Positions 1-64,000 of a stretch of DNA of 64,000 nucleotides are shown piece after piece; the first letter of the stretch is position 1, and every line of letters starts with the position of its first letter. The translations under genes were made by a program, and so were the position numbers. The notes under the pieces were generated by a model. That model was given only the letters and a program-made list of their open reading frames with translations. It did no database searches and was not told where the DNA came from. Origin of the DNA: Clostridiaceae bacterium (GTDB taxonomy: Bacteria > Bacillota > Clostridia > Acetivibrionales > DULL01); contig DULL01000066.1 in NCBI GenBank assembly GCA_012840395.1, positions 49,403-113,402 of the forward strand, written 5' to 3'.

Positions 1-2
1 TG

Positions 3-128
3 ATTTTCGATGCCATGAAACTGCTTGATGGGATAATTATAGCAGCTCCGGTTCATGCAGGAGAAAAAGTAGTTCAGGATATTTTGGGAACAGGCGCTAA
101 TTTTATTACTACAAGGGATATAGATTAG
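3..128 (+). CDS. C-terminal end of a DUF1667-family protein (5' truncated by the window)
   Basis: An open frame runs from the window edge to a TAG at 126-128 and gives 41 residues. The segment reads roughly as IFDAMKLLDG, then APVHAGEKVVQDIL, then a closing TGANFITTRDID. This resembles the C-terminus of DUF1667 proteins, which begin with a Cys-rich segment that is off-window here. In Clostridia that family is commonly encoded next to GlpA-type glycerol-3-phosphate dehydrogenase and an FAD/NAD oxidoreductase; those neighbours would lie upstream and cannot be checked. The assignment rests on the C-terminal pattern only, so it is moderate. Confidence 0.6.
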   Translation: MFDAMKLLDGIIIAAPVHAGEKVVQDILGTGANFITTRDID

Positions 129-244
129 AGAAAAGAAAAAGGATAAATTATCATGATGTTATATAATCATAGATTATCTTATGATAAAATAATTTCAAAG
201 AAAATATGATAATTACAATTTTATGGTAATTTGGAAATGTGTTG

Positions 245-304
245 AAGGATATTATGAGCAATATAAGTCAAGAATTTTATATTTGTTTGTAATATCCTTT
301 TTTT
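245..304 (+). terminator. Stem-loop with T-run just before the AraC-type gene
   Basis: AAGGATATTA (245-254) is perfectly complementary to TAATATCCTT (290-299), and a run of T follows to 304. The loop is long (35 nt). It lies immediately upstream of the GGAGGT ribosome site of the next gene, so it could end the upstream transcript or act as an attenuator for the regulator. No antiterminator partner was found. Confidence 0.5.
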
Positions 305-316
305 GGAGGTAATTAA

Positions 317-1228
317 GTGGAACACTGGGAAAAGATAAGTGCGGTGCAACGTATGCAGGATTATATTGAGGAGCATATAACGGATCATATATCTCTTCAG
401 ATGCTGGCTAATGTAGCAAAATATTCACCATGGCACTGTATAAGAATCTTTAGGGAACTAACAGGGAAGACTCCGTTTGAATACATCAGAGCCCTTAGGT
501 TGTCAAAGGCTGCTGAGAAACTTCAGAATACAGGCAAAAGAATAATTGATGTGGCTTTGGATTTTGACTTCGACTCACATGAAGGTTTCACAAGAGCATT
601 TTCCAGGCAGTTTGGTGTAACGCCCCGTGTATATAGTAAAAATGCTCCTCCCATTAAGCTTTTCATGCCCGTACGTGTCCGAGATTATTACCTTAAACTT
701 CAAAAAGGAGAGATTAAGATGACAAAAGATGCTATCCCAAAAACTGTCTTTGTGCAGGTAATTGAAAGACCTGCAAGAAAATTAATCCTTAAACGAGGGA
801 TTAATGCTACTCATTATTTTGAATATTGTGAAGAAGTAGGTTGTGACGTGTGGGATGTACTGACAAACATAAAAGAGGCTATTTATGAACCTTTTGGAAT
901 GTGGCTTCCTGAAAACATGCGAAAACCCGGTACATCAACATATGCCCAGGGTGTTGAGGTATCTTTGGATTATTCGGGAGAGATACCGGACGGATTTGAT
1001 GTAATTGAATTGCAGCCGTGTAAAATGATGGTTTTTCAAGGACAGCCATATGAAGATGAGAATTTTCAAGAAGCAATAAGTGAACTATGGGAAGTGATGA
1101 ATAATTATAATCCTGAGATTTATGGTTATCAATGGGCAGATGAAGATGCGCCCAGGATTCAACTTGAGCCTTTGGGGTACAGAGGATACATCGAAGCAAG
1201 GCCTGTCAGGGAGATAAATAAAAAATAG
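317..1228 (+). CDS. AraC-family transcriptional regulator with C-terminal GyrI-like effector-binding domain
   Basis: This 303-residue protein starts with GTG at 317, preceded by GGAGGT at 305-310. Residues about 8-108 form the double helix-turn-helix of AraC/XylS proteins, including SPWHCIRIFRELTGKTPFEY in the first and GFTRAFSRQFGVTP in the second. Residues about 135-300 look like a GyrI-like/effector-binding domain, with the KMMVFQGQPYEDE and PLGYRGYIEARPV segments. The architecture is that of cytosolic DNA-binding regulators that sense small, often lipophilic or cationic, ligands through the C-terminal domain. The gene stands alone, followed by its own terminator. Neither ligand nor target can be read from the sequence; the SLC13-type permease downstream is a possible but unproven target. 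Confidence 0.85.
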   Translation: MEHWEKISAVQRMQDYIEEHITDHISLQMLANVAKYSPWHCIRIFRELTGKTPFEYIRALRLSKAAEKLQNTGKRIIDVALDFDFDSHEGFTRAFSRQFGVTPRVYSKNAPPIKLFMPVRVRDYYLKLQKGEIKMTKDAIPKTVFVQVIERPARKLILKRGINATHYFEYCEEVGCDVWDVLTNIKEAIYEPFGMWLPENMRKPGTSTYAQGVEVSLDYSGEIPDGFDVIELQPCKMMVFQGQPYEDENFQEAISELWEVMNNYNPEIYGYQWADEDAPRIQLEPLGYRGYIEARPVREINKK

Positions 1229-1245
1229 AAGGAACGTTATAGAAC

Positions 1246-1276
1246 AGAGGCTGGAACCTAACGGCCTCTTTTTTTA
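1246..1276 (+). terminator. Intrinsic terminator after the AraC-type gene
   Basis: AGAGGC (1246-1251) pairs with GCCTCT (1264-1269) across a 12-nt loop, and seven T follow from 1269. It lies 17 nt after the stop codon. Confidence 0.75.
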
Positions 1277-1502
1277 TCTCTTTAAAAGCAAATAAAATAA
1301 GATGCTCAATATTAATAAATATAAAATATTCAATATAATATTGACTCTTTTAGAGTGGATAAATACTCGAACGATAATTTCAATATTTTCGATTAAAGTA
1401 GAAAATATAAATCTTTTCCATGTGCCAAATTTGTAGTAATATTAACAATTATAGCGTATATATGACGTTGCTTAAACTAACAAACATTATAGGATAAGAA
1501 CT

Positions 1503-2660
1503 ATGGCACATACACGGCAGCTTTTTTTGAAAACAAGTAATAACACAGCGCACGCTCAGTTTATTACCAAACTTTTTATAAATGATCCTGTATTTTTAAT
1601 ATCTTTGATACTGGCTTTATTAAGCTGTTTTTGGGCTTCTCCCAAAATTGAATATATAGATTTTAAAGTCCTGGCATGCTTGTTTAATCTTATGATAGTA
1701 GTGAAGGCTTTTGAGGAACTACAGCTACTGGATAAATTTGCAGTCAGTATAATAAACAGATGTACAGACAGCCGGAAAGTATCTTTGGTAATGATTTTAT
1801 TAAGTTTTTTCTCTTCAATGGTTATTACTAATGATATATCACTAATTACACTGGTACCCCTGACTCTTATTATTAGCAGAAAATCTGGCATGAATGTGCT
1901 GTTAACTGTAGTTTTGCAAACCCTGGCTGCTAACATAGGAAGCAGTTTAACACCCATAGGCAATCCTCAAAATTTGTATATTTTTTCTTATTATAATCTT
2001 ACTGCCTCTCAATTTTTTGCTTCTATAATTTTATTTGCTGTACTTGGGTTAATATGGCTATGCTTATTAAATTTTAAAAATGCCAGACTAAGCTTGGAAT
2101 TATCCCTTAGTCCCATAAAAACCAAGGATAACAATAAGATTTGCTTATGGGCGGTACTGTTTGGAGTTGTAATACTGTCTGTTTTTGAAGCAGTAAACTA
2201 CATTTTGGTTTTGTTGCTTACTGTAACAGTAACATTTTTTGTGAACAAAAAGCTATTCTTAAAAGTAGATTATCCTCTGCTGATAACATTTGTCTGCTTT
2301 TTTATTTTTATCGGAAATATATCAAGTATACCTGCTGTAACTGACTTCATGAAGACTAACCTTAACAGTTTTGAGTCAACATACTTTTCTTCTATAATAC
2401 TGAGCCAGGTTATCAGTAATGTCCCATGTGCGGTTTTCCTTTCAAAATTTTCTTCTTATTGGAGGGAATTACTCCTTGGAGTGAATATAGGCGGAATGGG
2501 GACAATCATTGCTTCCCTTGCAAGTGTAATATCTTATAAGCTATTTATAAAAGAAAATCCGGAATGCAGCAGGGAATACATAATTAAATTTAGTATATAC
2601 AATATTGTAAGTTTAGCTTTATTTACCTTTATTAACTACTTTGCTATAATTCGAAGGTAA
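1503..2660 (+). CDS. SLC13/ArsB-like anion permease (citrate-transporter-like domain)
   Basis: A polytopic inner-membrane protein of 385 residues with about ten hydrophobic segments and few charges. Conserved family signatures are visible: VITNDISLITLVPLTLII in the middle and NIGSSLTPIGNPQNLYIFSY after it, the second being the hairpin motif of the citrate-transporter-like (ArsB/NhaD/SLC13) superfamily. A second half-repeat ends near SQVISNVPCAVFLSKF and GGMGTIIASLASVISY. Such proteins move oxyanions or dicarboxylates, usually coupled to Na+ or H+; the substrate cannot be told. The start at ATG 1503 has only a weak upstream AGGAT, so the exact N-terminus is uncertain. The gene is flanked by regulator and phosphoesterase genes without obvious operon links. 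Confidence 0.8.
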   Translation: MAHTRQLFLKTSNNTAHAQFITKLFINDPVFLISLILALLSCFWASPKIEYIDFKVLACLFNLMIVVKAFEELQLLDKFAVSIINRCTDSRKVSLVMILLSFFSSMVITNDISLITLVPLTLIISRKSGMNVLLTVVLQTLAANIGSSLTPIGNPQNLYIFSYYNLTASQFFASIILFAVLGLIWLCLLNFKNARLSLELSLSPIKTKDNNKICLWAVLFGVVILSVFEAVNYILVLLLTVTVTFFVNKKLFLKVDYPLLITFVCFFIFIGNISSIPAVTDFMKTNLNSFESTYFSSIILSQVISNVPCAVFLSKFSSYWRELLLGVNIGGMGTIIASLASVISYKLFIKENPECSREYIIKFSIYNIVSLALFTFINYFAIIRR

Positions 2661-2795
2661 GTACAGGAAATTAATGCATAGACAGTTATGAATTTAGCAA
2701 AAGACTCATTTTGCTAATAACCTGATATATAAGAATAACCTATCCCAAAGGTAAGTAAAATAATCTAGATTACACAGATTACAGAGGTAATATTG

Positions 2796-3680
2796 ATGGG
2801 ACCTGTATCAATGAAACCTATTATTTCAGATAGGCAGAAAAAGCTAAATAAGTCACCAACACTATATCTGCCTCCTATGGCCAAATTATTGATAATAATA
2901 ACTGTGATGTTTATTATTCTTATTGGCTATGGTTTTTTTGAAGCCTTTTGGATTCAAATCAAGGTTACTAAAATAACTGATGCCGATGTTCCGCCATCTT
3001 TTAAAAATACCAGAATAGTATTCATTACAGATATTCACTATAAAGAAAACTTTGCAAGAGAACAAATAAGAAAAGTAGTTGAAAAGGTTAACAGCCTTAA
3101 TCCGGATATTATTCTATTAGGCGGTGATTATGTAAGCTATAGCCAGGACCATATAAAACCTTGTTTTGAAGAATTGGCCAGATTAAAGGCTTCTATAGGG
3201 AAATATGGTGTTCTTGGCAATCACGACCATCGGGAAAATGAGAGATTAACGAAAGAATGTATGAGGAAAGCCGGAATAGTGTGTCTTGACAATGATTCCC
3301 TATGGATATATAAGAATAAGGACAGGATCAAGATAGGTGGTGTAGGAGATTACTGGGAAGACCTGACAATAATCCAAAACACCATTCACGATGTGGATGA
3401 ATCAGATTTTGTAATAGTATTGTCTCATAATCCGGACTTTGCTGAGACACTGAAAACAAATAAAGTAGATTTAGTACTTAGCGGTCATACACATGGAGGG
3501 CAAATAACATTCTTTGGTCTATGGTCTCCCTTCGTACCTTCACAATATGGACAAAAGTACAGAACTGGGTTAGTGAAGACAGAACACACACAAGTCTTAA
3601 TATCTAACGGTGTTGGTTTTGCAAGTAATTATCCAATAAGGTTTTTTGCACGGCCGCAGATAAATGTTATTGAGCTGTAA
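2796..3680 (+). CDS. Membrane-anchored metallophosphoesterase (YkuE/YaeI type)
   Basis: 294 residues from ATG 2796, placed 7 nt after GAGGT at 2784-2788; a TTG at 2793 is in frame but worse spaced. One transmembrane segment (about residues 30-50, rich in I/V/L) anchors the enzyme, leaving the catalytic domain outside the helix. The five calcineurin-type metal motifs are all visible: TDIHY, GGDYVS, GNHDHRE, LSHNPD and SGHTHGGQ. Together they bind a dinuclear metal site. The relatives YaeI and YkuE act on lipid-linked or cell-envelope phosphoesters, but the substrate here is unknown. The gene stands alone between short intergenic gaps. Confidence 0.85.
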   Translation: MGPVSMKPIISDRQKKLNKSPTLYLPPMAKLLIIITVMFIILIGYGFFEAFWIQIKVTKITDADVPPSFKNTRIVFITDIHYKENFAREQIRKVVEKVNSLNPDIILLGGDYVSYSQDHIKPCFEELARLKASIGKYGVLGNHDHRENERLTKECMRKAGIVCLDNDSLWIYKNKDRIKIGGVGDYWEDLTIIQNTIHDVDESDFVIVLSHNPDFAETLKTNKVDLVLSGHTHGGQITFFGLWSPFVPSQYGQKYRTGLVKTEHTQVLISNGVGFASNYPIRFFARPQINVIEL

Positions 3681-3869
3681 GACATAAAAATGTTAAATAA
3701 AAATTAACAAGATTTTTACAAAGCTTTAATTTTAATATATTATTTTATAAAATAAAATATGAAGGAAGCAGTTAAGATGCAAGAATGGGAATAATGGATT
3801 GTAGTTCACTGAGAATATGAATCCTGAGTATATTTGTGACTGAAATATTTGTGGATGAAGGGATACAAC

Positions 3870-4442
3870 ATGAAATTAGTAAAAGAAATACTGGACTGGA
3901 CATGTCATATATTAATTGCCTTTGTAATGGCTTTAGTAATTGTAGTATTTGTTATACAGCCCACACAGGTGGAAGGGCAGTCAATGGAACCGACCTTGCA
4001 TGACAAAGACAGGATTATAATTAACAAGCTATCCCATCACTTAAAAAAAGATATCAATTATGGGGACATTGTAATAATTGACAGCAGAATTGACAGGAAA
4101 AGAACTCTAAAGGACGATATTATTGATGCATTGAAATATAATTTAATAACTTACAAGCTTTTTGATAATTCTTATGAATCTAGAATATACTGGGTGAAAA
4201 GAGTAATTGCAAAAGAAGGAGATGTACTTGATTATAAAGACAATAACCTATACTTAAATGGTATACTTATGGAAGAAAACTATGTGAAGGATTTGATGAT
4301 GTATTTTCCTGAAGGGAAAATAAAAGTACCTGAAGGACATGTTTTTGTAATGGGAGATAACAGAAATAATAGTACTGACAGCAGGCACATTGGATTTATA
4401 CCCATTGACCATATTGTAGGGACACTGTTTATAAAGTTTTAG
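3870..4442 (+). CDS. lepB: Signal peptidase I
   Basis: 190 residues. I chose ATG 3870 because AAGGGA (3858-3863) sits 6 nt upstream; in-frame TTG 3849 and ATG 3855 have no site. The protein removes signal peptides from secreted preproteins at the outer face of the membrane. There is one N-terminal membrane helix (about residues 9-30), then the catalytic Ser in VEGQSMEPTL, the catalytic Lys in WVKRVIAKEGD, and the family box MGDNRNNSTDSRHIG. Length and single-helix topology match Gram-positive SipS-type enzymes. A strong terminator follows. Confidence 0.93.
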   Translation: MKLVKEILDWTCHILIAFVMALVIVVFVIQPTQVEGQSMEPTLHDKDRIIINKLSHHLKKDINYGDIVIIDSRIDRKRTLKDDIIDALKYNLITYKLFDNSYESRIYWVKRVIAKEGDVLDYKDNNLYLNGILMEENYVKDLMMYFPEGKIKVPEGHVFVMGDNRNNSTDSRHIGFIPIDHIVGTLFIKF

Positions 4443-4500
4443 GTTAATATAAATTATAACAATGTTTATTACTCAGTAATAAAGTGTTAAGCATATTTAT

Positions 4501-4533
4501 AAACCCCTGGATTAACAATCTGTGGGGTTTTTG
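4501..4533 (+). terminator. Intrinsic terminator after lepB
   Basis: AAACCCC (4501-4507) pairs with GGGGTTT (4524-4530) and the T-run continues to 4532. Confidence 0.75.
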
Positions 4534-4580
4534 CATATAATACAAAAGGATGCAAGAGATTATGTAAAGGAATATTGCTT

Positions 4581-5264
4581 ATGGCAAATATTTATGTATA
4601 TAATAACCGGACTAACAGCATGGAGTATTATGTTCTTGGGGAAACTGATGCAATGCCCTATAACGTTGGAAGAACACTGACTGTCGGTGAATTCAGGGGA
4701 AGCTCCAGGGCTAACACTTTATGGACAACCAGACGGGCAATGGAAGCCTTCAATACTACAAGAAGCCTATGGGGACGTCCCATATATGTGGGATATGCCT
4801 TCAAGCGTATATGGGAGGGCGGCCATGCAGCTATGTCACAGCATTATGCAGGAGTAGCTTTCGATGTTGGCCAGAATTTAGACAACAATACAAGAAATCA
4901 GCTTCGGAATACTGCAATACAATCAGGAGTATGGACTTATGTAGAACCAGCATATCTGACACCAACCTGGGTACATTTTGATGCCCGCCAGAGCCCTCCG
5001 GCCTGCGCTGCAGGAGGTTATCCACTTATACGAACAGGAAGTGTAGGCGTTTATGTACTTGTACTGCAGGATGCACTTAATGCTCTGGGTTTTTCTGGTT
5101 CAGGACTTGATGGATATTTTGGACCAGGAACACGGAATGCCGTAATTAACTTTCAGCGTTCAATGGGACTTACTCAGGATGGCATTGTGGGTTGTAATAC
5201 ATGGGAAGCTCTTACAGAAGCTGCAGTATCAATCGGACGTACACCTACAGTAGTTAATCCTTAG
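4581..5264 (+). CDS. Peptidoglycan-binding M15-type D,D/L,D-carboxypeptidase-like protein
   Basis: 227 residues from ATG 4581; AAAGGAA (4566-4572) is 8 nt upstream, whereas TTG 4575 lies too close to it. Residues about 40-135 carry the zinc-ligand pattern of hedgehog/M15 D-Ala-D-Ala peptidases: SQHYAGVAFDVG (His and Asp ligands) and later WVHFD (His ligand). Residues about 145-215 are a PF01471-type peptidoglycan-binding domain (VLQDALNALGF, DGYFGPGTRNAVINFQ, DGIVGCNTW). No signal peptide is visible, so export may be non-classical, or the enzyme may act on spore wall from the mother cell or be released by lysis. It probably trims peptide stems of cell-wall or cortex peptidoglycan. It is monocistronic, with terminators on both sides. 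Confidence 0.82.
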   Translation: MANIYVYNNRTNSMEYYVLGETDAMPYNVGRTLTVGEFRGSSRANTLWTTRRAMEAFNTTRSLWGRPIYVGYAFKRIWEGGHAAMSQHYAGVAFDVGQNLDNNTRNQLRNTAIQSGVWTYVEPAYLTPTWVHFDARQSPPACAAGGYPLIRTGSVGVYVLVLQDALNALGFSGSGLDGYFGPGTRNAVINFQRSMGLTQDGIVGCNTWEALTEAAVSIGRTPTVVNP

Positions 5265-5324
5265 TAAGCCATACCATTACCCTTATTAAGTTACTTTCTT
5301 CATTTATTTATCATATATATTGAT

Positions 5325-5350
5325 AAGGCCATAGGGCCTTTTTTGTTTTT
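5325..5350 (+). terminator. Intrinsic terminator after the M15 peptidase gene
   Basis: AAGGCC (5325-5330) pairs with GGCCTT (5335-5340) around an ATAG loop, followed by a run of T to about 5350. Confidence 0.8.
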
Positions 5351-5513
5351 ATATAACTTTCTGTGTATATTAGAAATAATTATGATAAAATGTTATTAAA
5401 TTAAAGTAATAAATAATAAAAAAATAATTTAAACATAAGATACGGTATTTACCTTTAAAGGAAATTTTAAAGAAGATTTATCATGTAATGATTTGGAATA
5501 TCCTGGAGGTATT

Positions 5514-6008
5514 ATGAAAAACATAGTTTTAATAGGAATGCCGGCATCAGGAAAGAGTACAATTGGCGTTATTCTTGCAAAAACAATGGGCATGGACTTC
5601 GTTGATACAGATTTGCTGATTCAGAAGAAAGAAAACAAATTATTGCAAGATATTATTACAGAAAAAGGTATTGACAGTTTTATTCAGATAGAAGAGGAAA
5701 TAATATTAGAGCTTAATTGCAACAATCATGTTGTTGCAACCGGAGGAAGCGTTATATACAGCCATAAAGCAATGGAGCACCTTAAACAAAATGGAATTTT
5801 AGTATATTTAAATACCAGCTATGATGAAATAAAAAGAAGACTTACAAACATTACTTCAAGAGGTATTGTTTTTGGGAAAGAACAGGATTTACAGGGCTTA
5901 TTTAATGAAAGAACACCTTTATACGAAAAATATGCAGATATTATATTAGATTGTACTGGTAAAGAAGTAGAAGAAATAGTCAATTTAATAAAGGATAAAT
6001 TATCTTAA
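5514..6008 (+). CDS. Shikimate-kinase-like P-loop kinase with altered substrate site
   Basis: 164 residues from ATG 5514 behind GGAGGT (5505-5510). The Walker A is GMPASGKST, the DTD motif is FVDTDLLIQ, and the lid/arginine region is RGIVFGKEQDLQGLFNERTPLY. The fold and length fit shikimate kinase (AroK), which phosphorylates shikimate in the chorismate pathway. Two family positions differ. The Arg of the FR..E substrate motif is absent (the segment is SFIQIEEEI), and the GGG motif reads TGGSVIY. No other aromatic-pathway gene is nearby. It may be a paralogue that phosphorylates another small alcohol; I therefore give no symbol. Confidence 0.7.
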   Translation: MKNIVLIGMPASGKSTIGVILAKTMGMDFVDTDLLIQKKENKLLQDIITEKGIDSFIQIEEEIILELNCNNHVVATGGSVIYSHKAMEHLKQNGILVYLNTSYDEIKRRLTNITSRGIVFGKEQDLQGLFNERTPLYEKYADIILDCTGKEVEEIVNLIKDKLS

Positions 6009-6204
6009 AGCCTTGCATATTTATTCATGAAGCTATAAGCCTGTAACAGGTAATTATCGCGATTTCACTCATAGCTGCCCTGTTCTTGACTATAGTAAAA
6101 AAAGTTGATAATGTATGACTTGAGAATAATTCTTATTAATATAAATATGATATTTTAATTATTATTTTCACCGCCTTTATTCTTAAGCAGGGAGTGTGGC
6201 AATT

Positions 6205-6510
6205 ATGAATTCCAAGTTGAAGGATAAGTTAATAGATAGGTTATTTGAGGCTATACTATTATTGGAAAACGTGGATGAGTGTTACAGTTTTTTTGAAGAT
6301 GTTTGCACTATTGCGGAAATAAAAGCTATGGCTCAAAGGCTGGAAGTAGCAAAAATGTTGAGAAATAAAAAGACCTATCAGGAAATCAGTGAAGAAACTG
6401 GAGCAAGTACGGCCACAATCAGTAGGGTAAACAGGTGCTTAAATTATGGTGCAGACGGATATAGATTAATATTGGAAAGGCTTGAATCGGCATATAATAA
6501 GGAACAATAA
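6205..6510 (+). CDS. YerC/YecD-family TrpR-like DNA-binding protein
   Basis: 101 residues from ATG 6205, with GGGAG 10 nt upstream; a GTG at 6196 would overlap that site. The protein is helical, with the TrpR-like segment CTIAEIKAMAQRLEVAKML followed by a helix-turn-helix YQEISEETGASTATISRVNR. It matches the conserved Firmicute YerC/YecD proteins, cytosolic putative regulators whose target is generally not known. It sits 54 nt upstream of secA. Confidence 0.85.
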   Translation: MNSKLKDKLIDRLFEAILLLENVDECYSFFEDVCTIAEIKAMAQRLEVAKMLRNKKTYQEISEETGASTATISRVNRCLNYGADGYRLILERLESAYNKEQ

Positions 6511-6563
6511 CGGAACATGATATCATGAGAAAAAGATAATGCAATAATTTTGGAGGAACGTAA

Positions 6564-9302
6564 ATGCTTAAAATAATAGAAAAAATATTTGGCAGTTATA
6601 GTGACAGAGAAATAAAGAAAATAATTCCCATAGTGGATAGAATAGAAGCTCTCGAAGAAAGTGTAAAAGCTTTGAGCGATGATCAGCTAAGAGGGAAGAC
6701 AGGTGAATTTAAAGATAGGCTTGCTAAAGGTGAAACCCTTGATGATATTCTTCCCGAAGCATTTGCTGTAGTCAGGGAAGCTTCCAGAAGAGTACTGGGA
6801 ATGAGACATTTTAGAGTTCAATTAATTGGAGGAATAGTACTCCATCAAGGCAGGATTGCCGAGATGAAAACCGGTGAAGGAAAGACCTTGGTAGCCACAC
6901 TCCCAGTTTACCTTAATGCGCTGGAAGGCAAGGGAGTTCATGTTGTGACGGTTAATGACTACCTGGCAACCCGTGACAGCGAGTGGATGGGTAAAATATA
7001 TAAGTTTTTAGGGCTTTCTGTTGGTTTGATTGTTCATGGCCTTGACAGTGTGCAAAGGAAAAGAGCATATAATAGTGATGTTACTTATGGAACAAATAAC
7101 GAATTTGGATTTGACTATTTAAGAGACAACATGGTCATTTATAAAGAAGATATAGTTCAAAGGGAATTGAATTATGCAATAGTTGACGAGGTTGATAGTA
7201 TCCTTATTGATGAAGCAAGAACACCTCTAATTATTTCAGGAGCTGGTGATAAATCCACAGATTTATATAAAAAGGCAGATGCATTTGTAAGAAGGCTCAA
7301 AGCAAGAGTGTTTACCCAGTTAGACAATAAACAGGATATAGATGACGAAATTGAAGAAGACTACATTGTTGATGAAAAGGCTCATACCGCTACACTGACG
7401 GCTAAAGGCGTAAAAAAAGCCGAACAGTTTTTTGGTATAGAAAATCTTTCAGATCCCGAGAATCTTACAATTTCCCATCATATTAACCAGGCATTGAAAG
7501 CTCATGGTTTAATGAAAAAAGACAGGGATTATGTGGAAAAAGATGGAGAAATAATTATCGTTGATGAATTTACAGGTAGGTTAATGTATGGCAGAAGATA
7601 CAGTGACGGCCTTCATCAGGCAATAGAAGCTAAGGAAGGGGTAAAGGTTGAACGTGAAAGTAAAACCTTGGCTACTATTACTTTCCAAAACTATTTCAGA
7701 ATGTATAAAAAACTGGCAGGTATGACAGGAACCGCTCAAACTGAGGAAAATGAATTCAGAACAATTTATAATCTTGATGTAGTTGTTATTCCCACGAATA
7801 AGCCCATGATACGTAAGGATTATCCTGATTGTGTCTATAAAACCGAGATGGGAAAATTCAACGCGGTCATCAACGAAATAGCCGACTGTTATTCCAGGGG
7901 ACAGCCGGTTCTTATAGGTACAATATCCATTGAAAAATCAGAGTTGTTAAGTTCCATGCTTAAAAAGCGTGGAATAAGCCACCAGGTTCTTAATGCAAAA
8001 TACCATGAAAAGGAAGCTGAGATAATAGCTCAGGCTGGAAAATATAAAGCAGTTACCATCGCAACAAATATGGCTGGAAGAGGAACGGATATTGTTCTTG
8101 GTGGGAATCCTGAATTTATGGCTAAACAGGAGATGAGGAAAAAGGGTTATTCAGATGAATTAATAAATAAAGCTACAGGGTTTGAAGAAACCAATGATGA
8201 AATAATTCTTGAAGCCAGAAGAACTTTCCGAAATATATATGAAACTTTTAAAAAGGAAACAGATGCTGAAAGAAAAAAAGTAGTGGAACTTGGAGGCCTT
8301 CATATTATTGGTACTGAAAGGCATGAATCCAGACGTATTGATAATCAGCTCCGCGGCAGATCCGGACGTCAGGGTGACCCGGGTTCTTCAAGGTTTTATA
8401 TTTCCCTTGAAGACGATTTAATGAGATTATTCGGCAGCGACAGGTTGACAGGAATTGTTGATGCCCTTGGGCTGGAGGAGGATCAGCCCATTGAGCATAA
8501 GATGCTTTCCAATGCTATAGAAAATGCACAAAAAAGAGTTGAAGGCAAGAATTTTGATATAAGGAAGCATGTGCTTGAATATGATGATGTAATGAACAAG
8601 CAAAGGGAGATAATATACTCCCAAAGGAAATCTGTTCTTAATGGAGATAACTTAAAAGACAATTATATAAAAATGATAGAAGGTGTGGTAGAGAGGATTA
8701 TATCCACTTACTGCAGTGAAAGTCCATATCCGGACAACTGGGATTGGAACGGCATTATAGAATATGCTGAGAATATATTATTGCCCAAGGGAACTCTTAA
8801 GGTAAACAGAGAGAATATGGAAGATATAACTAAAGAATCTCTCAAAGAAACCATACTCAGTAATGCATTGAAGGCATACGAGGCAAGAGAACAGGAGCTT
8901 ACACCTGAATTAATGAGGGAATTTGAGAGAGTGGTTCTATTGCGTATGGTCGATGAAAAATGGATGGATCATATTGATGCAATGGATCAGTTAAGGCAAG
9001 GCATCGGCCTTAGGGCTTATGGCCAGAGGGATCCGGTTATAGAATATAAATTTGAAGGGTTTGAGATGTTTGAGGAAATGATAAGGAACATCCAGGAGGA
9101 TTCACTGAAGATACTTCTTAAGTCAAGGATAGATAAGGAAAGGGCTGTCAAGAGGGAAAAGGTTGCAGAACCGGTTACTGCCAGCCATGGGGATGAGGTA
9201 AGAAAACCAGTAACCAGATCCAGCGAGAAAGTTGGAAGAAATGATCCCTGTCCCTGCGGAAGTGGCAAAAAATATAAAAAATGTTGCGGTGCTAATAATT
9301 AA
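6564..9302 (+). CDS. secA: Preprotein translocase ATPase SecA
   Basis: 912 residues with GGAGG 8 nt before ATG 6564. SecA is the ATP-driven motor that pushes preproteins through SecYEG. Visible motifs are [12 protein letters not shown] (nucleotide-site entry), Walker [16 protein letters not shown]-type [15 protein letters not shown], the preprotein cross-linking domain (about 225-370), [13 protein letters not shown], the second RecA fold [15 protein letters not shown], the helical scaffold and IRA1 region ([15 protein letters not shown]), and a C-terminal zinc tail [15 protein letters not shown] that binds SecB or ribosomes. Length is within the normal range and no defects are seen. It is the only secA in the window. 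Confidence 0.97.
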
Positions 9303-9394
9303 ATTTTAAAATAATTCATATGAAGAAATATATTATTTAAAAATACAATGAAATTTTCTAATAAAAATTTTTATTATACTTGTGAGGAAAGACT

Positions 9395-10678
9395 ATGGAC
9401 TACCAGGAAGCGTTAAATTATATACATGGCACTCATAAATTTGGAAGTAAACTTGGATTAAAGAATATTACCAGACTATTGGAATTAATGGGCAATCCGC
9501 AAAGAAAATTAAAATATGTCCATGTGGCTGGAACAAACGGTAAAGGTTCTACGTCTGCATTTATTAGCAGTATTCTTATTGAATCGGGTTATAAAGTAGG
9601 AATTTTTACTTCTCCATATCTTGAGCGTTTTACCGAAAGAATAAAGGTAAATGATGAGGAGATTAAAGAAGAAGATATTGCCAGGCTAACTGGACTGATT
9701 AAGGCAAATGTTGAGAAGATGCTGGCTGAAGGCGAAAACCATCCTACAGAATTTGAGATTATAACTGCCATGGCTTTTCAGTATTTTGCTGAAGTTAACT
9801 GTGATATTGTAGTACTTGAAGTTGGTCTTGGAGGAAGATTCGATTCAACAAATGTGATAGACAAACCAGAGGTGGCAGTGATTACAACTATAAATTATGA
9901 CCATATGGACCGACTGGGAAATACTCTTCCAGAAATTGCCTTTGAAAAGGCTGGAATAATAAAAAATGATTGTGATGTTGTAATATATCCTCAGGTTGAA
10001 GATGTCAGAGAAGTATTTGAAAAAGTATGCAAGGATAAAAATGCAAGGCTCCATTGGGTTGATTTTTCAGGAATCAGTAGTATAGAGTTTGGTGCTGATG
10101 GACAAGCCTTTAATTATAAAGATTATGGAAATGTTAAGATTTCTCTGATTGGCTCTCACCAGATTAATAATGCAATAGTAGCAATTAAAACTGCAGAGGT
10201 GCTGAGGGACAAAGGTTTTGCAATAAATCAGCAATCAATATTAAAAGGGCTGATTAAGGCCAGGTGGCCGGGGAGATTGGAAATTGTTAACAGGGAGCCA
10301 TTGTTCTTAATAGATGGTGCTCACAACATTGAAGGGGCAAAAGCACTTCATGATGCATTAAACCTATACTTTCCTGACAGGAGAAAAATATTTATTATAG
10401 GCGTTTTAAAAGATAAAAAATACAGAGAAATGATTGAAGCTGTTTCACCTATAGCGGATAGGTTTATAACAGTAACCCCTAACAGTGACAGAGCCCTGGA
10501 AGCGGAAGAGACTGCTGAAATTATTAGATTCTATTGTAGTAATGTAACAGCCAGCCCAACAATAAAAGAAGCAATTGAAAAAAGTTTGCGGGAAGCAGAG
10601 CCCGGAGATGTTATCTGTGCTTTCGGTTCACTGTACTATATTGGTGAGGTAAGAAATTATTTTAAAAATAATAAGTAA
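9395..10678 (+). CDS. folC: Bifunctional folylpolyglutamate synthase / dihydrofolate synthase
   Basis: 427 residues; GAGGAAAG precedes ATG 9395. The Mur-ligase-type enzyme adds glutamate to dihydropteroate and folates in the cytosol using ATP. Motifs: P-loop VAGTNGKGSTSAF, IFTSPYLERFTERI, VLEVGLGGRFDSTNV, TTINYDHMDRLGNT with EKAGIIK, and the C-terminal LIDGAHNIEGAKAL. The carbamylated Lys region and the Mg-binding His are preserved. No folate gene is adjacent; the flanks are secA and a TPR protein, so it is probably transcribed alone. Confidence 0.95.
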   Translation: MDYQEALNYIHGTHKFGSKLGLKNITRLLELMGNPQRKLKYVHVAGTNGKGSTSAFISSILIESGYKVGIFTSPYLERFTERIKVNDEEIKEEDIARLTGLIKANVEKMLAEGENHPTEFEIITAMAFQYFAEVNCDIVVLEVGLGGRFDSTNVIDKPEVAVITTINYDHMDRLGNTLPEIAFEKAGIIKNDCDVVIYPQVEDVREVFEKVCKDKNARLHWVDFSGISSIEFGADGQAFNYKDYGNVKISLIGSHQINNAIVAIKTAEVLRDKGFAINQQSILKGLIKARWPGRLEIVNREPLFLIDGAHNIEGAKALHDALNLYFPDRRKIFIIGVLKDKKYREMIEAVSPIADRFITVTPNSDRALEAEETAEIIRFYCSNVTASPTIKEAIEKSLREAEPGDVICAFGSLYYIGEVRNYFKNNK

Positions 10679-10829
10679 AAGCCGATAATTTGTATAGTTA
10701 ATTTATTATTTATATTTATTAATGTATTTATATTAGATGTATTTGGGTATACTGCAATAGAATTTATATTAGGTTATATATTATAATCTTCAAATAGTAA
10801 ATGATTTGTATGAGATAGGAGGTGCTTCC

Positions 10830-11999
10830 ATGATTGATCTCAAGGAGGAATTGAAGAATTACAGTCCGATTGATATGAAGATATTGGAAGATGAAGGCGC
10901 AGATCTTCCTGATAATATTAAGAATTCGATAATTCTTTATAATAAAGCACTGGAAAGTTTGCAGAATGGAAGCGAAGATATTGCAGTAATTGAGCTTAGG
11001 AAAGCAATAGCACTGAATCCTGATTTTTATGAAGCTGTAAACCTTCTTGGAGTATGCTACTCTTACTTAAATGACCAGCAAAAGGCAATTGAAATGTTTG
11101 AAAGAGTAGTAAATGCCGAGAACAACGGTGTAAGAGCTCTCTCGTACATAAATCAGATAAAGAGCGGACAGGACGGAGATGCTGCAACTGCTTCAAGTAA
11201 GAAAAAAGGAGCGGTAAATAAAAAAAAGCTTGGGAAAAGTAAAGAACCAAAAGAGATAGCGCAACCCAGCCTCAAAGCAGAACAATATCCGGGTAAACAG
11301 CAAAATCAAAATAAAAATAAAATACCATTGTTTAATGATAGTTACAAAATAAAGCTGATGGCAGTGTCTTTTATAGCAGGTTTAATATTACCACTGCTAA
11401 TTGTGATACCTGTTATAAAAGGGAACAGTACAAAAGAGATAGCAAAAATCAGCGGGGAAAAAGATGAATTATTAAGTCAGATTGAAGAACTTAACGATAA
11501 ATATGATCAATTATCCGAAACCAATAAGAATCTGGAAAAAGATTTGCAGGAAGCCAATTCAAATATAGATTATTATAAATTTACCCTTAAGCTTTTTGAA
11601 GTTAAGGAACTGGCAGACAACAAAAAATATGAAGATGCGGCAGATATGCTTATACTGTTGAAAACATTTGATTTTCAGGATGAAGAAAAATCAAAGTTTG
11701 AAGAAATGTATAAAAATATTATGCCCCTTGCGGCTGAGAGTGCTTATAACAAAGCATATGCCAAGTACATAAACAGAGAATATGAAGAAGCATTGAAGCT
11801 ATTTGAAAAAGTACGGTTATATGATGAAAAATATTCACGAATTGATGCTACTTTGTATTATATGGGAAGATCTTATAAAGAACTGAATAATTCAAGAAAT
11901 GCCATTGCCATGTTCCAGCAGATACTTGATAACTATCCAAACAGTTATTATTATTCGTATGCAAAGTACAGGATAAATGAATTAACCCAGATGCCTTAA
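10830..11999 (+). CDS. Single-pass membrane protein with cytosolic and extracytosolic TPR repeats
   Basis: 389 residues from ATG 10830, 8 nt after AGGAGG. The N-terminal 100 residues hold TPR-like helices (SIILYNKALESLQNGSED, AVNLLGVCYSYLNDQQKAI). A basic, Lys-rich linker follows, then one membrane helix (about residues 175-197), a coiled coil of about 40 residues (KDELLSQIEELNDKYDQL) and C-terminal TPR repeats ending in YMGRSYKELNNSRNAI and FQQILDNYPNS. The likely role is scaffolding or protein-protein contact at the membrane. No enzyme motif is present and I do not recognise a named family. A terminator follows. Confidence 0.8.
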   Translation: MIDLKEELKNYSPIDMKILEDEGADLPDNIKNSIILYNKALESLQNGSEDIAVIELRKAIALNPDFYEAVNLLGVCYSYLNDQQKAIEMFERVVNAENNGVRALSYINQIKSGQDGDAATASSKKKGAVNKKKLGKSKEPKEIAQPSLKAEQYPGKQQNQNKNKIPLFNDSYKIKLMAVSFIAGLILPLLIVIPVIKGNSTKEIAKISGEKDELLSQIEELNDKYDQLSETNKNLEKDLQEANSNIDYYKFTLKLFEVKELADNKKYEDAADMLILLKTFDFQDEEKSKFEEMYKNIMPLAAESAYNKAYAKYINREYEEALKLFEKVRLYDEKYSRIDATLYYMGRSYKELNNSRNAIAMFQQILDNYPNSYYYSYAKYRINELTQMP

Positions 12000-12063
12000 T
12001 TACTTTTAATATTAAAAACTAATCTACTTATGTTAAATATAGTCAATTTAAATGATAAAGTTT

Positions 12064-12090
12064 AAAAGGTAGCATTTATGCTGCCTTTTT
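12064..12090 (+). terminator. Intrinsic terminator after the TPR gene
   Basis: AAAAGGTAGCAT (12064-12075) pairs with ATGCTGCCTTTT (12078-12089), with one G-T wobble and a very short loop. The T-run is part of the right arm. Confidence 0.8.
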
Positions 12091-12169
12091 CATATTATAT
12101 AGCAGTATTTATTAATATGAGTCAATAGAATAAACCGATATAAGGTTTATTTTTATTGGGGTGAGTCTT

Positions 12170-13300
12170 TTGAATCCTAAATTAAGTAAAATAAATATTG
12201 CGCTTGGAGGCGGAGGAGTAAGGGGCATAGCATATATTGGCGTTTTTGCAGAAGCCTATGACAGGGGATACAAATGGGGTAACATAGCCGGAGTATCAGC
12301 AGGAGCATTAGCGGGGTCCTTCCTTTCAGCAGGGATGAGTCCATATGAAATGTGGAAAAACCTTAATGAGTTCGATTTTGAAGAAGTACAGTTCAGTAAG
12401 ATACCTAAAAAAGTACCGGTGATCGAAAGATACTTAGAGTTTGTTCACAGGACCAGAACTACAGGTGAAGAAAGTATTAAGAATTTTTTTAGCAGAAAAT
12501 ATAATTTTGATGATTTTGTTAATGAAGATGAATCTGATCAGGACCAGTATTTAGAAAGAAGTAATTTCTTTAAAAATATTGCCACATTTGCAAAAGAGGG
12601 TAGTCTTTTTGACGGAGACTATCTGGAGGAATGGATATCAATATGTCTGAGAAAAAAAGGTATCAGGACTTTTGGTGATTTAAGAGGAGGAACAGTTGAT
12701 AAACAAAATCCGAAAGGATATAAATTAAGAGTTACAGGAGTTGATTGCACCAGGGCAAAGTTGGTAGTTTTACCTGATGATCTTGAGTTTTATGGCATTA
12801 ATCCTGATGAGTTTGAAGTGGCTAAAGCAATCAGAATCAGTACCTGCAATCCTTTTGCTTTTAAGCCGGTAGAGATTAAGAAGACAGAAGGGAAAAAAAC
12901 CAAAACCTACTACCTTATTGATGGAGGAGCACTTGATAGTTTTCCTCACTGGGCTATCAATGCTGAAACAGCCAAAGCAGTAGGCTTTGTCCTCAAAGAC
13001 GGTAATAAAAAACCTGGATTTTTTAGCCTGAATACGGCTCTTGATATTCTAAAGAGCATTATATCTGCCATTCATGATCCCGGTTTACCTAAAGATAAAG
13101 AAATTAAAATAAAATATATTGGGGAAATATTAATTAGTCCAAAAATATCAATGCTGGATTTTAACCTGAGCAATGATGATAAAGTTCATATGTTTAATGC
13201 GGGAAAAAATGAAGCCTATAAGGTATTTAACAAGATGGAAAGGGATTTGATGAGATATAGGAGAGGATTTTTCTACCCTTTCAGTTTTTTTAGATATTAA
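12170..13300 (+). CDS. Patatin-like phospholipase
   Basis: 376 residues if translation starts at TTG 12170, which has GGGGTGA at 12158-12164 ahead of it. GTG 12161 is in frame but overlaps that site. The catalytic dyad and oxyanion hole of the patatin family are visible: the Gly-rich loop LGGGGVRGIAYIG, the nucleophile elbow GVSAGALAG, and the Asp of LIDGGALDSFP. The enzyme would hydrolyse acyl groups from lipids. There is no signal peptide, so it is cytosolic or membrane-peripheral. The substrate is unknown. The C-terminus is basic and ends in an aromatic stretch (RRGFFYPFSFFRY) that could touch membrane. Confidence 0.85.
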   Translation: MNPKLSKINIALGGGGVRGIAYIGVFAEAYDRGYKWGNIAGVSAGALAGSFLSAGMSPYEMWKNLNEFDFEEVQFSKIPKKVPVIERYLEFVHRTRTTGEESIKNFFSRKYNFDDFVNEDESDQDQYLERSNFFKNIATFAKEGSLFDGDYLEEWISICLRKKGIRTFGDLRGGTVDKQNPKGYKLRVTGVDCTRAKLVVLPDDLEFYGINPDEFEVAKAIRISTCNPFAFKPVEIKKTEGKKTKTYYLIDGGALDSFPHWAINAETAKAVGFVLKDGNKKPGFFSLNTALDILKSIISAIHDPGLPKDKEIKIKYIGEILISPKISMLDFNLSNDDKVHMFNAGKNEAYKVFNKMERDLMRYRRGFFYPFSFFRY

Positions 13301-13399
13301 CCCCCTAATTTCCAGGAAATAATCATTAGGTCAAGTTCTTTAATTTCCGGAGTATTTGTTGTATTATATATATAATATACTTACAGCACATATTTACTT

Positions 13400-13432
13400 T
13401 GGGCAATTAGTATTGCCCAGGGCCTATTTTTT
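13400..13432 (+). terminator. Hairpin with delayed T-run in the thrC leader (terminator or attenuator)
   Basis: TGGGCAAT (13400-13407) pairs perfectly with ATTGCCCA (13412-13419) around TAGT. The run of seven T starts about 7 nt after the stem. It lies 100 nt past the previous stop and only about 20 nt before thrC, so an attenuator is possible. No T-box or leader peptide was seen. Confidence 0.45.
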
Positions 13433-13450
13433 TGTGCAAGGGGGATTATT

Positions 13451-14950
13451 ATGCTATATGAAAGTACCAGAGGTGGTTTAAAGTCAATAAACTCTGCACA
13501 AGCCATAAAAATGGGTATTGCTCCGGATGGAGGTTTGTTTGTTCCTGAAAAGGATATAGTAATAAGCTTTGAGCAAATCCAAGAAATGGCAGGTATGAGT
13601 TATCAGGAAAGAGCTTGTAAAATTCTGAAATATTTTCTAAGTGATTATACAGATGAAGAAATAAAAGAATGTGTAAATAATGCTTACCAATCCAGTAAGT
13701 TCAGTAATACCAATATTGCTCCGGTTGTGGCGCTTAATGGAAACCTTTATGTACTGGAATTGTGGCATGGGCCTACCAGTGCTTTTAAGGACATGGCTTT
13801 ACAAATAATGCCTCATTTACTGGTTAAAGCAATTGAGAAGACGGGAGAAACAAAAGAAATAGTAATTCTGGTTGCAACATCGGGTGATACTGGTAAAGCA
13901 GCCCTGGAAGGATTTAAAAATGTTAAGGGGACAAAGGTTATAGTGTTTTTCCCGGAAAATGGTGTCAGTCAGGTTCAAAAAAAGCAGATGGTTACTCAAG
14001 AGGGTAATAATGTCTGGTCGGTCGCCGTAGAAGGTAATTTTGATGATGCCCAAAGTGGTGTAAAAAAGATATTTGCAGATAAAGAGCTAGAGAAGAGAAT
14101 GTCAGAGGGGGGACATGTTTTTTCTTCTGCAAACTCAATTAACTGGGGAAGGCTGGTTCCTCAGATTATTTACTATTTTTCTGCATATGCCGATCTCTTG
14201 AAAGAAGGAAATATCAAGGCCGGAGAAAAAGTAAACATTGTGGTTCCTACAGGTAATTTCGGCAATATACTGGCTGCTTATTATGCTATGAAAATGGGAC
14301 TTCCTGTAAATAAACTTATTTGTGCATCAAATGAAAATAATGTATTGACAGATTTTATAAGGACCGGAATATATGATATCAGAAGAGAATTCAAAAAGAC
14401 TATATCACCATCAATGGATATACTTATATCCAGTAACCTGGAAAGACTTCTTTATGAAATAACAGAGCATAATTCGGATATGATAAATATGTGGATGAAA
14501 AAACTCATGAGCGACGGCATATACTTCATAGATGAAGAAACCCATAAAAGAATTACTTCCGTTTTCTGGGGAGGATATACTAATGAGAGTGAGACTTTAA
14601 AAACCATTGAATCCATATACAGCGATTTTAACTACGTAATTGATACCCATACGGCAGTTGGTGTAGACGTATATGATAAATATGTGATTTCTACAGGAGA
14701 TATAACCAAGACTATTATAGCTTCAACAGCCAGCCCCTTTAAATTTAATCACAGTGTTGTACGAGCCATATTCGGTGAAGAAGCCGTCAAAGGCAAAAGC
14801 GAATTCCAGCTTCTTGACATGCTGTCAGACAAATGCAACATTCCTGTGCCTGAAGGCCTCAGGGATCTGGATAAAAAAGAAGAAAAACATAAGAGAAGAT
14901 GCAGTGTATCTGGCATGAAACAGGAAGTTATAGAAATATTGTCTATATAG
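13451..14950 (+). CDS. thrC: Threonine synthase
   Basis: 499 residues, ATG 13451 preceded by AAGGGGG. This PLP enzyme converts O-phosphohomoserine to threonine. Motifs: the N-terminal YESTRGG and APDGGLFVPE, the PLP-binding Lys in GPTSAFKDMALQ, the phosphate-binding ATSGDTGKAALEGF, IVVPTGNFGNILAAYYAMKMG, and the C-terminal TASPFKFNHSVV. The length corresponds to the long (class with N-terminal domain) form. Homoserine dehydrogenase is encoded 10 kb downstream, so the threonine genes are split. The gene is monocistronic, with its own terminator. Confidence 0.95.
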   Translation: MLYESTRGGLKSINSAQAIKMGIAPDGGLFVPEKDIVISFEQIQEMAGMSYQERACKILKYFLSDYTDEEIKECVNNAYQSSKFSNTNIAPVVALNGNLYVLELWHGPTSAFKDMALQIMPHLLVKAIEKTGETKEIVILVATSGDTGKAALEGFKNVKGTKVIVFFPENGVSQVQKKQMVTQEGNNVWSVAVEGNFDDAQSGVKKIFADKELEKRMSEGGHVFSSANSINWGRLVPQIIYYFSAYADLLKEGNIKAGEKVNIVVPTGNFGNILAAYYAMKMGLPVNKLICASNENNVLTDFIRTGIYDIRREFKKTISPSMDILISSNLERLLYEITEHNSDMINMWMKKLMSDGIYFIDEETHKRITSVFWGGYTNESETLKTIESIYSDFNYVIDTHTAVGVDVYDKYVISTGDITKTIIASTASPFKFNHSVVRAIFGEEAVKGKSEFQLLDMLSDKCNIPVPEGLRDLDKKEEKHKRRCSVSGMKQEVIEILSI

Positions 14951-14970
14951 AACTATTTAGAAAGAATAAA

Positions 14971-15006
14971 AACTCCTTAGTATTGAAAAACTAAGGGGTT
15001 TTATAT
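14971..15006 (+). terminator. Intrinsic terminator after thrC
   Basis: AACTCCTTAG (14971-14980) pairs with CTAAGGGGTT (14991-15000), a ten-pair stem with one wobble, followed by TTTT. Confidence 0.8.
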
Positions 15007-15079
15007 TTATATTCCATTTTGCATTTTGCCTTTTATAGTGCTATTTTTGTGGGTTAATCACTAAAAATTAAATAACTTA

Positions 15080-15108
15080 TTGACATAGAAAAAAACTATT
15101 GATATAAT
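15080..15108 (+). promoter_or_regulatory. Consensus sigma-A promoter of the nine-gene sugar operon
   Basis: TTGACA (15080-15085) and TATAAT (15103-15108) are both perfect and separated by exactly 17 nt. The start of transcription would be near 15115, giving a leader of about 190 nt before the first gene. No ORF or riboswitch was recognised in that leader. Confidence 0.85.
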
Positions 15109-15112
15109 AAGT

Positions 15113-15136
15113 CCAACATCCTACGTTTGACATTGG
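15113..15136. promoter_or_regulatory. Imperfect 24-bp dyad at the transcription start; candidate operator
   Basis: The site has the form CCAAnnTCnnACGTnnGAnnTTGG, centred between 15124 and 15125, and begins 4 nt after the -10 box. A repressor bound there would block initiation. The FadR-type regulator encoded at 21693 in the same operon is the natural candidate, by inference only. Confidence 0.5.
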
Positions 15137-15303
15137 GTAATTTTTTAAATATTTATAATTCATTAATTTTAAACTTAAGTAAATACAAAACTAACAAATC
15201 AAAGTAATATACAAATAATTCTTCATCTAGTGCAGAGGTACCAAGAAAGTTAGCAGTTATTTATTATAAATCTACCAATTATTTCAAAAAGGAGTATGTC
15301 AAT

Positions 15304-15972
15304 ATGAAAATTGCAGCAGTCTACACAAGCACTACCCCCGAGTTAATTGAAATGGTAAATCAACAATTAAATGCTCAATTTAAAGACGACAGTGTGACAA
15401 TTGTGAGCTACCAGGATCCTAGTATTCTGCAGGAAGCCCGTGACAATGGTGGTGTTACACCTGGATGTGCCCGCCGGTTGTTGAATTTGTATGAACAGGC
15501 TGTAAAAGATGGAGCAAATATTCTGTTTAATATCTGTTCTTCGGTTGGCGATGTGGCAAAACTAGCAAAACCGTTATATGAGATGACAGGTGTTAAGTTT
15601 GTGCGCATTGATGAGGATATGGCTATGGAAGCAGTACGCAAAGGAAATCGTATAGGAGTAGTGGCCACACTTCGTACTACTCTTGAACCTACTAAACGTT
15701 TAATTCAGGATTGTGCAAAAGTCCTGGGAAAAGAAGTAGTTTTGGTTGATGCGTTGGCAGACGGCGCTTTTGGCCTGAATCAGGAAGATTTTAAGCAAAT
15801 GTTGATTGATACTTGTTCTAAAGTAAAAGATCAAGTTGATATATTCTTATTCGCTCAAGGTTCTATGGCTTATGCTGAAGAAGCAGTGTCCAGAGCCGTA
15901 GGTATGCCAGTATTATCAAGCATAAGGTTCGGAACCGCAGCTGTAAGAAAAGCAGCGGACTCAATGAAATAA
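15304..15972 (+). CDS. Asp/Glu racemase-superfamily protein, single catalytic Cys
   Basis: 222 residues; AAAGGAG precedes ATG 15304. The fold signature of the Asp/Glu/hydantoin racemase family is visible: KIAAVYTSTTPEL at the N-terminus, the first catalytic Cys in LFNICSSVGDVA, and RIGVVATLRTTLEPT opening the second lobe. The second Cys expected in two-base racemases is missing; that place reads FLFAQGSMAYAEEA. A one-Cys enzyme could be a decarboxylase, an isomerase or another carboxylate enzyme rather than a racemase. It is the first gene of the operon that encodes a TRAP transporter and transketolase, so it may act on the imported carboxylate or sugar acid. Confidence 0.8.
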   Translation: MKIAAVYTSTTPELIEMVNQQLNAQFKDDSVTIVSYQDPSILQEARDNGGVTPGCARRLLNLYEQAVKDGANILFNICSSVGDVAKLAKPLYEMTGVKFVRIDEDMAMEAVRKGNRIGVVATLRTTLEPTKRLIQDCAKVLGKEVVLVDALADGAFGLNQEDFKQMLIDTCSKVKDQVDIFLFAQGSMAYAEEAVSRAVGMPVLSSIRFGTAAVRKAADSMK

Positions 15973-16062
15973 ATGCATATTGTTTTTGTTTCTGTTCTAT
16001 ATTATAGGCGGCAGCCTTTAAATATAGTAAAGTAAATATAATGATAACAGGAGGAATATATC

Positions 16063-17127
16063 ATGAAGAAAAAACTGGCTATTCTTTTATGCTTCGTGTT
16101 GCTATTTGTATTCACAGCATGCGGCAAAAACACTTCTGATAAGAGTGGAACATCAACTACAACCCCTTCAACCACACAAGAATCAAATGCTAATGAACCC
16201 ATTGGCCCAAATATTACACTTAAAATCGGTTTCAGTACTAATGAGCAAGACCCACGTGGTTTAGCATCTCAGCTCTTTAAAAAGACAGTGGAAGAAAAAA
16301 CCGGCAAAACCGTTACTGTTGAGATCTATCCTTCAGGACAGTTGGGAGGAGATGCCGCGCTAATTGAGGCTATGGCATTGGATTCAGGTACAGTAGATAT
16401 TATTATTACTGACGCCAGCAATTTTGCAACATATGAGCCAAAGATGGGAATTTCTGCACTTCCATTTTTGTTTGAAAACTTTGAGGAAGCGTGGGCATTT
16501 ATGGACAGCGACATAGTTGCTGAAGTAGAGAAATTGCTCTTAGATGACAATATCCGGGTGTTATCTCATTTCTGCAATGGTTTCCGCTGTGTTACAACAT
16601 CAAAGGTTAAAGTTAACTCACCAGAAGATATGAAAGGAATGCTGATCCGTACCCCAGAGAATCCTGTTATCATGGCTACTATGCGTGCTTTGGGAGCCAA
16701 TCCGCAGCCTCTTGCTTTTTCAGAACTCTATATGGCTCTTCAACAAGGTACTTATGATGCACAGGAAAATCCCATACCTGTTATTTATAATAATAAACTA
16801 TATGAAGTTCAATCCTATCTTTCTGTGACAAACCATATTTATTCAGGTATGTGTTTTGCAATAGCTGAAAGCACCTGGAAGAAGATGAGCCCTGCACAGC
16901 AAGAGATTGTTGCCGCAGCAGCCAAGGAAGCTGAAAAATATAACCGTGAATTAAATAAACAAATGACAGAAGATTATATCAGCAAGCTTGAAGCTGAAAA
17001 CATGACTATTATTACTCCTGAACTTGCTCCATTTGTAGAAGCGACCAAGGTTGTTGCCGAGAATCTGAAAGATTCCTATGGAGAAGAACTACTTGCAAAA
17101 TTGGCTGAATGGCAAAAAAATAAATAA
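16063..17127 (+). CDS. dctP: TRAP transporter solute-binding lipoprotein, DctP family
   Basis: 354 residues with AGGAGG before ATG 16063. The signal peptide ends in a lipobox (VFTACG), so the protein is lipid-anchored outside the membrane. A Thr/Ser-rich linker leads into the DctP domain, with KIGFSTNEQDP, IEIYPSGQLGGD-like VEIYPSGQLGGDAALIE, the ligand-binding Arg in GMLIRTPENP, and GTYDAQENPIPVI. TRAP receptors bind carboxylates such as sugar acids or dicarboxylates through that Arg. It captures the substrate for the DctQ/DctM permease encoded just downstream. Confidence 0.93.
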   Translation: MKKKLAILLCFVLLFVFTACGKNTSDKSGTSTTTPSTTQESNANEPIGPNITLKIGFSTNEQDPRGLASQLFKKTVEEKTGKTVTVEIYPSGQLGGDAALIEAMALDSGTVDIIITDASNFATYEPKMGISALPFLFENFEEAWAFMDSDIVAEVEKLLLDDNIRVLSHFCNGFRCVTTSKVKVNSPEDMKGMLIRTPENPVIMATMRALGANPQPLAFSELYMALQQGTYDAQENPIPVIYNNKLYEVQSYLSVTNHIYSGMCFAIAESTWKKMSPAQQEIVAAAAKEAEKYNRELNKQMTEDYISKLEAENMTIITPELAPFVEATKVVAENLKDSYGEELLAKLAEWQKNK

Positions 17128-17156
17128 ATTATATAAGGACCAACGGTAGGCAGGTG

Positions 17157-17181
17157 AGGTGAAGCACCATAAGCTTCACCT
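17157..17181 (+). promoter_or_regulatory. Intercistronic hairpin between dctP and dctQ
   Basis: AGGTGAAGC (17157-17165) pairs perfectly with GCTTCACCT (17173-17181) around a 7-nt loop, without a T-run. Such hairpins often protect the upstream binding-protein mRNA, giving more receptor than permease. That role is inferred. Confidence 0.6.
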
Positions 17182-17214
17182 GCTTAATATATGTGGATAG
17201 AAAGGAGAGCAGTT

Positions 17215-17718
17215 ATGCTCAAACTGCAAAAGGTAATAGATAAAACTGCTACCATAATAAGTAGCATTTTATTAGGAATAATGGTAGTTATTTTAATTTA
17301 CAATGTGGCTGCCCGTTTCCTTGGCGGTGGTATCCGGTGGTATATGGAAGGTTCCCAATATCTGAATGTTTGGGCTATGTTCATTGCAGGCATTGGTATT
17401 TGTGTGACCACAGACCATTTAAGAATTTCCCTGATTGAAGATCTGCTTAAAGGTAAAATTAAGTTTGCAAATAAGATTATTGTAGGCATAATAAATTTTT
17501 CTTTCTATTGCTTACTGACTTACGGAACATATTTGCTTGCCAGCAAATCCAGGCAGGAAATATCAACCATGCCACCATTGAAAATGTCATATGTCTATTG
17601 GCTAATGCCTGTGGCATCTGCTTTAAGTGCAATTTCTGTAATTATCGGCTTAATTGTTGACTTAAATAATAAAGACAAAAAAGGGGGTTCTGCCTGTGAT
17701 AGCATTTCTCATGATTAG
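17215..17718 (+). CDS. dctQ: TRAP transporter small permease, DctQ family
   Basis: 167 residues from ATG 17215, 6 nt after AAAGGAGA (17201-17208); the upstream ATG 17191 lacks a site. Four membrane helices are visible, with the DctQ hallmark EGSQYLNVWAMFIAGIGI and a polar segment TTDHLRISLIEDLL. It associates with DctM to form the Na+-coupled membrane part. The last 23 nt overlap the start of dctM, which implies translational coupling. Confidence 0.92.
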   Translation: MLKLQKVIDKTATIISSILLGIMVVILIYNVAARFLGGGIRWYMEGSQYLNVWAMFIAGIGICVTTDHLRISLIEDLLKGKIKFANKIIVGIINFSFYCLLTYGTYLLASKSRQEISTMPPLKMSYVYWLMPVASALSAISVIIGLIVDLNNKDKKGGSACDSISHD

Positions 17719-18970
17719 TTTCTTCGTCCTTCTGGCATTGGGAGTTCCTATCGCAGTATCGTTAGGTTTGTCATCAATATTAGGAATACTTTTTATTGGC
17801 GGCAGCAATATGGTTACAGTAGGTCAACGTGTGTTTGAGGGTATGAACTCCTTTGCATTACTGGCTATTCCCCTTTATACATTTGCCGGCCTAGTTATGG
17901 GAAAGGGTGGGATCGCCCGCCGTATTATCAACTTTTGCTATTCTATAGCTGGCTATGTAATAGGAGGACTGGCTCATGTAAATGTACTTGCAAGTATGGT
18001 GTTCGCAGGTATTTCAGGATCTGCGGCTGCAGATACCGCTGGAGTAAGCGGGCTTTTGATGCCAGAAATGGTGAAGAAAAAATATAGCAAGGAATTTACT
18101 GTTGCTGTAACAGCCATTTCTTCAACTATTGGCATTATAATTCCCCCAAGCATACCAATGGTTGTATTGGGCGGTATTTTAGGCGTATCTACCGGGAAAC
18201 TTTTCCTTGGTGGAATTATTCCGGGAATTATTCTTGGTATTGCTCAAATGATAGTGTCCTATTTTGTTGCTAAAAAAGAAGGGGTGCCTAAAGAAGAGGG
18301 TAAAATACAGTTTAAGCCTATTTTAGTAGCCTTAAAAGAATCTTTCCTGGCTATACTTATGCCATTTATAATTATTGGCTCTATAATGAGCGGAATAGTA
18401 TCCCCTACAGAGGCTGGAGTTATTGCAGTTGTATACGGACTGATTGTTGGCGGACTGGTTTATAAGGAGTTAAAGTGGGAAGATATTAAAATAGCAATGC
18501 TGGAAACTGCCAAAACTTGCGGCAAAATATTTATAATAATTGGGGCAGCTGCATTATACACCAAGCTTTTAACTACTGCAGGCTTCCATATATTTGTAAG
18601 AGATTTTCTATTATCAATATCAACAAATCCTACAGTAATACTGTTAATTATATTATTAATTATATTGATAGTAACAACATTTATGGAAAGCATTGCAACA
18701 CTTACGCTTTTAATGCCGGTACTGTTTCCTGTTACCCAGGCAGTGGGGATTGACCCAACTGTTTTCTGCGTTCTTGTTGTAGTATGCATAGGTGTAGGAC
18801 TTGTAACTCCGCCGGTGGGTATGTGCCTTTATATAGCATGTGATCTCATGGATCTGGATATAATACCTGCTACCAAGGCTTTGCTTCCGTTTATATTCGC
18901 TACATTAATATGTATTTTACTATTTATATTATTCCCAGGATTAATACTATGGCCGGCAAGCTTTATCTAA
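17696..18970 (+). CDS. dctM: TRAP transporter large permease, DctM family
   Basis: 424 residues, GTG start 17696 with AAGGGGG 8 nt upstream. About eleven to twelve membrane segments form the transport core. Conserved stretches are IPLYTFAGLVMGKGGIARR, MVFAGISGSAAADTAGVSG, ISSTIGIIIPPSIPMVVLGG, GIVSPTEAGVIAVVYG and GVGLVTPPVGMCLYIACD. These match the elevator-type DctM subunit that moves the substrate with Na+. No truncation is seen. Together with dctP and dctQ it makes a complete tripartite system. Confidence 0.94.
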   Translation: MIAFLMISFFVLLALGVPIAVSLGLSSILGILFIGGSNMVTVGQRVFEGMNSFALLAIPLYTFAGLVMGKGGIARRIINFCYSIAGYVIGGLAHVNVLASMVFAGISGSAAADTAGVSGLLMPEMVKKKYSKEFTVAVTAISSTIGIIIPPSIPMVVLGGILGVSTGKLFLGGIIPGIILGIAQMIVSYFVAKKEGVPKEEGKIQFKPILVALKESFLAILMPFIIIGSIMSGIVSPTEAGVIAVVYGLIVGGLVYKELKWEDIKIAMLETAKTCGKIFIIIGAAALYTKLLTTAGFHIFVRDFLLSISTNPTVILLIILLIILIVTTFMESIATLTLLMPVLFPVTQAVGIDPTVFCVLVVVCIGVGLVTPPVGMCLYIACDLMDLDIIPATKALLPFIFATLICILLFILFPGLILWPASFI

Positions 18971-19028
18971 TATATGTTACTTAATGTGGCCTATATTATA
19001 TAAGCATATTAAATGAAAGGACTATGTT

Positions 19029-19931
19029 ATGAAACTAATCAATAGCGTTTGTACAAATTTATACTTCCCAAAATCCCGGAAAAACATTGATGAATTCCGC
19101 AGGATGGCATATTTTCTCGCTGAAAAGGGAATAGAGTGCATTGAATTTTACCATGACGGGGACAGCAGGGACAAGATAGGGAGTGTACTGCTTGATACAG
19201 GCCTTTCAAGTGTTTATATTGCAGTAATACCATCAAAAGAAAGCAGGTTGGATCTTTGCCACGAAAGTGAAGAAGGAAGAACTGCAGCAGTAAAGCTCTT
19301 TAAAAGCTGTATAGATGAGGCTCAGCATAATGGCATACCGGAGATAATGATGAATTCAGGAAGAATAGGAAACAATGTGGAAAAAGGCCTGGATTCTCTG
19401 GCAAAATCAATTGAAGAGCTATATGACTATGTTCAGCAGAAAAATTACAGCTTGTGCTTTTTGATGGAGCCTTGTGACAGCATTATGGAAGCCTTCCACC
19501 TTATTGGCCCATATGCCCGGACACTGGAATTTATGAAAAGAATGGATAATGCAGGTTTGCCTATAAAACTCACTTTGGATACTGCCCACACCGTTGAAGA
19601 AGGAGAGAATTTTTTAGAAGCTCTTAAAGCTGTAAAGCCTTATTGCAACCATATTCATTTTGCAAATTGCTTTATAAAAGACAGAAAGAATCCACTATAT
19701 GGTGATAAACATCTGGGTTATGAATATCCGGATACTGAATGGATGATACCTGATCTGTCAAATTTATTTATTAGTTTAGAAGGCTTATATGGGCATGATG
19801 AAGATTTGCGTATAGGACTTGAAGCACTATGCCGCCAGGAAGATCCATATGAGTATTTCAACAGTGTTTGGGAAAGTTTAACCTTTCTTCATAAGAACTT
19901 AAAGGAGGAGAATAGCTATGACATCAGATGA
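19029..19931 (+). CDS. Sugar phosphate isomerase/epimerase-like TIM-barrel protein
   Basis: 300 residues; GAAAGGA precedes ATG 19029. The sequence has the layout of the xylose-isomerase-like TIM barrel (AP endonuclease 2 family): GIECIEFYHDG early, a mid strand with LMEPCDSIMEAF, the metal-binding segment LTLDTAHTVEEG, then HIHFANCFIKDRKNP and GDKHLGYEYPDTEWM. Acidic and His residues at the strand ends fit a divalent metal site used for aldose-ketose isomerisation or epimerisation. The gene overlaps the transketolase gene by 14 nt, so it probably makes the ketose used by that enzyme. The true substrate is unknown. Confidence 0.75.
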   Translation: MKLINSVCTNLYFPKSRKNIDEFRRMAYFLAEKGIECIEFYHDGDSRDKIGSVLLDTGLSSVYIAVIPSKESRLDLCHESEEGRTAAVKLFKSCIDEAQHNGIPEIMMNSGRIGNNVEKGLDSLAKSIEELYDYVQQKNYSLCFLMEPCDSIMEAFHLIGPYARTLEFMKRMDNAGLPIKLTLDTAHTVEEGENFLEALKAVKPYCNHIHFANCFIKDRKNPLYGDKHLGYEYPDTEWMIPDLSNLFISLEGLYGHDEDLRIGLEALCRQEDPYEYFNSVWESLTFLHKNLKEENSYDIR

Positions 19932-20736
19932 GCTTCGCCGTATGGCAAACAGGTTGCGTTTGGATGTGGTTGAAGCGGTTCATGCTGTTGGAGACGGACA
20001 TCCGGGGCCTAGTATGTCAATTGCAGAAATACTGTCTGTTTTATATTTTGATAAAATGAATATCAACCCCCAGAAGCCCCGTTGGCCTGAGAGGGATAGA
20101 CTGATTCTGTCAAAAGGTCATGCTTGTCCAATTCTGTATGCTGCCCTTGCAAGAAAAGGATACTTTTCAATAGAGGAACTAAAAAAGCTTCGTATGTTTG
20201 AAGGAATGCTCCAGGGACATCCTGATATGAATAAGACACCAGGTATAGATATGACTTCAGGTTCCCTGGGAAATGGGATAGGTATTGGCCTGGGTATGGC
20301 TCTTGGATGCAAAATGCAGGGTCAAAAGAGCTTTATCTATGTCATAGTTGGAGATGGTGAACAGCAGGAAGGAGTTATTTGGGAGGCAGCTATGGCTGCA
20401 GCAAAGTATAAGGCGGGCAACTTAATTGTATTTGCTGACTGCAATAATAACCAGTCCGGTGGGAAAGTTACCGAGTTAAGCTCCCTTTATCCGGTAGCAG
20501 ATAAATGGAAAGCTTTTCACTGGCATGTACAGACAATAGATGGCCATGATGTTGATGCCATAAAAGAAGCCATTGAAAAAGCAAAAGCAATTGAGGACAA
20601 ACCATCCCTGATTGAGTGTATAACAATAAAAGGCAAAAATATACCCTATATGGAAAATAACAATGCATGGCATAAAAGAACACCGACAGCAGAAGAAGTA
20701 AGAATAGCAAGAGAAGCATTAGGAGGTGCCATATGA
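19918..20736 (+). CDS. Transketolase N-terminal subunit
   Basis: 272 residues; AAAGGAGGAG lies within the end of the previous gene. It holds the thiamine-diphosphate pyrophosphate domain: DGHPGPSMSIAEILSVLYF, SKGHACPILYAAL, GSLGNGIGIGLGMALG, and the Mg/ThDP motif VGDGEQQEGVIWEA ending near ADCNNNQ. A separate C-terminal subunit follows with a 4-nt overlap. Transketolase moves two-carbon ketol units between sugars. Split versions like this are common in anaerobes, sometimes in specialised pathways rather than the central pentose phosphate route. Placement inside a transporter operon suggests the specialised kind. Confidence 0.92.
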   Translation: MTSDELRRMANRLRLDVVEAVHAVGDGHPGPSMSIAEILSVLYFDKMNINPQKPRWPERDRLILSKGHACPILYAALARKGYFSIEELKKLRMFEGMLQGHPDMNKTPGIDMTSGSLGNGIGIGLGMALGCKMQGQKSFIYVIVGDGEQQEGVIWEAAMAAAKYKAGNLIVFADCNNNQSGGKVTELSSLYPVADKWKAFHWHVQTIDGHDVDAIKEAIEKAKAIEDKPSLIECITIKGKNIPYMENNNAWHKRTPTAEEVRIAREALGGAI

Positions 20737-21689
20737 AGATAAAAAGTACAAGGGAAGCTGCAATAAGAGCCATTATAGAGGCAGCCGAAAAAGATGAGCG
20801 CATTATTGTTATATCTCCTGATTCAGTGCTTGCTGCACGTGCTGTTCCTTTTATGGAAAAATTCCCTGACAGGTTAATAGAAGTAGGTATAGCTGAACAA
20901 AATTCTGTTCTGGTGGCGGCGGGGATGGCGACCACAGGTTTGATACCTGTAGTAATTAGTTATGCAGGCTTCCTGACTATGCGAGCTTGTGAACAGATAC
21001 GTACTTTTGTGGCATATCCCGGCCTCAATGTAAAATTCATTGGCTTGAATGGAGGTATGCTGGGAGGTGAGAGAGAAGGCGTTACGCACCAGTTTTATGA
21101 GGATGTCGGAATAATGCGTTCTATACCTGGCACAAAGATTATAGCTCCGGCTGATGCAGGGCAAACCTACAAGGCTGCAAAGGCTATGTTGGAAGTAGAA
21201 GGTCCGGTGTATCTTAGATTAGGAAGCGGACGGGAACCTGAAGTATTTCCTGATGAAACACCGTTTGAATTTGGAAAAATTCATATGGTTAAATGTTATG
21301 GATATGATGTTGCAATTTTCGCAAGCGGATTTATTATGAACCGGGCAGCAGAGGCATTGGAGAAGTTGAAGGAAGAGGGTATAAATGGTATACTAATTAA
21401 TATTCCCACAATAAAACCAATGGATAGTAAAGCTATTGCACAGATACTGGAACAAACCAACTGTGCTGTAGCAGTAGAAGATCATAATTTCTTTTGCGGA
21501 ATGTCCAGTGCCATATGCGAAATTGCATCCCATTATCATCCCTGCTATGTTATCCGTATTGGACTAAGGGATATTTATCCCTGCAGTGGACATGCGGATG
21601 TATTGCTGGATGCCTATGGTCTTTCCGTGCAGGCAATTGTAGATGGTGCGAAAGAGGCTATAAACAGGAAAAAGGAGAAGATTGTATAA
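20733..21689 (+). CDS. Transketolase C-terminal subunit
   Basis: 318 residues, ATG 20733 overlapping the stop of the N-terminal subunit. The pyrimidine-binding domain carries the catalytic Glu in EVGIAEQNSVLVAAGMA, and the C-terminal transketolase domain carries VAIFASGFIMNRAAEALEKL and VAVEDHNFFCG. It completes the active site at the subunit interface. Length matches other split C-terminal subunits. The fused domain order in one-chain transketolases confirms that both halves are needed. Confidence 0.92.
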   Translation: MKIKSTREAAIRAIIEAAEKDERIIVISPDSVLAARAVPFMEKFPDRLIEVGIAEQNSVLVAAGMATTGLIPVVISYAGFLTMRACEQIRTFVAYPGLNVKFIGLNGGMLGGEREGVTHQFYEDVGIMRSIPGTKIIAPADAGQTYKAAKAMLEVEGPVYLRLGSGREPEVFPDETPFEFGKIHMVKCYGYDVAIFASGFIMNRAAEALEKLKEEGINGILINIPTIKPMDSKAIAQILEQTNCAVAVEDHNFFCGMSSAICEIASHYHPCYVIRIGLRDIYPCSGHADVLLDAYGLSVQAIVDGAKEAINRKKEKIV

Positions 21690-21692
21690 GAT

Positions 21693-22448
21693 ATGGGAAA
21701 AAACACAGATTCAACTCAAGTGAATGATGGCAAAAAAAATCAATTTAGTTTAATGAAGCCGATGCCCACCAAGTCAGTGGTAGACCGTATAATTGAGAGA
21801 ATTACCAATGCGATAATCAACGGAGAATTACAACCTGGACAACAAATACCTACAGAAACCGAGCTGTGTGAATCCATGCAGGTAAGCCGTAATTCTGTCC
21901 GTGAAGCAATAAAAGTGCTGGTAGCCATGGGTGTGCTGGAAATTCACCGGGCTGAGGGAACATTTGTAGCAAAAGGTTTTTCAGACCGTATGCTGGACCC
22001 TATGGTTTATGGTTTAATTCTTGAAGGTGGAAATTCTTCTCATATGATTGAACTAAGAAGGCTCTTTGAAGTGGGTATTTTAAAGCTTGCTATAGATAAA
22101 GCAACAGATGATGATATTGAACAGATGCAGAAAGCTTTGGCAGATTTGAAATCAGTTATAGAAAACTGTCCAAATAAAAATAAAATACTTGATGCTGATA
22201 TAAAGTTTCATAAGGCGTTGGAGCATGCTATAAAAAATCCACTTGTGGAAAAAATCAGCCGTGTAATAGAACGACTGTCACGCCCTACCAGGGCCAGGGC
22301 AACAGAGCATTTTATCCGTACGAATGAATTGGATGAAATGTATGAGTTACACAAACAAATGCTTGATATTATTATTAGGAGAGATGAAACGTTAGTTGCA
22401 GAAACAATCGATAAACATTTCAAATATTGGAAATCAGAATTGCGTTGA
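21693..22448 (+). CDS. GntR-family regulator, FadR/FCD subfamily
   Basis: 251 residues from ATG 21693, 3 nt after the previous stop; the ribosome site is weak (AAAGGAGA 14 nt away), so coupling to upstream translation is likely. The winged helix is at about residues 25-90 (VVDRIIERITNAIINGELQPG, GQQIPTETELCESMQVSRNS, REAIKVLVAMGVLEIHRAEG). Residues about 105-245 are the all-helical FCD ligand-binding domain, with the metal-ligand pattern DIKFHKALEHAIKN and later ELHKQMLDII and HF. FCD regulators usually sense a sugar acid or intermediate of the pathway they control. It sits inside the operon and likely represses it. Confidence 0.9.
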   Translation: MGKNTDSTQVNDGKKNQFSLMKPMPTKSVVDRIIERITNAIINGELQPGQQIPTETELCESMQVSRNSVREAIKVLVAMGVLEIHRAEGTFVAKGFSDRMLDPMVYGLILEGGNSSHMIELRRLFEVGILKLAIDKATDDDIEQMQKALADLKSVIENCPNKNKILDADIKFHKALEHAIKNPLVEKISRVIERLSRPTRARATEHFIRTNELDEMYELHKQMLDIIIRRDETLVAETIDKHFKYWKSELR

Positions 22449-22463
22449 CAGAGGAGGAGCAAT

Positions 22464-23510
22464 ATGGAAGGATATTTTAAACGAGTTACTCGTATGACTC
22501 CTACACGTTTATGGATTAATAATGTAACAGTATCCCAGGCAAGAGTAGGTATTGCTGCAGGAGCAGTGGGCTGCACGCAAAACCCATCCTACGTATCAAA
22601 AATGCTTAAGGAAGAACCACAGTTGTGTGAACAGCTGATTGATAAATGGATTGAAAAGACAGATGATGATACAGAAGTTTTAATCCAGGTTCAGGCAGAA
22701 CTGGTAGGTTTAATTGCCAGGGAATTTATGCCACTGTATGAATCAAGTCACGGTGAATTAGGTTATGTTACTATTCAAGGTGATCCTTTTCAGGAAAATA
22801 CTGATGCTATAATGCGCCAGGCTGAGATAGCCAGGGCCTATGGGCCTAATATTATGGTCAAAATCCCTGTAGTGCCAGATGGTATTAAAGCAATTTCATC
22901 ACTGGTAAAAATGGGAATCCCGGTATGCTGTACAGAAGTATTTGCCGTTCAGCAGGCCATTGATATTTGTGAAGCTTTACTCAAAGCAACAGAAGGCAAC
23001 CCAAAGACAGTGGTCTATCTTGCACACATTGCCGGTATATATGATGAGTATCTTGGAAATTATGTGAAAGCTAACAATATTGATATTGAACCGGATATAC
23101 TCTGGCATGCAGGAATTGCTGTAGCTAAAAAGGTTTATGAAACTGTTAAGGAACGCCGCTACCCGGTGGAATTTTTAAGTGGCGGAGCCCGCGGACTTCA
23201 TCATTTCACTGAGATGGTCGGAGCTGAAGCCACAGTTACAATTAATTGGTCAGGAACCGGTGAAGAACTTGAAAAATCTAATCCTGTTGTGGTACAGCGT
23301 TTTCATATGCCAACCCCTTCATCAGTAATAGATGAGCTTTTAAGAAAATTGCCTGATTTTAGAAAAGGGTTCTTCCCTGGGGAATTATCACCTGAAGAAT
23401 ATGAGAATTTTGGCCCAGTTGCCTTATTCCGCAATACTTTTGAAAAAGCATGGAAACAGGCTTTAGTTGAAATTTCTCAACGGCGTAAATTTAAAAAATT
23501 TGGAAGTTAG
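22464..23510 (+). CDS. Transaldolase-family aldolase
   Basis: 348 residues; AGAGGAGG precedes ATG 22464. The class I Schiff-base Lys lies in the strand ANIMVKIPVV-like NIMVKIPVVPDGIKA. Other barrel strands are ARVGIAAGAVGCTQNPSYV, GELGYVTIQGDPF, GIPVCCTEVFAVQQAID, LAHIAGIYDEYLGNYV, and VEFLSGGARGLHHFTEMVG. It is longer and more diverged than TalA/TalB and FSA types, so the exact substrate is open. It should cleave or transfer a three-carbon dihydroxyacetone unit. It is last in the operon, 15 nt after the regulator. No terminator follows, and the star-shaped RNA begins 50 nt downstream. Confidence 0.85.
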   Translation: MEGYFKRVTRMTPTRLWINNVTVSQARVGIAAGAVGCTQNPSYVSKMLKEEPQLCEQLIDKWIEKTDDDTEVLIQVQAELVGLIAREFMPLYESSHGELGYVTIQGDPFQENTDAIMRQAEIARAYGPNIMVKIPVVPDGIKAISSLVKMGIPVCCTEVFAVQQAIDICEALLKATEGNPKTVVYLAHIAGIYDEYLGNYVKANNIDIEPDILWHAGIAVAKKVYETVKERRYPVEFLSGGARGLHHFTEMVGAEATVTINWSGTGEELEKSNPVVVQRFHMPTPSSVIDELLRKLPDFRKGFFPGELSPEEYENFGPVALFRNTFEKAWKQALVEISQRRKFKKFGS

Positions 23511-23559
23511 AATTAATAAATTTTCATGAATAATTTTTATTGAAAAGGTCAATTATAAT

Positions 23560-23962
23560 AGCGTAACGGGTACGTAATGGTTGAGTCAAGACTTATATAT
23601 GTTCCGAAGGGGATATATATAGGTCGGCCAAAGATTGTATATATGTCTAAAGGCTGGTCCTACAGGCGTATATGCAGTCGGAGGGAAGATTCTATATAGT
23701 AGGGAAAGGTTTTATTATAGTCTGTATATGATTAGATTATAATAGGATCCCAACTTATTATATAGGGTCGAGCGAAGACCATGCAGAGTGCTGTTACGGT
23801 TATATGCAGCCGAGAGGTTGCATATAGCTGGGTAGGTATTTTGCATGGTCGAACGAACCATCATTATGGGTGATGAACTGCTTGGTTATGGCCGGAAGGT
23901 CATAGCTAGGTAATAAGTTATCTATAGTGGTGCAAGGTAGATCATTACGTGCTCGTTGTGTT
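23560..23962 (+). ncRNA. Candidate large structured RNA: six-way star with five regular 16-bp arms
   Basis: This 403-nt intergenic stretch has no credible ORF but pairs almost completely. The terminal helix P1 joins 23560-23582 to 23940-23962 (23 pairs). Five arms follow in order, each opening with exactly 16 continuous pairs: A 23590-23605/23610-23625; B 23633-23648/23664-23679; C 23688-23703/23754-23769; D 23777-23792/23835-23850; E 23859-23874/23917-23932. Arms C, D and E carry a second helix beyond an internal loop (C 23708-23723/23734-23750 with one bulge; D 23798-23811/23816-23829 with a GAGA tetraloop; E 23881-23893/23898-23910 with a GGAA tetraloop). The linkers are GAGTCAA, GGCCAAA, GGAGGGAA, GAGCGAA, GAACGAAC and CAAGGTA. 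Of 103 basal plus terminal pairs, 28 are G-T and none is A-C, which fixes the transcribed strand as plus. I know no matching family. It may be processed from the sugar operon transcript or have its own start; a TATAAT at 23554-23559 abuts P1 but has no good -35. Confidence 0.8.
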
Positions 23963-24136
23963 TTATATGGAAATATCCTCACTTTCATATTCCCAGAACA
24001 GCTTTATATTTTTTCCTGAGTTTGTCTGTTTCATTTCATCTATTTTATTAAATAAATATATTGAAACTCTAAACAAAATATGTTAACATTACACAGTATA
24101 AAAACATTTGTGCGTGACAGGAGGACAGAAGGTAAT

Positions 24137-24580
24137 ATGTCGAAAAATTCAACTTGCTTTCTGGTTGACTCTTCTATATTACCTGAAGTTTTTTCAAAGG
24201 TGGTAGAAGTCAAAAGGTTATTAACAAAATACCCTGGTAAAACCGTAAATGAAGCGGTAAAAGAAGTAAATATAAGCCGCAGCGCTTATTACAAATATAA
24301 AGATTTTGTTTTTCCTTTCTATGAGACTTCAAGAGGCAGGATAATTACTCTACATTTAGTTGTAGAAGATTTTCCAGGCATATTATCCAATATATTAAAT
24401 AAAATAGCCCTGTCAAAAGCAAATATTGTTACAATTAATCAAAATATTCCAATAAACGGATTGGCAGATGTAATTATATCAATTGAAACTGCAGATATGG
24501 AAATAAGTATAAAAGAACTTATGGATAGTATCAGCAGTATTGAAGGAGTTAGAAAACAGGCAATACTTGCAAGAGAATAG
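24137..24580 (+). CDS. ACT-domain regulatory protein (UPF0735/PheB type)
   Basis: 147 residues from ATG 24137, with AGAAGGT upstream. An N-terminal helix-turn-helix-like segment (TVNEAVKEVNISRSAYYKYKD) is followed by an ACT domain at about residues 70-145 (RIITLHLVVEDFPGILSNIL, ANIVTINQNIP, VIISIETADME). ACT domains bind amino acids. The gene ends 13 nt before homoserine dehydrogenase, and these two genes are paired in many Firmicutes. It is likely a cytosolic amino-acid-responsive protein tied to the aspartate-family pathway; its precise target is not known. Confidence 0.85.
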   Translation: MSKNSTCFLVDSSILPEVFSKVVEVKRLLTKYPGKTVNEAVKEVNISRSAYYKYKDFVFPFYETSRGRIITLHLVVEDFPGILSNILNKIALSKANIVTINQNIPINGLADVIISIETADMEISIKELMDSISSIEGVRKQAILARE

Positions 24581-24593
24581 AGGGGAGTTAACA

Positions 24594-25844
24594 ATGGTTG
24601 ATATTGCTGTACTGGGATACGGAGTAGTGGGTTCCGGAGTGGTAGAAGTAATCAATACAAACCAAATGAGTATTAACGAAAAGGCCGGAGAAGAAATAAG
24701 AGTTAAGAAGATACTTGATATAAGGGATTTTAGTGATGATCCTAATAAAGATATAATAACAAACAATGCAGATGAGATTTTTGAAGATGAATCAATTAAA
24801 ATTATAGTAGAAACAATAGGAGGTACAGGAGCAGCTTTAGAATATACAAAGCGGGCTTTTTTAGCGGGCAAGCATGTTGTGTCCTCAAATAAGGAATTGG
24901 TTGCTCTTCACGGGCCAGAACTGTTAAAAATGGCCAAGGAAAATAATGTTTACTACCTTTTTGAAGCCAGCGTGGGCGGTGGTATTCCGATTATCAGGCC
25001 GTTAAACCAATGTCTGGCCGCAAACGAAATTTATTCCATAACTGCAATACTAAATGGTACAACAAACTATATTATTACACAAATGAAAGATTCAGGTAAG
25101 AGTTTTTCATCTGCGTTGGAGAATGCGAAGAAGAATGGATACGCAGAGGCAAACCCTATTGCTGACATTGAAGGTCTAGACACATGCAGAAAAATCGCGA
25201 TTCTGTCTTCTATTGCTTTTAATGAGTTTGTAGATTGCAGGAATATCTATACAGAAGGTATTAGCAAGCTGTCTTTGCTCGATTTTGAGTATGCCCTGCA
25301 GATGAATTCAGTAATCAAACTTATAGCTATAAGTGAAAAGAAAAATGATAAAATTCATGCAAGAGTAAGTCCTGCAATTATCAATAACAGCCATCCTTTG
25401 GCAAATGTGGATGATGTATTTAATGCCATATTAGTAAGAGGAAATGCAATAGGAGAAGTTATGTTTTATGGGCGGGGAGCAGGAAAATTGCCTACTGCCA
25501 GTGCTGTTGTAGCAGATATAATAGACATAATAAAACATGTTGACAGTAATGGAAGAAATATTTGGAAAAGGAAAGACTATAATAATATTGAAGATATAGA
25601 TAATATGGAAACCAGGTTTTTTGTGAGAGTATCTGCAGGTGATATTGAACAGGCAAAGAACTTAATTATCCGGGAATTTGGGGAAGTAAACTTTATTTAT
25701 CTGAACAAAAAGGAAACAGCGAAAGAAATTGCATTTGTTACCTGCAAAGATACCGAAAAAGCACATAAAGATAAATTTAGTAATTTAATGAACAGTGGTT
25801 TAATTGATAATATTGTGAGCTCAATCCGCATACTTGATGAGTGA
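24594..25844 (+). CDS. hom: Homoserine dehydrogenase
   Basis: 416 residues from ATG 24594 behind AGGGGAG (24581-24587). It reduces aspartate semialdehyde to homoserine with NAD(P)H, the branch point to threonine and methionine. Motifs: nucleotide-binding GYGVVGSGVVEVI, VSSNKELVALHGPELL, the catalytic region FEASVGGGIPIIRPL and NGTTNYIITQM, YAEANPIADIEGLDTCRK, and a C-terminal ACT-like domain (about 340-416) for feedback control. Homoserine feeds metA/metY at 30.5-32.7 kb and thrC at 13.4 kb. A strong bidirectional terminator follows. Confidence 0.95.
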   Translation: MVDIAVLGYGVVGSGVVEVINTNQMSINEKAGEEIRVKKILDIRDFSDDPNKDIITNNADEIFEDESIKIIVETIGGTGAALEYTKRAFLAGKHVVSSNKELVALHGPELLKMAKENNVYYLFEASVGGGIPIIRPLNQCLAANEIYSITAILNGTTNYIITQMKDSGKSFSSALENAKKNGYAEANPIADIEGLDTCRKIAILSSIAFNEFVDCRNIYTEGISKLSLLDFEYALQMNSVIKLIAISEKKNDKIHARVSPAIINNSHPLANVDDVFNAILVRGNAIGEVMFYGRGAGKLPTASAVVADIIDIIKHVDSNGRNIWKRKDYNNIEDIDNMETRFFVRVSAGDIEQAKNLIIREFGEVNFIYLNKKETAKEIAFVTCKDTEKAHKDKFSNLMNSGLIDNIVSSIRILDE

Positions 25845-25874
25845 AACTTGTTTTTAACAAAAATGATCTCTATT

Positions 25875-25933
25875 CTAAAAGGTATATAAGGTCCTGTTAT
25901 CAATATTGATTGCGGACCTTATATACCTTTTAG
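25875..25933. terminator. Bidirectional terminator, perfect 20-bp inverted repeat
   Basis: The arms 25875-25894 and 25914-25933 are perfect complements over 20 bp with a 19-nt loop. They start with CTAAAAGGTA and end with TACCTTTTAG. A-rich and T-rich edges on both sides let it work in both directions, between hom (+) and the convergent small gene (-). Confidence 0.85.
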
Positions 25934-25972
25934 TTGTTAATAATTTTCTTTTTTACAGCCTATTACTGGATT

Positions 25973-26083
25973 TTACTCTCTGTAATATCCATAACCACCG
26001 TTCCAGAACAACATCAGGAACAGGATGATGAAGAAAAGAATAGCGCAGTTATCATTAAATAAACCTTTTGAAATGCCTGACAT
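25973..26083 (-). CDS. 36-residue hydrophobic small protein (YjcZ-like)
   Basis: A short gene with a convincing ribosome site: GGGAGGT on the minus strand (complement of 26091-26097), 7 nt before ATG at 26083. The product begins MSGISKGLFNDN, continues with one membrane helix of about 16 residues (AILFFIILFLMLF), and ends in WNGGYGYYRE. This composition, a short polar head, one helix and a Gly/Tyr tail, resembles the small sporulation-associated YjcZ-type proteins of Firmicutes. A shared terminator separates it from hom. The function is unknown; spore association is inferred from the resemblance. Confidence 0.75.
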   Translation of the reverse strand: MSGISKGLFNDNCAILFFIILFLMLFWNGGYGYYRE

Positions 26084-26183
26084 ATTACAGACCTCCCTTT
26101 TTACTGAGATTTACTGAGATAGTATATATTATTCCGGTGAACAAAAAAGGGTGACTATATCTGACATACTTTCCTGTTTAAGA

Positions 26184-26212
26184 TTGCAAACAGTGCTCAA
26201 GTTCTCTATAAT
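26184..26212 (+). promoter_or_regulatory. Sigma-A-type promoter of the short-chain dehydrogenase gene
   Basis: TTGCAA (26184-26189) and TATAAT (26207-26212), spaced 17 nt, lie about 90 nt before the start codon. Confidence 0.65.
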
Positions 26213-26299
26213 GTGTTATAACAAGTATTATGAATTACATAATGTTTGAGACATGAAACAAAAGTATAAAAATTTTGTCAAGCTATGGAGGTAAGCAAA

Positions 26300-27079
26300 A
26301 TGAAAGTATTAGACTCCTTTTCATTAGAAGGGAAAGTTGCCTTGTTAACAGGTGGAGCAGGAAAATATGGCCGGCAGATAGCTTATGCTTTGGCAGAAGC
26401 TGGCGCTGAAACATATATGGCTTCCAGAAATGTTGAGAAACTTGAAATATTAGCTTCCGAACTCAGAGAACAGGGTTATAAGGCTAAAGCATTGTATTAT
26501 GACCAGGGTAAAGAAGAAACTATACTTGCACTCAGAGATGAAATTTTGAAACAGAGTGGGAGAATTGATATATTAGTAAATAATGCTGTAGCAAGAACTA
26601 CAAATGATTGGGATGATCCTGCAGAAAACTTTACAAAAAGTATGATTATTAATGGTACAGGCATTTTTTTAATGTGCAGAACATTCGGAGATGTAATGGC
26701 TGCCCAGGGTGGTGGTTCCATAATTAATATTGCTTCAATGATGGGCATGGTTGGACCTGATAAGAATAACTATGAAGGTCTTAATATGGGAAAATCAGCA
26801 GGAGATTATTATTTTCATAAGGCAGGAATGATTAATTTTACAAAATTCGTAGCAAGCAAGTACGGTGCAAGAAATGTACGCTGCAATGCAGTAAGTCCGG
26901 GAGGATTATTTGCCAATCAACCGGAGTTATTTGTTGAAAGATATAATAAAAGGACACTTCTTGGAAGAATGGCAAATGATACCGATCTTAAGGGTGTTAT
27001 TGTATTTCTGGCTTCTGATGCTTCCTTGTATATTACCGGAGCAAATATACCTGTTGATGGGGGATATACAGCAATATAG
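26300..27079 (+). CDS. Short-chain dehydrogenase/reductase
   Basis: 259 residues from ATG 26300; GGAGG at 26287-26291 lies 8 nt ahead, inside an in-frame ATG 26285 that I reject. The Rossmann motif is LTGGAGKYGRQIA, the NNAG-type motif is LVNNAVARTT, and the catalytic Tyr/Lys pair is in DYYFHKAGM, with Ser in INIASMMG. The closing NIPVDGGYTAI is typical of gluconate/3-ketoacyl-type SDRs. It oxidises or reduces a hydroxyl or keto group with NAD(P). The gene is near the sugar operon but has its own promoter and is separated by the hom terminator. The substrate is not known. Confidence 0.88.
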   Translation: MKVLDSFSLEGKVALLTGGAGKYGRQIAYALAEAGAETYMASRNVEKLEILASELREQGYKAKALYYDQGKEETILALRDEILKQSGRIDILVNNAVARTTNDWDDPAENFTKSMIINGTGIFLMCRTFGDVMAAQGGGSIINIASMMGMVGPDKNNYEGLNMGKSAGDYYFHKAGMINFTKFVASKYGARNVRCNAVSPGGLFANQPELFVERYNKRTLLGRMANDTDLKGVIVFLASDASLYITGANIPVDGGYTAI

Positions 27080-27180
27080 GGATTATAATAATACACTATT
27101 TATACTGTTCAGAGTACTTGTTAATGATTTAACAATATGATAAGATATAGTCAGACTGTTTTTTAAAAGGTGGTCATAAG

Positions 27181-27540
27181 ATGAAAATCAGAGAAATAAT
27201 AGAAATACTTGATGCGAAACTCCTTACCGGATCAGATGGAATGGAACAGGAAATAATTTCAGCCTGCGGATCCGACCTTATGAGTGATGTAATGGCATAT
27301 GTGAAAGAAAGTAATATTATGCTACTTACCGGACTGGTTAATCCTCAGGTTATCCGTACTGCTGAAATGATGGATATTAAAGCGGTAGTTTTCGTAAGAG
27401 GGAAAATACCTGGAGAAAATATTATTAAACTTGCAGAACAAATGAATATTGTAGTATTATCTACAAAACTTCCTATGTTTACTGCTTGTGGAAGACTTTA
27501 TAGCGCAGGGATAACAGGACGGTGCACTTATAATGGATAA
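27181..27540 (+). CDS. DRTGG-domain protein
   Basis: 119 residues, ATG 27181 after AAAGGTGG. The whole chain is one DRTGG-like domain (KIREIIEILDAKLLTG, CGSDLMSDVMAYVKE, MDIKAVVFVRGKIP, VVLSTKLPMFTACGRLY). This domain is found with phosphotransacetylase and CBS modules and is thought to bind nucleotides or sense cell state; no catalytic residues are known. It overlaps the ATPase-domain gene by 8 nt, and a second DRTGG protein is encoded downstream in the same cluster. Confidence 0.8.
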   Translation: MKIREIIEILDAKLLTGSDGMEQEIISACGSDLMSDVMAYVKESNIMLLTGLVNPQVIRTAEMMDIKAVVFVRGKIPGENIIKLAEQMNIVVLSTKLPMFTACGRLYSAGITGRCTYNG

Positions 27541-27964
27541 AGAATCATCCATTAACCTGAGTTTTATTTTACCGGATGATGATTTCAGAGTAGCCGGAGA
27601 GGCCTCCAGCAGTGTAAAAAAAGTATTGAGCCATCTTGGAATTAATCCTCAGATAATAAGGAGGACCGCTATTGCAATGTATGAAGCAGAAATCAATGCG
27701 GTTATACATGCGGGAGGTGGAACTGCCGATGTTAATATTTATCCGGATAGAATAGTAATAAAAATTGAAGATAAGGGTCCGGGAATACCAGATATAGATT
27801 TGGCAATGCAGGAAGGATACTCAACTGCTTCTGAAAGAATAAGGGAAATGGGCTTCGGTGCAGGAATGGGGCTCCCTAATATAAAAAGGTATTCTGATGA
27901 GCTTCAAATTGACTCAAAGGTTGGAGAAGGAACTGTGGTAAAGATTACGGTTTATGTTAACTAA
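27533..27964 (+). CDS. HATPase-type anti-sigma-factor/serine kinase-like protein
   Basis: 143 residues. The GHKL ATP-binding motifs are present: N-box MYEAEINAVIHA, G1 box IEDKGPGIPDID, and G2 box GFGAGMGLPNIKRY. The size and single-domain layout match the RsbW/SpoIIAB group, which phosphorylate an anti-sigma antagonist on Ser or bind sigma factors. Translation is coupled to the upstream DRTGG gene by an 8-nt overlap. In this cluster it may relay the redox state of the Fe-S protein; this is inference from gene order. Confidence 0.85.
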   Translation: MDKESSINLSFILPDDDFRVAGEASSSVKKVLSHLGINPQIIRRTAIAMYEAEINAVIHAGGGTADVNIYPDRIVIKIEDKGPGIPDIDLAMQEGYSTASERIREMGFGAGMGLPNIKRYSDELQIDSKVGEGTVVKITVYVN

Positions 27965-27978
27965 AAAGGAGTGGGGGC

Positions 27979-29301
27979 ATGAATAATTATTTTCATTCAG
28001 TCAGACTTGACGAAGAGAAATGCAGAGGATGTACCAATTGCATAAAAAGATGTCCTACTGAAGCAATTAGAGTTCGCAAAAGCAAAGCGAGAATTATTAA
28101 TGAAAGGTGTATAGATTGCGGAGAGTGTTTGCGAGTATGTCCGTACCACGCCAAAAAGGCTATTACAGATCCACTTGAAATCATAAAACAATATAAATAT
28201 AAAGTAGCTATCCCTGCACCATCATTATATGGGCAGTTTAAGCCCGAATTTTCAAGAAACCGGATATTGAATGCACTAAAAAAGGTTGGTTTTGATAAGG
28301 TATTTGAAGTATCAAGAGCCGCAGAAATTGTAAGTGATGCCACAAAAAGGGCAATTTCACAGGGGATAGAGAATAAACCATTGATTTCTTCAGCCTGTCC
28401 GGCAGTTGTAAGGCTAATACAAGTCAGATTTCCAAGCCTTATTGATAATATTCAGAGAATTCATTCTCCTATGGAAGTGGCAGCAAGGATTGTACGTAAA
28501 GAGCTGATTTCTGAGGAAGGATTATCTTCAGATGATATAGGTGTTTTTTTTATTACTCCTTGTCCTGCAAAAGTTACCAGCATAAAGGGTAATTATATAG
28601 GAGAGTATTCATCGGTTAACGGAGCTATAGCCATAAAAGATATTTATATAAAACTCTTGGAAATATTAGGCAATGATGAAGACTCTGAAGAACTTGAGAT
28701 GTCAGGTTTTAAAGGTGTAAGATGGGCAAATATAGGAGGAGAGGGATTAGCTCTCGGGACAGATCAATTTCTGGCAGTGGATGGTATTCATAACGTAATT
28801 AGCATTCTTGAGGAAATAGAAAATGGAAAACTCAAGGATGTAGATTTTATAGAAGCCCTTGCATGTACAGGTGGTTGCATCGGAGGCCCCCTGACCGTTG
28901 AAAATATGTTTGTGGCGAAAAATAACCTTAAGAAACATATAGATATTGCAAAAAGAAAAGAATATCCGCCTGTCAATTCAGAAATATATGATGATATCCT
29001 GGGCTGGACCAGAAGTATTGTACACCGGCCGGTTATGAAATTGGATGATGATATTTCAGTTGCTATTAAAAAGCTTGAGGCTCTTGAAAAAATTAACCGG
29101 GATCTTCCCGGTTTAGATTGCGGAGCCTGCGGCGCTCCAAGCTGTAGAGCTTTGGCTGAAGATATAGTAAGAGGAAAAGCAACCGAGACTGATTGTATTT
29201 TTAAACTAAGAGAGAAAGTAAGAAGCCTTGCTGTACAAATGGCAGAGCTGGAATCAAAAATGCCACCTGTATTGGATAAAGATAGGAGTGTTGACGATTG
29301 A
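27979..29301 (+). CDS. [FeFe]-hydrogenase-like iron-sulfur protein with RnfB-type 4Fe-4S domain
   Basis: 440 residues; AAGGAG precedes ATG 27979. Order of domains: two ferredoxin clusters (CRGCTNCIKRCP and CIDCGECLRVCP), then the hydrogenase large-subunit core (about 75-355), then a C-terminal Fes-type cluster (DCGACGAPSCRALAEDI). The H-cluster Cys residues are kept, but in divergent boxes: SACPAVVRLI instead of TSCCPxW, TPCPAKVTSIK, and ACTGGCIGGPLT. These changes are those of the sensory or non-bidirectional hydrogenase-like branch rather than a main catalytic HydA. Its partners are DRTGG, HATPase and PHP proteins, which suggests redox or H2 sensing. Confidence 0.88.
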   Translation: MNNYFHSVRLDEEKCRGCTNCIKRCPTEAIRVRKSKARIINERCIDCGECLRVCPYHAKKAITDPLEIIKQYKYKVAIPAPSLYGQFKPEFSRNRILNALKKVGFDKVFEVSRAAEIVSDATKRAISQGIENKPLISSACPAVVRLIQVRFPSLIDNIQRIHSPMEVAARIVRKELISEEGLSSDDIGVFFITPCPAKVTSIKGNYIGEYSSVNGAIAIKDIYIKLLEILGNDEDSEELEMSGFKGVRWANIGGEGLALGTDQFLAVDGIHNVISILEEIENGKLKDVDFIEALACTGGCIGGPLTVENMFVAKNNLKKHIDIAKRKEYPPVNSEIYDDILGWTRSIVHRPVMKLDDDISVAIKKLEALEKINRDLPGLDCGACGAPSCRALAEDIVRGKATETDCIFKLREKVRSLAVQMAELESKMPPVLDKDRSVDD

Positions 29302-29633
29302 CTGTAGGAGAGATAGCAAAAGAACTTGAATTAGAAGTTTTAACAGGAGAGAAAAGCCTTAATAAAGAAATAACAGGAGTTTATGTATGTGATTTATTAA
29401 GCTGGGTTATGTCCCACGCCGGTAAAGGGAATATATGGGTTACTATACACAATCACATCAATATAGTGGCTGTTGCCTTGCTCACAGAAGTTTCCTGTAT
29501 TATAATACCCGAAAATATTGAAGTAGAAGAAACAACTTTAACAAAAGCCATGGAAGAAGGAGTAAATATTCTTCGCAGCAAATCAAGCGCATATGAATTA
29601 TGCTGCAGAATATTTCAAATAACTTCCAAATAA
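29298..29633 (+). CDS. Second DRTGG-domain protein
   Basis: 111 residues from TTG 29298, which overlaps the preceding stop; GGAGTG lies 7 nt upstream. The DRTGG fold is recognisable (TVGEIAKELELEVLTG, VYVCDLLSWVMSHAGKG, VALLTEVSCIIIPEN). It differs from the first DRTGG protein in sequence but has the same size and place in the cluster. Translational coupling with the Fe-S protein implies they act together. No catalytic residues can be named. Confidence 0.8.
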   Translation: MTVGEIAKELELEVLTGEKSLNKEITGVYVCDLLSWVMSHAGKGNIWVTIHNHINIVAVALLTEVSCIIIPENIEVEETTLTKAMEEGVNILRSKSSAYELCCRIFQITSK

Positions 29634-29659
29634 TTATTTCGTTTTATCCAGGTGAGCCA

Positions 29660-30376
29660 ATGAAATTATCATATGATTTGCATATCCATTCTGCTTTATC
29701 CCCATGTGCAGATAATGATATGACTCCAAACAATATTGTTAATATGGCATGTTTAAAGGGATTAGATATTATAGCGGTCACTGACCATAATTCAGCAGAG
29801 AATATTGAGGCAGTTATAAAATGTTCTCATGGAAAGGAACTGCTTATAATACCAGGTATGGAAGTCATGACCAGGGAAGAAGTCCACATTGTCTGTCTTT
29901 TCCCTGATCTTGACGGAGTATTGAAGTTTCAGAATATTGTGTATAATGCCTTACCAGACATTTCAAACAGAGCTGATATATTTGGACAGCAGATCATATT
30001 AAATGAAAAGGATCAGATCACAGGATATGTAGAAACTATGCTCCTTGCAGGTGCAGATTTAAGTATAGAGGATGTGTTCAGCCATACCATAATGCTTGGA
30101 GGAGCAGCACTACCTGCTCATGTTGATAAAACTTCATACAGTATTATATCTAATCTGGGAACTGTACCTGAGGAACTGGAAACAGGATATCTTGAAATAT
30201 CCAAGAACTGTTCGGAAACAGAATTTAAATCATTGCATTCCGATCTTGCTAAATATAATTTCATAAAATCTTCTGACGCGCATTTTCTTTGGGATATTCT
30301 TGAAAGAGAAAGCTTTATAGAACTTGAGGAAGCCAGCGCCCATTGCCTTATTGCCAAGCTGAGAAATAAAGTATAA
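29660..30376 (+). CDS. PHP-domain phosphoesterase-like protein
   Basis: 238 residues from ATG 29660, just after AGGTGAG. Metal-binding motifs of the polymerase and histidinol phosphatase (PHP) family are clear: YDLHIHSALSPCAD, VTDHNSAENIEA, PGMEVMTREEVHIVC, LPAHVDK, and SSDAHFLWDI. The enzyme should hydrolyse a phosphoester with three metals. It ends the Fe-S/DRTGG cluster, and this gene set recurs next to hydrogenases in Clostridia. The substrate is not known. Confidence 0.88.
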   Translation: MKLSYDLHIHSALSPCADNDMTPNNIVNMACLKGLDIIAVTDHNSAENIEAVIKCSHGKELLIIPGMEVMTREEVHIVCLFPDLDGVLKFQNIVYNALPDISNRADIFGQQIILNEKDQITGYVETMLLAGADLSIEDVFSHTIMLGGAALPAHVDKTSYSIISNLGTVPEELETGYLEISKNCSETEFKSLHSDLAKYNFIKSSDAHFLWDILERESFIELEEASAHCLIAKLRNKV

Positions 30377-30404
30377 CTTTTCGTGTCCCATTTCTAAATT
30401 ATTA

Positions 30405-30433
30405 TTGACAAAATAGACTACAGATAGTATAGT
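30405..30433 (+). promoter_or_regulatory. Sigma-A promoter of metY-metA
   Basis: TTGACA (30405-30410) and TATAGT (30428-30433) with 17-nt spacing lie about 75 nt before metY. The leader is too short for a SAM (S-box) riboswitch and shows none. Confidence 0.75.
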
Positions 30434-30505
30434 TATTCAATAAAATATAATAAATATAACAATATATTGTACAATTAATATTATCTAATAAGGGAGGGTG
30501 TGTAA

Positions 30506-31798
<1,293 letters not shown>

Positions 31799-31822
31799 TT
31801 GGAAGTATAAAGGAGGATGCCT

Positions 31823-32740
31823 GTGCCGATAAAAATACCTGATAATCTTCCTGCAATGGAAATTCTAAGCAACGAAAATATTTTTGTAATGGGATACGAG
31901 AGGGCTTTTCACCAGGATATACGTCCTTTACGAATAGCCATATTAAATATCATGCCCACAAAGATAGCAACAGAAACCCAGCTTTTGAGGCTGTTAAGTA
32001 ATACACCTCTACAAGTGGATATTGTATTGTTACATCCTGCTTCATACACTTCAAAGAATACTCCCGCAGAACATTTAGAAACTTTTTATAAAACTTTTAA
32101 TGAAGTTAAGGATGAAAAATTTGACGGTTTGGTAATTACTGGTGCACCAGTAGAAAACATGGATTTCGAAGAAGTTGCCTATTGGGAAGAATTGAAAGAA
32201 ATTATGGAGTGGAGCAAAACCAGTGTATTCTCTACTCTGCATATATGCTGGGGAGCACAGGCAGGATTATACTATCATTATAAAATTCCAAAGTATCCGT
32301 TAAAGGAGAAAATGTTTGGAGTATTTGAACATACAGTAAATGAAAAATTTGTGAAACTTTTCAGAGGCTTTGATGATGTATTCTTTGCACCTCATTCACG
32401 GCATACGGAAGTGAGAATAGAAGATGTTGAAAAGGTGCCTGAGCTCCAAATCCTGTCTACATCGAAGGATGCCGGATTATATATTTGTGCCTCAAGGAAT
32501 GGAAGGCAGATTTTTGTAACTGGCCATCCTGAGTACGATCCCTGTACATTGAAACTGGAATATGAGCGTGATATTGCAAAAAATTTGAAGATTAATATAC
32601 CTAAAAATTATTTTCCAGGGGATGATCCTACAAAGGATCCAATTGTTAATTGGAGAAGTCATGCAAACCTCCTCTATGCTAATTGGCTGAATTATTATGT
32701 TTACCAGGAGACACCTTATGATTTAAATGAATTGAGGTGA
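31823..32740 (+). CDS. metA: Homoserine O-acetyltransferase, MetA family
   Basis: 305 residues from GTG 31823, 6 nt after AGGAGG (31811-31816); ATG 31817 abuts the site. The protein activates homoserine by acylation. Catalytic Cys is in [15 protein letters not shown], and the His-Glu pair in TGHPEYD. The acyl-donor loop reads [18 protein letters not shown]. In this family Glu at that place (Gly in E. coli) marks acetyl-CoA instead of succinyl-CoA use, which agrees with the neighbouring O-acetylhomoserine sulfhydrylase. Four nt separate its stop from the sbcD start. Confidence 0.93.
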
Positions 32741-32744
32741 CATT

Positions 32745-34010
32745 ATGCGCATACTTCATACCTCTGACTGGCATTTAGGCAGGACCCTTGAGAATATAAA
32801 CAGAATAGATGAGCAAAAACAGTTTATTGATGAATTGTGTGACAAAGCCGACAAAGAGGATATAGACCTGGTTCTTGTGGCAGGAGATATATTTGACACA
32901 TATAATCCTTCTGCAGCCGCTGAAGAATTATTTTTCGAAGCCATAAACAAACTGAATAAAGGTGGAAAAAGGGCGGTTGTAGTAATTGCCGGAAATCATG
33001 ACAATCCGGAAAGGCTATGTGCATCCAGTTCTCTTGCTTTTAGAAACGGTATTATTCTTTTAGGTTATCCATCCAGCTATCCCGCAGGTGAAAAAAACGA
33101 TGATAATAGCATCAGAGTTGTAAATTCCGGCCCGGGATGGCTGGAACTGTTTATAGAGGGTTGTGAACATAATGCTGTAATAATTACACTTCCCTATCCA
33201 TCTGAAGCACGTCTTGATGAGGTACTAACCGAGGAACTTGAGGAAAATAAACTCCAGAGAGCTTATTCCGACAGAGTGGGAAGCATATTTGAAACCCTAT
33301 CCAGCCACTTCAGGGATGATACCGTTAATCTGGTGGTAAGCCATATCTTTGTAAGAGGAGGCATTACAAGTAAAGATTCTGAAAGAACTATCCAGGTGGG
33401 AGGGGCAATGACGGTGGATCCCGAGGTGCTGCCTTCAAAAGCCCACTATGTTGCCCTCGGCCATTTACATAAGCCACAAAAAGTTAAGGATGCTCCATGT
33501 CCTGCATATTATTCAGGCTCTCCTCTGGCATACAGCTTTTCTGAGGCCGGGCAAAGCAAAGAGGTGTTTATTGCAGATATAATCCCTGGGAAAGAACCTT
33601 ACATAAAAGAGGAATACTTGAACTGCGGAAAGCCATTGGTGAAATGGACAGCAAGGCAAGGAATTGAAGAGGCTCTCAATTGGTGTATGGAGGGCAGGGA
33701 CCTCAATGCATGGATTGAACTGGAAATTTTTTTGGACAGGCCTCTTACTATGGAGGAACAGAAAAAACTAAGGGAATTAAATCCGGGTATAATAAATATC
33801 AAGCCTATAATAGCTACAGAGACTAGCTTTATTGAAGGTTTCGAAGATAGGGAAGCCAAAAAGATTGATGAGCTGTTTAAAGACTATTATAAATACAAAA
33901 CCGGTATGGAAATATCAGATGAGCTTATGACCATATTTCTTGATGTGTTAAATAGCGAAGACCAGGGAGAGGACGGACTAACGGATTCTGTTATGGAGAC
34001 TACAGCATAA
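32745..34010 (+). CDS. sbcD: Exonuclease SbcCD subunit D
   Basis: 421 residues, ATG 32745 after GAGGTGA. The Mre11-type nuclease cuts DNA hairpins and blocked ends together with SbcC. Phosphoesterase motifs: HTSDWHLGRTL, VAGDIFDTYNPSA, IAGNHDNPERL, SHIFVRGG, and LGHLHKPQKV. The C-terminal region (about 290-400) is the SbcD capping and SbcC-binding part. It is transcribed in line with metA and directly followed by sbcC. No defects are visible. Confidence 0.95.
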   Translation: MRILHTSDWHLGRTLENINRIDEQKQFIDELCDKADKEDIDLVLVAGDIFDTYNPSAAAEELFFEAINKLNKGGKRAVVVIAGNHDNPERLCASSSLAFRNGIILLGYPSSYPAGEKNDDNSIRVVNSGPGWLELFIEGCEHNAVIITLPYPSEARLDEVLTEELEENKLQRAYSDRVGSIFETLSSHFRDDTVNLVVSHIFVRGGITSKDSERTIQVGGAMTVDPEVLPSKAHYVALGHLHKPQKVKDAPCPAYYSGSPLAYSFSEAGQSKEVFIADIIPGKEPYIKEEYLNCGKPLVKWTARQGIEEALNWCMEGRDLNAWIELEIFLDRPLTMEEQKKLRELNPGIINIKPIIATETSFIEGFEDREAKKIDELFKDYYKYKTGMEISDELMTIFLDVLNSEDQGEDGLTDSVMETTA

Positions 34011-34033
34011 GGGATATAAAAGGAGTGTTAAAA

Positions 34034-37000
34034 TTGAGACCACGGTACCTTGAGATAGAGGGGCTTCAAAGTTTCAAAGAAGTCCAGAAGGTGGACTTTG
34101 ATAAACTTGGAGAAACCGGCCTGTTTGGTATTTTTGGGCCCACCGGGAGCGGAAAATCTACAGTATTGGATGCAATCACTCTGGCTTTATATGGTAATGT
34201 CCAGAGAGCCTTAAGGGGAACTCATGGCATAATGAATATTTATTCAGACAATCTGAGGGTTGTCTATACTTTTGATCTTCAAAAGGACAAACTGAGGAAG
34301 ACATATAAAGTTGAAAGGGTTTATAAAAGGAAAAAAGGCTCTGAGAACTTTATTGAAGTTAAATTGGCAAGGCTATCAGATATTACTGGTGAAGGTAATG
34401 TGATAATTGCAGACAAACCCAGTGAAGTTACAAGTAAAGTGGAAGAATTGCTGGGTTTAAATTTAGATGATTTTACTCGTTCAGTTGTTTTGCCCCAGAA
34501 TAAGTTCCAGGAATTTCTTTTTCTGGAAAAATCTAAAAGGAGAGAAATGCTGGAAAGGATTTTCTATCTTGAGGAATATGGAAGGAATTTATCTGAAAAA
34601 GTAAACAGGAAGCTTAATGCAACAAAGAATAAATTATCAAATATTGAAGGAGCACTTTCGGCACTTGGAGATATTTCTGAAAAATCCCTCATTGAAGCAG
34701 AAAAAAAAGTTCAGGAAGCCAGGGATTTGAAGGAGAAGGTAGATAAGGAACTAAAAAATCTGGAATTAAATTTAAACCAGGCAAGGGAAGTTTGGGACCT
34801 TGTAAAGGAACTTAATTTTATATTAGAAAAGGAAGAAACGTACATATCAAAACAGCCAGAGATTGATTTAATGAAAAAACAATATGAGGAATCAATGAAG
34901 GCTGAAGGTTTAAAAGAATTAATAGAACAGTACAGGAGTACCGGTAAAAAACTCTATGATACGGTATCACAACTTGATACACTATTGCAGGAAATTAATA
35001 ACACCGAAAATGTTCTAAAAGATATACGGAAGCATTATGAGATCTGTAAGAAAAGCTTTGATGAAGAAATACCAAGGTTAGTGGAGTTGAAAACAAAGCT
35101 TGAAAGTGCTTTGGAATTAAGAAAGGAAGCAGATGATCTTGAAAAGAAGCTGAAAGTACTGCGGGAAGAATATGTTTCACTGAAATTAAAAATTGAATCA
35201 AAGGAAAAAGAAATCCATAAAAAGAAAACTGATTTATCTGAGTGTGAAAACAAAATTCAGGAATATAGTAAAACTATTGAGAATTTAAAAGTAGATATTG
35301 ATTATAGAAGCCAGGTGCAGGCTGCATTAAGAATACAAGATGAAACTGAAGCTTTAAGAAAAGAAAAAGATAGACATGAGATTTTAGTAAAGGAATTGAC
35401 AAAAAAGACAGAGATTTTGGAGGAGAAACTTGCTGTAATAGAACTGGAGAAAAATAAAGAATTAAGCTTGCTTGAAGGATTGAAAAATGAGCAGATTGCT
35501 CAAAAGAATTCGAAGCCAGATGACAGAGATAATATTCTTAAGGATATTAACACTTACCATAATATAAAGGCTATTTGTCAAAGTTTAAAGTATAAAAGAA
35601 AAGATATTGACGACCTTAAAGTTGTTTCTGAAGAAGTACATAGAAATATTGAACAGTACATCATTAAATATAATGAAGCTGAAAAATACAGAGATTCTTT
35701 ATATGAAGAATTAGAAAAACTAAAGACCGATGCTGAACAAGCCAGAAAGGAATACGAAAAGAATTCAGCTTATATATTGGCGCTTAATCTTAAAAAAGGT
35801 GAACCTTGCCCTGTTTGTGGGTCAGTTAACCATCCTGCTCCGGCATCAGCCCATAATAACATGCAGGAGATGGATGTTCTTGAAGAAAAACTGAAAGATA
35901 TCCGGGAAAATCTGGGCAGCCTTGAGATTAAAGCCAGGGAATCTGATAGTGAATGCATAAAATTGAAAGAACAGCTTGAGGGATTAAGAAACAAGCTGAA
36001 ACAAACCAGGGAAGAAATATCCAAGAAAGAAAATGAATATGAGGCATTAGCCTCAAATCTTCCCGAGAATATAAGAAGTATTAATCCGGAACAAATGGAT
36101 TATGAACTGGAGAAAATCAACAATAATAATCTGTCAAGATTGAAGGCAGTGGATGAATGGGAAAATAATATTAATGCTCTTGAGAAAAAAATAGCGGATT
36201 TAAATAATACTGTTTCCAGATATTTAGCTGATGAAAACGGAATCAAAGCAGAATTGAGAGTAAACAGGGAAAACCTCGCCCAGGAAAAAAATAGACTAAA
36301 GGCTTCTTCAGAGCAATATACCGGTAAGCTTTCAGAAATGAATGCTATAAAAAACAGGCTAGGTATAGCAGATATTATTACTGAGATAAGACGAATAGAA
36401 GAAAATGACCGTAAAGTGGAAGCACTAAGAAAAAATATTGAGAATCAACAAAATCGTTCAAAGGAAATAAGAGAAAATATTGAAAAGCTTACATGGGAAA
36501 AACAGGAAATGCTTACCAGATATAGCGCTCTGGAAGCAGATGGAAAAACCATTAGTTCTCAAAAGAAAGAGAAAGAAGAAAGAATAACTTTGTTGGCAGG
36601 ACAAGGCGACATTTATGCTCAACTGGCCAATGTTGAAGAAAAAATAATCCGTATACAGCAGGAAGAAAAGAAGTATTTTGAACTAATTAGTAAAACCGAA
36701 GCAAAGTATAATGAACTCAATACCCAGAGGGCGGCATTAGAAAACCAAAAAAGTTTATATGAGAAATATCTTAATGTAGAAAAACAACAATTATATAATG
36801 CACTGGAAGAAAAAGGTTTCACTAGTATCGAACAAGCAGAAAAATCGATTATTCCGCAGAATGAACGGGATAAAATGGCTGAGATTATAAAGGATTATGA
36901 ACAAGCAAGAATAAATCTTAAGGCAAACAGGGAACTATTACAGAAAAAACTGAACGGGCGAAGTATAAGTGAATCTGAGTGGGATGATATAAACGGGAGA

Positions 37001-37645
37001 TATAATGAAAAAAGAAAAGAAAGAGATGACAGCATTGCTTTATATGAAAGTGCAAGAAATACATATGCATCTGTTAAAAAGAATTTTGACATATGGGTAG
37101 GACTTATAAAAGAGTACAAGGAATATAGCCGTAAATGTGACATGCTTGAACATATACAAAAACTTTTAAGAGGAAACAGTTTTGTTGAGTTTGTTGCTGA
37201 AGAGAGATTGAGATATATAGCAAAAGAAGCTTCCCAAACTCTTGGAATACTGACCAAATACAGGTATGCACTGGAATTGGATTCTGAAAGCGGTTTTGTT
37301 ATAAGAGACAATATGCAGGGTGGCATCCACAGACTGGTAACATCCCTTTCCGGCGGTGAAACGTTTTTAACATCCTTATCTCTCGCCCTTGCTTTGTCAA
37401 AGCAAATACAATTGAAAGGACAGAGTCCTTTGGAATTCTTTTTTCTTGACGAAGGTTTTGGTACACTTGACGGAAACTTGCTAGATACGGTAATCGATTC
37501 ACTGGAAAGGATAAGTTCCTCTGATAGGGTAATCGGGCTGATAAGCCATATTCCTGAAGTTAAAAACAGGGTAGCAAGAAGACTGATAGTAGAACCTCCA
37601 ACTTCTGAGGGAGTGGGAACCCGTGTTTACATAGAAAAAGCGTAG
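34034..37645 (+). CDS. sbcC: Exonuclease SbcCD subunit C (SMC-like ATPase)
   Basis: 1203 residues. TTG 34034 is chosen because AGGAG (34021-34025) lies 8 nt upstream; the in-frame GTG 34025 overlaps it. The split ATPase has Walker A GPTGSGKSTVLDAITLALYG at the N-terminus, and ABC signature SLSGGETFLTSL and Walker B FFLDEGFGTLD at the C-terminus. Two very long coiled coils flank a zinc-hook CPVCGS near residue 595, which dimerises the molecule. The Q-loop region VVLPQNKFQEFLFLEK is typical. It powers and tethers SbcD in repair of palindromes and double-strand breaks. A terminator follows. Confidence 0.96.
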   Translation: MRPRYLEIEGLQSFKEVQKVDFDKLGETGLFGIFGPTGSGKSTVLDAITLALYGNVQRALRGTHGIMNIYSDNLRVVYTFDLQKDKLRKTYKVERVYKRKKGSENFIEVKLARLSDITGEGNVIIADKPSEVTSKVEELLGLNLDDFTRSVVLPQNKFQEFLFLEKSKRREMLERIFYLEEYGRNLSEKVNRKLNATKNKLSNIEGALSALGDISEKSLIEAEKKVQEARDLKEKVDKELKNLELNLNQAREVWDLVKELNFILEKEETYISKQPEIDLMKKQYEESMKAEGLKELIEQYRSTGKKLYDTVSQLDTLLQEINNTENVLKDIRKHYEICKKSFDEEIPRLVELKTKLESALELRKEADDLEKKLKVLREEYVSLKLKIESKEKEIHKKKTDLSECENKIQEYSKTIENLKVDIDYRSQVQAALRIQDETEALRKEKDRHEILVKELTKKTEILEEKLAVIELEKNKELSLLEGLKNEQIAQKNSKPDDRDNILKDINTYHNIKAICQSLKYKRKDIDDLKVVSEEVHRNIEQYIIKYNEAEKYRDSLYEELEKLKTDAEQARKEYEKNSAYILALNLKKGEPCPVCGSVNHPAPASAHNNMQEMDVLEEKLKDIRENLGSLEIKARESDSECIKLKEQLEGLRNKLKQTREEISKKENEYEALASNLPENIRSINPEQMDYELEKINNNNLSRLKAVDEWENNINALEKKIADLNNTVSRYLADENGIKAELRVNRENLAQEKNRLKASSEQYTGKLSEMNAIKNRLGIADIITEIRRIEENDRKVEALRKNIENQQNRSKEIRENIEKLTWEKQEMLTRYSALEADGKTISSQKKEKEERITLLAGQGDIYAQLANVEEKIIRIQQEEKKYFELISKTEAKYNELNTQRAALENQKSLYEKYLNVEKQQLYNALEEKGFTSIEQAEKSIIPQNERDKMAEIIKDYEQARINLKANRELLQKKLNGRSISESEWDDINGRYNEKRKERDDSIALYESARNTYASVKKNFDIWVGLIKEYKEYSRKCDMLEHIQKLLRGNSFVEFVAEERLRYIAKEASQTLGILTKYRYALELDSESGFVIRDNMQGGIHRLVTSLSGGETFLTSLSLALALSKQIQLKGQSPLEFFFLDEGFGTLDGNLLDTVIDSLERISSSDRVIGLISHIPEVKNRVARRLIVEPPTSEGVGTRVYIEKA

Positions 37646-37673
37646 GGACAGTCCTGCATTTTTTACATTTTTC

Positions 37674-37706
37674 GGGAACGTTCTTTATTGAATGTTCCCT
37701 TTATAT
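37674..37706 (+). terminator. Intrinsic terminator after sbcC
   Basis: GGGAACGTTC (37674-37683) pairs with GAATGTTCCC (37690-37699), ten pairs with one wobble, followed by TTTATAT. Confidence 0.7.
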
Positions 37707-37892
37707 ATATGTTTATTTCATATTGCATTTCATTTCGCATAACTTTTTCAAAAGACTTTTTAAGTTTTTTATGTAAAAATTGGCCATCTCAGTTATTTAA
37801 TTCAGTACCCAAAATCGGTCTTTAATATTTAAAAATTATGTTATAATATTATGTATAGTGTCGAAAAAAGCATGTTTTTGGAGTGTATTTTT

Positions 37893-39098
37893 GTGAGCAA
37901 AACATATAAATTGAAAAAACCATATAAATTAATACTGGCTTTGTGCCTGATTACTGCGGTGGTACTTGTTGCATGCAGCATGTATATAAATTATTCTAAA
38001 CAAAACGGTGAGGATAATATATCCCAAAATGATATTAAAAATAATGGTTCGGAGAATCAAAACCTGGAGAATAATAATACAATCGAGGACAATACTGCAA
38101 ATGATAATACAAACACCAATGATACAGAGAATAATGAGACAGAGAATAATGACTCATCGAATGATAATGAAACACGTCCTCCTATTGACTTATCTGTGGT
38201 AAAGCCTAATGAATCAGGCAAAATTATGGTGGTTATGTTTCATAACTTTATTAAAGAATATAAATCAGGAGATAAAGAGTTTACAACTACATTTGATGAA
38301 TTCAGGAAGTTGCTTGATACTTTATATGAAAAGGATTATAGATTAATAAGCCTGAGTGATTATTTAAACAATAATATTTCTGTACCGGCAGGATTTATAC
38401 CTATGGTATTTACCTTTGATGATGGTACAAGCGGCCAGTTTAATTTGATAGAAAAAGACGGTACACTTGTTGCTAATCCTGATTCTGCCGTTGGTATTTT
38501 AGAGGAATTCAATAAAACGCATCCCGATTTTGGCCTAAAGGGTACCTTCTTTGTAAATCTGGGGCTTAACACTTTTCCCGGAGCCGGAACTCTTACCCAA
38601 AGATTGGAGTATCTTATAAATAAAGGTTTTGAAATCGGAAATCATACCTATACTCATATAAGGCTTAACGAAGCGAAAACAGCCGAAGAAGTACAAAGGG
38701 AAATAGGTGGAAACTACAAAAAAATGCTTGAATTAGTTCCCGGATATAAGATGTCATTATTTTCACTGCCATATGGACTTCCTGCTTCAGACTTAAGAAA
38801 TTTTGTTATAGAGGGCGAGTTTGAAGGTATTAAGTATCAAAACAAAGTAATAGTCGAAGTTGGTGCCAATCCGGCATTATCACCTGTCAGCAAGGATTTT
38901 AATCCTCTTTCTACACCCCGGGTTAGGTCTCAGGGGATAGAACCTGTTTACATGGATTTGACCTGGTGGCTTGAAAATCTTTCCAGAGAAGAACAGTATG
39001 TAAGCGACGGAGATCCTGACACCATCACTGTGCCAAAAGAAAGAGAACATTTAATTGATAAAAGCAAACTGGAAGGACGTAATTTGATTATATACTAG
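37893..39098 (+). CDS. Polysaccharide deacetylase family lipoprotein
   Basis: 401 residues if GTG 37893 is used; GGAG (37880-37883) is 9 nt upstream, and an ATG at 37851 lacks a site. A basic N-terminus, hydrophobic stretch and LVAC lipobox suggest lipid anchoring outside the cell. An Asn/Asp/Glu-rich linker of about 60 residues (NNNTIEDNTANDNTNTND) follows. The catalytic NodB-like domain runs from about 115: MVVMFHNF, FTFDDGTSGQF (metal-binding DD), LKGTFFVNLG, and EIGNHTYTHIRL (His ligands). It probably removes acetyl groups from cell-wall or exopolysaccharide sugars. The region around SVSK-rich TPRVRSQG at the end is unassigned. Confidence 0.85.
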   Translation: MSKTYKLKKPYKLILALCLITAVVLVACSMYINYSKQNGEDNISQNDIKNNGSENQNLENNNTIEDNTANDNTNTNDTENNETENNDSSNDNETRPPIDLSVVKPNESGKIMVVMFHNFIKEYKSGDKEFTTTFDEFRKLLDTLYEKDYRLISLSDYLNNNISVPAGFIPMVFTFDDGTSGQFNLIEKDGTLVANPDSAVGILEEFNKTHPDFGLKGTFFVNLGLNTFPGAGTLTQRLEYLINKGFEIGNHTYTHIRLNEAKTAEEVQREIGGNYKKMLELVPGYKMSLFSLPYGLPASDLRNFVIEGEFEGIKYQNKVIVEVGANPALSPVSKDFNPLSTPRVRSQGIEPVYMDLTWWLENLSREEQYVSDGDPDTITVPKEREHLIDKSKLEGRNLIIY

Positions 39099-39170
39099 AT
39101 TTCTAATCGCACACTGGATTTACCGGTATTTCCTGATGCTAGTATATCACACCTAATTTTGGCATTTGAT

Positions 39171-39198
39171 TTGCATATTTGAATATATGTGTTATAAT
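39171..39198 (+). promoter_or_regulatory. Promoter-like site in the 370-nt gap before the small basic protein gene
   Basis: TTGCAT (39171-39176) and TATAAT (39193-39198) are 16 nt apart, about 270 nt ahead of the next start codon. The rest of the gap (39199-39455) is A+T-rich; I see no further structure in it. Confidence 0.5.
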
Positions 39199-39467
39199 AA
39201 ATATATATATATATTATATATAAGTTCTCAAGCATTTTCATAAATAGCGGGAATATAGGACATTATTAACAGCAATAATCATACTACAATTAAGTTTATG
39301 CTAATTGCATTGTCAAAGTGAATTATTCTGAGATAATTTGTTATAAAACAATGCTATTTAAAAACATGCTTTTTTAATTTGTAGTATGTATTAGTTTGTA
39401 CTAGTTTATTTTTCATTATCAACTGATTGATATTATTTATTATTATTATAATTAGGGAGTGTTATAT

Positions 39468-39779
39468 ATGGCAAAGGGTGCACCAAAAAAAATTCAGACA
39501 GATGCTGATGTAAAGAAAAAGGCTGTAAAACTGGTTATTGCTCACATGAAGAAAAAACTACCAGAAAATACTATGGGTCTGGATCTAGTGCTAAATTGGA
39601 TTGCAGATATGGAAGAAATATTGAATAAAGATGAGTTTGAATTGCTGGAATATATCGATATGAGGAAAAGACTAAATGATGTTATTGAACGTACTTTAGA
39701 TGAAGAATTACGATTTAAGCTCAGAGATTCATGGTATAGTTTCGGAAAGGCACTAGATAGAAAAGTTAAACGGCATTAA
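39468..39779 (+). CDS. Small conserved-looking basic protein, function unknown
   Basis: 103 residues from ATG 39468, 8 nt after GGGAG. The N-terminus is Lys-rich (MAKGAPKKIQTDADVKKKAV). The rest is predicted helical with alternating charges (LVIAHMKKKLPENTMG, WIADMEEILNKDEFELLEYI, MRKRLNDVIERTLDEELRF). There are no Cys, no membrane helices and no motif I recognise. The basic head could bind nucleic acid, but this is only a guess. It is monocistronic, with its own promoter-like site and a strong terminator, so it is likely a real, independently controlled gene. Confidence 0.7.
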   Translation: MAKGAPKKIQTDADVKKKAVKLVIAHMKKKLPENTMGLDLVLNWIADMEEILNKDEFELLEYIDMRKRLNDVIERTLDEELRFKLRDSWYSFGKALDRKVKRH

Positions 39780-39877
39780 CAGGCATTATTAATTAAATTA
39801 AGTGTTATGTACCTTAAATAAAGTATCAATATTAAAAATAATAATGTATCAGTTTAATCAATAATTTACCATTATCA

Positions 39878-39908
39878 AAAAGGAACCTGAAAAAAGGTTC
39901 CTTTTAAG
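39878..39908 (+). terminator. Intrinsic terminator after the small basic protein gene
   Basis: AAAAGGAACCT (39878-39888) pairs perfectly with AGGTTCCTTTT (39895-39905) around GAAAAA. Confidence 0.85.
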
Positions 39909-40000
39909 TTTTTCATAAGGATTACAGCAAAAATACTCTTTAATGGAAATATTATACATTTAAAAGGAAATATTATATTATTACCTTTGAGGTGATTTTC

Positions 40001-40189
40001 ATGCTTATTAGATACATTTCATTCAAGAGAAAAAGCAGCGATAAAATTCTTACAGAAAAAATTCAAAGAGAGCTTACTCAATCTCTGAAAAATAAGGGTA
40101 TTGGTGTTTCTAAAATTACCATTAATTATGATTCAGATGCTTTAAATATTAGTGTGTACATAGATGAAAAAGCATATAACTTTTGTTAA
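40001..40189 (+). CDS. 62-residue hypothetical protein
   Basis: From ATG 40001 with GAGGTGA (39989-39995) in good position. The sequence starts MLIRYISFKRKSSDKILTEK, continues with a basic amphipathic stretch (IQRELTQSLKNKGIGVSK) and ends ISVYIDEKAYNFC. No domain is recognised. The alternation of a helix and short beta-like strands suggests a small folded domain. The well-placed ribosome site and the convergent terminator after it support a true gene. Confidence 0.6.
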   Translation: MLIRYISFKRKSSDKILTEKIQRELTQSLKNKGIGVSKITINYDSDALNISVYIDEKAYNFC

Positions 40190-40244
40190 CATACTTATTT
40201 CGTTTATAAATTCGACGGTATCATACAAATTTCAAATTACATAA

Positions 40245-40275
40245 TTCAGCTCACGTTTAAAAAACGTGAGCTGAA
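40245..40275. terminator. Bidirectional terminator between the 62-aa gene and argH
   Basis: TTCAGCTCACGTTT (40245-40258) and AAACGTGAGCTGAA (40262-40275) form a perfect 14-bp stem with an AAA loop between two convergent genes. T-runs on either side are weak. Confidence 0.7.
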
Positions 40276-40299
40276 ATTGAAAGAAAATTGACAGGTTGA

Positions 40300-41682
40300 T
40301 TAATACTGCAGTTGTTCAATAAATTTATAGCCACTCTCGATTGTTTCTTTTACTCTGTTTCCTGCAGGACCTCCTGGAACATTTCTGCTTGATACGCATT
40401 TTTCCAGGCTTATTTCTTCATAAATGTCATGGTCAATTTTATCTGAAAAACTCTTTAATTCGTCTAAAGAAAGTTCTTCAATAGCCTTTTGTTGTTGAAT
40501 ACAATAAAAAACCATTTTACCAACAATTTCATGGGCACTTCTGAAAGGTATACCTTTTTTCACAAGATAATCTGCAACATCAGTTGCGTTAATAAAACCA
40601 CCCTGAGCTGCTTTATGCATTTTATCTTTGTTTATTCTCAAGGTATTTAGCATATTAGTAAATACGGGTATACACATTTTTACAGTATCGATGGAATCAA
40701 AAATGCTTTCTTTATCTTCCTGCATATCCTTGTTATAAGCAAGGGGAAGTGCTTTCATTACAGTAAGCAATGCCATAAGATTTCCATAAACCCTTCCTGT
40801 TTTGCCTCTTACAAGTTCTGCCACATCAGGGTTCTTTTTCTGAGGCATTATGCTGCTTCCTGTACTGTAAGCGTCGTCCAGCTCAATAAATGAAAACTCA
40901 TGAGAGGACCAGAGTATAATTTCTTCACTAAATCTGCTAAGATGCATCATTAAAATAGAAAGGCAGGAAGCCATCTCAATTACAAAATCTCTGTCACTGA
41001 CTCCGTCAAGGCTGTTTTCTGTAATAGCATCGAATCCGAGTTCCTCAGCTACCATATTTCTGTCAAGTTTATAGGTTGTTCCTGCAAGGGCACATGAACC
41101 AAGAGGCATAATATTTATTCTTTTTAGGCAATCCAGTAATCGCTCAATGTCTCTTCTGAACATCTGAAAGTATGCCATAATATGATGGGAAAAGGTTATG
41201 GGTTGAGCCCTTTGAAGATGGGTATAGCCGGGCATTATTGTGTCAATATGATTTTCTGCAATATGAAGCAGGGTTCTTTCCAGTTCTGATAGCATATTAA
41301 TAATGTTCTTGGTTTCATTCCGGAGGTACATCCTTATATCGAGTGCAACCTGGTCATTGCGGCTTCTTGCTGTATGCAGTTTTTTACCTGGTTCACCGAT
41401 CCTGGAAATAAGGATTTTTTCAATATTCATATGAATATCTTCGGCATCAACCTCAAACTCAATACTTCCTTTTTCTATATCTGACAATATCTCAAGAAGG
41501 GTCTTTTGTATAAGTTCAGAATCTTCTTCTGGAATAATATTGCACTTTCCCAGCATTTTTGCATGGGCTATACTTCCTTCAATATCTTCCTTATACATTC
41601 TGCTGTCAAAACTAATGGAGGAATTAAAATCATCCACAGATTTATCAGTACTTTTCTGGAATCTTCCGCCCCAAAGTTTCAT
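40300..41682 (-). CDS. argH: Argininosuccinate lyase
   Basis: 460 residues; the start ATG at 41682 follows GAGGTGG on the minus strand. The enzyme splits argininosuccinate to arginine and fumarate, the last step of arginine synthesis. Markers: [33 protein letters not shown], the catalytic-His region [17 protein letters not shown], and the mobile fumarase-family loop [16 protein letters not shown]. The last residues FIEQLQY are ordinary for the family. It lies 69 nt downstream of argG and is probably co-transcribed. Confidence 0.96.
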
Positions 41683-41750
41683 ATGCCACCTCATGAACAA
41701 ATATTTTATATTGCAATCTTTATTGATGAATGCAATCTCTTATTAAAAAA

Positions 41751-42980
41751 TTATTTATTACTGCCATCCTTTTTGTTATTCCTCAGCATTAGGGCTCTGA
41801 CCTTCATAGGCAAACCAAACAGGTTAATAAACCCTTCAGCATCTTTCTGGTTGTAAACTTCGTCTCTTCCAAAGGTAGAAAGCTCTTCATTGTAAAGGGA
41901 ATAGTCGGACTTGGCACCTGCAGGCATGCAGTTTCCTTTATATAGTTTCATTCTTACTGTTCCGGTTACAGTTTCCTGAGTCACATCAACAAATGCAGAT
42001 ATTGCTTCTCTGAGTGGTGTGTACCATTGTCCGTAATAAACCAGTTCGGCAAATCTTTGGGCAACAATATCTTTATAATGCAGAGTATCCCTGTCAAGGC
42101 ATAGTAACTCTAATTCTCTGTGTGCGGCATACAGGACTGTTCCCGCAGGAGTTTCATATACCCCTCTGGATTTCATACCCACAAGCCTGTTCTCTACTAT
42201 GTCTGCAATACCTACACCATTTTCTCCTGCAAGTTTGTTAAGCACTTCAATCAATTCTACAGGTCCATACTCAACACCGTTTACTTTCTTGGGAATACCT
42301 TTTTCAAAATATATTTCTACATAAGCTGGCTTATCCGGTGCTTTTTCAGGAGGAACCATAAGCTTAAGCAGCTTATCATACTGAGGTTCATTCCAAGGGT
42401 CTTCCAGATCTGATCCCTCGTGGCTTAAATGCCACAAGTTCCTGTCCATGCTGTAGTTATCCTTTTTTGTAACTGGTATCTGAATATTTCTTGCTTGAGC
42501 ATAATCGATGGCATCTTCTCTTGATTTAATATTCCATATTCTCCACGGAGCTATTATTTTGAGATGTGGTGCCAAAGCTTTTACTGTAAGCTCAAACCTT
42601 ACCTGGTCATTGCCTTTACCTGTAGCACCATGTGCAATAGCAGTAGCTCCTTCTTTTTCTGCAATTTCAACCAATCTCTTAGCAATTAATGGCCTTGCAA
42701 AAGAGGTACCCAGAAGGTATTTTCCTTCATAAATAGCGCCGGCCTTTAGAGTAGGAAAAATAAAATCAGTAACAAATTCTTCCTTTAAATCCTCAATGTA
42801 AATTTTACTTGCACCTGTTTTTATTGCCTTTTCATTCAGGTTGTCTAGCTCCTCTCCCTGACCTAAATCAGCTGCCATAGCTATTACTTCATAATTATAG
42901 TTTTCCTTTAACCAAGGTATGATAATAGATGTATCAAGTCCGCCGGAATAGGCTAGTACTACTTTTTCACTCTTTCCCAT
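41751..42980 (-). CDS. argG: Argininosuccinate synthase
   Basis: 409 residues, ATG at 42980 after GGAGGG. It joins citrulline and aspartate with ATP. Motifs: the N-type ATP pyrophosphatase P-loop [32 protein letters not shown] [34 protein letters not shown], and [18 protein letters not shown]. First gene of the argGH pair; its upstream region carries a promoter overlapped by an ARG-box-like site, so arginine repression by ArgR/AhrC is likely. Confidence 0.96.
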
Positions 42981-43028
42981 ACAAAACCCTCCAGTTATAT
43001 GTTAAAATATACTTATGTGATTCTACTA

Positions 43029-43057
43029 ATTATACATCTTACTGTATAATTATGCAA
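43029..43057 (-). promoter_or_regulatory. argG promoter with overlapping ARG-box-like operator
   Basis: On the minus strand TTGCAT (43057-43052) and TATAAT (43034-43029) are 17 nt apart. The sequence TGTATAATTATGCA at 43043-43056 lies over the -35 and spacer. It resembles the ArgR/AhrC box consensus, a near-palindromic TGnATAATTATnCA form. Arginine repressor bound there would block polymerase. Confidence 0.7.
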
Positions 43058-43170
43058 TATTTACTTAATACAATGCAAGAATATACAAATTGAATCACCA
43101 GTTAACATTATATCATTATATATTATATTAAAATAATTTACACAACTATTTGTTGAAGAAAAGAGAATCA

Positions 43171-43659
43171 ATGATGATTATAATGGGTATAGATCCTGGG
43201 TTTGCAATAACAGGGTATGGTATATTAAAATATACGGGAAACAGGTTTTCTCTTATAAAATATGGAGTCATAACTACGGAAGCATCTGAAAAATTTGCTG
43301 ACAGGTTAAAACTGCTGAGTGAAGGGATAAAGGTGCTGATTTCTGAGCATAAACCAGATGCTATTTGTATTGAAGAGCTATTTTTTAACAAAAATATAAA
43401 AACAGCTATAGCAGCGGCTCATGGAAGAGGTGTGGTATTGCTTTCTGCGGCAGAATCAGGAGCAAAAGTATTTGAATATACACCTTTACAGGTAAAACAA
43501 GCAGTTGTTGGATATGGCCATGCAGACAAAACACAGGTCCAGCAAATGGTGAGAATAATATTAAATCTTCAGGATATACCTAAACCGGATGATGCGGCAG
43601 ATGCACTGGCAGTTGCAATTTGTCACGCTCATTCTTACAGGATGAATAAACTTCTTTAG
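43171..43659 (+). CDS. ruvC: Holliday junction resolvase RuvC
   Basis: 162 residues from ATG 43171; the site AAAAGAGA upstream is weak, and TTG 43150 or ATG 43174/43183 are alternatives. The acidic catalytic set is present: [23 protein letters not shown], and the C-terminal [15 protein letters not shown]. RuvC cuts four-way DNA junctions migrated by RuvAB. ruvA follows after 50 nt and ruvB after that. It is divergent from argG. Confidence 0.93.
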
Positions 43660-43709
43660 ACAAGCTTGAAATCATATAAATTTGTTTTAGAGATGAGGTA
43701 GCAACCAAT

Positions 43710-44312
43710 ATGTTTTCTTATATAAAAGGTACTCTAGTAGGAAAGTACGGAGATAATATAGTAGTTGAAAACAATGGTATTGGATACAAAATTCAGACTT
43801 CATTGACTACCATAGAAAATATAGGTATGGTAGGAAGTGAGGTAACAGTGTATACCTGCCTGAGTGCCAGGGAAGAAGCCATTAATCTATATGGTTTTAT
43901 TTCAAGAGAAGAACTTGCTCTTTTTGAACTATTAATTACAGTATCAGGAGTGGGGCCAAAAGCAGCAATATCTATTTTGTCTTCTATAACACCTTCAAAA
44001 TTCAGCCTTGCAGTTATAACAGATGATGTAAAAACTCTTACAAAAGTAAAAGGCATAGGGAATAAAACTGCCCAGAGAATAATTTTAGAACTTAAAGATA
44101 AAATTAAGAAAGAACAGTTAATATCTTCAACAGAGGAACAAGATTCAGAGATACCCGAAGTAAAAGATTCAAGGATATCAGAAGCAATTAGTGCCCTTAT
44201 GGTTTTGGGATATACGGCAATTGAAGCAAGTCGTGCCGTGTCTGCTGTTTATTCTGAAGATATGGACCTGGAAACCATTATACGGAACTCATTGAAAGGT
44301 CTGGTAAAGTAG
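43710..44312 (+). CDS. ruvA: Holliday junction DNA helicase subunit RuvA
   Basis: 200 residues; GAGGTAG precedes ATG 43710. The OB-fold start MFSYIKGTLVGKYGDNIVVE, helix-hairpin-helix motifs ISVSGVGPKAA-like TVSGVGPKAAISIL and VKGIGNKTAQRIIL, and the C-terminal RuvB-binding domain (ISEAISALMVLGYTAIEASRAV) are all there. A tetramer holds the four-way junction in square form. Co-transcribed with ruvC and ruvB. Confidence 0.96.
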   Translation: MFSYIKGTLVGKYGDNIVVENNGIGYKIQTSLTTIENIGMVGSEVTVYTCLSAREEAINLYGFISREELALFELLITVSGVGPKAAISILSSITPSKFSLAVITDDVKTLTKVKGIGNKTAQRIILELKDKIKKEQLISSTEEQDSEIPEVKDSRISEAISALMVLGYTAIEASRAVSAVYSEDMDLETIIRNSLKGLVK

Positions 44313-44393
44313 TTTGATGTGTTAATTATTTGATGGGCAAATAACAAATGTATAAATATAGATATAGATTAATTTGCAGGAGAGTAAGTACAA

Positions 44394-45389
44394 ATGAATA
44401 ATGACAGACTAATAGGATGTGAATTAAGAGAAGAAGATTTTGATGAAACAAACTTAAGGCCTAGATGGTTCAGTGAATATATAGGGCAAACAAAGGTTAA
44501 GGAAAATTTAATGGTATTTATAGAGGCAGCCAAGCAAAGGAAAGAAGCCCTTGACCATGTACTTCTTTATGGCCCTCCAGGACTTGGAAAGACAACACTT
44601 GCAGGAGTAATCGCATCAGAACTGGGGGTAAATATAAGAATTACATCCGGACCTGCCATTGAAAAACCAGGAGATTTAGCTGCTATACTTACCAACCTTG
44701 GCAGCTATGATGTACTCTTTATTGATGAAATACACAGATTAAACAGGAGCGTGGAAGAAATTCTTTATCCTGCCATGGAAGACTATGCCCTTGATATAAT
44801 TATCGGAAAGGGGCCAAGTGCCAGATCAATCAGGCTTGATCTTCCAAAATTCACATTAATAGGTGCCACTACCAGGGCTGGTCTTCTTACTTCTCCCTTA
44901 AGGGACAGATTTGGTGTTATTAACAGGCTTGAACTCTATTCTACAGATGAACTAAAACAAATTATTAAAAGATCTGCCTCCATATTAAAAGTAGGTATTA
45001 GCGATGAAGGAGCTGAAGAAATAGCCAAACGTTCCCGGGGAACACCCAGAGTTGCAAACAGGTTGTTAAAACGTGTCAGGGATTTTGCTCAGGTAAAAGG
45101 TAATGGATATATTGATGGCGCTGCCGCTGTAATGGGATTGAATGCTCTTGATATAGATCCCATAGGTCTTGATGGGGTTGATACAAACATGCTTCTATGC
45201 ATAATCCATAAATTTGGCGGAGGACCGGTGGGACTTGAGACTTTGGCTGCGTCAATCGGAGAGGAAACTGATACTATAGAGGATGTTTATGAACCCTATC
45301 TGCTTCAGTTAGGTTTTATCAGCAAGACTCCCAGGGGTAGAATAGCTACTAAGGCTGCCTATGATCATTTTGGGATAAAATATAATTAG
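44394..45389 (+). CDS. ruvB: Holliday junction branch-migration ATPase RuvB
   Basis: 331 residues, AGGAGAG ahead of ATG 44394. AAA+ motifs: [18 protein letters not shown], Walker [19 protein letters not shown], Walker [17 protein letters not shown], sensor [20 protein letters not shown], and the arginine-finger/winged-helix part [17 protein letters not shown] to [20 protein letters not shown]. The hexamer pumps DNA through RuvA. Intact and normal in length. Confidence 0.97.
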
Positions 45390-45415
45390 ACGGAATTTAT
45401 TGGGCGGAGGTAACT

Positions 45416-45955
45416 ATGAAACTTTTACTGCATATATGCTGTGGACCTTGTGCTGTATATCCTGTAGATGTATTGCAGAAGGAGAATATAGACTTTGAAG
45501 GAGTTTTTTTTAATCCAAATATACATCCTATAGAAGAGTTTATTAAGCGCAGAGATAATGCAAAGATACTTTCTGATATAAAAAATTTTCCTATAACTGT
45601 ATCAGATCAGTTTCAAGAGACCGATTGGCTTGGATTTACCGGTACCAGTGAAGAAAGGTGCAATATGTGTTACAGTTTGAGACTGGAAAGAGTTGCGCGG
45701 ATGGCAAAAGAGAAAGGATTTGATGCTTTTACTACAACTCTTCTGGTAAGTCCATATCAAAAACACGAACTGATAAAAGAACTTGGGGAAAAAATGGGGA
45801 CGACCTATGGAATTGATTTCTACTACAGGGATTTAAGAGAAGGATTCAGACAAGGACAACAACAAGCAAGAGAGCTTGGATTATACCGTCAAAAGTACTG
45901 TGGCTGTATCATTTCCAGGAGAGAGACTCCAGTAAAGTCAAAAGGAAGCAAATAG
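45416..45955 (+). CDS. queH: Epoxyqueuosine reductase QueH
   Basis: 179 residues; GGAGG precedes ATG 45416, 26 nt after ruvB. QueH performs the last step of queuosine formation in tRNA wobble position 34. The metal/cluster Cys pairs HICCGPCAVYPVD and RCNMCYSLRLERVA are visible, followed by FTTTLLVSPYQKHELI and YRDLREGFRQGQQQARELGLYRQKYCGCIIS. This pattern identifies the DUF208/QueH family used by anaerobes instead of QueG. It sits in the ruv operon, a frequent arrangement in Firmicutes. Confidence 0.93.
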   Translation: MKLLLHICCGPCAVYPVDVLQKENIDFEGVFFNPNIHPIEEFIKRRDNAKILSDIKNFPITVSDQFQETDWLGFTGTSEERCNMCYSLRLERVARMAKEKGFDAFTTTLLVSPYQKHELIKELGEKMGTTYGIDFYYRDLREGFRQGQQQARELGLYRQKYCGCIISRRETPVKSKGSK

Positions 45956-46106
45956 TTACGTTATTATTACAGAAGTATTAAATTTCAATAAAAAATTAGT
46001 ATATTATGCCAAAAATGCCGAAGTATAATGTAAAATAAATATACAAAATGTATCTTACAAAAAATACAAAAAGTGATACAAAAGATGAATACTAACGGGG
46101 GTCATA

Positions 46107-47903
46107 ATGAAAAAAATCGCGGCAGTTATTTTGGCATTTCTTATTTTAATATCTTTTTCCTGTAATGTAGTAGCCGAATCTTCATATCTTTCCGGTTATA
46201 CTCCTAAGATAGTTGGGTTTTTAAATGGAGTAAGCTATTCAAATAAGGGGAAAACCGAGGAAATAACTGTTGATATCAGCAAATATTCTGATTATAGTAT
46301 TTTTAGGTTAAAAAATCCCGAAAGAGTAGTTGTAGATATTTTAGGAGTTGATGCGCCAGGAAAACAGCAAATTATTCCAGTAAATAGCAGTTTGATACAA
46401 TCTGTCAGATATGCACAGTTTGATAAAGGCATTGCACGGGTTGTACTGGATGTAACAGAGCAACCTGAAGTCAATATAAAAAATGAAAAAAACAAATTAA
46501 TAATACTTGTCAGTGTAATAGACGATGAGAATAAAGTAGTGGATGAGGAGGATAAAAGCAACACTGGTAAAGATAATAATAACAGGGATAACCAGGATAA
46601 CTCCCAGGTAGGAAATAATGATGAGAAAAACGCCAAAGACAGAAGGGAGGATACTTCTGATCGTAGCGGAGAAAACAGAGATGAGTCTTACGGAGATAGT
46701 CAGTTATCCATTGAATATCTGTCCTTAGAGGAAGATGAAAGAGTTTTAATTTCAATGGATAGTGAAAAAGAGTTTAGGATTATGAGACTGACAGGACCTG
46801 ACAGAATAGTTGTTGATATTCCTGATGCTCCGTTAAATATAAGGAGGAATGAGATTCCCGTTAACAGCAGCCTTATTAGTTCAATAAGATATGGTCAGTT
46901 TACGGAAGACACTGTAAGAGTTGTTCTTGATATAAATGGACAGGTAGATTATGAAGCTGACACTAAAGAAGGTGTCTTGACCATAAATGTGAAAAAAACT
47001 TCCTTAAAAAATATTAAATATCATAATCATAGTGACAGAGTATATCTTACATTAAATGGAGCAAAGCTTACCGAGGGAGGAGAATTTCTAAAAAATCTGT
47101 ATACCTCAAGTTATGAGGATGAAGGGAAAAAGTACATAATTACATTTCCAAGTAAACTGGCTAACCTTGGTACTGGTATGCTTAATATAAATGACAATTA
47201 CCTGAAGTCTATTGAAATAATTGAAGACAAAGAATCAGGCAACACAAGCATAATATTCGATGCAAAAGATACGTTTAAGTATCTGGTTTTTACAAGATCT
47301 GAAGCCAATGATACTGCAATAACAGTACTTAAGCCTGCCTCTGATGATGAAAGGCTGGTTGTTATTGATGCCGGTCATGGAGGTGCCGAGCCAGGTGCAA
47401 TTTATGGAAATTTATATGAAAAAGAATTGAATTTGGATATCGCTAAAAGGCTCAACAGACTTCTTGTTGAGAATAATATAAAAACATATATGATACGTCA
47501 GGAAGATATTACAGTAGCCCTGTATGAAAGGGCATATATTGCCAATGCACTAAATGCAAAGCTGTTTTTGAGTATACATAATAATGCTATGGCTGATGTA
47601 AATTATGGGGGTACCATGACTCTGTATTATCCGCAGAATGGAAGAACAGGAATTAATGGAAAGACTTTCGCAGAAATAATACAGAGGAATTTAGTAGATA
47701 CGTTAAAGACTATTGACAGAAGCATAAGAGAACGACCTAACCTTGTTGTCCTTAAGGCTACGAAAATGCCTGCAGCTCTTGCTGAAATTGCTTTTTTGAC
47801 AAACTCAGAAGACAGGAATAATCTCAGGAGTGAAGAGTTCAGGGAAAAAGCGGCTCAGGCTTTATTTAAAGGAATAATGGAAGCTCTGGAAAAGATCAAA
47901 TAG
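46107..47903 (+). CDS. Secreted N-acetylmuramoyl-L-alanine amidase with two AMIN domains
   Basis: 598 residues, GGGGG upstream of ATG 46107. A signal peptide (residues 1-24) leads to AMIN domain 1 (about 30-135, LKNPERVVVDILG), an Asp/Asn/Lys-rich linker (about 140-200), AMIN domain 2 (about 205-300, LTGPDRIVVDIPDAP) and a C-terminal Amidase_3 domain (about 415-595). Zinc ligands and catalytic Glu occur in VVIDAGHGGAEPGA, YEKELNLDIAKRL, LFLSIHNNAMAD and ALAEIAFLTNSED. It cleaves the amide bond between muramic acid and stem peptide, likely in cell separation or sporulation. AMIN domains target septal glycan. Confidence 0.95.
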   Translation: MKKIAAVILAFLILISFSCNVVAESSYLSGYTPKIVGFLNGVSYSNKGKTEEITVDISKYSDYSIFRLKNPERVVVDILGVDAPGKQQIIPVNSSLIQSVRYAQFDKGIARVVLDVTEQPEVNIKNEKNKLIILVSVIDDENKVVDEEDKSNTGKDNNNRDNQDNSQVGNNDEKNAKDRREDTSDRSGENRDESYGDSQLSIEYLSLEEDERVLISMDSEKEFRIMRLTGPDRIVVDIPDAPLNIRRNEIPVNSSLISSIRYGQFTEDTVRVVLDINGQVDYEADTKEGVLTINVKKTSLKNIKYHNHSDRVYLTLNGAKLTEGGEFLKNLYTSSYEDEGKKYIITFPSKLANLGTGMLNINDNYLKSIEIIEDKESGNTSIIFDAKDTFKYLVFTRSEANDTAITVLKPASDDERLVVIDAGHGGAEPGAIYGNLYEKELNLDIAKRLNRLLVENNIKTYMIRQEDITVALYERAYIANALNAKLFLSIHNNAMADVNYGGTMTLYYPQNGRTGINGKTFAEIIQRNLVDTLKTIDRSIRERPNLVVLKATKMPAALAEIAFLTNSEDRNNLRSEEFREKAAQALFKGIMEALEKIK

Positions 47904-47940
47904 AACATACAAAACTATATAAAAAACAGTTAAATTATCT

Positions 47941-47972
47941 AGTAGAATTTATATATTCTACTGATTTTTTTC
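47941..47972 (+). terminator. Intrinsic terminator after the amidase gene
   Basis: AGTAGAAT (47941-47948) pairs with ATTCTACT (47955-47962), followed by GATTTTTTT. Confidence 0.75.
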
Positions 47973-48123
47973 TAATTGCTTTTGTGTTAGTATTAATTAA
48001 TGTTTTATATTAGTATGCACATTGATAATAATAAATATAGCGAAAGCAGACTGGGATATTATAAAATTTCATATTCTTGTCCATAATTAGTAATAAATGT
48101 AAATCTTTATTATGGAGGGAAAT

Positions 48124-49272
48124 ATGAAAAGGCTTATTAGCTTGCTAGTACTTGCCTGTTTGGTGTTTACCAGTAGCTTGGGACTGGTTGGCTGTTCTGG
48201 ATTAGAAAAAGAACAGAAATCTGATACAACAAAAACTACAAAAACCAGTATTGATACAATAAAAGAAGAACAAGAAGAAGAGGATACTGATTATGAGAAA
48301 CGTACAGATATCACTCCAAGCGGCACAGATACTGCATTAAACACAATAAGTAATGAAAATACTGGTGAACCCAAGAAAGATAATATCCAGGAAGATATTC
48401 CCAGTTTGTGGATAACATTATATTATCAAGACAGGGACGGTTATATTGTTCCAGCTTCAAGAAAAATTGCGAAGCAGGAAGGAATTGCCAGAGCTGCGGT
48501 CAGTTTGCTGGTTGACAACTCCATTAACAGGGAGGAAATAGAGTATTTTGGGTTGTATCCAGTACTTCCTTCAGGAACTGAAATATTAGGTTTGAATATT
48601 AAAGAGGGTATAGCTACCATTGATTTTGATAAGGATTTTTTAAATTATAGTGATGAAACTACTGAGAAGAATATTGTTTCATCGGTTGTATATACATTAA
48701 CGGAATTTAGTACTATCGAAGGAGTAAAAATCCTTATTAATGGCCATACCGTCAATAATATGAAATATAATACAAATTTATCTGGAGTTCTTGGAAGAGA
48801 TAATACATTGATTAATTCAGACAGGATAAATCTTGATAAAGATATGGCAAAACAAGATGTTTATTTTTATAAGAGAGTAAATGACAGGTATGAATATTTG
48901 CTGCCAGTATCAAGAATGTATCCCAAAACAGGAAGCAGTGATACCCTTGCTCTTATAACCAGATTCCTCTCGGAAGATCCGGGTATAGAACATCTTTATA
49001 CCCAGGTGCCTAATGGAGTTGAGTTGTTGAATAACAGCATGGATGGAAGTACTCTGGTTTTAGATTTTGATGCCAGGTTAACATCCTATGGAGGAGGAAC
49101 AGCCAGGGAATATGGAATTATAAATCAGTTTTTATATACAGTAAGAGGAATGGGCGGAATTGATCGAATAAGATTTCTTGTAATGGGAAAGCCGGCAAAC
49201 TTTCCGGAAGGAACCAGTGTTTCAAAAGACTATATTATACCTGCTTTGATAAATAGTGTTATTGATGAGTAA
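48124..49272 (+). CDS. gerM: GerM-type sporulation/germination lipoprotein (two GerMN domains)
   Basis: 382 residues from ATG 48124, just after GGAGGGA; ATG 48112 overlaps the site and is rejected. The signal peptide ends in the lipobox LVGC, so it is a lipoprotein. After an acidic/Thr-rich linker come two GerMN domains (about 95-225 and 240-375): DRDGYIVPASRKIAKQEG and PSGTEILGLNIKEGIATIDF in the first, LPVSRMYPKTGSSDTLAL and PNGVELLNNSMDGSTLVLDF in the second. GerM is needed for spore peptidoglycan assembly and germination in bacilli. This and the amidase upstream form a small wall-maturation group. Confidence 0.88.
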   Translation: MKRLISLLVLACLVFTSSLGLVGCSGLEKEQKSDTTKTTKTSIDTIKEEQEEEDTDYEKRTDITPSGTDTALNTISNENTGEPKKDNIQEDIPSLWITLYYQDRDGYIVPASRKIAKQEGIARAAVSLLVDNSINREEIEYFGLYPVLPSGTEILGLNIKEGIATIDFDKDFLNYSDETTEKNIVSSVVYTLTEFSTIEGVKILINGHTVNNMKYNTNLSGVLGRDNTLINSDRINLDKDMAKQDVYFYKRVNDRYEYLLPVSRMYPKTGSSDTLALITRFLSEDPGIEHLYTQVPNGVELLNNSMDGSTLVLDFDARLTSYGGGTAREYGIINQFLYTVRGMGGIDRIRFLVMGKPANFPEGTSVSKDYIIPALINSVIDE

Positions 49273-49349
49273 ATTAAAAAATAATAGTCAGATATATGTA
49301 ATATTGATTCAGAAGTATTTAGAAAAGCATACAGGAGACATTTAGAGAA

Positions 49350-49967
49350 GTGGAAAAATTTGTGGAAAAATTTATTGTAGCAAGCAAGAACAAAGGAAAG
49401 TTAATAGAAATACAGAAACTTTTGGAAGGTCTTCCTTATAAAGTGATATCAATGGAAGAAGCTGGTTTTTCAGGAGATATCGAAGAAACAGGGAAGACCT
49501 TTGAAGAAAATGCGTTTATTAAGGCCAGAGCTGTATTCAACGTAACCGGAGGGATGGTTATGGCAGATGATTCTGGTCTGGAAGTGGACTACTTGAATGG
49601 CTTGCCAGGTATTTATTCATCAAGATATGCCGGGGAAGGGGCAAGCGATCAGGACAGAAATGAAAAATTGCTAAGAGAATTAAGGGATGTACCTTTTGAA
49701 AAAAGGACAGCAAGGTTTGTGTGTGCAATTGCGCTGATTTTGCCTGATGGTAAACATATTTCAATAAATGGATCCTGTGAAGGATATATAGGGTTTGAAC
49801 CTGTTGGAGATAATGGCTTTGGTTATGACCCTTTGTTTTTTATACCTGAGTATAATGCCACAATGGCTCAGCTTAGTTTGCATGAGAAAAATAAGATAAG
49901 CCACAGAGGAAAGGCCTTAAGATTGTTGGTTGATAAGTTAAAAAATTATGAAATAATCGAAAAATAA
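49350..49967 (+). CDS. XTP/dITP diphosphatase (RdgB/HAM1 family)
   Basis: 205 residues; the start is uncertain because AGGAG lies 12 nt before GTG 49350. Another in-frame GTG at 49362 has no better site. The enzyme cleans the nucleotide pool by hydrolysing XTP and dITP to monophosphates. Markers: VASKNKGKLIEIQKLL (SxNxxK), the acidic VMADDSGLEVDYLNG, GRYAGEGA-like SRYAGEGASDQDR, DNGFGYDPLFFIPEY and SHRGKALRLL. Neighbours: GerM and a phosphoesterase; the rdgB-yfcE order is common in Firmicutes. Confidence 0.93.
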   Translation: MEKFVEKFIVASKNKGKLIEIQKLLEGLPYKVISMEEAGFSGDIEETGKTFEENAFIKARAVFNVTGGMVMADDSGLEVDYLNGLPGIYSSRYAGEGASDQDRNEKLLRELRDVPFEKRTARFVCAIALILPDGKHISINGSCEGYIGFEPVGDNGFGYDPLFFIPEYNATMAQLSLHEKNKISHRGKALRLLVDKLKNYEIIEK

Positions 49968-50153
49968 GGAAGGATATACAAGCTTTCAGCATTTAATATA
50001 TAGCTTCATGCCAGGATATTTATGAAATTATATATTATAGTGTCAACACCATAAGGTTGCTTGGTGAAACAGGCATGTAGCCAATTCAAATTATATTGGC
50101 GGTTCAATATTATTTGAAGATAGTAAATGGTGACAGCTTGTTTTGGGGGAAGT

Positions 50154-50633
50154 ATGAAGATATTGGTTTTAAGTGATACACATGGAGAGATAGAAAAAGC
50201 CGAAGAAGTAATCAGAAAGAGTAGAGGAATAAATCTTATTATACATTTAGGCGATTATTACAGAGATGCTCAGAAATTATCAGACCTTTTTCCTGATATA
50301 CCTGTTGAATATATACATGGAAACAGTGATTTTATGATAGATGATGTTCCTGCAGAGAAAATACTTCAGTTCAACGGCAAAAAAATATTTATTACACACG
50401 GGCATAAATACTCTGTAAAATGGGATTATGAAAAACTTTTTAGGAAAGCGGAGGAAATTGGAGCAGATGTAATTCTGTTCGGGCATACACATGTTCCTAA
50501 GCTGGTTTCTAAAAATAAATGCCTGATATTAAATCCGGGCAGCATAAGTGATCCTAGAGAGAATTCCAATGAGTCTTATGCAATAATTGAGATTGAAAAT
50601 GAAAAAATAAGCCCTAAACTTTGTAAAGCGTAG
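50154..50633 (+). CDS. YfcE/MJ0936-family metallophosphodiesterase
   Basis: 159 residues from ATG 50154 after GGGGGA; the ATG at 50127 has no site. The small calcineurin-like phosphatase has VLSDTHGEIEKA, IHLGDYYRD, IHGNSDFMID, FITHGHKYSV, FGHTHVPKL and NPGSISDPRE. Such enzymes hydrolyse artificial phosphodiesters and, in some cases, nucleotides; the natural substrate is not known. It is followed after about 70 nt by the tRNA promoter. Confidence 0.9.
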   Translation: MKILVLSDTHGEIEKAEEVIRKSRGINLIIHLGDYYRDAQKLSDLFPDIPVEYIHGNSDFMIDDVPAEKILQFNGKKIFITHGHKYSVKWDYEKLFRKAEEIGADVILFGHTHVPKLVSKNKCLILNPGSISDPRENSNESYAIIEIENEKISPKLCKA

Positions 50634-50705
50634 TTTGAGCTTTGTATATAGCTTATAATTGATTTTGTCGAAGAAATATTGCTTATGAAAATAATATAAA
50701 GAGTG

Positions 50706-50734
50706 TTGACAAAGGAACTTATAACTTGTATAAT
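50706..50734 (+). promoter_or_regulatory. Perfect sigma-A promoter of the tRNA-Gly/tRNA-Arg unit
   Basis: TTGACA (50706-50711) and TATAAT (50729-50734) with exactly 17-nt spacing, ending 27 nt before tRNA-Gly. Confidence 0.88.
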
Positions 50735-50761
50735 AGGTAAAGTCAGCGCAAGGATAGTGTT

Positions 50762-50835
50762 GCGGGTGTAGTTCAATGGTAGAACATCAGCCTTCCAAGC
50801 TGATTGCGAGGGTTCGATTCCCTTCACCCGCTCCA
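50762..50835 (+). tRNA. tRNA-Gly (TCC)
   Basis: Full cloverleaf with acceptor GCGGGTG/CACCCGC, discriminator T and an encoded CCA. The anticodon loop is CTTCCAA (anticodon TCC) and the T-arm has GGTTCGATTCC. Confidence 0.95.
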
Positions 50836-50890
50836 ATTTATCTAATTGATAGTATTCTTTCTTTTTTATTGTTCTTTTTTAATAATGTAT

Positions 50891-50967
<77 letters not shown>

Positions 50968-50978
50968 CAATTTGTCTG

Positions 50979-51013
50979 AAAACCCTGATGAAATCAGGGT
51001 TTTCGGCGTTTTT
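50979..51013 (+). terminator. Terminator after the two tRNAs
   Basis: AAAACCCTGAT (50979-50989) pairs with ATCAGGGTTTT (50993-51003) around GAA, and a second T-run lies at 51008-51013. Confidence 0.8.
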
Positions 51014-51021
51014 TGAAGCAC

Positions 51022-51070
51022 AGGGACGGTTCTTCTGCTTCCTTCAGACGGAAGCAGAAGAACTGTCCCT
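51022..51070. repeat. REP-like palindrome (AGGGACGGTTC family), copy 1
   Basis: The arms 51022-51042 and 51050-51070 are 21 bp long and complementary except for one G-T pair, with a 7-nt loop. The right arm recurs almost exactly at 54284-54304. Palindromes of this AGGGACnGTTC...TTCC type are seen dispersed in Firmicute intergenic regions. This copy borders the decayed transposase. Confidence 0.75.
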
Positions 51071-51074
51071 ATAT

Positions 51075-52175
51075 TTACATTGCTTCGATCAATTTCCTAA
51101 CTCCTACCATATTTATTGCCCTTTTCATGTTATAGGCAAGAAAGCTAAGCCCCAGCTCTGCTGTCGCTTTTTCTTTACCCTTACATAACAGATAATGCGC
51201 ACCATGATACCACTTTACTGTGCCAAATGGGTGCTCCGACAAGAACTTTCGTTCTTTTATCTTGTGGATATCTTCTTTTATTCTGAGGACAACTTTCTTC
51301 TTTATATAGTCTTTTCTGTCTAGCGTATGATTGAATGGACTGATATCGGCATTTTCGGGAATAGGGTTGAGATTTCCTTTTACGTTTCCGTACATTCGAA
51401 CCGAAACACATTTGGTGCCAGGCCCAAAGCTTACAGTCTTGTAATTTTTTGAACCTGTACATCTGTTAGGGTACTGGCGGCATGCATCTTTATTGGCGAA
51501 TATGGTGTTATTTCCTTTCTTCTTTGTCTGTTGCCCATAGGACATGTTACAGTTCCATCCTCGTTTAGCGTAAAGCAGCTTAAAATAGACTGTTCTTGAA
51601 CTTCTACTTCTATTACAGTATTTTCATAGCAAGCAGGAAGTACTCCTGCGGATATGCACTTTTGTATGTCCTCTGGTTTATTGGAGTTCCTTATCTCTTC
51701 TGTAATTTCTGCTTCTTCATAGTCTATGTTGTAGAGCCTCTCGTGTTTATCATATTTCAAAGCTACATTTGGAACTATCCCATTCATTACACAGTTTAAT
51801 ATATCTTCACGATTTTCATAGCCCTTGTCTGCCACTACCTCAACTGTTTCAAACTCCAGGGTTTCCTTTGCACGCTGGGCCACTTCTTTCAGCAGTCTCT
51901 GATCCGTATTACGATTGGAAGACATTTTTCAAAGCTTTAGCATTGTCCTTACGGAAGTCTGATATTGTTCTGAAATCAGGGGTTAGTCTGTTTAGGAGAA
52001 AAAACAATTCAATGTTGCGGGTACATTCAGCCATAAGTTTTCTGCTGGAACGTATCTTGTTGAAGTAGCCATATACGTAAAGCTTCAGAAGGTCTCCAGG
52101 GTCATAGGGAGGCCTGCCGGTCCGGCAGGATACGGCTCTTTGAAATCCGGCTACTTCTACACAAAAAAATATCAT
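51075..52175 (-). pseudogene. Decayed IS1182-family transposase (truncated, internal deletion, frameshift)
   Basis: Three minus-strand fragments make up one broken gene. Fragment 1 (52175-51909) has RPPYDPGDLLKLYVYGYFNK and LTPDFRTISDFRKDNAKAL, the IS1182-type N-terminal region, but the usual first 30-40 residues are missing and a stop lies just upstream. Fragment 2 (51925-51431) resumes at the middle of the catalytic domain (VEVVADKGYENREDI), so the stretch with the first catalytic Asp is deleted. Fragment 3 (51545-51075) continues in another frame and ends with SEHPFGTVKWYHGAH and LAYNMKRAINMVG. No intact terminal repeats or target duplication were found. It cannot make active transposase. 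Confidence 0.85.
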
Positions 52176-52230
52176 AAGAGCCCGTCAAAAGGGGTGTTAT
52201 TTGCACATAAAATATAAATTGAAAGGTGGT

Positions 52231-52728
52231 ATGAAAATGAATCAGACAACAGGAACAAAAAGTTTTATGTTCTTTGTAACCGCTGTGTTAGGTTATCTAT
52301 ACAACAGTATAAATGAATTAGTGGTAATATTAATACTGTTTATGATTATGGATTATATTTTAGGCATCATAGAAGTGTTTAAAACAAAAAAACAATTTGA
52401 TAAAGAGGTTGCACTCTGGGGAATAATCAAAAAGGTATTGTATGGTTTTGTTCTGGCTATTGCTTTTTTGGTTGACTTCATTATAATTTTCCTGACCACA
52501 AAGATTGGTATGAAATTGCCAGTGTCAAGTATGTTTGGCATCGCAGCAATTGCATACTTGCTGGGAACAGAAGGATTCAGTATTGTAAAGCATTTTTTGA
52601 TAATTGGGGTGCCTGCTCCGAATTTTCTTCTTAAATTTTTCGGTTTATTGAAGGATGAATCTGGTAAGATTATTCCTTTCTCCAAAGAGGAGAGAGAAGA
52701 AACTGAAGATGAAGAAGAGTTCTTCTGA
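52231..52728 (+). CDS. Phage holin-like membrane protein (Holin_4 family type)
   Basis: 165 residues with AAAGGTGG before ATG 52231 (ATG 52237 is possible). About four hydrophobic segments are present, and the family signature MDYILGIIEVFKTKKQFDKE, a membrane helix followed by a basic loop, is clear. The tail is strongly acidic (KEEREETEDEEEFF). Holins make membrane lesions that release lysins in phage lysis; chromosomal relatives may act in sporulation or export of wall hydrolases. No lysin or other phage gene is adjacent, so it is an orphan beside an insertion-sequence remnant. Confidence 0.78.
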   Translation: MKMNQTTGTKSFMFFVTAVLGYLYNSINELVVILILFMIMDYILGIIEVFKTKKQFDKEVALWGIIKKVLYGFVLAIAFLVDFIIIFLTTKIGMKLPVSSMFGIAAIAYLLGTEGFSIVKHFLIIGVPAPNFLLKFFGLLKDESGKIIPFSKEEREETEDEEEFF

Positions 52729-52808
52729 TATCCTGAAAAAATATTATAAAATGATTAATTATTATACCAAAAGGAAAAAAAGTATAATTTACTATTGTTG
52801 TTTTTGGT

Positions 52809-52866
52809 GTTAGATTAATGTTATTGATCAAAAAGGTGAAACATATTTCACCAACATTAATCTGAC
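52809..52866 (+). promoter_or_regulatory. Long leader stem-loop directly before the PLP gene's ribosome site
   Basis: GTTAGATTAATGTT (52809-52822) pairs with AACATTAATCTGAC (52853-52866), 14 pairs with one wobble. An inner GGTGAAA/TTTCACC helix (52835-52841/52846-52852) closes a CATA loop. GGAGG follows at once at 52867. There is no T-run. Translation control or a protein-binding site is plausible. Confidence 0.6.
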
Positions 52867-52881
52867 GGAGGATTATGCATA

Positions 52882-54033
52882 ATGAAAAGGTTTGACGAAA
52901 TACAGCAGATAGGCGGACATTATGGAGATGATCATGAGAAATTCCTGGGTGCGGTCGTACCACCAATTTTTTCAAATACCATTTTTAAATTTCCAACCTA
53001 CGAATCTAATGAAGAAAACAATAAGAACAATAACCGTTATTCCTACACTAGAATTCAGAATCCAACATATGAAATAGCTGAAAAAAAGATTGCAAAAATG
53101 GAAAACGGAGAGGTCGCCAGATGTTATGTTTCAGGCGTATCGGCGATTTTTTCAGCTCTTTCAGCATTTCTTGAGAAAGATGCCCATGTGGTTTGTATAA
53201 AACATGTGTATGGAAGAGTTAATGAATTCCTGGATACATATTTCAACAGGTTTGGCGTTGAAACCACAAGAGTAAGTGGAGAAGACCTGGACGAAATAGT
53301 GTCTGCAATACGTCCAAATACCAGGATAATATATCTTGAGAGTCCTAGCTCATTGCTTTTTAAATTGCAGGATCTTGCTGCAATTGCAAAAATAGCAAGA
53401 GAAAAAGGTATATATACTATGATTGATAATACCTGGGCTACACCTGTGTTCCAAAATCCTTTGGATTTGGGCATTGATATAGTTATTCACTCTATATCCA
53501 AGTATTTGGGAGGTCACAGTGACATTGTTGGAGGCGTAGTAATTTCGAGCAAAGAAATAATGAAAAAAATTCCAACATTCGGTAGCTTTTTGCCTCCATT
53601 TGAAGCCTGGCTGCTTATAAGAAGTTTGAGAACGCTGGGAGTGAGAATGAGACAGCATCAGGAAAACGGTATTAAAGTGGCCAAGTATCTTGAAAGTCAT
53701 CCTAAAATATTATCAGTAAATTATCCGGCTTTAGAAAGCCATCCCCAGTATGAACTGGGCAGAAAGCAGATGAAGGGATACAGTAGCGTATTTGGTTTTG
53801 AAATAGATACTGACAGAGAGGGAATTAAAAGATTTATAAATAATTTGAATTATTTTACCCTTGGACCAAGCTGGGGTGGATACGAGAGCATAATAACGGC
53901 AATGGCATGCGGGAGGACCGATGAGGAAGTTTTAGCTACTGGTTGCTCTATAAAGTACCTGCGAATATCCATCGGGCTTGAAGACGCAGATGTATTGACT
54001 GAAGACCTGGAAAATGCCTTGAAACATGTATAA
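52882..54033 (+). CDS. Cys/Met-metabolism PLP enzyme (cystathionine gamma-lyase or methionine gamma-lyase type)
   Basis: 383 residues from ATG 52882, 10 nt after GGAGG. Family motifs: YSYTRIQNPTYEIAEKKIA, the cofactor region RCYVSGVSAIFSALSAFL, IYLESPSSLLFKLQDLA, the Asp of TMIDNTWATPVFQNP, PLP Lys in HSISKYLGGHSDIVGG, and YLRISIGLEDADVLTEDL at the end. It removes or exchanges the gamma-substituent of sulfur amino acids. Compared with MetY upstream in the window, the insert typical of sulfhydrylases is absent, so a lyase is likelier. The substrate (cystathionine, methionine or other) is not settled. Confidence 0.88.
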   Translation: MKRFDEIQQIGGHYGDDHEKFLGAVVPPIFSNTIFKFPTYESNEENNKNNNRYSYTRIQNPTYEIAEKKIAKMENGEVARCYVSGVSAIFSALSAFLEKDAHVVCIKHVYGRVNEFLDTYFNRFGVETTRVSGEDLDEIVSAIRPNTRIIYLESPSSLLFKLQDLAAIAKIAREKGIYTMIDNTWATPVFQNPLDLGIDIVIHSISKYLGGHSDIVGGVVISSKEIMKKIPTFGSFLPPFEAWLLIRSLRTLGVRMRQHQENGIKVAKYLESHPKILSVNYPALESHPQYELGRKQMKGYSSVFGFEIDTDREGIKRFINNLNYFTLGPSWGGYESIITAMACGRTDEEVLATGCSIKYLRISIGLEDADVLTEDLENALKHV

Positions 54034-54249
54034 ATTACGGAGAGTTACACGAGGAAAGACCTTGGTAGATCAGAAAACCGAGAAATATGCTACAGCTTTA
54101 AATAGGAGGAAATATCTTAGAGAATGATTCTTTAAAAATAATGTTCCATAAAAAAACCTTATCTGGAAGCACATATTGCATTTATAATCTTATATGTTAA
54201 TATAATTAATATATTTTTATGCCTTATGGAGGCAAGGAGACGGAAACAC

Positions 54250-54304
54250 GGGGATGGTTCCTTGCTCCTTTTCACAAGAGAACGGAAGCAGAAGAACCGT
54301 CCCT
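54250..54304. repeat. REP-like palindrome, diverged copy 2
   Basis: The right arm 54284-54304 repeats the copy-1 right arm with one change (CCGTCCCT instead of CTGTCCCT). The left arm (54250-54268) pairs imperfectly. It lies between the PLP gene and the Nif3 gene. Confidence 0.65.
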
Positions 54305-54327
54305 TTGCTTTTGAGAGGAGGAAATCA

Positions 54328-55152
54328 ATGAATACTCAACAGGTAATGGAAATTGCACTAAAGCTTGCCGGGCTTGATCATGTCCCAGAGGACTCAGGTA
54401 TTATATTTGAAGGAGACAATATTAAGAAGGTAATGTCCGGCATCAGTATAGATGTCCCGGAATTATTAATTGCCAGGGAACTAAAGGTTGACATGGTTCT
54501 TGGCCATCATCCCAGCAGTTCAACCAGCGGACTGGGTATGTCAAAGATGCTGGAATATCAGATAGACAAGATGGTCAGTTGTGGAGTTCCAGTCAACAAA
54601 GCACAAAAAGCAATAAGTGGCAGGATTGAAGATATTGAAAGAATAATACAGGGTGGTAATTATGACAGAATAAATTCCGCTGCCAGATTATTAAAAATAC
54701 CATATATGAATATACATACCCCTGCAGATATAATTTCTGAAAAAACCGTCCAGAAAAAGATTGACGAACATTTAAAAGGTAACAGTAGGGCAAAGTTATC
54801 TGATGTAATTGATGCTTTAATGGAGATAAGAGAATACAGAGCTGTCGCAAAGATACAGCAGCCGAGAATTTGGGCAGGCTCACCTGATAGTTTTGCGGGC
54901 AAAGTAGTAGTAACAATGTCAGGTGGCACTAATGGAGGTCCTTTGGTGGCAAAGGCTTATTTTGAAGCGGGAGTAGGTACTTTGGTTTGTATGCACGAAA
55001 AAGAAGAAACACTTAAGGCAATTAAAGAGCAGAATATTGGCAACTTGATAGTTGCAGGTCATATGGCCAGTGATTCCATAGGAATGAATGCAATACTTGA
55101 AGAACTGGAATCTAGAGGAATTGAAGTTATAAGGATGTCCGGAATTGTTTAA
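54328..55152 (+). CDS. Nif3-like dinuclear-metal protein
   Basis: 274 residues from ATG 54328, 6 nt after AGGAGG. An in-frame ATG at 54226 would translate the REP palindrome and is rejected. Nif3/YbgI signatures: the His-His metal motif VLGHHPSSSTSG, the mid-strand region ARLLKIPYMNIHTPADI, and the C-terminal LIVAGHMASDSIGMNAILEEL with conserved His and Glu/Asp. These hexameric toroidal proteins bind two metals and are widespread, but their reaction is unproven (GTP-cyclohydrolase-like in places). The BNR-repeat gene follows 32 nt later. Confidence 0.85.
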   Translation: MNTQQVMEIALKLAGLDHVPEDSGIIFEGDNIKKVMSGISIDVPELLIARELKVDMVLGHHPSSSTSGLGMSKMLEYQIDKMVSCGVPVNKAQKAISGRIEDIERIIQGGNYDRINSAARLLKIPYMNIHTPADIISEKTVQKKIDEHLKGNSRAKLSDVIDALMEIREYRAVAKIQQPRIWAGSPDSFAGKVVVTMSGGTNGGPLVAKAYFEAGVGTLVCMHEKEETLKAIKEQNIGNLIVAGHMASDSIGMNAILEELESRGIEVIRMSGIV

Positions 55153-55184
55153 ATGGATTTGCAATACAATAGGAGGGTTTTAAA

Positions 55185-56306
55185 ATGTCAAGTATTAATG
55201 TTATTGAAACAGGCATCTTATTTGAAAATAAGTTGCCTCAGCTGAGAAGCAGACATGGATACTTCCCGGGAATAATCAAAATGAATGACGGAACCCTTAT
55301 GGCAGCATATGTAGTAGGAGAAGCTTTTGAAAGTGTGGATCTGACTACTGAAATATCAATAAGCAGAGATGAAGGAAGAACCTGGGAGAGGATAGGAAAG
55401 ATATATGACAAGAGGAAATCTTCCAGAAAAACATCAGATTCATTGAAACTTACCCAAACAAAGGATGGAAGGTTACTGGCATTTGGGTATGAGATGGATA
55501 GAAGCAACCCCTGTCTACCAATTGGAAATGTAGAGACGGGGGGAATTCTAGATAGCAATATGGTACTTTTTGAATCAACGGATATGGGTAAAAGCTGGGG
55601 AGATCCGGTTATTATACCTAATTCTTTTCTGGGAGATCCTGTTGAAGCTTCCGCTCCTCTTGTTGAACTGAAAAACGGGCATCTGGTTACACCTATAGCA
55701 AATTTTAAAAATTGGGAAGGTATATGCAAATCCGGACTACATAGCCGTCTTTTGCGCTCAGAAGATGGAGGCAGAACATGGGATGACTCAACTGTTATTA
55801 TGGAATTTCCGGGGAGAAATATAACCATATGGGAGCAAAGGCTTTGCCAGACGGAGTCAGGAATGTTATGTGTAATAAGCTGGAATGAAGACCTTGCAAA
55901 TGGAATACAATTACCAAATCATTTTGCTCTTTCTTATGACAATGGAAAGACCTTTGAAAAACCTCAGTCTACAGGTATAATGGGTCAGGCTTCCGGTTTG
56001 GTTCATATTGAAGGTGAGAAAATACTTTCTCTCCATTGTATGAGGCGTGGAACAGACAAGCCTGGAATATATGCTTACATAGTAGATTTATCAAATGGTA
56101 CCTGGGATATTATTGATGAAAAAGTGGTATGGGAACCAAAAACATTACTGCAGGCAAATAAAAAAATGATGGATGTATTTGCATTTCTTAAGTTTGGGCA
56201 ACCATCGGCTATAAGGCTAAACCAGGGTGGAGATTTCCTGATGGTTAACTGGATCATTGAAGAGGGACAGGGAAAAATAATCTGGACCAGACTAAATATT
56301 ATATAA
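55185..56306 (+). CDS. Sialidase/BNR-repeat beta-propeller protein, apparently cytosolic
   Basis: 373 residues; AGGAGGG precedes ATG 55185. At least four Asp-box repeats of form SxDxGxTW are visible: SRDEGRTWERI, STDMGKSWGDP, SEDGGRTWDD and SYDNGKTFEKP. These define the six-bladed sialidase fold. There is an N-terminal RSRHGYFPGIIKMNDGTLMA-type segment with an Arg, as in the sialidase superfamily. No signal peptide is seen, so it acts inside the cell or is exported by another route. It could hydrolyse a glycoside or be a lyase or binding protein; neighbours give no clear substrate. Confidence 0.78.
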   Translation: MSSINVIETGILFENKLPQLRSRHGYFPGIIKMNDGTLMAAYVVGEAFESVDLTTEISISRDEGRTWERIGKIYDKRKSSRKTSDSLKLTQTKDGRLLAFGYEMDRSNPCLPIGNVETGGILDSNMVLFESTDMGKSWGDPVIIPNSFLGDPVEASAPLVELKNGHLVTPIANFKNWEGICKSGLHSRLLRSEDGGRTWDDSTVIMEFPGRNITIWEQRLCQTESGMLCVISWNEDLANGIQLPNHFALSYDNGKTFEKPQSTGIMGQASGLVHIEGEKILSLHCMRRGTDKPGIYAYIVDLSNGTWDIIDEKVVWEPKTLLQANKKMMDVFAFLKFGQPSAIRLNQGGDFLMVNWIIEEGQGKIIWTRLNII

Positions 56307-56427
56307 ATTAATACCAGATATTAGCAGAAGAATATATTTGGTGTATTGATGATATTTATAGTATAATTTATATATATTAGGGAATTATGGCATTGTAAGT
56401 ATAAATATCTCTTTTCAGGAGGATTTT

Positions 56428-57897
56428 ATGAAATTCAAGAATCCCAAATATATAATATTTATAATTGTAGCCTCAGTAGTAATGATAGCTGTGGTCATGT
56501 ACATATCCGGTGTATTCAATTTGAAAAGTGAAAATTCGTCGGCAAATAAGAATTCAGATCAGACAAACGTATTGGCAGAGACTGAAAATAAAAATGATAC
56601 AGATGATATCACCAGCGGTGATGACAAAGAAGCAGAAGTAACCGGTAATAAAGATCTTGATGAAAATAAACATGAAGAAGGAACCGGAGACAGTGAAGAA
56701 GTTAATTTGGAAACAGAAGAAGCTTTTGCAGAAGAAAATTGGATAGTGGAAAGCCCGGTAAAAATAATTGATAATTCTCCTGAATTTGAGGTTGAAATGG
56801 CGCTGTGCTATGACAATGAGAATAAAGCTTTTGTAATTCTTGATTACTATTATGACGGAGTTAGCAGATCAAGAGAATATTCTTCAGGCAATATACCTTT
56901 TCTTAAACAAGTTGAAGATACGGATGATTATATTCAATCAGCCGGATATACAATACAAGAAGCGACATTGAACGGCAAACTGGCTAAACTGTACTTTTTT
57001 GTAAAGAAGAAGAATAATTCTTCTAATGAACTTTTCTGTTTATATGTAATTGATTTAAAGAACGGTGACGTAAAAGAAATATATATCGGAGAAGGAACTG
57101 AATTAAGCCCTTTAAAATTTTCTAAAGATAAGAAGATGGCGGCCTTTTGTTATACATCCAATAAAGGTGGGCCTGTTCCGGACAGCATGTTGCAGATTCT
57201 GGACTGCAGTTCTGACAGATGGTATATTGTGGAAGGAAAAACTCCTCTGGGGAACAGGATAGGACAGGAAGGGGTTCCTGACAAACACTATTCATATAAA
57301 ATGCTTTCATGGAAATCTGATACGGAAATTTCATTAATGGAAATTTCCTATATGAAAGCCGATCAAGACAGCGCAGGAATAACGCCGGAAGAAATTGAAG
57401 TAATATATGATGTTTCGGCCAATCTTATCAAGTATCCTGAAGGATATGATTCAAGGGGAGTCAAAATTGTTGTAGAAAAAGAGCCTGAGGAACCTCAGGA
57501 CAGTCCTCCCATGATGGCACTAAAGAATTTCTATAAGCTTATAAATAACGAAGAATATAATAAAGCTTATGATTTGCTGGATGAAAAGTTCAGACTAAAT
57601 GCATTTAAAATGTTTGGATCTTTTGAAATCAGCAAGAATGAAATAGATGTTGAATATTTCTCTGAAATTGCGGCAGCAACAGGTATTTTCAAGAGCCTGC
57701 AGATAAAAGAAATAAAAAAAGAAGAAACTGAGGGCAGCGTTTCAAAAATATACTATATACAAAGTGTGAACCTGGAGGATGGAAGTAACCCTTTGGAATT
57801 ATCTCTTGTAGCGACACTGAGCATGGTTGGTGAAGAATGGAAGATAACAGCTCTTGATGACTGGACAGAGCCTGCAAACACACAGCCCAATAATTAA
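56428..57897 (+). CDS. Membrane-anchored protein with acidic linker and NTF2-like C-terminal domain
   Basis: 489 residues, AGGAGG upstream. One N-terminal membrane helix (residues about 8-30) is followed by an acidic, Ser/Asn-rich linker (about 35-105), then a central beta-rich region (about 110-345) with strands such as KAFVILDYYYDGVSRSREY and KMAAFCYTSNKGGPVPD. The C-terminal part (about 355-485) looks NTF2-like (MMALKNFYKLINNEEYNKAY, WKITALDDW). The topology puts the domains outside the cell. I do not recognise a family; it may sense or bind wall or ligand. A bidirectional terminator follows. Confidence 0.7.
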   Translation: MKFKNPKYIIFIIVASVVMIAVVMYISGVFNLKSENSSANKNSDQTNVLAETENKNDTDDITSGDDKEAEVTGNKDLDENKHEEGTGDSEEVNLETEEAFAEENWIVESPVKIIDNSPEFEVEMALCYDNENKAFVILDYYYDGVSRSREYSSGNIPFLKQVEDTDDYIQSAGYTIQEATLNGKLAKLYFFVKKKNNSSNELFCLYVIDLKNGDVKEIYIGEGTELSPLKFSKDKKMAAFCYTSNKGGPVPDSMLQILDCSSDRWYIVEGKTPLGNRIGQEGVPDKHYSYKMLSWKSDTEISLMEISYMKADQDSAGITPEEIEVIYDVSANLIKYPEGYDSRGVKIVVEKEPEEPQDSPPMMALKNFYKLINNEEYNKAYDLLDEKFRLNAFKMFGSFEISKNEIDVEYFSEIAAATGIFKSLQIKEIKKEETEGSVSKIYYIQSVNLEDGSNPLELSLVATLSMVGEEWKITALDDWTEPANTQPNN

Positions 57898-57947
57898 TAA
57901 TGAATAATGTTGAAGAATAAATCAGATAAAAAACTCTCTGCGAAACT

Positions 57948-57978
57948 ACAGGCAGCTATTTGAAAGCTGCCTGTTTAT
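57948..57978. terminator. Terminator between the anchored protein gene and the ABC-2 cluster
   Basis: ACAGGCAGCT (57948-57957) pairs with AGCTGCCTGT (57965-57974), loop ATTTGAA, between convergent genes. Confidence 0.75.
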
Positions 57979-58014
57979 CCAATTTATTGGCAAATGCACA
58001 AAAACTGGTATATA

Positions 58015-59262
58015 TTAATACTGGTTTTTAATAATTATATAACTTGAAGCAGTCAAAAAAACTGCAGAAATAATCATTACTATCATAGGCCAGCTTGAAA
58101 AGACCATTGCAAGAGCATCCTGGTAACTTATTATACTTGAAGGAAGATTAAAATTTCTAAAAAGTTCAAGCGCAAGTCCCTGAGGGGTAAAGAGTGATAT
58201 GGATCTGGCTACCCCCGACATTTCAGCAAAATTCCAGAAGCATCCTCCTGCAAATCCTGTAATTATTGAAAATAGCGGAGCACCAGTCTGAAGCTGCATC
58301 CTGGTTTTTAAAATTGAAGATATAAATAAACTTAAGGCAATTACTGTTAACAGGTATACAATAATAATTAAGAGACTGGCTGGATTATTGAAGATACTAA
58401 TCTTAAAAACCAGGGATGATATCAGCCAGAAGAATGCGATATGAATAATACCAATAAATAAAAGAGTTAAGATATTGCCGGCAAATACAGATCCTAAAGC
58501 ATTTATACCTGCCACAAGCCTTTTTATGGTGCTGTTTTCTCTTTCATCAATAAGCCAGCTGCTGTTAAACAAAACGAGAAACATTAGAAAAGCGGTCAAC
58601 ATACCAAGAGCTGAAGCTTCAACTGTTCCGGATAGAGGGCTTGATTCTTGAATTATAGCTCCTCCCTTGATTTCACTGTAATCCATTTTCATCGGAGGTT
58701 CAGGTTCCCATAACGAATCTGTATATTCCCATGCTTCAGACCATAAAGTTTTCTTATTCTCAGAAGAATTGTCTTTGGAAAACTTTCCCATGTTTTCATA
58801 TTCTTTTATCACCCAGTCGGCTGCAGTTGAATTTAACATCAATCTTGCAGCTTCTCCAGCTATGCTTCTCGCAATAATACCCGCAGACAAAGTAGAAGGA
58901 GACTCTATCTGTTCAATAGCTCCATCAGTATCTCCCTTAAGTATTTTTTCCATAAAACCTTCTTTAATTATGAAAGCAGCTTCAGCCTTATGGTTTTTTA
59001 CAAGTGCTACGGCTTCCTGTTCATCAGCCTCAATAACAATCAAGCCTTCTTTAGAAGATATTCTTTTGGTTAGCATTACTGAATATTCTGAATTATCCAA
59101 ATCGCATATAGCAATAGGAATTTGATTTCTCTTCTCATATCTTAAGGCATAACCTGTAATGAAAGTAAGGAAAAGAGGAATTAAAGCCATAGCGATAATA
59201 AAGCTTTTATCTGACATAATTATTTTCAATTTATATTTAACTACTGTTAGTATTTTCGACAT
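58015..59262 (-). CDS. ABC-2 type exporter permease
   Basis: 415 residues from ATG 59262, 9 nt after GGAGGT on the minus strand (the in-frame TTG 59283 is rejected). Topology: one N-terminal helix (SFIIAMALIPLFLTFITGYA), a large extracellular loop of about 190 residues (the ABC-2 membrane_3 pattern), then about five helices ending in IIMIISAVFLTASSYIII. It is paired with a second, similar permease just upstream and with an ATPase, forming an export complex for a lipid, peptide or antibiotic. The cargo is not known. Confidence 0.87.
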   Translation of the reverse strand: MSKILTVVKYKLKIIMSDKSFIIAMALIPLFLTFITGYALRYEKRNQIPIAICDLDNSEYSVMLTKRISSKEGLIVIEADEQEAVALVKNHKAEAAFIIKEGFMEKILKGDTDGAIEQIESPSTLSAGIIARSIAGEAARLMLNSTAADWVIKEYENMGKFSKDNSSENKKTLWSEAWEYTDSLWEPEPPMKMDYSEIKGGAIIQESSPLSGTVEASALGMLTAFLMFLVLFNSSWLIDERENSTIKRLVAGINALGSVFAGNILTLLFIGIIHIAFFWLISSLVFKISIFNNPASLLIIIVYLLTVIALSLFISSILKTRMQLQTGAPLFSIITGFAGGCFWNFAEMSGVARSISLFTPQGLALELFRNFNLPSSIISYQDALAMVFSSWPMIVMIISAVFLTASSYIIIKNQY

Positions 59263-59298
59263 TATATGTTTACCTCCGAACAAATTTCCAATTAAAGA

Positions 59299-60522
59299 TC
59301 AGGATGCCCTATGGTTCTTTATTCCTTTTAAAAAAGGAATTGAAACGGCCAGGTAAAGTAAACCCATCCCTGCTAACACAGCCAGATCCCAGTAAAATAC
59401 AGATGTAATGTTAGCAGAAAATATTTGCAAAAAACCATCAACTGCCCATCTGTTAATGGTAAAATAACTTAGAGTTTTGATAAAATCAGGCATTGCGGTA
59501 AGGGGATAAATGCTACCTCCAACTACTGCCATCAGCAAAGTTCCCAAACTTCCCGCCAGATCTGCTGTGGCAGGTGAGGGAGATATTGTTGCCACAAAAA
59601 CTGCGCAGGCAGAAACTGTGAATACTATTATTATAAATAACAATATCATAAGCAGAGGTGAAGTACTGAGATAAATGTTGAAAAAAATTGAGCCGGGGAT
59701 AATTATTGAGGCAAATTGCAGGATTGAAATAATGAATACTGTTAAAAATCTTGCCAGAATAAACTCAGCAGCACTCATAGGAGATATTTCAAGCCTGCTT
59801 CGGATACCCAATTGTTTTTCGTTGGCAGTAAACTTAATGCCCATTATACCGCTGAACATAATAAATACTACAAGCAGGGCAGCAATGAAATACTCATATT
59901 GAGTAACATCAGGAATATATGAAACTTTTTTTTCTTCAAAAATTCTTCCGCTGGATAAGGCTTTTAAAGAGAATTTTGTAACGACATCAGCATATTTTTC
60001 ATTATAGAATTTTTCTGATGAAGCAGCTTTTTTGTAATAAACATAAGCTGTCATTATACCATTCTGCGAAGCAGATACGATATCTGCATAGCTTTGCATG
60101 AAATTTTTGATAATGTCAGCCTGTAAAGGCTTCCTGGAATCTGCAATTACTCTGAAAGGCTTGTTCTCACCTTCTGATACACTCTTTACAAAACCTTCGG
60201 GAATTATTACAACGGCAGCCACTTTTCCGTCTTTGAGCATGTTCATTGCCTCATTTTCATCAGCTTTAAATATGGTTACCAAATCTTGTATAGCTTCTGA
60301 TTCAATAAACTGATTCAGCAGCATTCTTGATTCAAGAGAGTTTTCCTCATCCACAAGAGCAATTGAAAAGGTCTCAATAAATCTATTGTGAGTTAAAAAT
60401 GGAGACAGAACATAGATAAAAAGGCTGATAAAAGCAAATGGCAAACCAAAAAAGAGAACCACTGCTTTCCAATCCTTAAAAAACAGCTTTAAATCATTCT
60501 TTACAACAACAAAAACTCTCAA
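59299..60522 (-). CDS. ABC-2 type exporter permease (second subunit)
   Basis: 407 residues; the start is TTG at 60522 with GGGGGTG upstream on the minus strand. The same plan as its neighbour: an N-terminal helix (VVLFFGLPFAFISLFIYVL), a long outer domain, then five to six membrane segments (YFIAALLVVFIMFSGIMG and others). The two permeases differ in sequence and likely form a heterodimer. They are separated by 36 nt and lie between the anchored protein and the partner permease in one minus-strand unit. Confidence 0.87.
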   Translation of the reverse strand: MRVFVVVKNDLKLFFKDWKAVVLFFGLPFAFISLFIYVLSPFLTHNRFIETFSIALVDEENSLESRMLLNQFIESEAIQDLVTIFKADENEAMNMLKDGKVAAVVIIPEGFVKSVSEGENKPFRVIADSRKPLQADIIKNFMQSYADIVSASQNGIMTAYVYYKKAASSEKFYNEKYADVVTKFSLKALSSGRIFEEKKVSYIPDVTQYEYFIAALLVVFIMFSGIMGIKFTANEKQLGIRSRLEISPMSAAEFILARFLTVFIISILQFASIIIPGSIFFNIYLSTSPLLMILLFIIIVFTVSACAVFVATISPSPATADLAGSLGTLLMAVVGGSIYPLTAMPDFIKTLSYFTINRWAVDGFLQIFSANITSVFYWDLAVLAGMGLLYLAVSIPFLKGIKNHRAS

Positions 60523-60575
60523 CTGCCGGCACCCCCGTATAATGAAAGGTAAATGTCAATGAAAAATTCATTGTC

Positions 60576-62141
60576 CTAACGCTTTGCCGTACTGGTAAAA
60601 GGTTCAATCAGTTCCTTATTGTTAAGTAAAAACTTAGCTGTAGAGAACTGAAGTTCCTTAACGATCTCTGATAGTTCCTCTTCGCTTATGGTGTTCAGAT
60701 CAACAGCCCACTGGGAATCTGTTGCTGGCATTTCAAAACTTTCACCGTAACTGTCTTCTTTCTTTATATTAATCAATATATCTGCATTATCAATTTTATA
60801 TTCTTCTATAGTAAGGTTTACAATTAAGTTATAGCTTGTGTTGATAGATTTCTTTTTTGCATTTTCAGAACTCTCTGAAGTCAGGTTAATATTAGCTTTA
60901 AAATCAGGCCAAATATTGTTTACGCATTTTATGAAACCCTCAAAGGATTCAGATTTGTCAGATTTTGACTTGCCCTTTTCAAAGTTGAATTGTATTTCTG
61001 CGGCATCACCGCCATTTTCTGCAGACTGCACAATTTTACCAACTACACTGTTTTGACTGAATAAAATATCATAATTTCTTTTTGACATATCCTGTTCCTT
61101 GCTGGAAAGGTTAATACTTCGCGAGATTATATTACCTGATGAATCTACTATGATCTTCATGCTAAGACCGTCAGGGAATGAGGTATTCTCTATAATGTCT
61201 AATAATTCATTTACCAGGATATTGTAATCAGAGTAGCTTAATAATTTTTCGGTTAAAGGTTTTAAGCCGGGAATCAAATCAAAATATCCTGCTTCATCTA
61301 TAAGTTTTATTGCATTATTAATTTTATCAACAGTAATGTTAATAAGACGATTATCTTTAAAAATCATTTTAATAAAAGCTGCACTTAGATTTTTTAACTG
61401 ATCTTCATTAAAAGAAAGCGTGAACTGATCGTATTTTCCGCTTTTCTGTGCTTCAAAGCCGTAATTCTGAATGTTTTTTGACAAAACTACCTGTTCATCT
61501 GATATATTATCTTTCAGAAAATTTGAATATTCAACTAGAATATTTTTTATTTCAGAAATTGGGAAATTTGTGTAAGGACTCATTTCTCTTGGCAAAAGAA
61601 TCTTATTTATAGGATAATCCAGGTTGAATTTTTGCAAGGGAATTTTAGGGTTATTCTTATCTATCAGGAAGTACTTGTCATAAATTACGGGGATCTGAAG
61701 TCCTAAAGTATTTTTATCCACGAAAATATTAACATCTGCAAAATTTAAACCTTCAAGAAGAAATGCCAATGAAGTTAAGCTTTTTTCTTCTTTTATATTG
61801 TACCTTGTATTCAATACAAGTTTGCTGCTGTTTATTATGTCAATTGCCTGAGATGGAAGATTACCAAAGGAATTTTCCACGGATGCGGGAGAAGATAATT
61901 TAACCGAAAGCTCATATCTTGAGCGGGAAGGATTTTCATTAAAAGGTTTGTATCTTTTTTCCCGTTCATTATGTTTTTTTTGGAGCTCATCCATATATTT
62001 TACAAAGTTTTCAGTTTCAATTCTGAAGTATAGATCTTTTACATTTTCTTTTCCTCTAACCAGATAGTAAATAAGAGAAGCGGTTAATACCAAAACTATA
62101 ATGGCGGATGCTATTATTATAAGTTTCTTGTTTTTTAGCAT
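60576..62141 (-). CDS. Membrane-anchored exporter-associated protein, unknown function
   Basis: 521 residues. A single N-terminal helix (KLIIIASAIIVLVLTASLIYYLV) anchors a large extracytosolic domain with many Ser, Asn and Lys and with regular beta-like segments. No motif matches a family I know. Its position between the ATPase and the permeases in a minus-strand operon suggests an accessory or immunity/adaptor role for the exporter, which is inference. There is no lipobox. Confidence 0.7.
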   Translation of the reverse strand: MLKNKKLIIIASAIIVLVLTASLIYYLVRGKENVKDLYFRIETENFVKYMDELQKKHNEREKRYKPFNENPSRSRYELSVKLSSPASVENSFGNLPSQAIDIINSSKLVLNTRYNIKEEKSLTSLAFLLEGLNFADVNIFVDKNTLGLQIPVIYDKYFLIDKNNPKIPLQKFNLDYPINKILLPREMSPYTNFPISEIKNILVEYSNFLKDNISDEQVVLSKNIQNYGFEAQKSGKYDQFTLSFNEDQLKNLSAAFIKMIFKDNRLINITVDKINNAIKLIDEAGYFDLIPGLKPLTEKLLSYSDYNILVNELLDIIENTSFPDGLSMKIIVDSSGNIISRSINLSSKEQDMSKRNYDILFSQNSVVGKIVQSAENGGDAAEIQFNFEKGKSKSDKSESFEGFIKCVNNIWPDFKANINLTSESSENAKKKSINTSYNLIVNLTIEEYKIDNADILINIKKEDSYGESFEMPATDSQWAVDLNTISEEELSEIVKELQFSTAKFLLNNKELIEPFTSTAKR

Positions 62142-62240
62142 TATAAATTGACCTCCTGAAATAATCTGAAAGGATTATAGCAAATATTATACTGATCGGG
62201 ACTTATGTTATATTTATATAAATTCATACTGAAAGTAATG

Positions 62241-62975
62241 CTATCCAGACAGTATTGCTTCCAGGACTGCTTCCTTTAGCTTTCCGCTGGATGAAAGTTT
62301 TCTTATTTTATCCACAGGTTGGCACATTAAAATCCTTCCTTTTTTCATAAGAGCGATGCGGTCACATATCGCTTCCATCTCATCAATATCATGGCTGGTA
62401 TAAATAATTGTCCTGCCCTCATTTTTTAAGTTTTTAATTGTATCAATAATATAATGCTTTGATATAATGTCAACACCAACAGTAGGTTCATCCATAACTA
62501 ATATTTCAGGATGATGCAGCAGAGCAACAGCGATGTTGATGCGCCGCTTCATTCCTCCGGAATATTCTTCAATCCTGTCATGGGCTCTGCCTTCCATACC
62601 AGCTATCTTTAGGACTTCCTTGATCCTCGTTTCAAGCTGACTGGATTTAAGGCCGTATAATTCCCCCCAAAACTTTAGATTATCATAGGCTGTGAGGGTG
62701 GGATAGAGGGCAATATCTTGCGGTACAAACCCAATCATCTTCCTTATATTAGCCGCCTGGGTTAACACGCTGTTTCCTTCAACTATTATATCTCCGCTAT
62801 CGGGCTTTATTAATGTAATCAACATGGATATAAGAGTGGACTTTCCGGCTCCGTTTGGTCCTACAAGTCCAAAGATTTCATGCCTGTTTATTGTTAGTGA
62901 AACATTATCGACTGCTATATTTTTTTTATAATTTTTTGTAACATTTTTAACTTCTATTGCTACACTATTACTCAT
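62241..62975 (-). CDS. ABC transporter ATP-binding protein
   Basis: 244 residues; GGGGTG precedes ATG at 62975. Standard motifs are Walker A VGPNGAGKSTLISML, Q-loop IGFVPQDIALYP, signature EYSGGMKRRINIA, Walker B ILVMDEPTVGVD, and switch His in TSHDIDEMEAI. The DrrA/CcmA-type layout is usual for ABC-2 exporters. First gene of the minus-strand cluster, followed by the anchored protein and two permeases. Confidence 0.93.
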   Translation of the reverse strand: MSNSVAIEVKNVTKNYKKNIAVDNVSLTINRHEIFGLVGPNGAGKSTLISMLITLIKPDSGDIIVEGNSVLTQAANIRKMIGFVPQDIALYPTLTAYDNLKFWGELYGLKSSQLETRIKEVLKIAGMEGRAHDRIEEYSGGMKRRINIAVALLHHPEILVMDEPTVGVDIISKHYIIDTIKNLKNEGRTIIYTSHDIDEMEAICDRIALMKKGRILMCQPVDKIRKLSSSGKLKEAVLEAILSG

Positions 62976-63248
62976 TAGAGTTTTTCACCCCGATTCATCC
63001 GGAATAGAATGTTACTTACTGAAAAAGATATTAAAAAGTACTTTAAAACCACATTTAAACATTAATTGTCATTAATATAGTATACAAAAAGTATATAATG
63101 TAATATATAATATAATTATACTTTATATTTAATATATTGGGTATATTAATATTAAGAACACAAATTATGAAAACAAGGATAGAATGGAGCATCAGGGATA
63201 ATAATAAAGTAAACAGGTGAAAAAACAAAAAAATCAGAAATTTTATTC
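62976..63248. other. A+T-rich gap between the ABC cluster and the tRNA promoter
   Basis: About 270 nt of very A+T-rich DNA with long runs of TATAT-type sequence. A minus-strand open frame at 63055-63255 has no ribosome site and low-complexity Ile/Tyr/Leu composition; I treat it as spurious. The promoter of the ABC cluster should lie near 62980-63060 but no clear consensus was found. Confidence 0.6.
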
Positions 63249-63277
63249 TTGACAAACGTAAGTATCTATCTTAAAAT
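63249..63277 (+). promoter_or_regulatory. Sigma-A promoter of the tRNA-His/Gln/Lys unit
   Basis: TTGACA (63249-63254) and TAAAAT (63272-63277), 17 nt apart, about 35 nt before tRNA-His. Confidence 0.8.
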
Positions 63278-63312
63278 AATGCCTGTGCCTTGACATTGGT
63301 ACGTTGCAAAAT

Positions 63313-63390
63313 GGTGGATATAGTTCAGTTGGTTAGAGCGCCAGGTTGTGGCCCTGGAGGTCGTGGGTTCGAATCCCACTATTCACCCCA
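63313..63390 (+). tRNA. tRNA-His (GTG)
   Basis: Acceptor GTGGATA (63314-63320) pairs with TATTCAC (63380-63386). The extra G at 63313 faces C at 63387 (G-1 of tRNA-His). The loop is TTGTGGC (anticodon GTG), with encoded CCA at 63388-63390. Confidence 0.95.
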
Positions 63391-63415
63391 AGTTTGAATA
63401 TATTGAAATTTATGA

Positions 63416-63491
63416 TGGGATGTAGCCAAGTCGGTAAGGCACCAGACTTTGACTCTGGCATCCGTAGGTTCGAGTCCTGCCATCCCAGCCA
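63416..63491 (+). tRNA. tRNA-Gln (TTG)
   Basis: Acceptor TGGGATG/CATCCCA, anticodon stem CCAGA/TCTGG, loop CTTTGAC (anticodon TTG), T-arm GGTTCGAGTCC, discriminator G and encoded CCA. Confidence 0.95.
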
Positions 63492-63548
63492 TGTTCAAGT
63501 TTGGTGGCAAGTATTGCAATAAAAAAGCACGAATCTTGCCTCAAGTAT

Positions 63549-63624
63549 GGGCCATTAGCTCAGTAGGCAGAGCACTTGACTTTTAATCAAGGTGTCCGGC
63601 GTTCGAATCGCCGATGGCTCACCA
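63549..63624 (+). tRNA. tRNA-Lys (TTT)
   Basis: Acceptor GGGCCAT/ATGGCTC with one wobble, anticodon stem TTGA/TCAA, loop CTTTTAA (anticodon TTT), discriminator A and encoded CCA. Confidence 0.95.
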
Positions 63625-63627
63625 AGT

Positions 63628-63668
63628 AAAAATCCTTGAGAACACTGCGTTCCAAGGGTTTTTATTTT
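63628..63668 (+). terminator. Terminator after the three tRNAs
   Basis: An imperfect stem joins AAAATCCTTG...GAAC to GTTC...AAGGGTTTTT, with a bulge and a long T-run. Confidence 0.65.
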
Positions 63669-63740
63669 ATCTGGGGTGCGAGAGACTTCTTGATACCTGG
63701 TTAAACTTGAAGACAACCCGTTCTATAGACTCGTAGAACT

Positions 63741-64000
63741 TTAATTTGGATTATTAAAGCTTGCTGGCTGTGGATTATCAGCATTAAAAAACTGGTCACC
63801 CGGTGTAGAAAGATTGAAATACAGCTTAGAGTCTTTTGTAATTCCCCAATCTTTTAATGAACCGGTATCCTGAATTCTATTAAACGCTTCTCTAAACATA
63901 GTATTATGGGCTTCTTCACGGTTTAGTAAAAAGTCGATTGTATCCCTTACGCCTTTATCGTTGATTTGCCTATAGAGATATTCGTAAACAACTTTTGCTC
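63741..64000 (-). CDS. Manganese-catalase-like / CotJC spore coat protein, C-terminal part
   Basis: A minus-strand frame runs from the window edge to TAA at 63741-63743 and gives 85 residues. The sequence contains YLYRQINDKGVRDTIDFLL, NREEAHNTMFREAFNRIQ with the metal-binding Glu and His of the manganese-catalase four-helix bundle, and the tail LYFNLSTPGDQFF. This is the usual C-terminus of CotJC and related Mn catalases in Clostridia, associated with the spore coat. The N-terminal half and start lie outside the window. Confidence 0.88.
   Translation of the reverse strand, partial: AKVVYEYLYRQINDKGVRDTIDFLLNREEAHNTMFREAFNRIQDTGSLKDWGITKDSKLYFNLSTPGDQFFNADNPQPASFNNPN

What the first reader, a model, noticed from the sequence alone, without database searches (positions are those of the whole stretch)
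23560..23962. Undescribed-looking star-shaped RNA: five arms of exactly 16 bp around a closed junction
Hand pairing shows a 23-bp terminal helix (23560-23582 with 23940-23962) enclosing five arms in series. Every arm opens with exactly 16 uninterrupted pairs and stops at a true mismatch or loop on each side: A 23590-23605/23610-23625, B 23633-23648/23664-23679, C 23688-23703/23754-23769, D 23777-23792/23835-23850, E 23859-23874/23917-23932. Linkers of 7-8 nt follow a G...AA pattern (GAGTCAA, GGCCAAA, GGAGGGAA, GAGCGAA, GAACGAAC). Arms A-D begin GAYY and end RGTC, so the junction units look like diverged copies of one module. Of 103 pairs, 28 are G-T and none is A-C, as expected for selection on a plus-strand RNA but not for a decaying DNA palindrome. 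The distal hairpins of D and E have GNRA loops. Equal 16-bp arms (about one and a half helical turns) suggest a geometric scaffold or multimer, like the ornate RNAs OLE, ROOL and GOLLD, but I recognise none of these here.
Basis: partly seen in the sequence, partly recalled or inferred. Interest (0 to 1): 0.95.

Follow-up and report, generated by a model that had tools for sequence, protein, structure and literature searches.

The report
Six-armed spore-linked star RNA
Many Bacillota genomes, nearly all of them with sporulation genes, carry a conserved and apparently undescribed element that likely makes a noncoding RNA predicted to fold into a six-helix star of equal 16-base-pair arms, probably inside the developing spore, where it would act as a rigid scaffold.

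Summary
In detail: 103 pairs, 28 G-U, no mismatch; plus-strand z -16.2. It is a conserved family. Of 92 distinct copies, 91 refold to a junction with at least four branches, 82 with five arms. On 73 non-redundant copies 95.5% of pair cells are kept (slid controls 38-44%), and 74 of 98 pairs show two-sided compensation. Rfam does not match the star in the window or 14 relatives. A model of arms A+B hits 137 of 398 Bacillota genomes; 134 of these carry sigG, against 172 of 261 without a hit. A forespore sigma-G-like promoter stands upstream of 85 of 92 copies, 15 of 92 control windows, and ends about where the star starts. New anatomy: all six helices share one module, with wobbles at pair 3 (U-G) and pair 12 (G-U) from the junction. 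In P0, B and the outer parts of D and E, same-type wobbles recur 11 bp apart. Five helices are flanked by A/G, and two arms end in GNRA loops. Best reading: a forespore-made scaffold RNA. Expression, assembly and function are untested.

The parts
23528..23532 (+). -35 element GAATA of a sigma-G/sigma-F-like promoter
   Evidence: 1 mismatch in all to the recalled consensus GHATR-N17/18-CATWHTA; motif with 2 mismatches or fewer in 85 of 92 copies
23551..23557 (+). -10 element AATTATA (family consensus CATAATA)
   Evidence: in 82 of 92 copies the -10 ends 18-23 nt before the GTYGAR motif
23560..23582 (+). closing helix P0, 5' strand (transcript predicted to begin about here)
   Evidence: pairs with 23940-23962; 16 or more of 18 inner pairs in 89 of 91 copies
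23583..23589 (+). linker 1 (GAGCCAA family; GAGTCAA here)
   Evidence: GAGCCAA 60, GAGCCCA 24, GAGTCAA 6, GAACCAA 1 of 91
23590..23625 (+). arm A: 16 bp (23590-23605/23610-23625) plus 4-nt loop
23626..23632 (+). linker 2 (GGCCAAA)
   Evidence: GGCCAAA in 80 of 91 copies
23633..23679 (+). arm B: 16 bp (23633-23648/23664-23679) plus a tip that varies between copies
23680..23687 (+). linker 3 (GGAGGGAA)
   Evidence: GGAGGGAA 58, GGCGGGAA 25 of 91
23688..23769 (+). arm C: 16 bp (23688-23703/23754-23769), 4x4 internal loop GAAA/CCAA, distal hairpin 23708-23749
23770..23776 (+). linker 4 (GAGCTAA family; GAGCGAA here)
   Evidence: GAGCTAA 61, GAGCGAA 17 of 91
23777..23850 (+). arm D: 16 bp (23777-23792/23835-23850), internal loop, 15-bp distal helix with GAGA tetraloop
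   Evidence: in many relatives RNAfold branches here
23851..23858 (+). linker 5 (GAACGAAC), less conserved
   Evidence: GAACGAAC 25, GAACGAAT 20, GAGCAAA 11 of 91
23859..23932 (+). arm E: 16 bp (23859-23874/23917-23932), internal loop, 15-bp distal helix closed by a GGAA tetraloop
   Evidence: distal part 42 nt long in 75 of 83 copies
23933..23939 (+). linker 6 (CAAGGTA), the most variable linker
   Evidence: CAAGGTA 25, TTAGGTA 16, GTAGCGTA 10 of 91
23940..23962 (+). closing helix P0, 3' strand, followed by a T-rich stretch (possible terminator)
   Evidence: T-run within 20 nt in 39 of 88 copies versus 25 of 88 at 60-80 nt, so termination is not established

Best explanation
This is most likely a stand-alone noncoding RNA gene of sigG-bearing Bacillota, likely transcribed in the forespore by sigma-G, whose product is predicted to fold into a rigid pseudo-sixfold star that would serve as an architectural scaffold in the developing spore. 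Shown by sequence: strong conservation of pairing in a six-helix plan, a 16-bp register, conserved junction linkers (1 to 4), the same G-U marks at pair 3 and pair 12 in the six helices, 11-bp recurrence of marks in P0, B and distal D and E, GNRA tips on D and E, a forespore-type promoter just before the star, near-restriction to genomes with sigG, and no conserved neighbour gene. Inferred: helices present marked faces once per turn (11 bp in A-form RNA) and two tips, which pack against helices of the same or neighbouring star RNAs, giving a compact, probably multimeric particle carried into the dormant spore. A spore protein may coat it, but none is needed to explain the marks. Not shown: transcription, multimerisation, presence in spores, phenotype.
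For: Fold. Of 92 copies refolded, 91 give a junction with at least 4 branches and 82 exactly five arms, mostly in 16 + internal loop + about 15 register. Pairing 95.5% versus 38-44% slid; 74 of 98 pairs two-sided; 23 of 29 predicted arm A/B pairs have two-sided changes. Promoter with 2 mismatches or fewer in 85 of 92 versus 15 of 92 control windows and 24% of shuffles; sigma-A 4 of 92. A matrix trained on star promoters scores 6 or more upstream of 13 of 30 SASP genes versus 1 of 30 and 2 of 28 control windows. Model hits in 137 of 398 genomes, 134 of them with sigG over the cut-off versus 172 of 261 without a hit; relatives 43 of 44 versus 44 of 104. SASP family in 22 of 22 hosts tested. Out-G/in-U at pair 12 in 89% of 462 helices, all six helices in 45 of 77 copies; GNU/GNU at the six canonical sites in 33 of 77, five or six in 58 of 77. 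Flanking A/G at A, B, C, D and P0 in 74-77 of 77. E tip GNAA in 58 of 59. No conserved neighbour. One dsRBD match per genome in 24 of 24, 14 with and 10 without the star.
Against: No transcript data were available. The sigma-G consensus is recalled, and sigma-F overlaps it (23 of 92 versus 2 of 92). SASP genes match only partly (13 of 30), and the one from the window's own genome scored low (2.8). A strict tree-based covariation null passes only 8 of 98 pairs. No covariation links the GNRA tips to a receptor. The wobble code is uneven: pair 3 is marked on all six helices in only 18 of 77 copies, and the 3/14 repeat is absent from C and D (1 and 0 of 77) and rare in E (18 of 77). 5 of 49 named-host genomes and 4 sample genomes with a hit lack sigG over the cut-off; the 4 whose quality was shown have 170-400 contigs. 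172 of 306 sigG-positive sample genomes have no hit, so it is not needed for sporulation in general. Only 6 copies outside the training set were re-checked; all 6 have the promoter, but 2 of their 6 control windows do too.
Confidence: 0.6

Rival explanations
1. Multivalent protein-binding RNP: each 16-bp arm is a separate docking site for a spore nucleic-acid-binding protein, which reads the wobble marks in the minor groove; six similar sites would concentrate or store that protein.
For: Same marks on six helices; GNU/GNU is two-fold symmetric, as a dimeric protein would like. A dsRBD contacts two minor-groove faces and some read bases there (PMC4770229, passages). SASPs occur in 22 of 22 hosts tested.
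Against: No extra dsRBD protein: one match per genome in 24 of 24, in open frames of 238-268 aa (one of 408), the length of RNase III. No linked protein gene. Binding of SASPs to RNA is not established (recalled).
Confidence: 0.25
2. Regulatory RNA of the spore: conserved single-stranded linkers pair with mRNAs or rRNA, or sequester a regulator, to hold or release translation in the spore.
For: Linkers 1-4 are strongly conserved; linker 3 GGAGGGAA resembles a ribosome-binding sequence (the resemblance is my reading).
Against: Linker 3 is GGCGGGAA in 25 of 91 copies; linkers are 7-8 nt inside a closed junction; a regulator would not need equal arms and periodic marks.
Confidence: 0.1
3. A cis-acting leader/terminator, or a DNA-level element (palindromic mobile element) with no RNA function.
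For: Patchy distribution, tandem near-identical copies, 3' remnants on two plasmids.
Against: No conserved neighbour in 92 contexts; G-U but not A-C tolerated; the minus strand folds far less well; no hit in viral contigs with the one pattern used or in phage records with two queries; a promoter just before the star.
Confidence: 0.04

Closest known systems
GOLLD, ROOL and OLE (ornate large bacterial RNAs)
   Same: Large RNAs with ornate secondary structure kept by covariation; reported to form homo-oligomers (PMC12286853: abstract, one section and passages seen).
   Different: No Rfam match at the star; different plan: six helices of 16-bp register around one junction, with wobble marks at fixed places; no viral-contig hit with one pattern.
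raiA-motif RNA / ModT
   Same: Structured RNA of Bacillota with a reported link to sporulation (title fragment in a reference list; start of the ModT abstract).
   Different: raiA motif is 205 nt and a monomer in cryo-EM (PMC12286853, passages); it was not compared here by sequence apart from the Rfam scans.
Sporulation small RNAs such as Bvs196 (CsfG and SscA are recalled)
   Same: Sporulation-specific noncoding RNA (Bvs196, 294 nt; title and start of abstract, PMC9147052).
   Different: Homology was not tested; nothing I saw describes them as multi-arm stars; star hosts span Bacilli, Clostridia and Negativicutes by title.

Membership tests
Any Rfam 15 family, incl. OLE, ROOL, GOLLD | covariance-model score at or above the gathering cut-off | tested here: not met
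   window, permissive scan of 23000-24500 (only overlapping hit 9.8 bits versus gathering 44), 14 relatives (its 4 matches lie outside the stars)
Ornate large noncoding RNA (descriptive kind) | stand-alone, large, complex structure conserved by compensation, with conserved unpaired bases | tested here: met
   that it is transcribed is not shown
Ornate large noncoding RNA (descriptive kind) | forms an RNA homo-oligomer (reported for GOLLD, ROOL, OLE) | not testable with these tools
   needs mass photometry/cryo-EM
Forespore sigma-G/sigma-F regulon | promoter matching GHATR-N17/18-CATWHTA (recalled) at the right distance | tested here: met
   85 of 92 versus 15 of 92 control windows; SASP positive control partly; 6 of 6 new copies versus 2 of 6 controls
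Forespore sigma-G/sigma-F regulon | host encodes sigma-G | tested here: met
   134 of 137 and 43 of 44, 44 of 49
Forespore sigma-G/sigma-F regulon | expression depends on sigma-G or sigma-F in vivo | not testable with these tools
   no transcript data
dsRBD-protein ligand | a dedicated dsRBD protein co-occurs with the RNA | tested here: not met
   one dsrm match per genome in 14 genomes with and 10 without the star
cis-regulatory leader / riboswitch | conserved neighbouring gene | tested here: not met
   largest ORF cluster touches 14 loci, at scattered distances on both sides

The most novel reading that the evidence does not exclude
A new class of natural RNA nanostructure: a six-armed star written as six copies of one 16-bp module, whose wobble pairs are phased to the 11-bp A-form repeat so that arms show the same marked face turn after turn. 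Forespores make it from a sigma-G promoter, and the stars lock into an RNA lattice or cage inside the dormant spore, a structural RNA component of the bacterial endospore.
Probability: 0.4. Interest if true: 0.98.

Novelty: categorically new. Interest (0 to 1): 0.94.

Why it matters
About a third of the Bacillota genomes sampled carry a hit (137 of 398), yet no Rfam 15 family matches it. A sporulation-linked structural RNA would add a new kind of component to the endospore, where how the core keeps its contents ordered and protected is an old question. Wobble marks placed at the helical repeat would be a directly testable natural design rule for RNA assembly, useful to RNA structural biology and nanotechnology. 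Cultured hosts exist among the titles (for example Sporomusa malonica DSM 5090, Desulfosporosinus lacus DSM 15449, Ectobacillus panaciterrae DSM 19096), none of them known to me as a pathogen.

Tried and rejected
Own-genome repeats: single copy; the other hits are 15-23 nt at E of 1.97 or more. Rfam permissive hits look like chance. Phages: none with two queries. Viral contigs: 0 with one pattern, which needs near-exact linkers and can miss diverged copies. Linked gene: none; largest ORF cluster touches 14 loci at scattered distances. Sigma-A, E, H and K promoters: not enriched like sigma-G; sigma-F is partly enriched and not excluded. P0 as universal terminator: weak. Dedicated dsRBD partner: not supported. 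GNRA-tip/receptor covariation: none found. Four short hits (L019, L025, L026, L027) do not fold as stars. One search was meant to sample Bacilli but drew from the same phylum; the hits I compared (e.g. G586 and G198) share coordinates and scores, so it is not counted as independent. The G·U marks were first read as a dsRBD-like footprint; that reading was kept only as a rival.

Full report
OBSERVATION. RNAfold of 23550-23975 finds the same star at -204.4 kcal/mol (z -16.24, 0 of 100 shuffles); the minus strand gives z -3.69 and another fold. No ORF of 100 codons or more overlaps it. It lies between a 348-codon ORF ending at 23510 and an ORF that starts at 24080 or later.

A REAL FAMILY. The window's genome has one copy. 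Among 148 relatives BLAST finds near-full-length homologues at 70-76% identity in five genomes, one of them with two copies, plus partial matches. Of the partial matches that I refolded, nine (L015-L018, L020-L024) show the star's arms by eye, L018 with its 3' end cut off in the fold, and four (L019, L025-L027) do not; the rest were not folded. One linker pattern run over 84,980 named species genomes gave 92 stretches. The 80 titles that I saw are all Bacillota (Clostridia, Bacilli, Negativicutes), e.g. Desulfosporosinus, Sporomusa, Propionispora, Acetivibrio, Clostridium, Caldicoprobacter, Ectobacillus, Paenibacillus. The same pattern found nothing in viral contigs. With the earlier loci this gives 101 copies, 92 distinct, after dropping 7 too near the end of the held stretch.

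STRUCTURE AND COVARIATION. RNAfold alone gives a junction with at least four branches in 91 of 92 copies: five arms in 82, four in 5, six in 4. 91 copies could be parsed; 1 was cut by the end of its stretch. P0 pairs at 16 or more of 18 in 89 of 91. Arms with 15-16 of 16 pairs: A 84, B 66, C 74, D 72, E 72 of 91. For the counts that follow, 8 of 91 were dropped for an arm under 11 of 16 pairs, then near-duplicates (97%), leaving 73 (helix identity mean 66%, minimum 43%). 95.5% of cells pair; 1943 cells are G-U and 29 A-C. Dropping badly paired copies raises the paired percentage somewhat. Sliding the strands by 1-3 gives 38-44%. 74 of 98 pairs have two canonical types differing on both sides, and for 113 of 196 columns the assigned partner is the best of 195. 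A strict tree-based null passes only 8 of 98 pairs at E < 0.05; among all column pairs at least 4 apart, 6 are significant and all 6 are in the structure. An independent MAFFT/RNAalifold run of arms A and B in 56 sequences gives two-sided changes in 23 of 29 arm pairs; it also pairs linker 1 with linker 2 (3 pairs, no two-sided change).

THE MODULE. Linkers 1-4 are strongly conserved (GAGCCAA, GGCCAAA, GGAGGGAA, GAGCTAA and close variants); linkers 5 and 6 vary more. Of the 19 invariant columns of alignment A1, 10 fall in linkers (my count). In the 77 of 91 copies with every arm at 13 or more of 16, helices A, B, C, D and P0 are flanked by A on one side and G on the other in 74-77 of 77 (E is not), and A, B, C and D mostly begin GAY and end GUC. 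Reading all six helices outward from the junction, pair 12 is out-G/in-U in 89% of 462 helices (79-94% by helix), against 7% on average at other positions. Pair 3 is out-U/in-G in 79% (49-94% by helix). 45 of 77 copies have the pair-12 mark on all six helices, but only 18 of 77 the pair-3 mark on all six. A symmetric GNU/GNU motif stands at pairs 12-14 of A, B and P0 and at pairs 2-4 of the distal helices of C, D and E; counting the two wobbles at those six places, 33 of 77 copies have all six and 25 five. Same-type marks recur 11 pairs apart in part of the helices: 1/12 and 3/14 in P0 (46 and 61 of 77), 3/14 in B (71) and A (36), 2/13 in distal D (66) and distal E (65); 3/14 is absent from C and D (1 and 0) and rare in E (18). 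Eleven pairs is one turn of A-form RNA (textbook knowledge), so those marks would lie on one face. D and E end in GNRA loops (62 and 71 of 77). The loop stands 19 nt from the 16-bp helix on the 3' side in 66 of 77 for D, and on both sides in 69 of 77 for E. E tips are GNAA in 58 of 59.

PROMOTER AND HOSTS. The consensus GHATR-N17/18-CATWHTA for sigma-G was recalled, not taken from a call. It is met with at most 2 mismatches in 85 of 92 copies (at most 1: 61), versus 15 (2) of 92 in the adjacent upstream window and 24% (2.4%) in shuffles; sigma-A 4 versus 1, sigma-F 23 versus 2 of 92. In 82 of 92 the -10 ends 18-23 nt before GTYGAR, so the start would fall at P0. The best-site columns read G[TAC]ATA and CATAATA. 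A weight matrix from star promoters scores 6 or more upstream of 13 of 30 SASP genes of star hosts versus 1 of 30 and 2 of 28 control windows; the SASP gene of the window's own genome scores 2.8. SASP genes are textbook sigma-G targets; their start codons were guessed by script. Sigma-F and sigma-G motifs overlap in C. difficile (PMC7438776, passages), so sigma-F is not excluded.

PREVALENCE. A covariance model of arms A+B hits 137 of 398 genomes of the phylum and 44 of 148 relatives at E <= 1e-3. I crossed these by hand with sigG hits over the curated cut-off, assigning each by its best E-value. With a hit: 134 of 137 and 43 of 44 have sigG. Without: 172 of 261 and 44 of 104. Fisher p 1.3e-15 and 1.3e-11; genomes are not phylogenetically independent and the two samples share genomes, so read these as descriptive. 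The exceptions G385, G473, G480 and G001 are assemblies of 170-400 contigs, 61-93% complete. Of 49 named-host genomes held, 44 have sigG over the cut-off. SASP: 22 of 22. The sample hits rest on a two-arm model; the whole star was examined only in the parsed copies and, more loosely (P0 and promoter), in 6 others.

CONTEXT. No neighbour gene is conserved. Copies can be tandem, 488-490 nt apart, three in L076 and two in L097, 421-425 of 426 core bases identical, each with a promoter-like sequence. Fragments of the 3' end lie on a Priestia plasmid, beside what reads like an insertion-sequence transposase (my reading, no annotation), and on a Peribacillus plasmid near an annotated spore coat gene.

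MECHANISM. Shown: conserved pairing, modular marks, forespore-type promoter, hosts nearly all with sigG. Inferred: forespore transcription; rigid star; packing through marked faces and tips; persistence in the spore. The absence of a linked gene and of an extra dsRBD protein argues mildly for RNA-RNA packing over a dedicated protein; against it, no coevolving tip/receptor pair was found.

NOVELTY. No Rfam match. I ran ten full-text searches of open-access papers, seven of them aimed at this RNA (listings and starts of abstracts seen), and read passages of three RNA-discovery papers. None showed such an RNA. Subscription papers and supplements were not searched, so an earlier description cannot be excluded.

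Noticed in passing
L076 (749-1833), L097 (4709-5301): Tandem stars 488-490 nt apart, nearly identical, each with a promoter-like sequence: dosage amplification or recent duplication.
   Followed up: partly
L009 (NZ_CP092390.1 about 48009-48057): Only a 49-nt 3' piece of a star was matched on a Priestia megaterium plasmid; the DNA upstream reads like the start of an insertion-sequence transposase, unannotated (my reading).
   Followed up: partly
L173 1501-1570 (Peribacillus frigoritolerans plasmid): 3' star fragment about 155 nt downstream of an annotated spore coat protein gene.
   Followed up: no
G033 (contigs C22, C36, C81, C20, C69, C26): Eight model hits in one genome of the same order; two lie 286 nt apart and are probably one star, so up to seven paralogues, two of them weak.
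   Followed up: no
L094 and five other loci: A cluster of LysM-like ORFs (my reading of the sequence) within about 1 kb of the star in six loci, possibly spore-coat genes.
   Followed up: no
window 16063-21689: TRAP-transporter and split transketolase gene cluster upstream (recalled from the ORF translations); ordinary.
   Followed up: no
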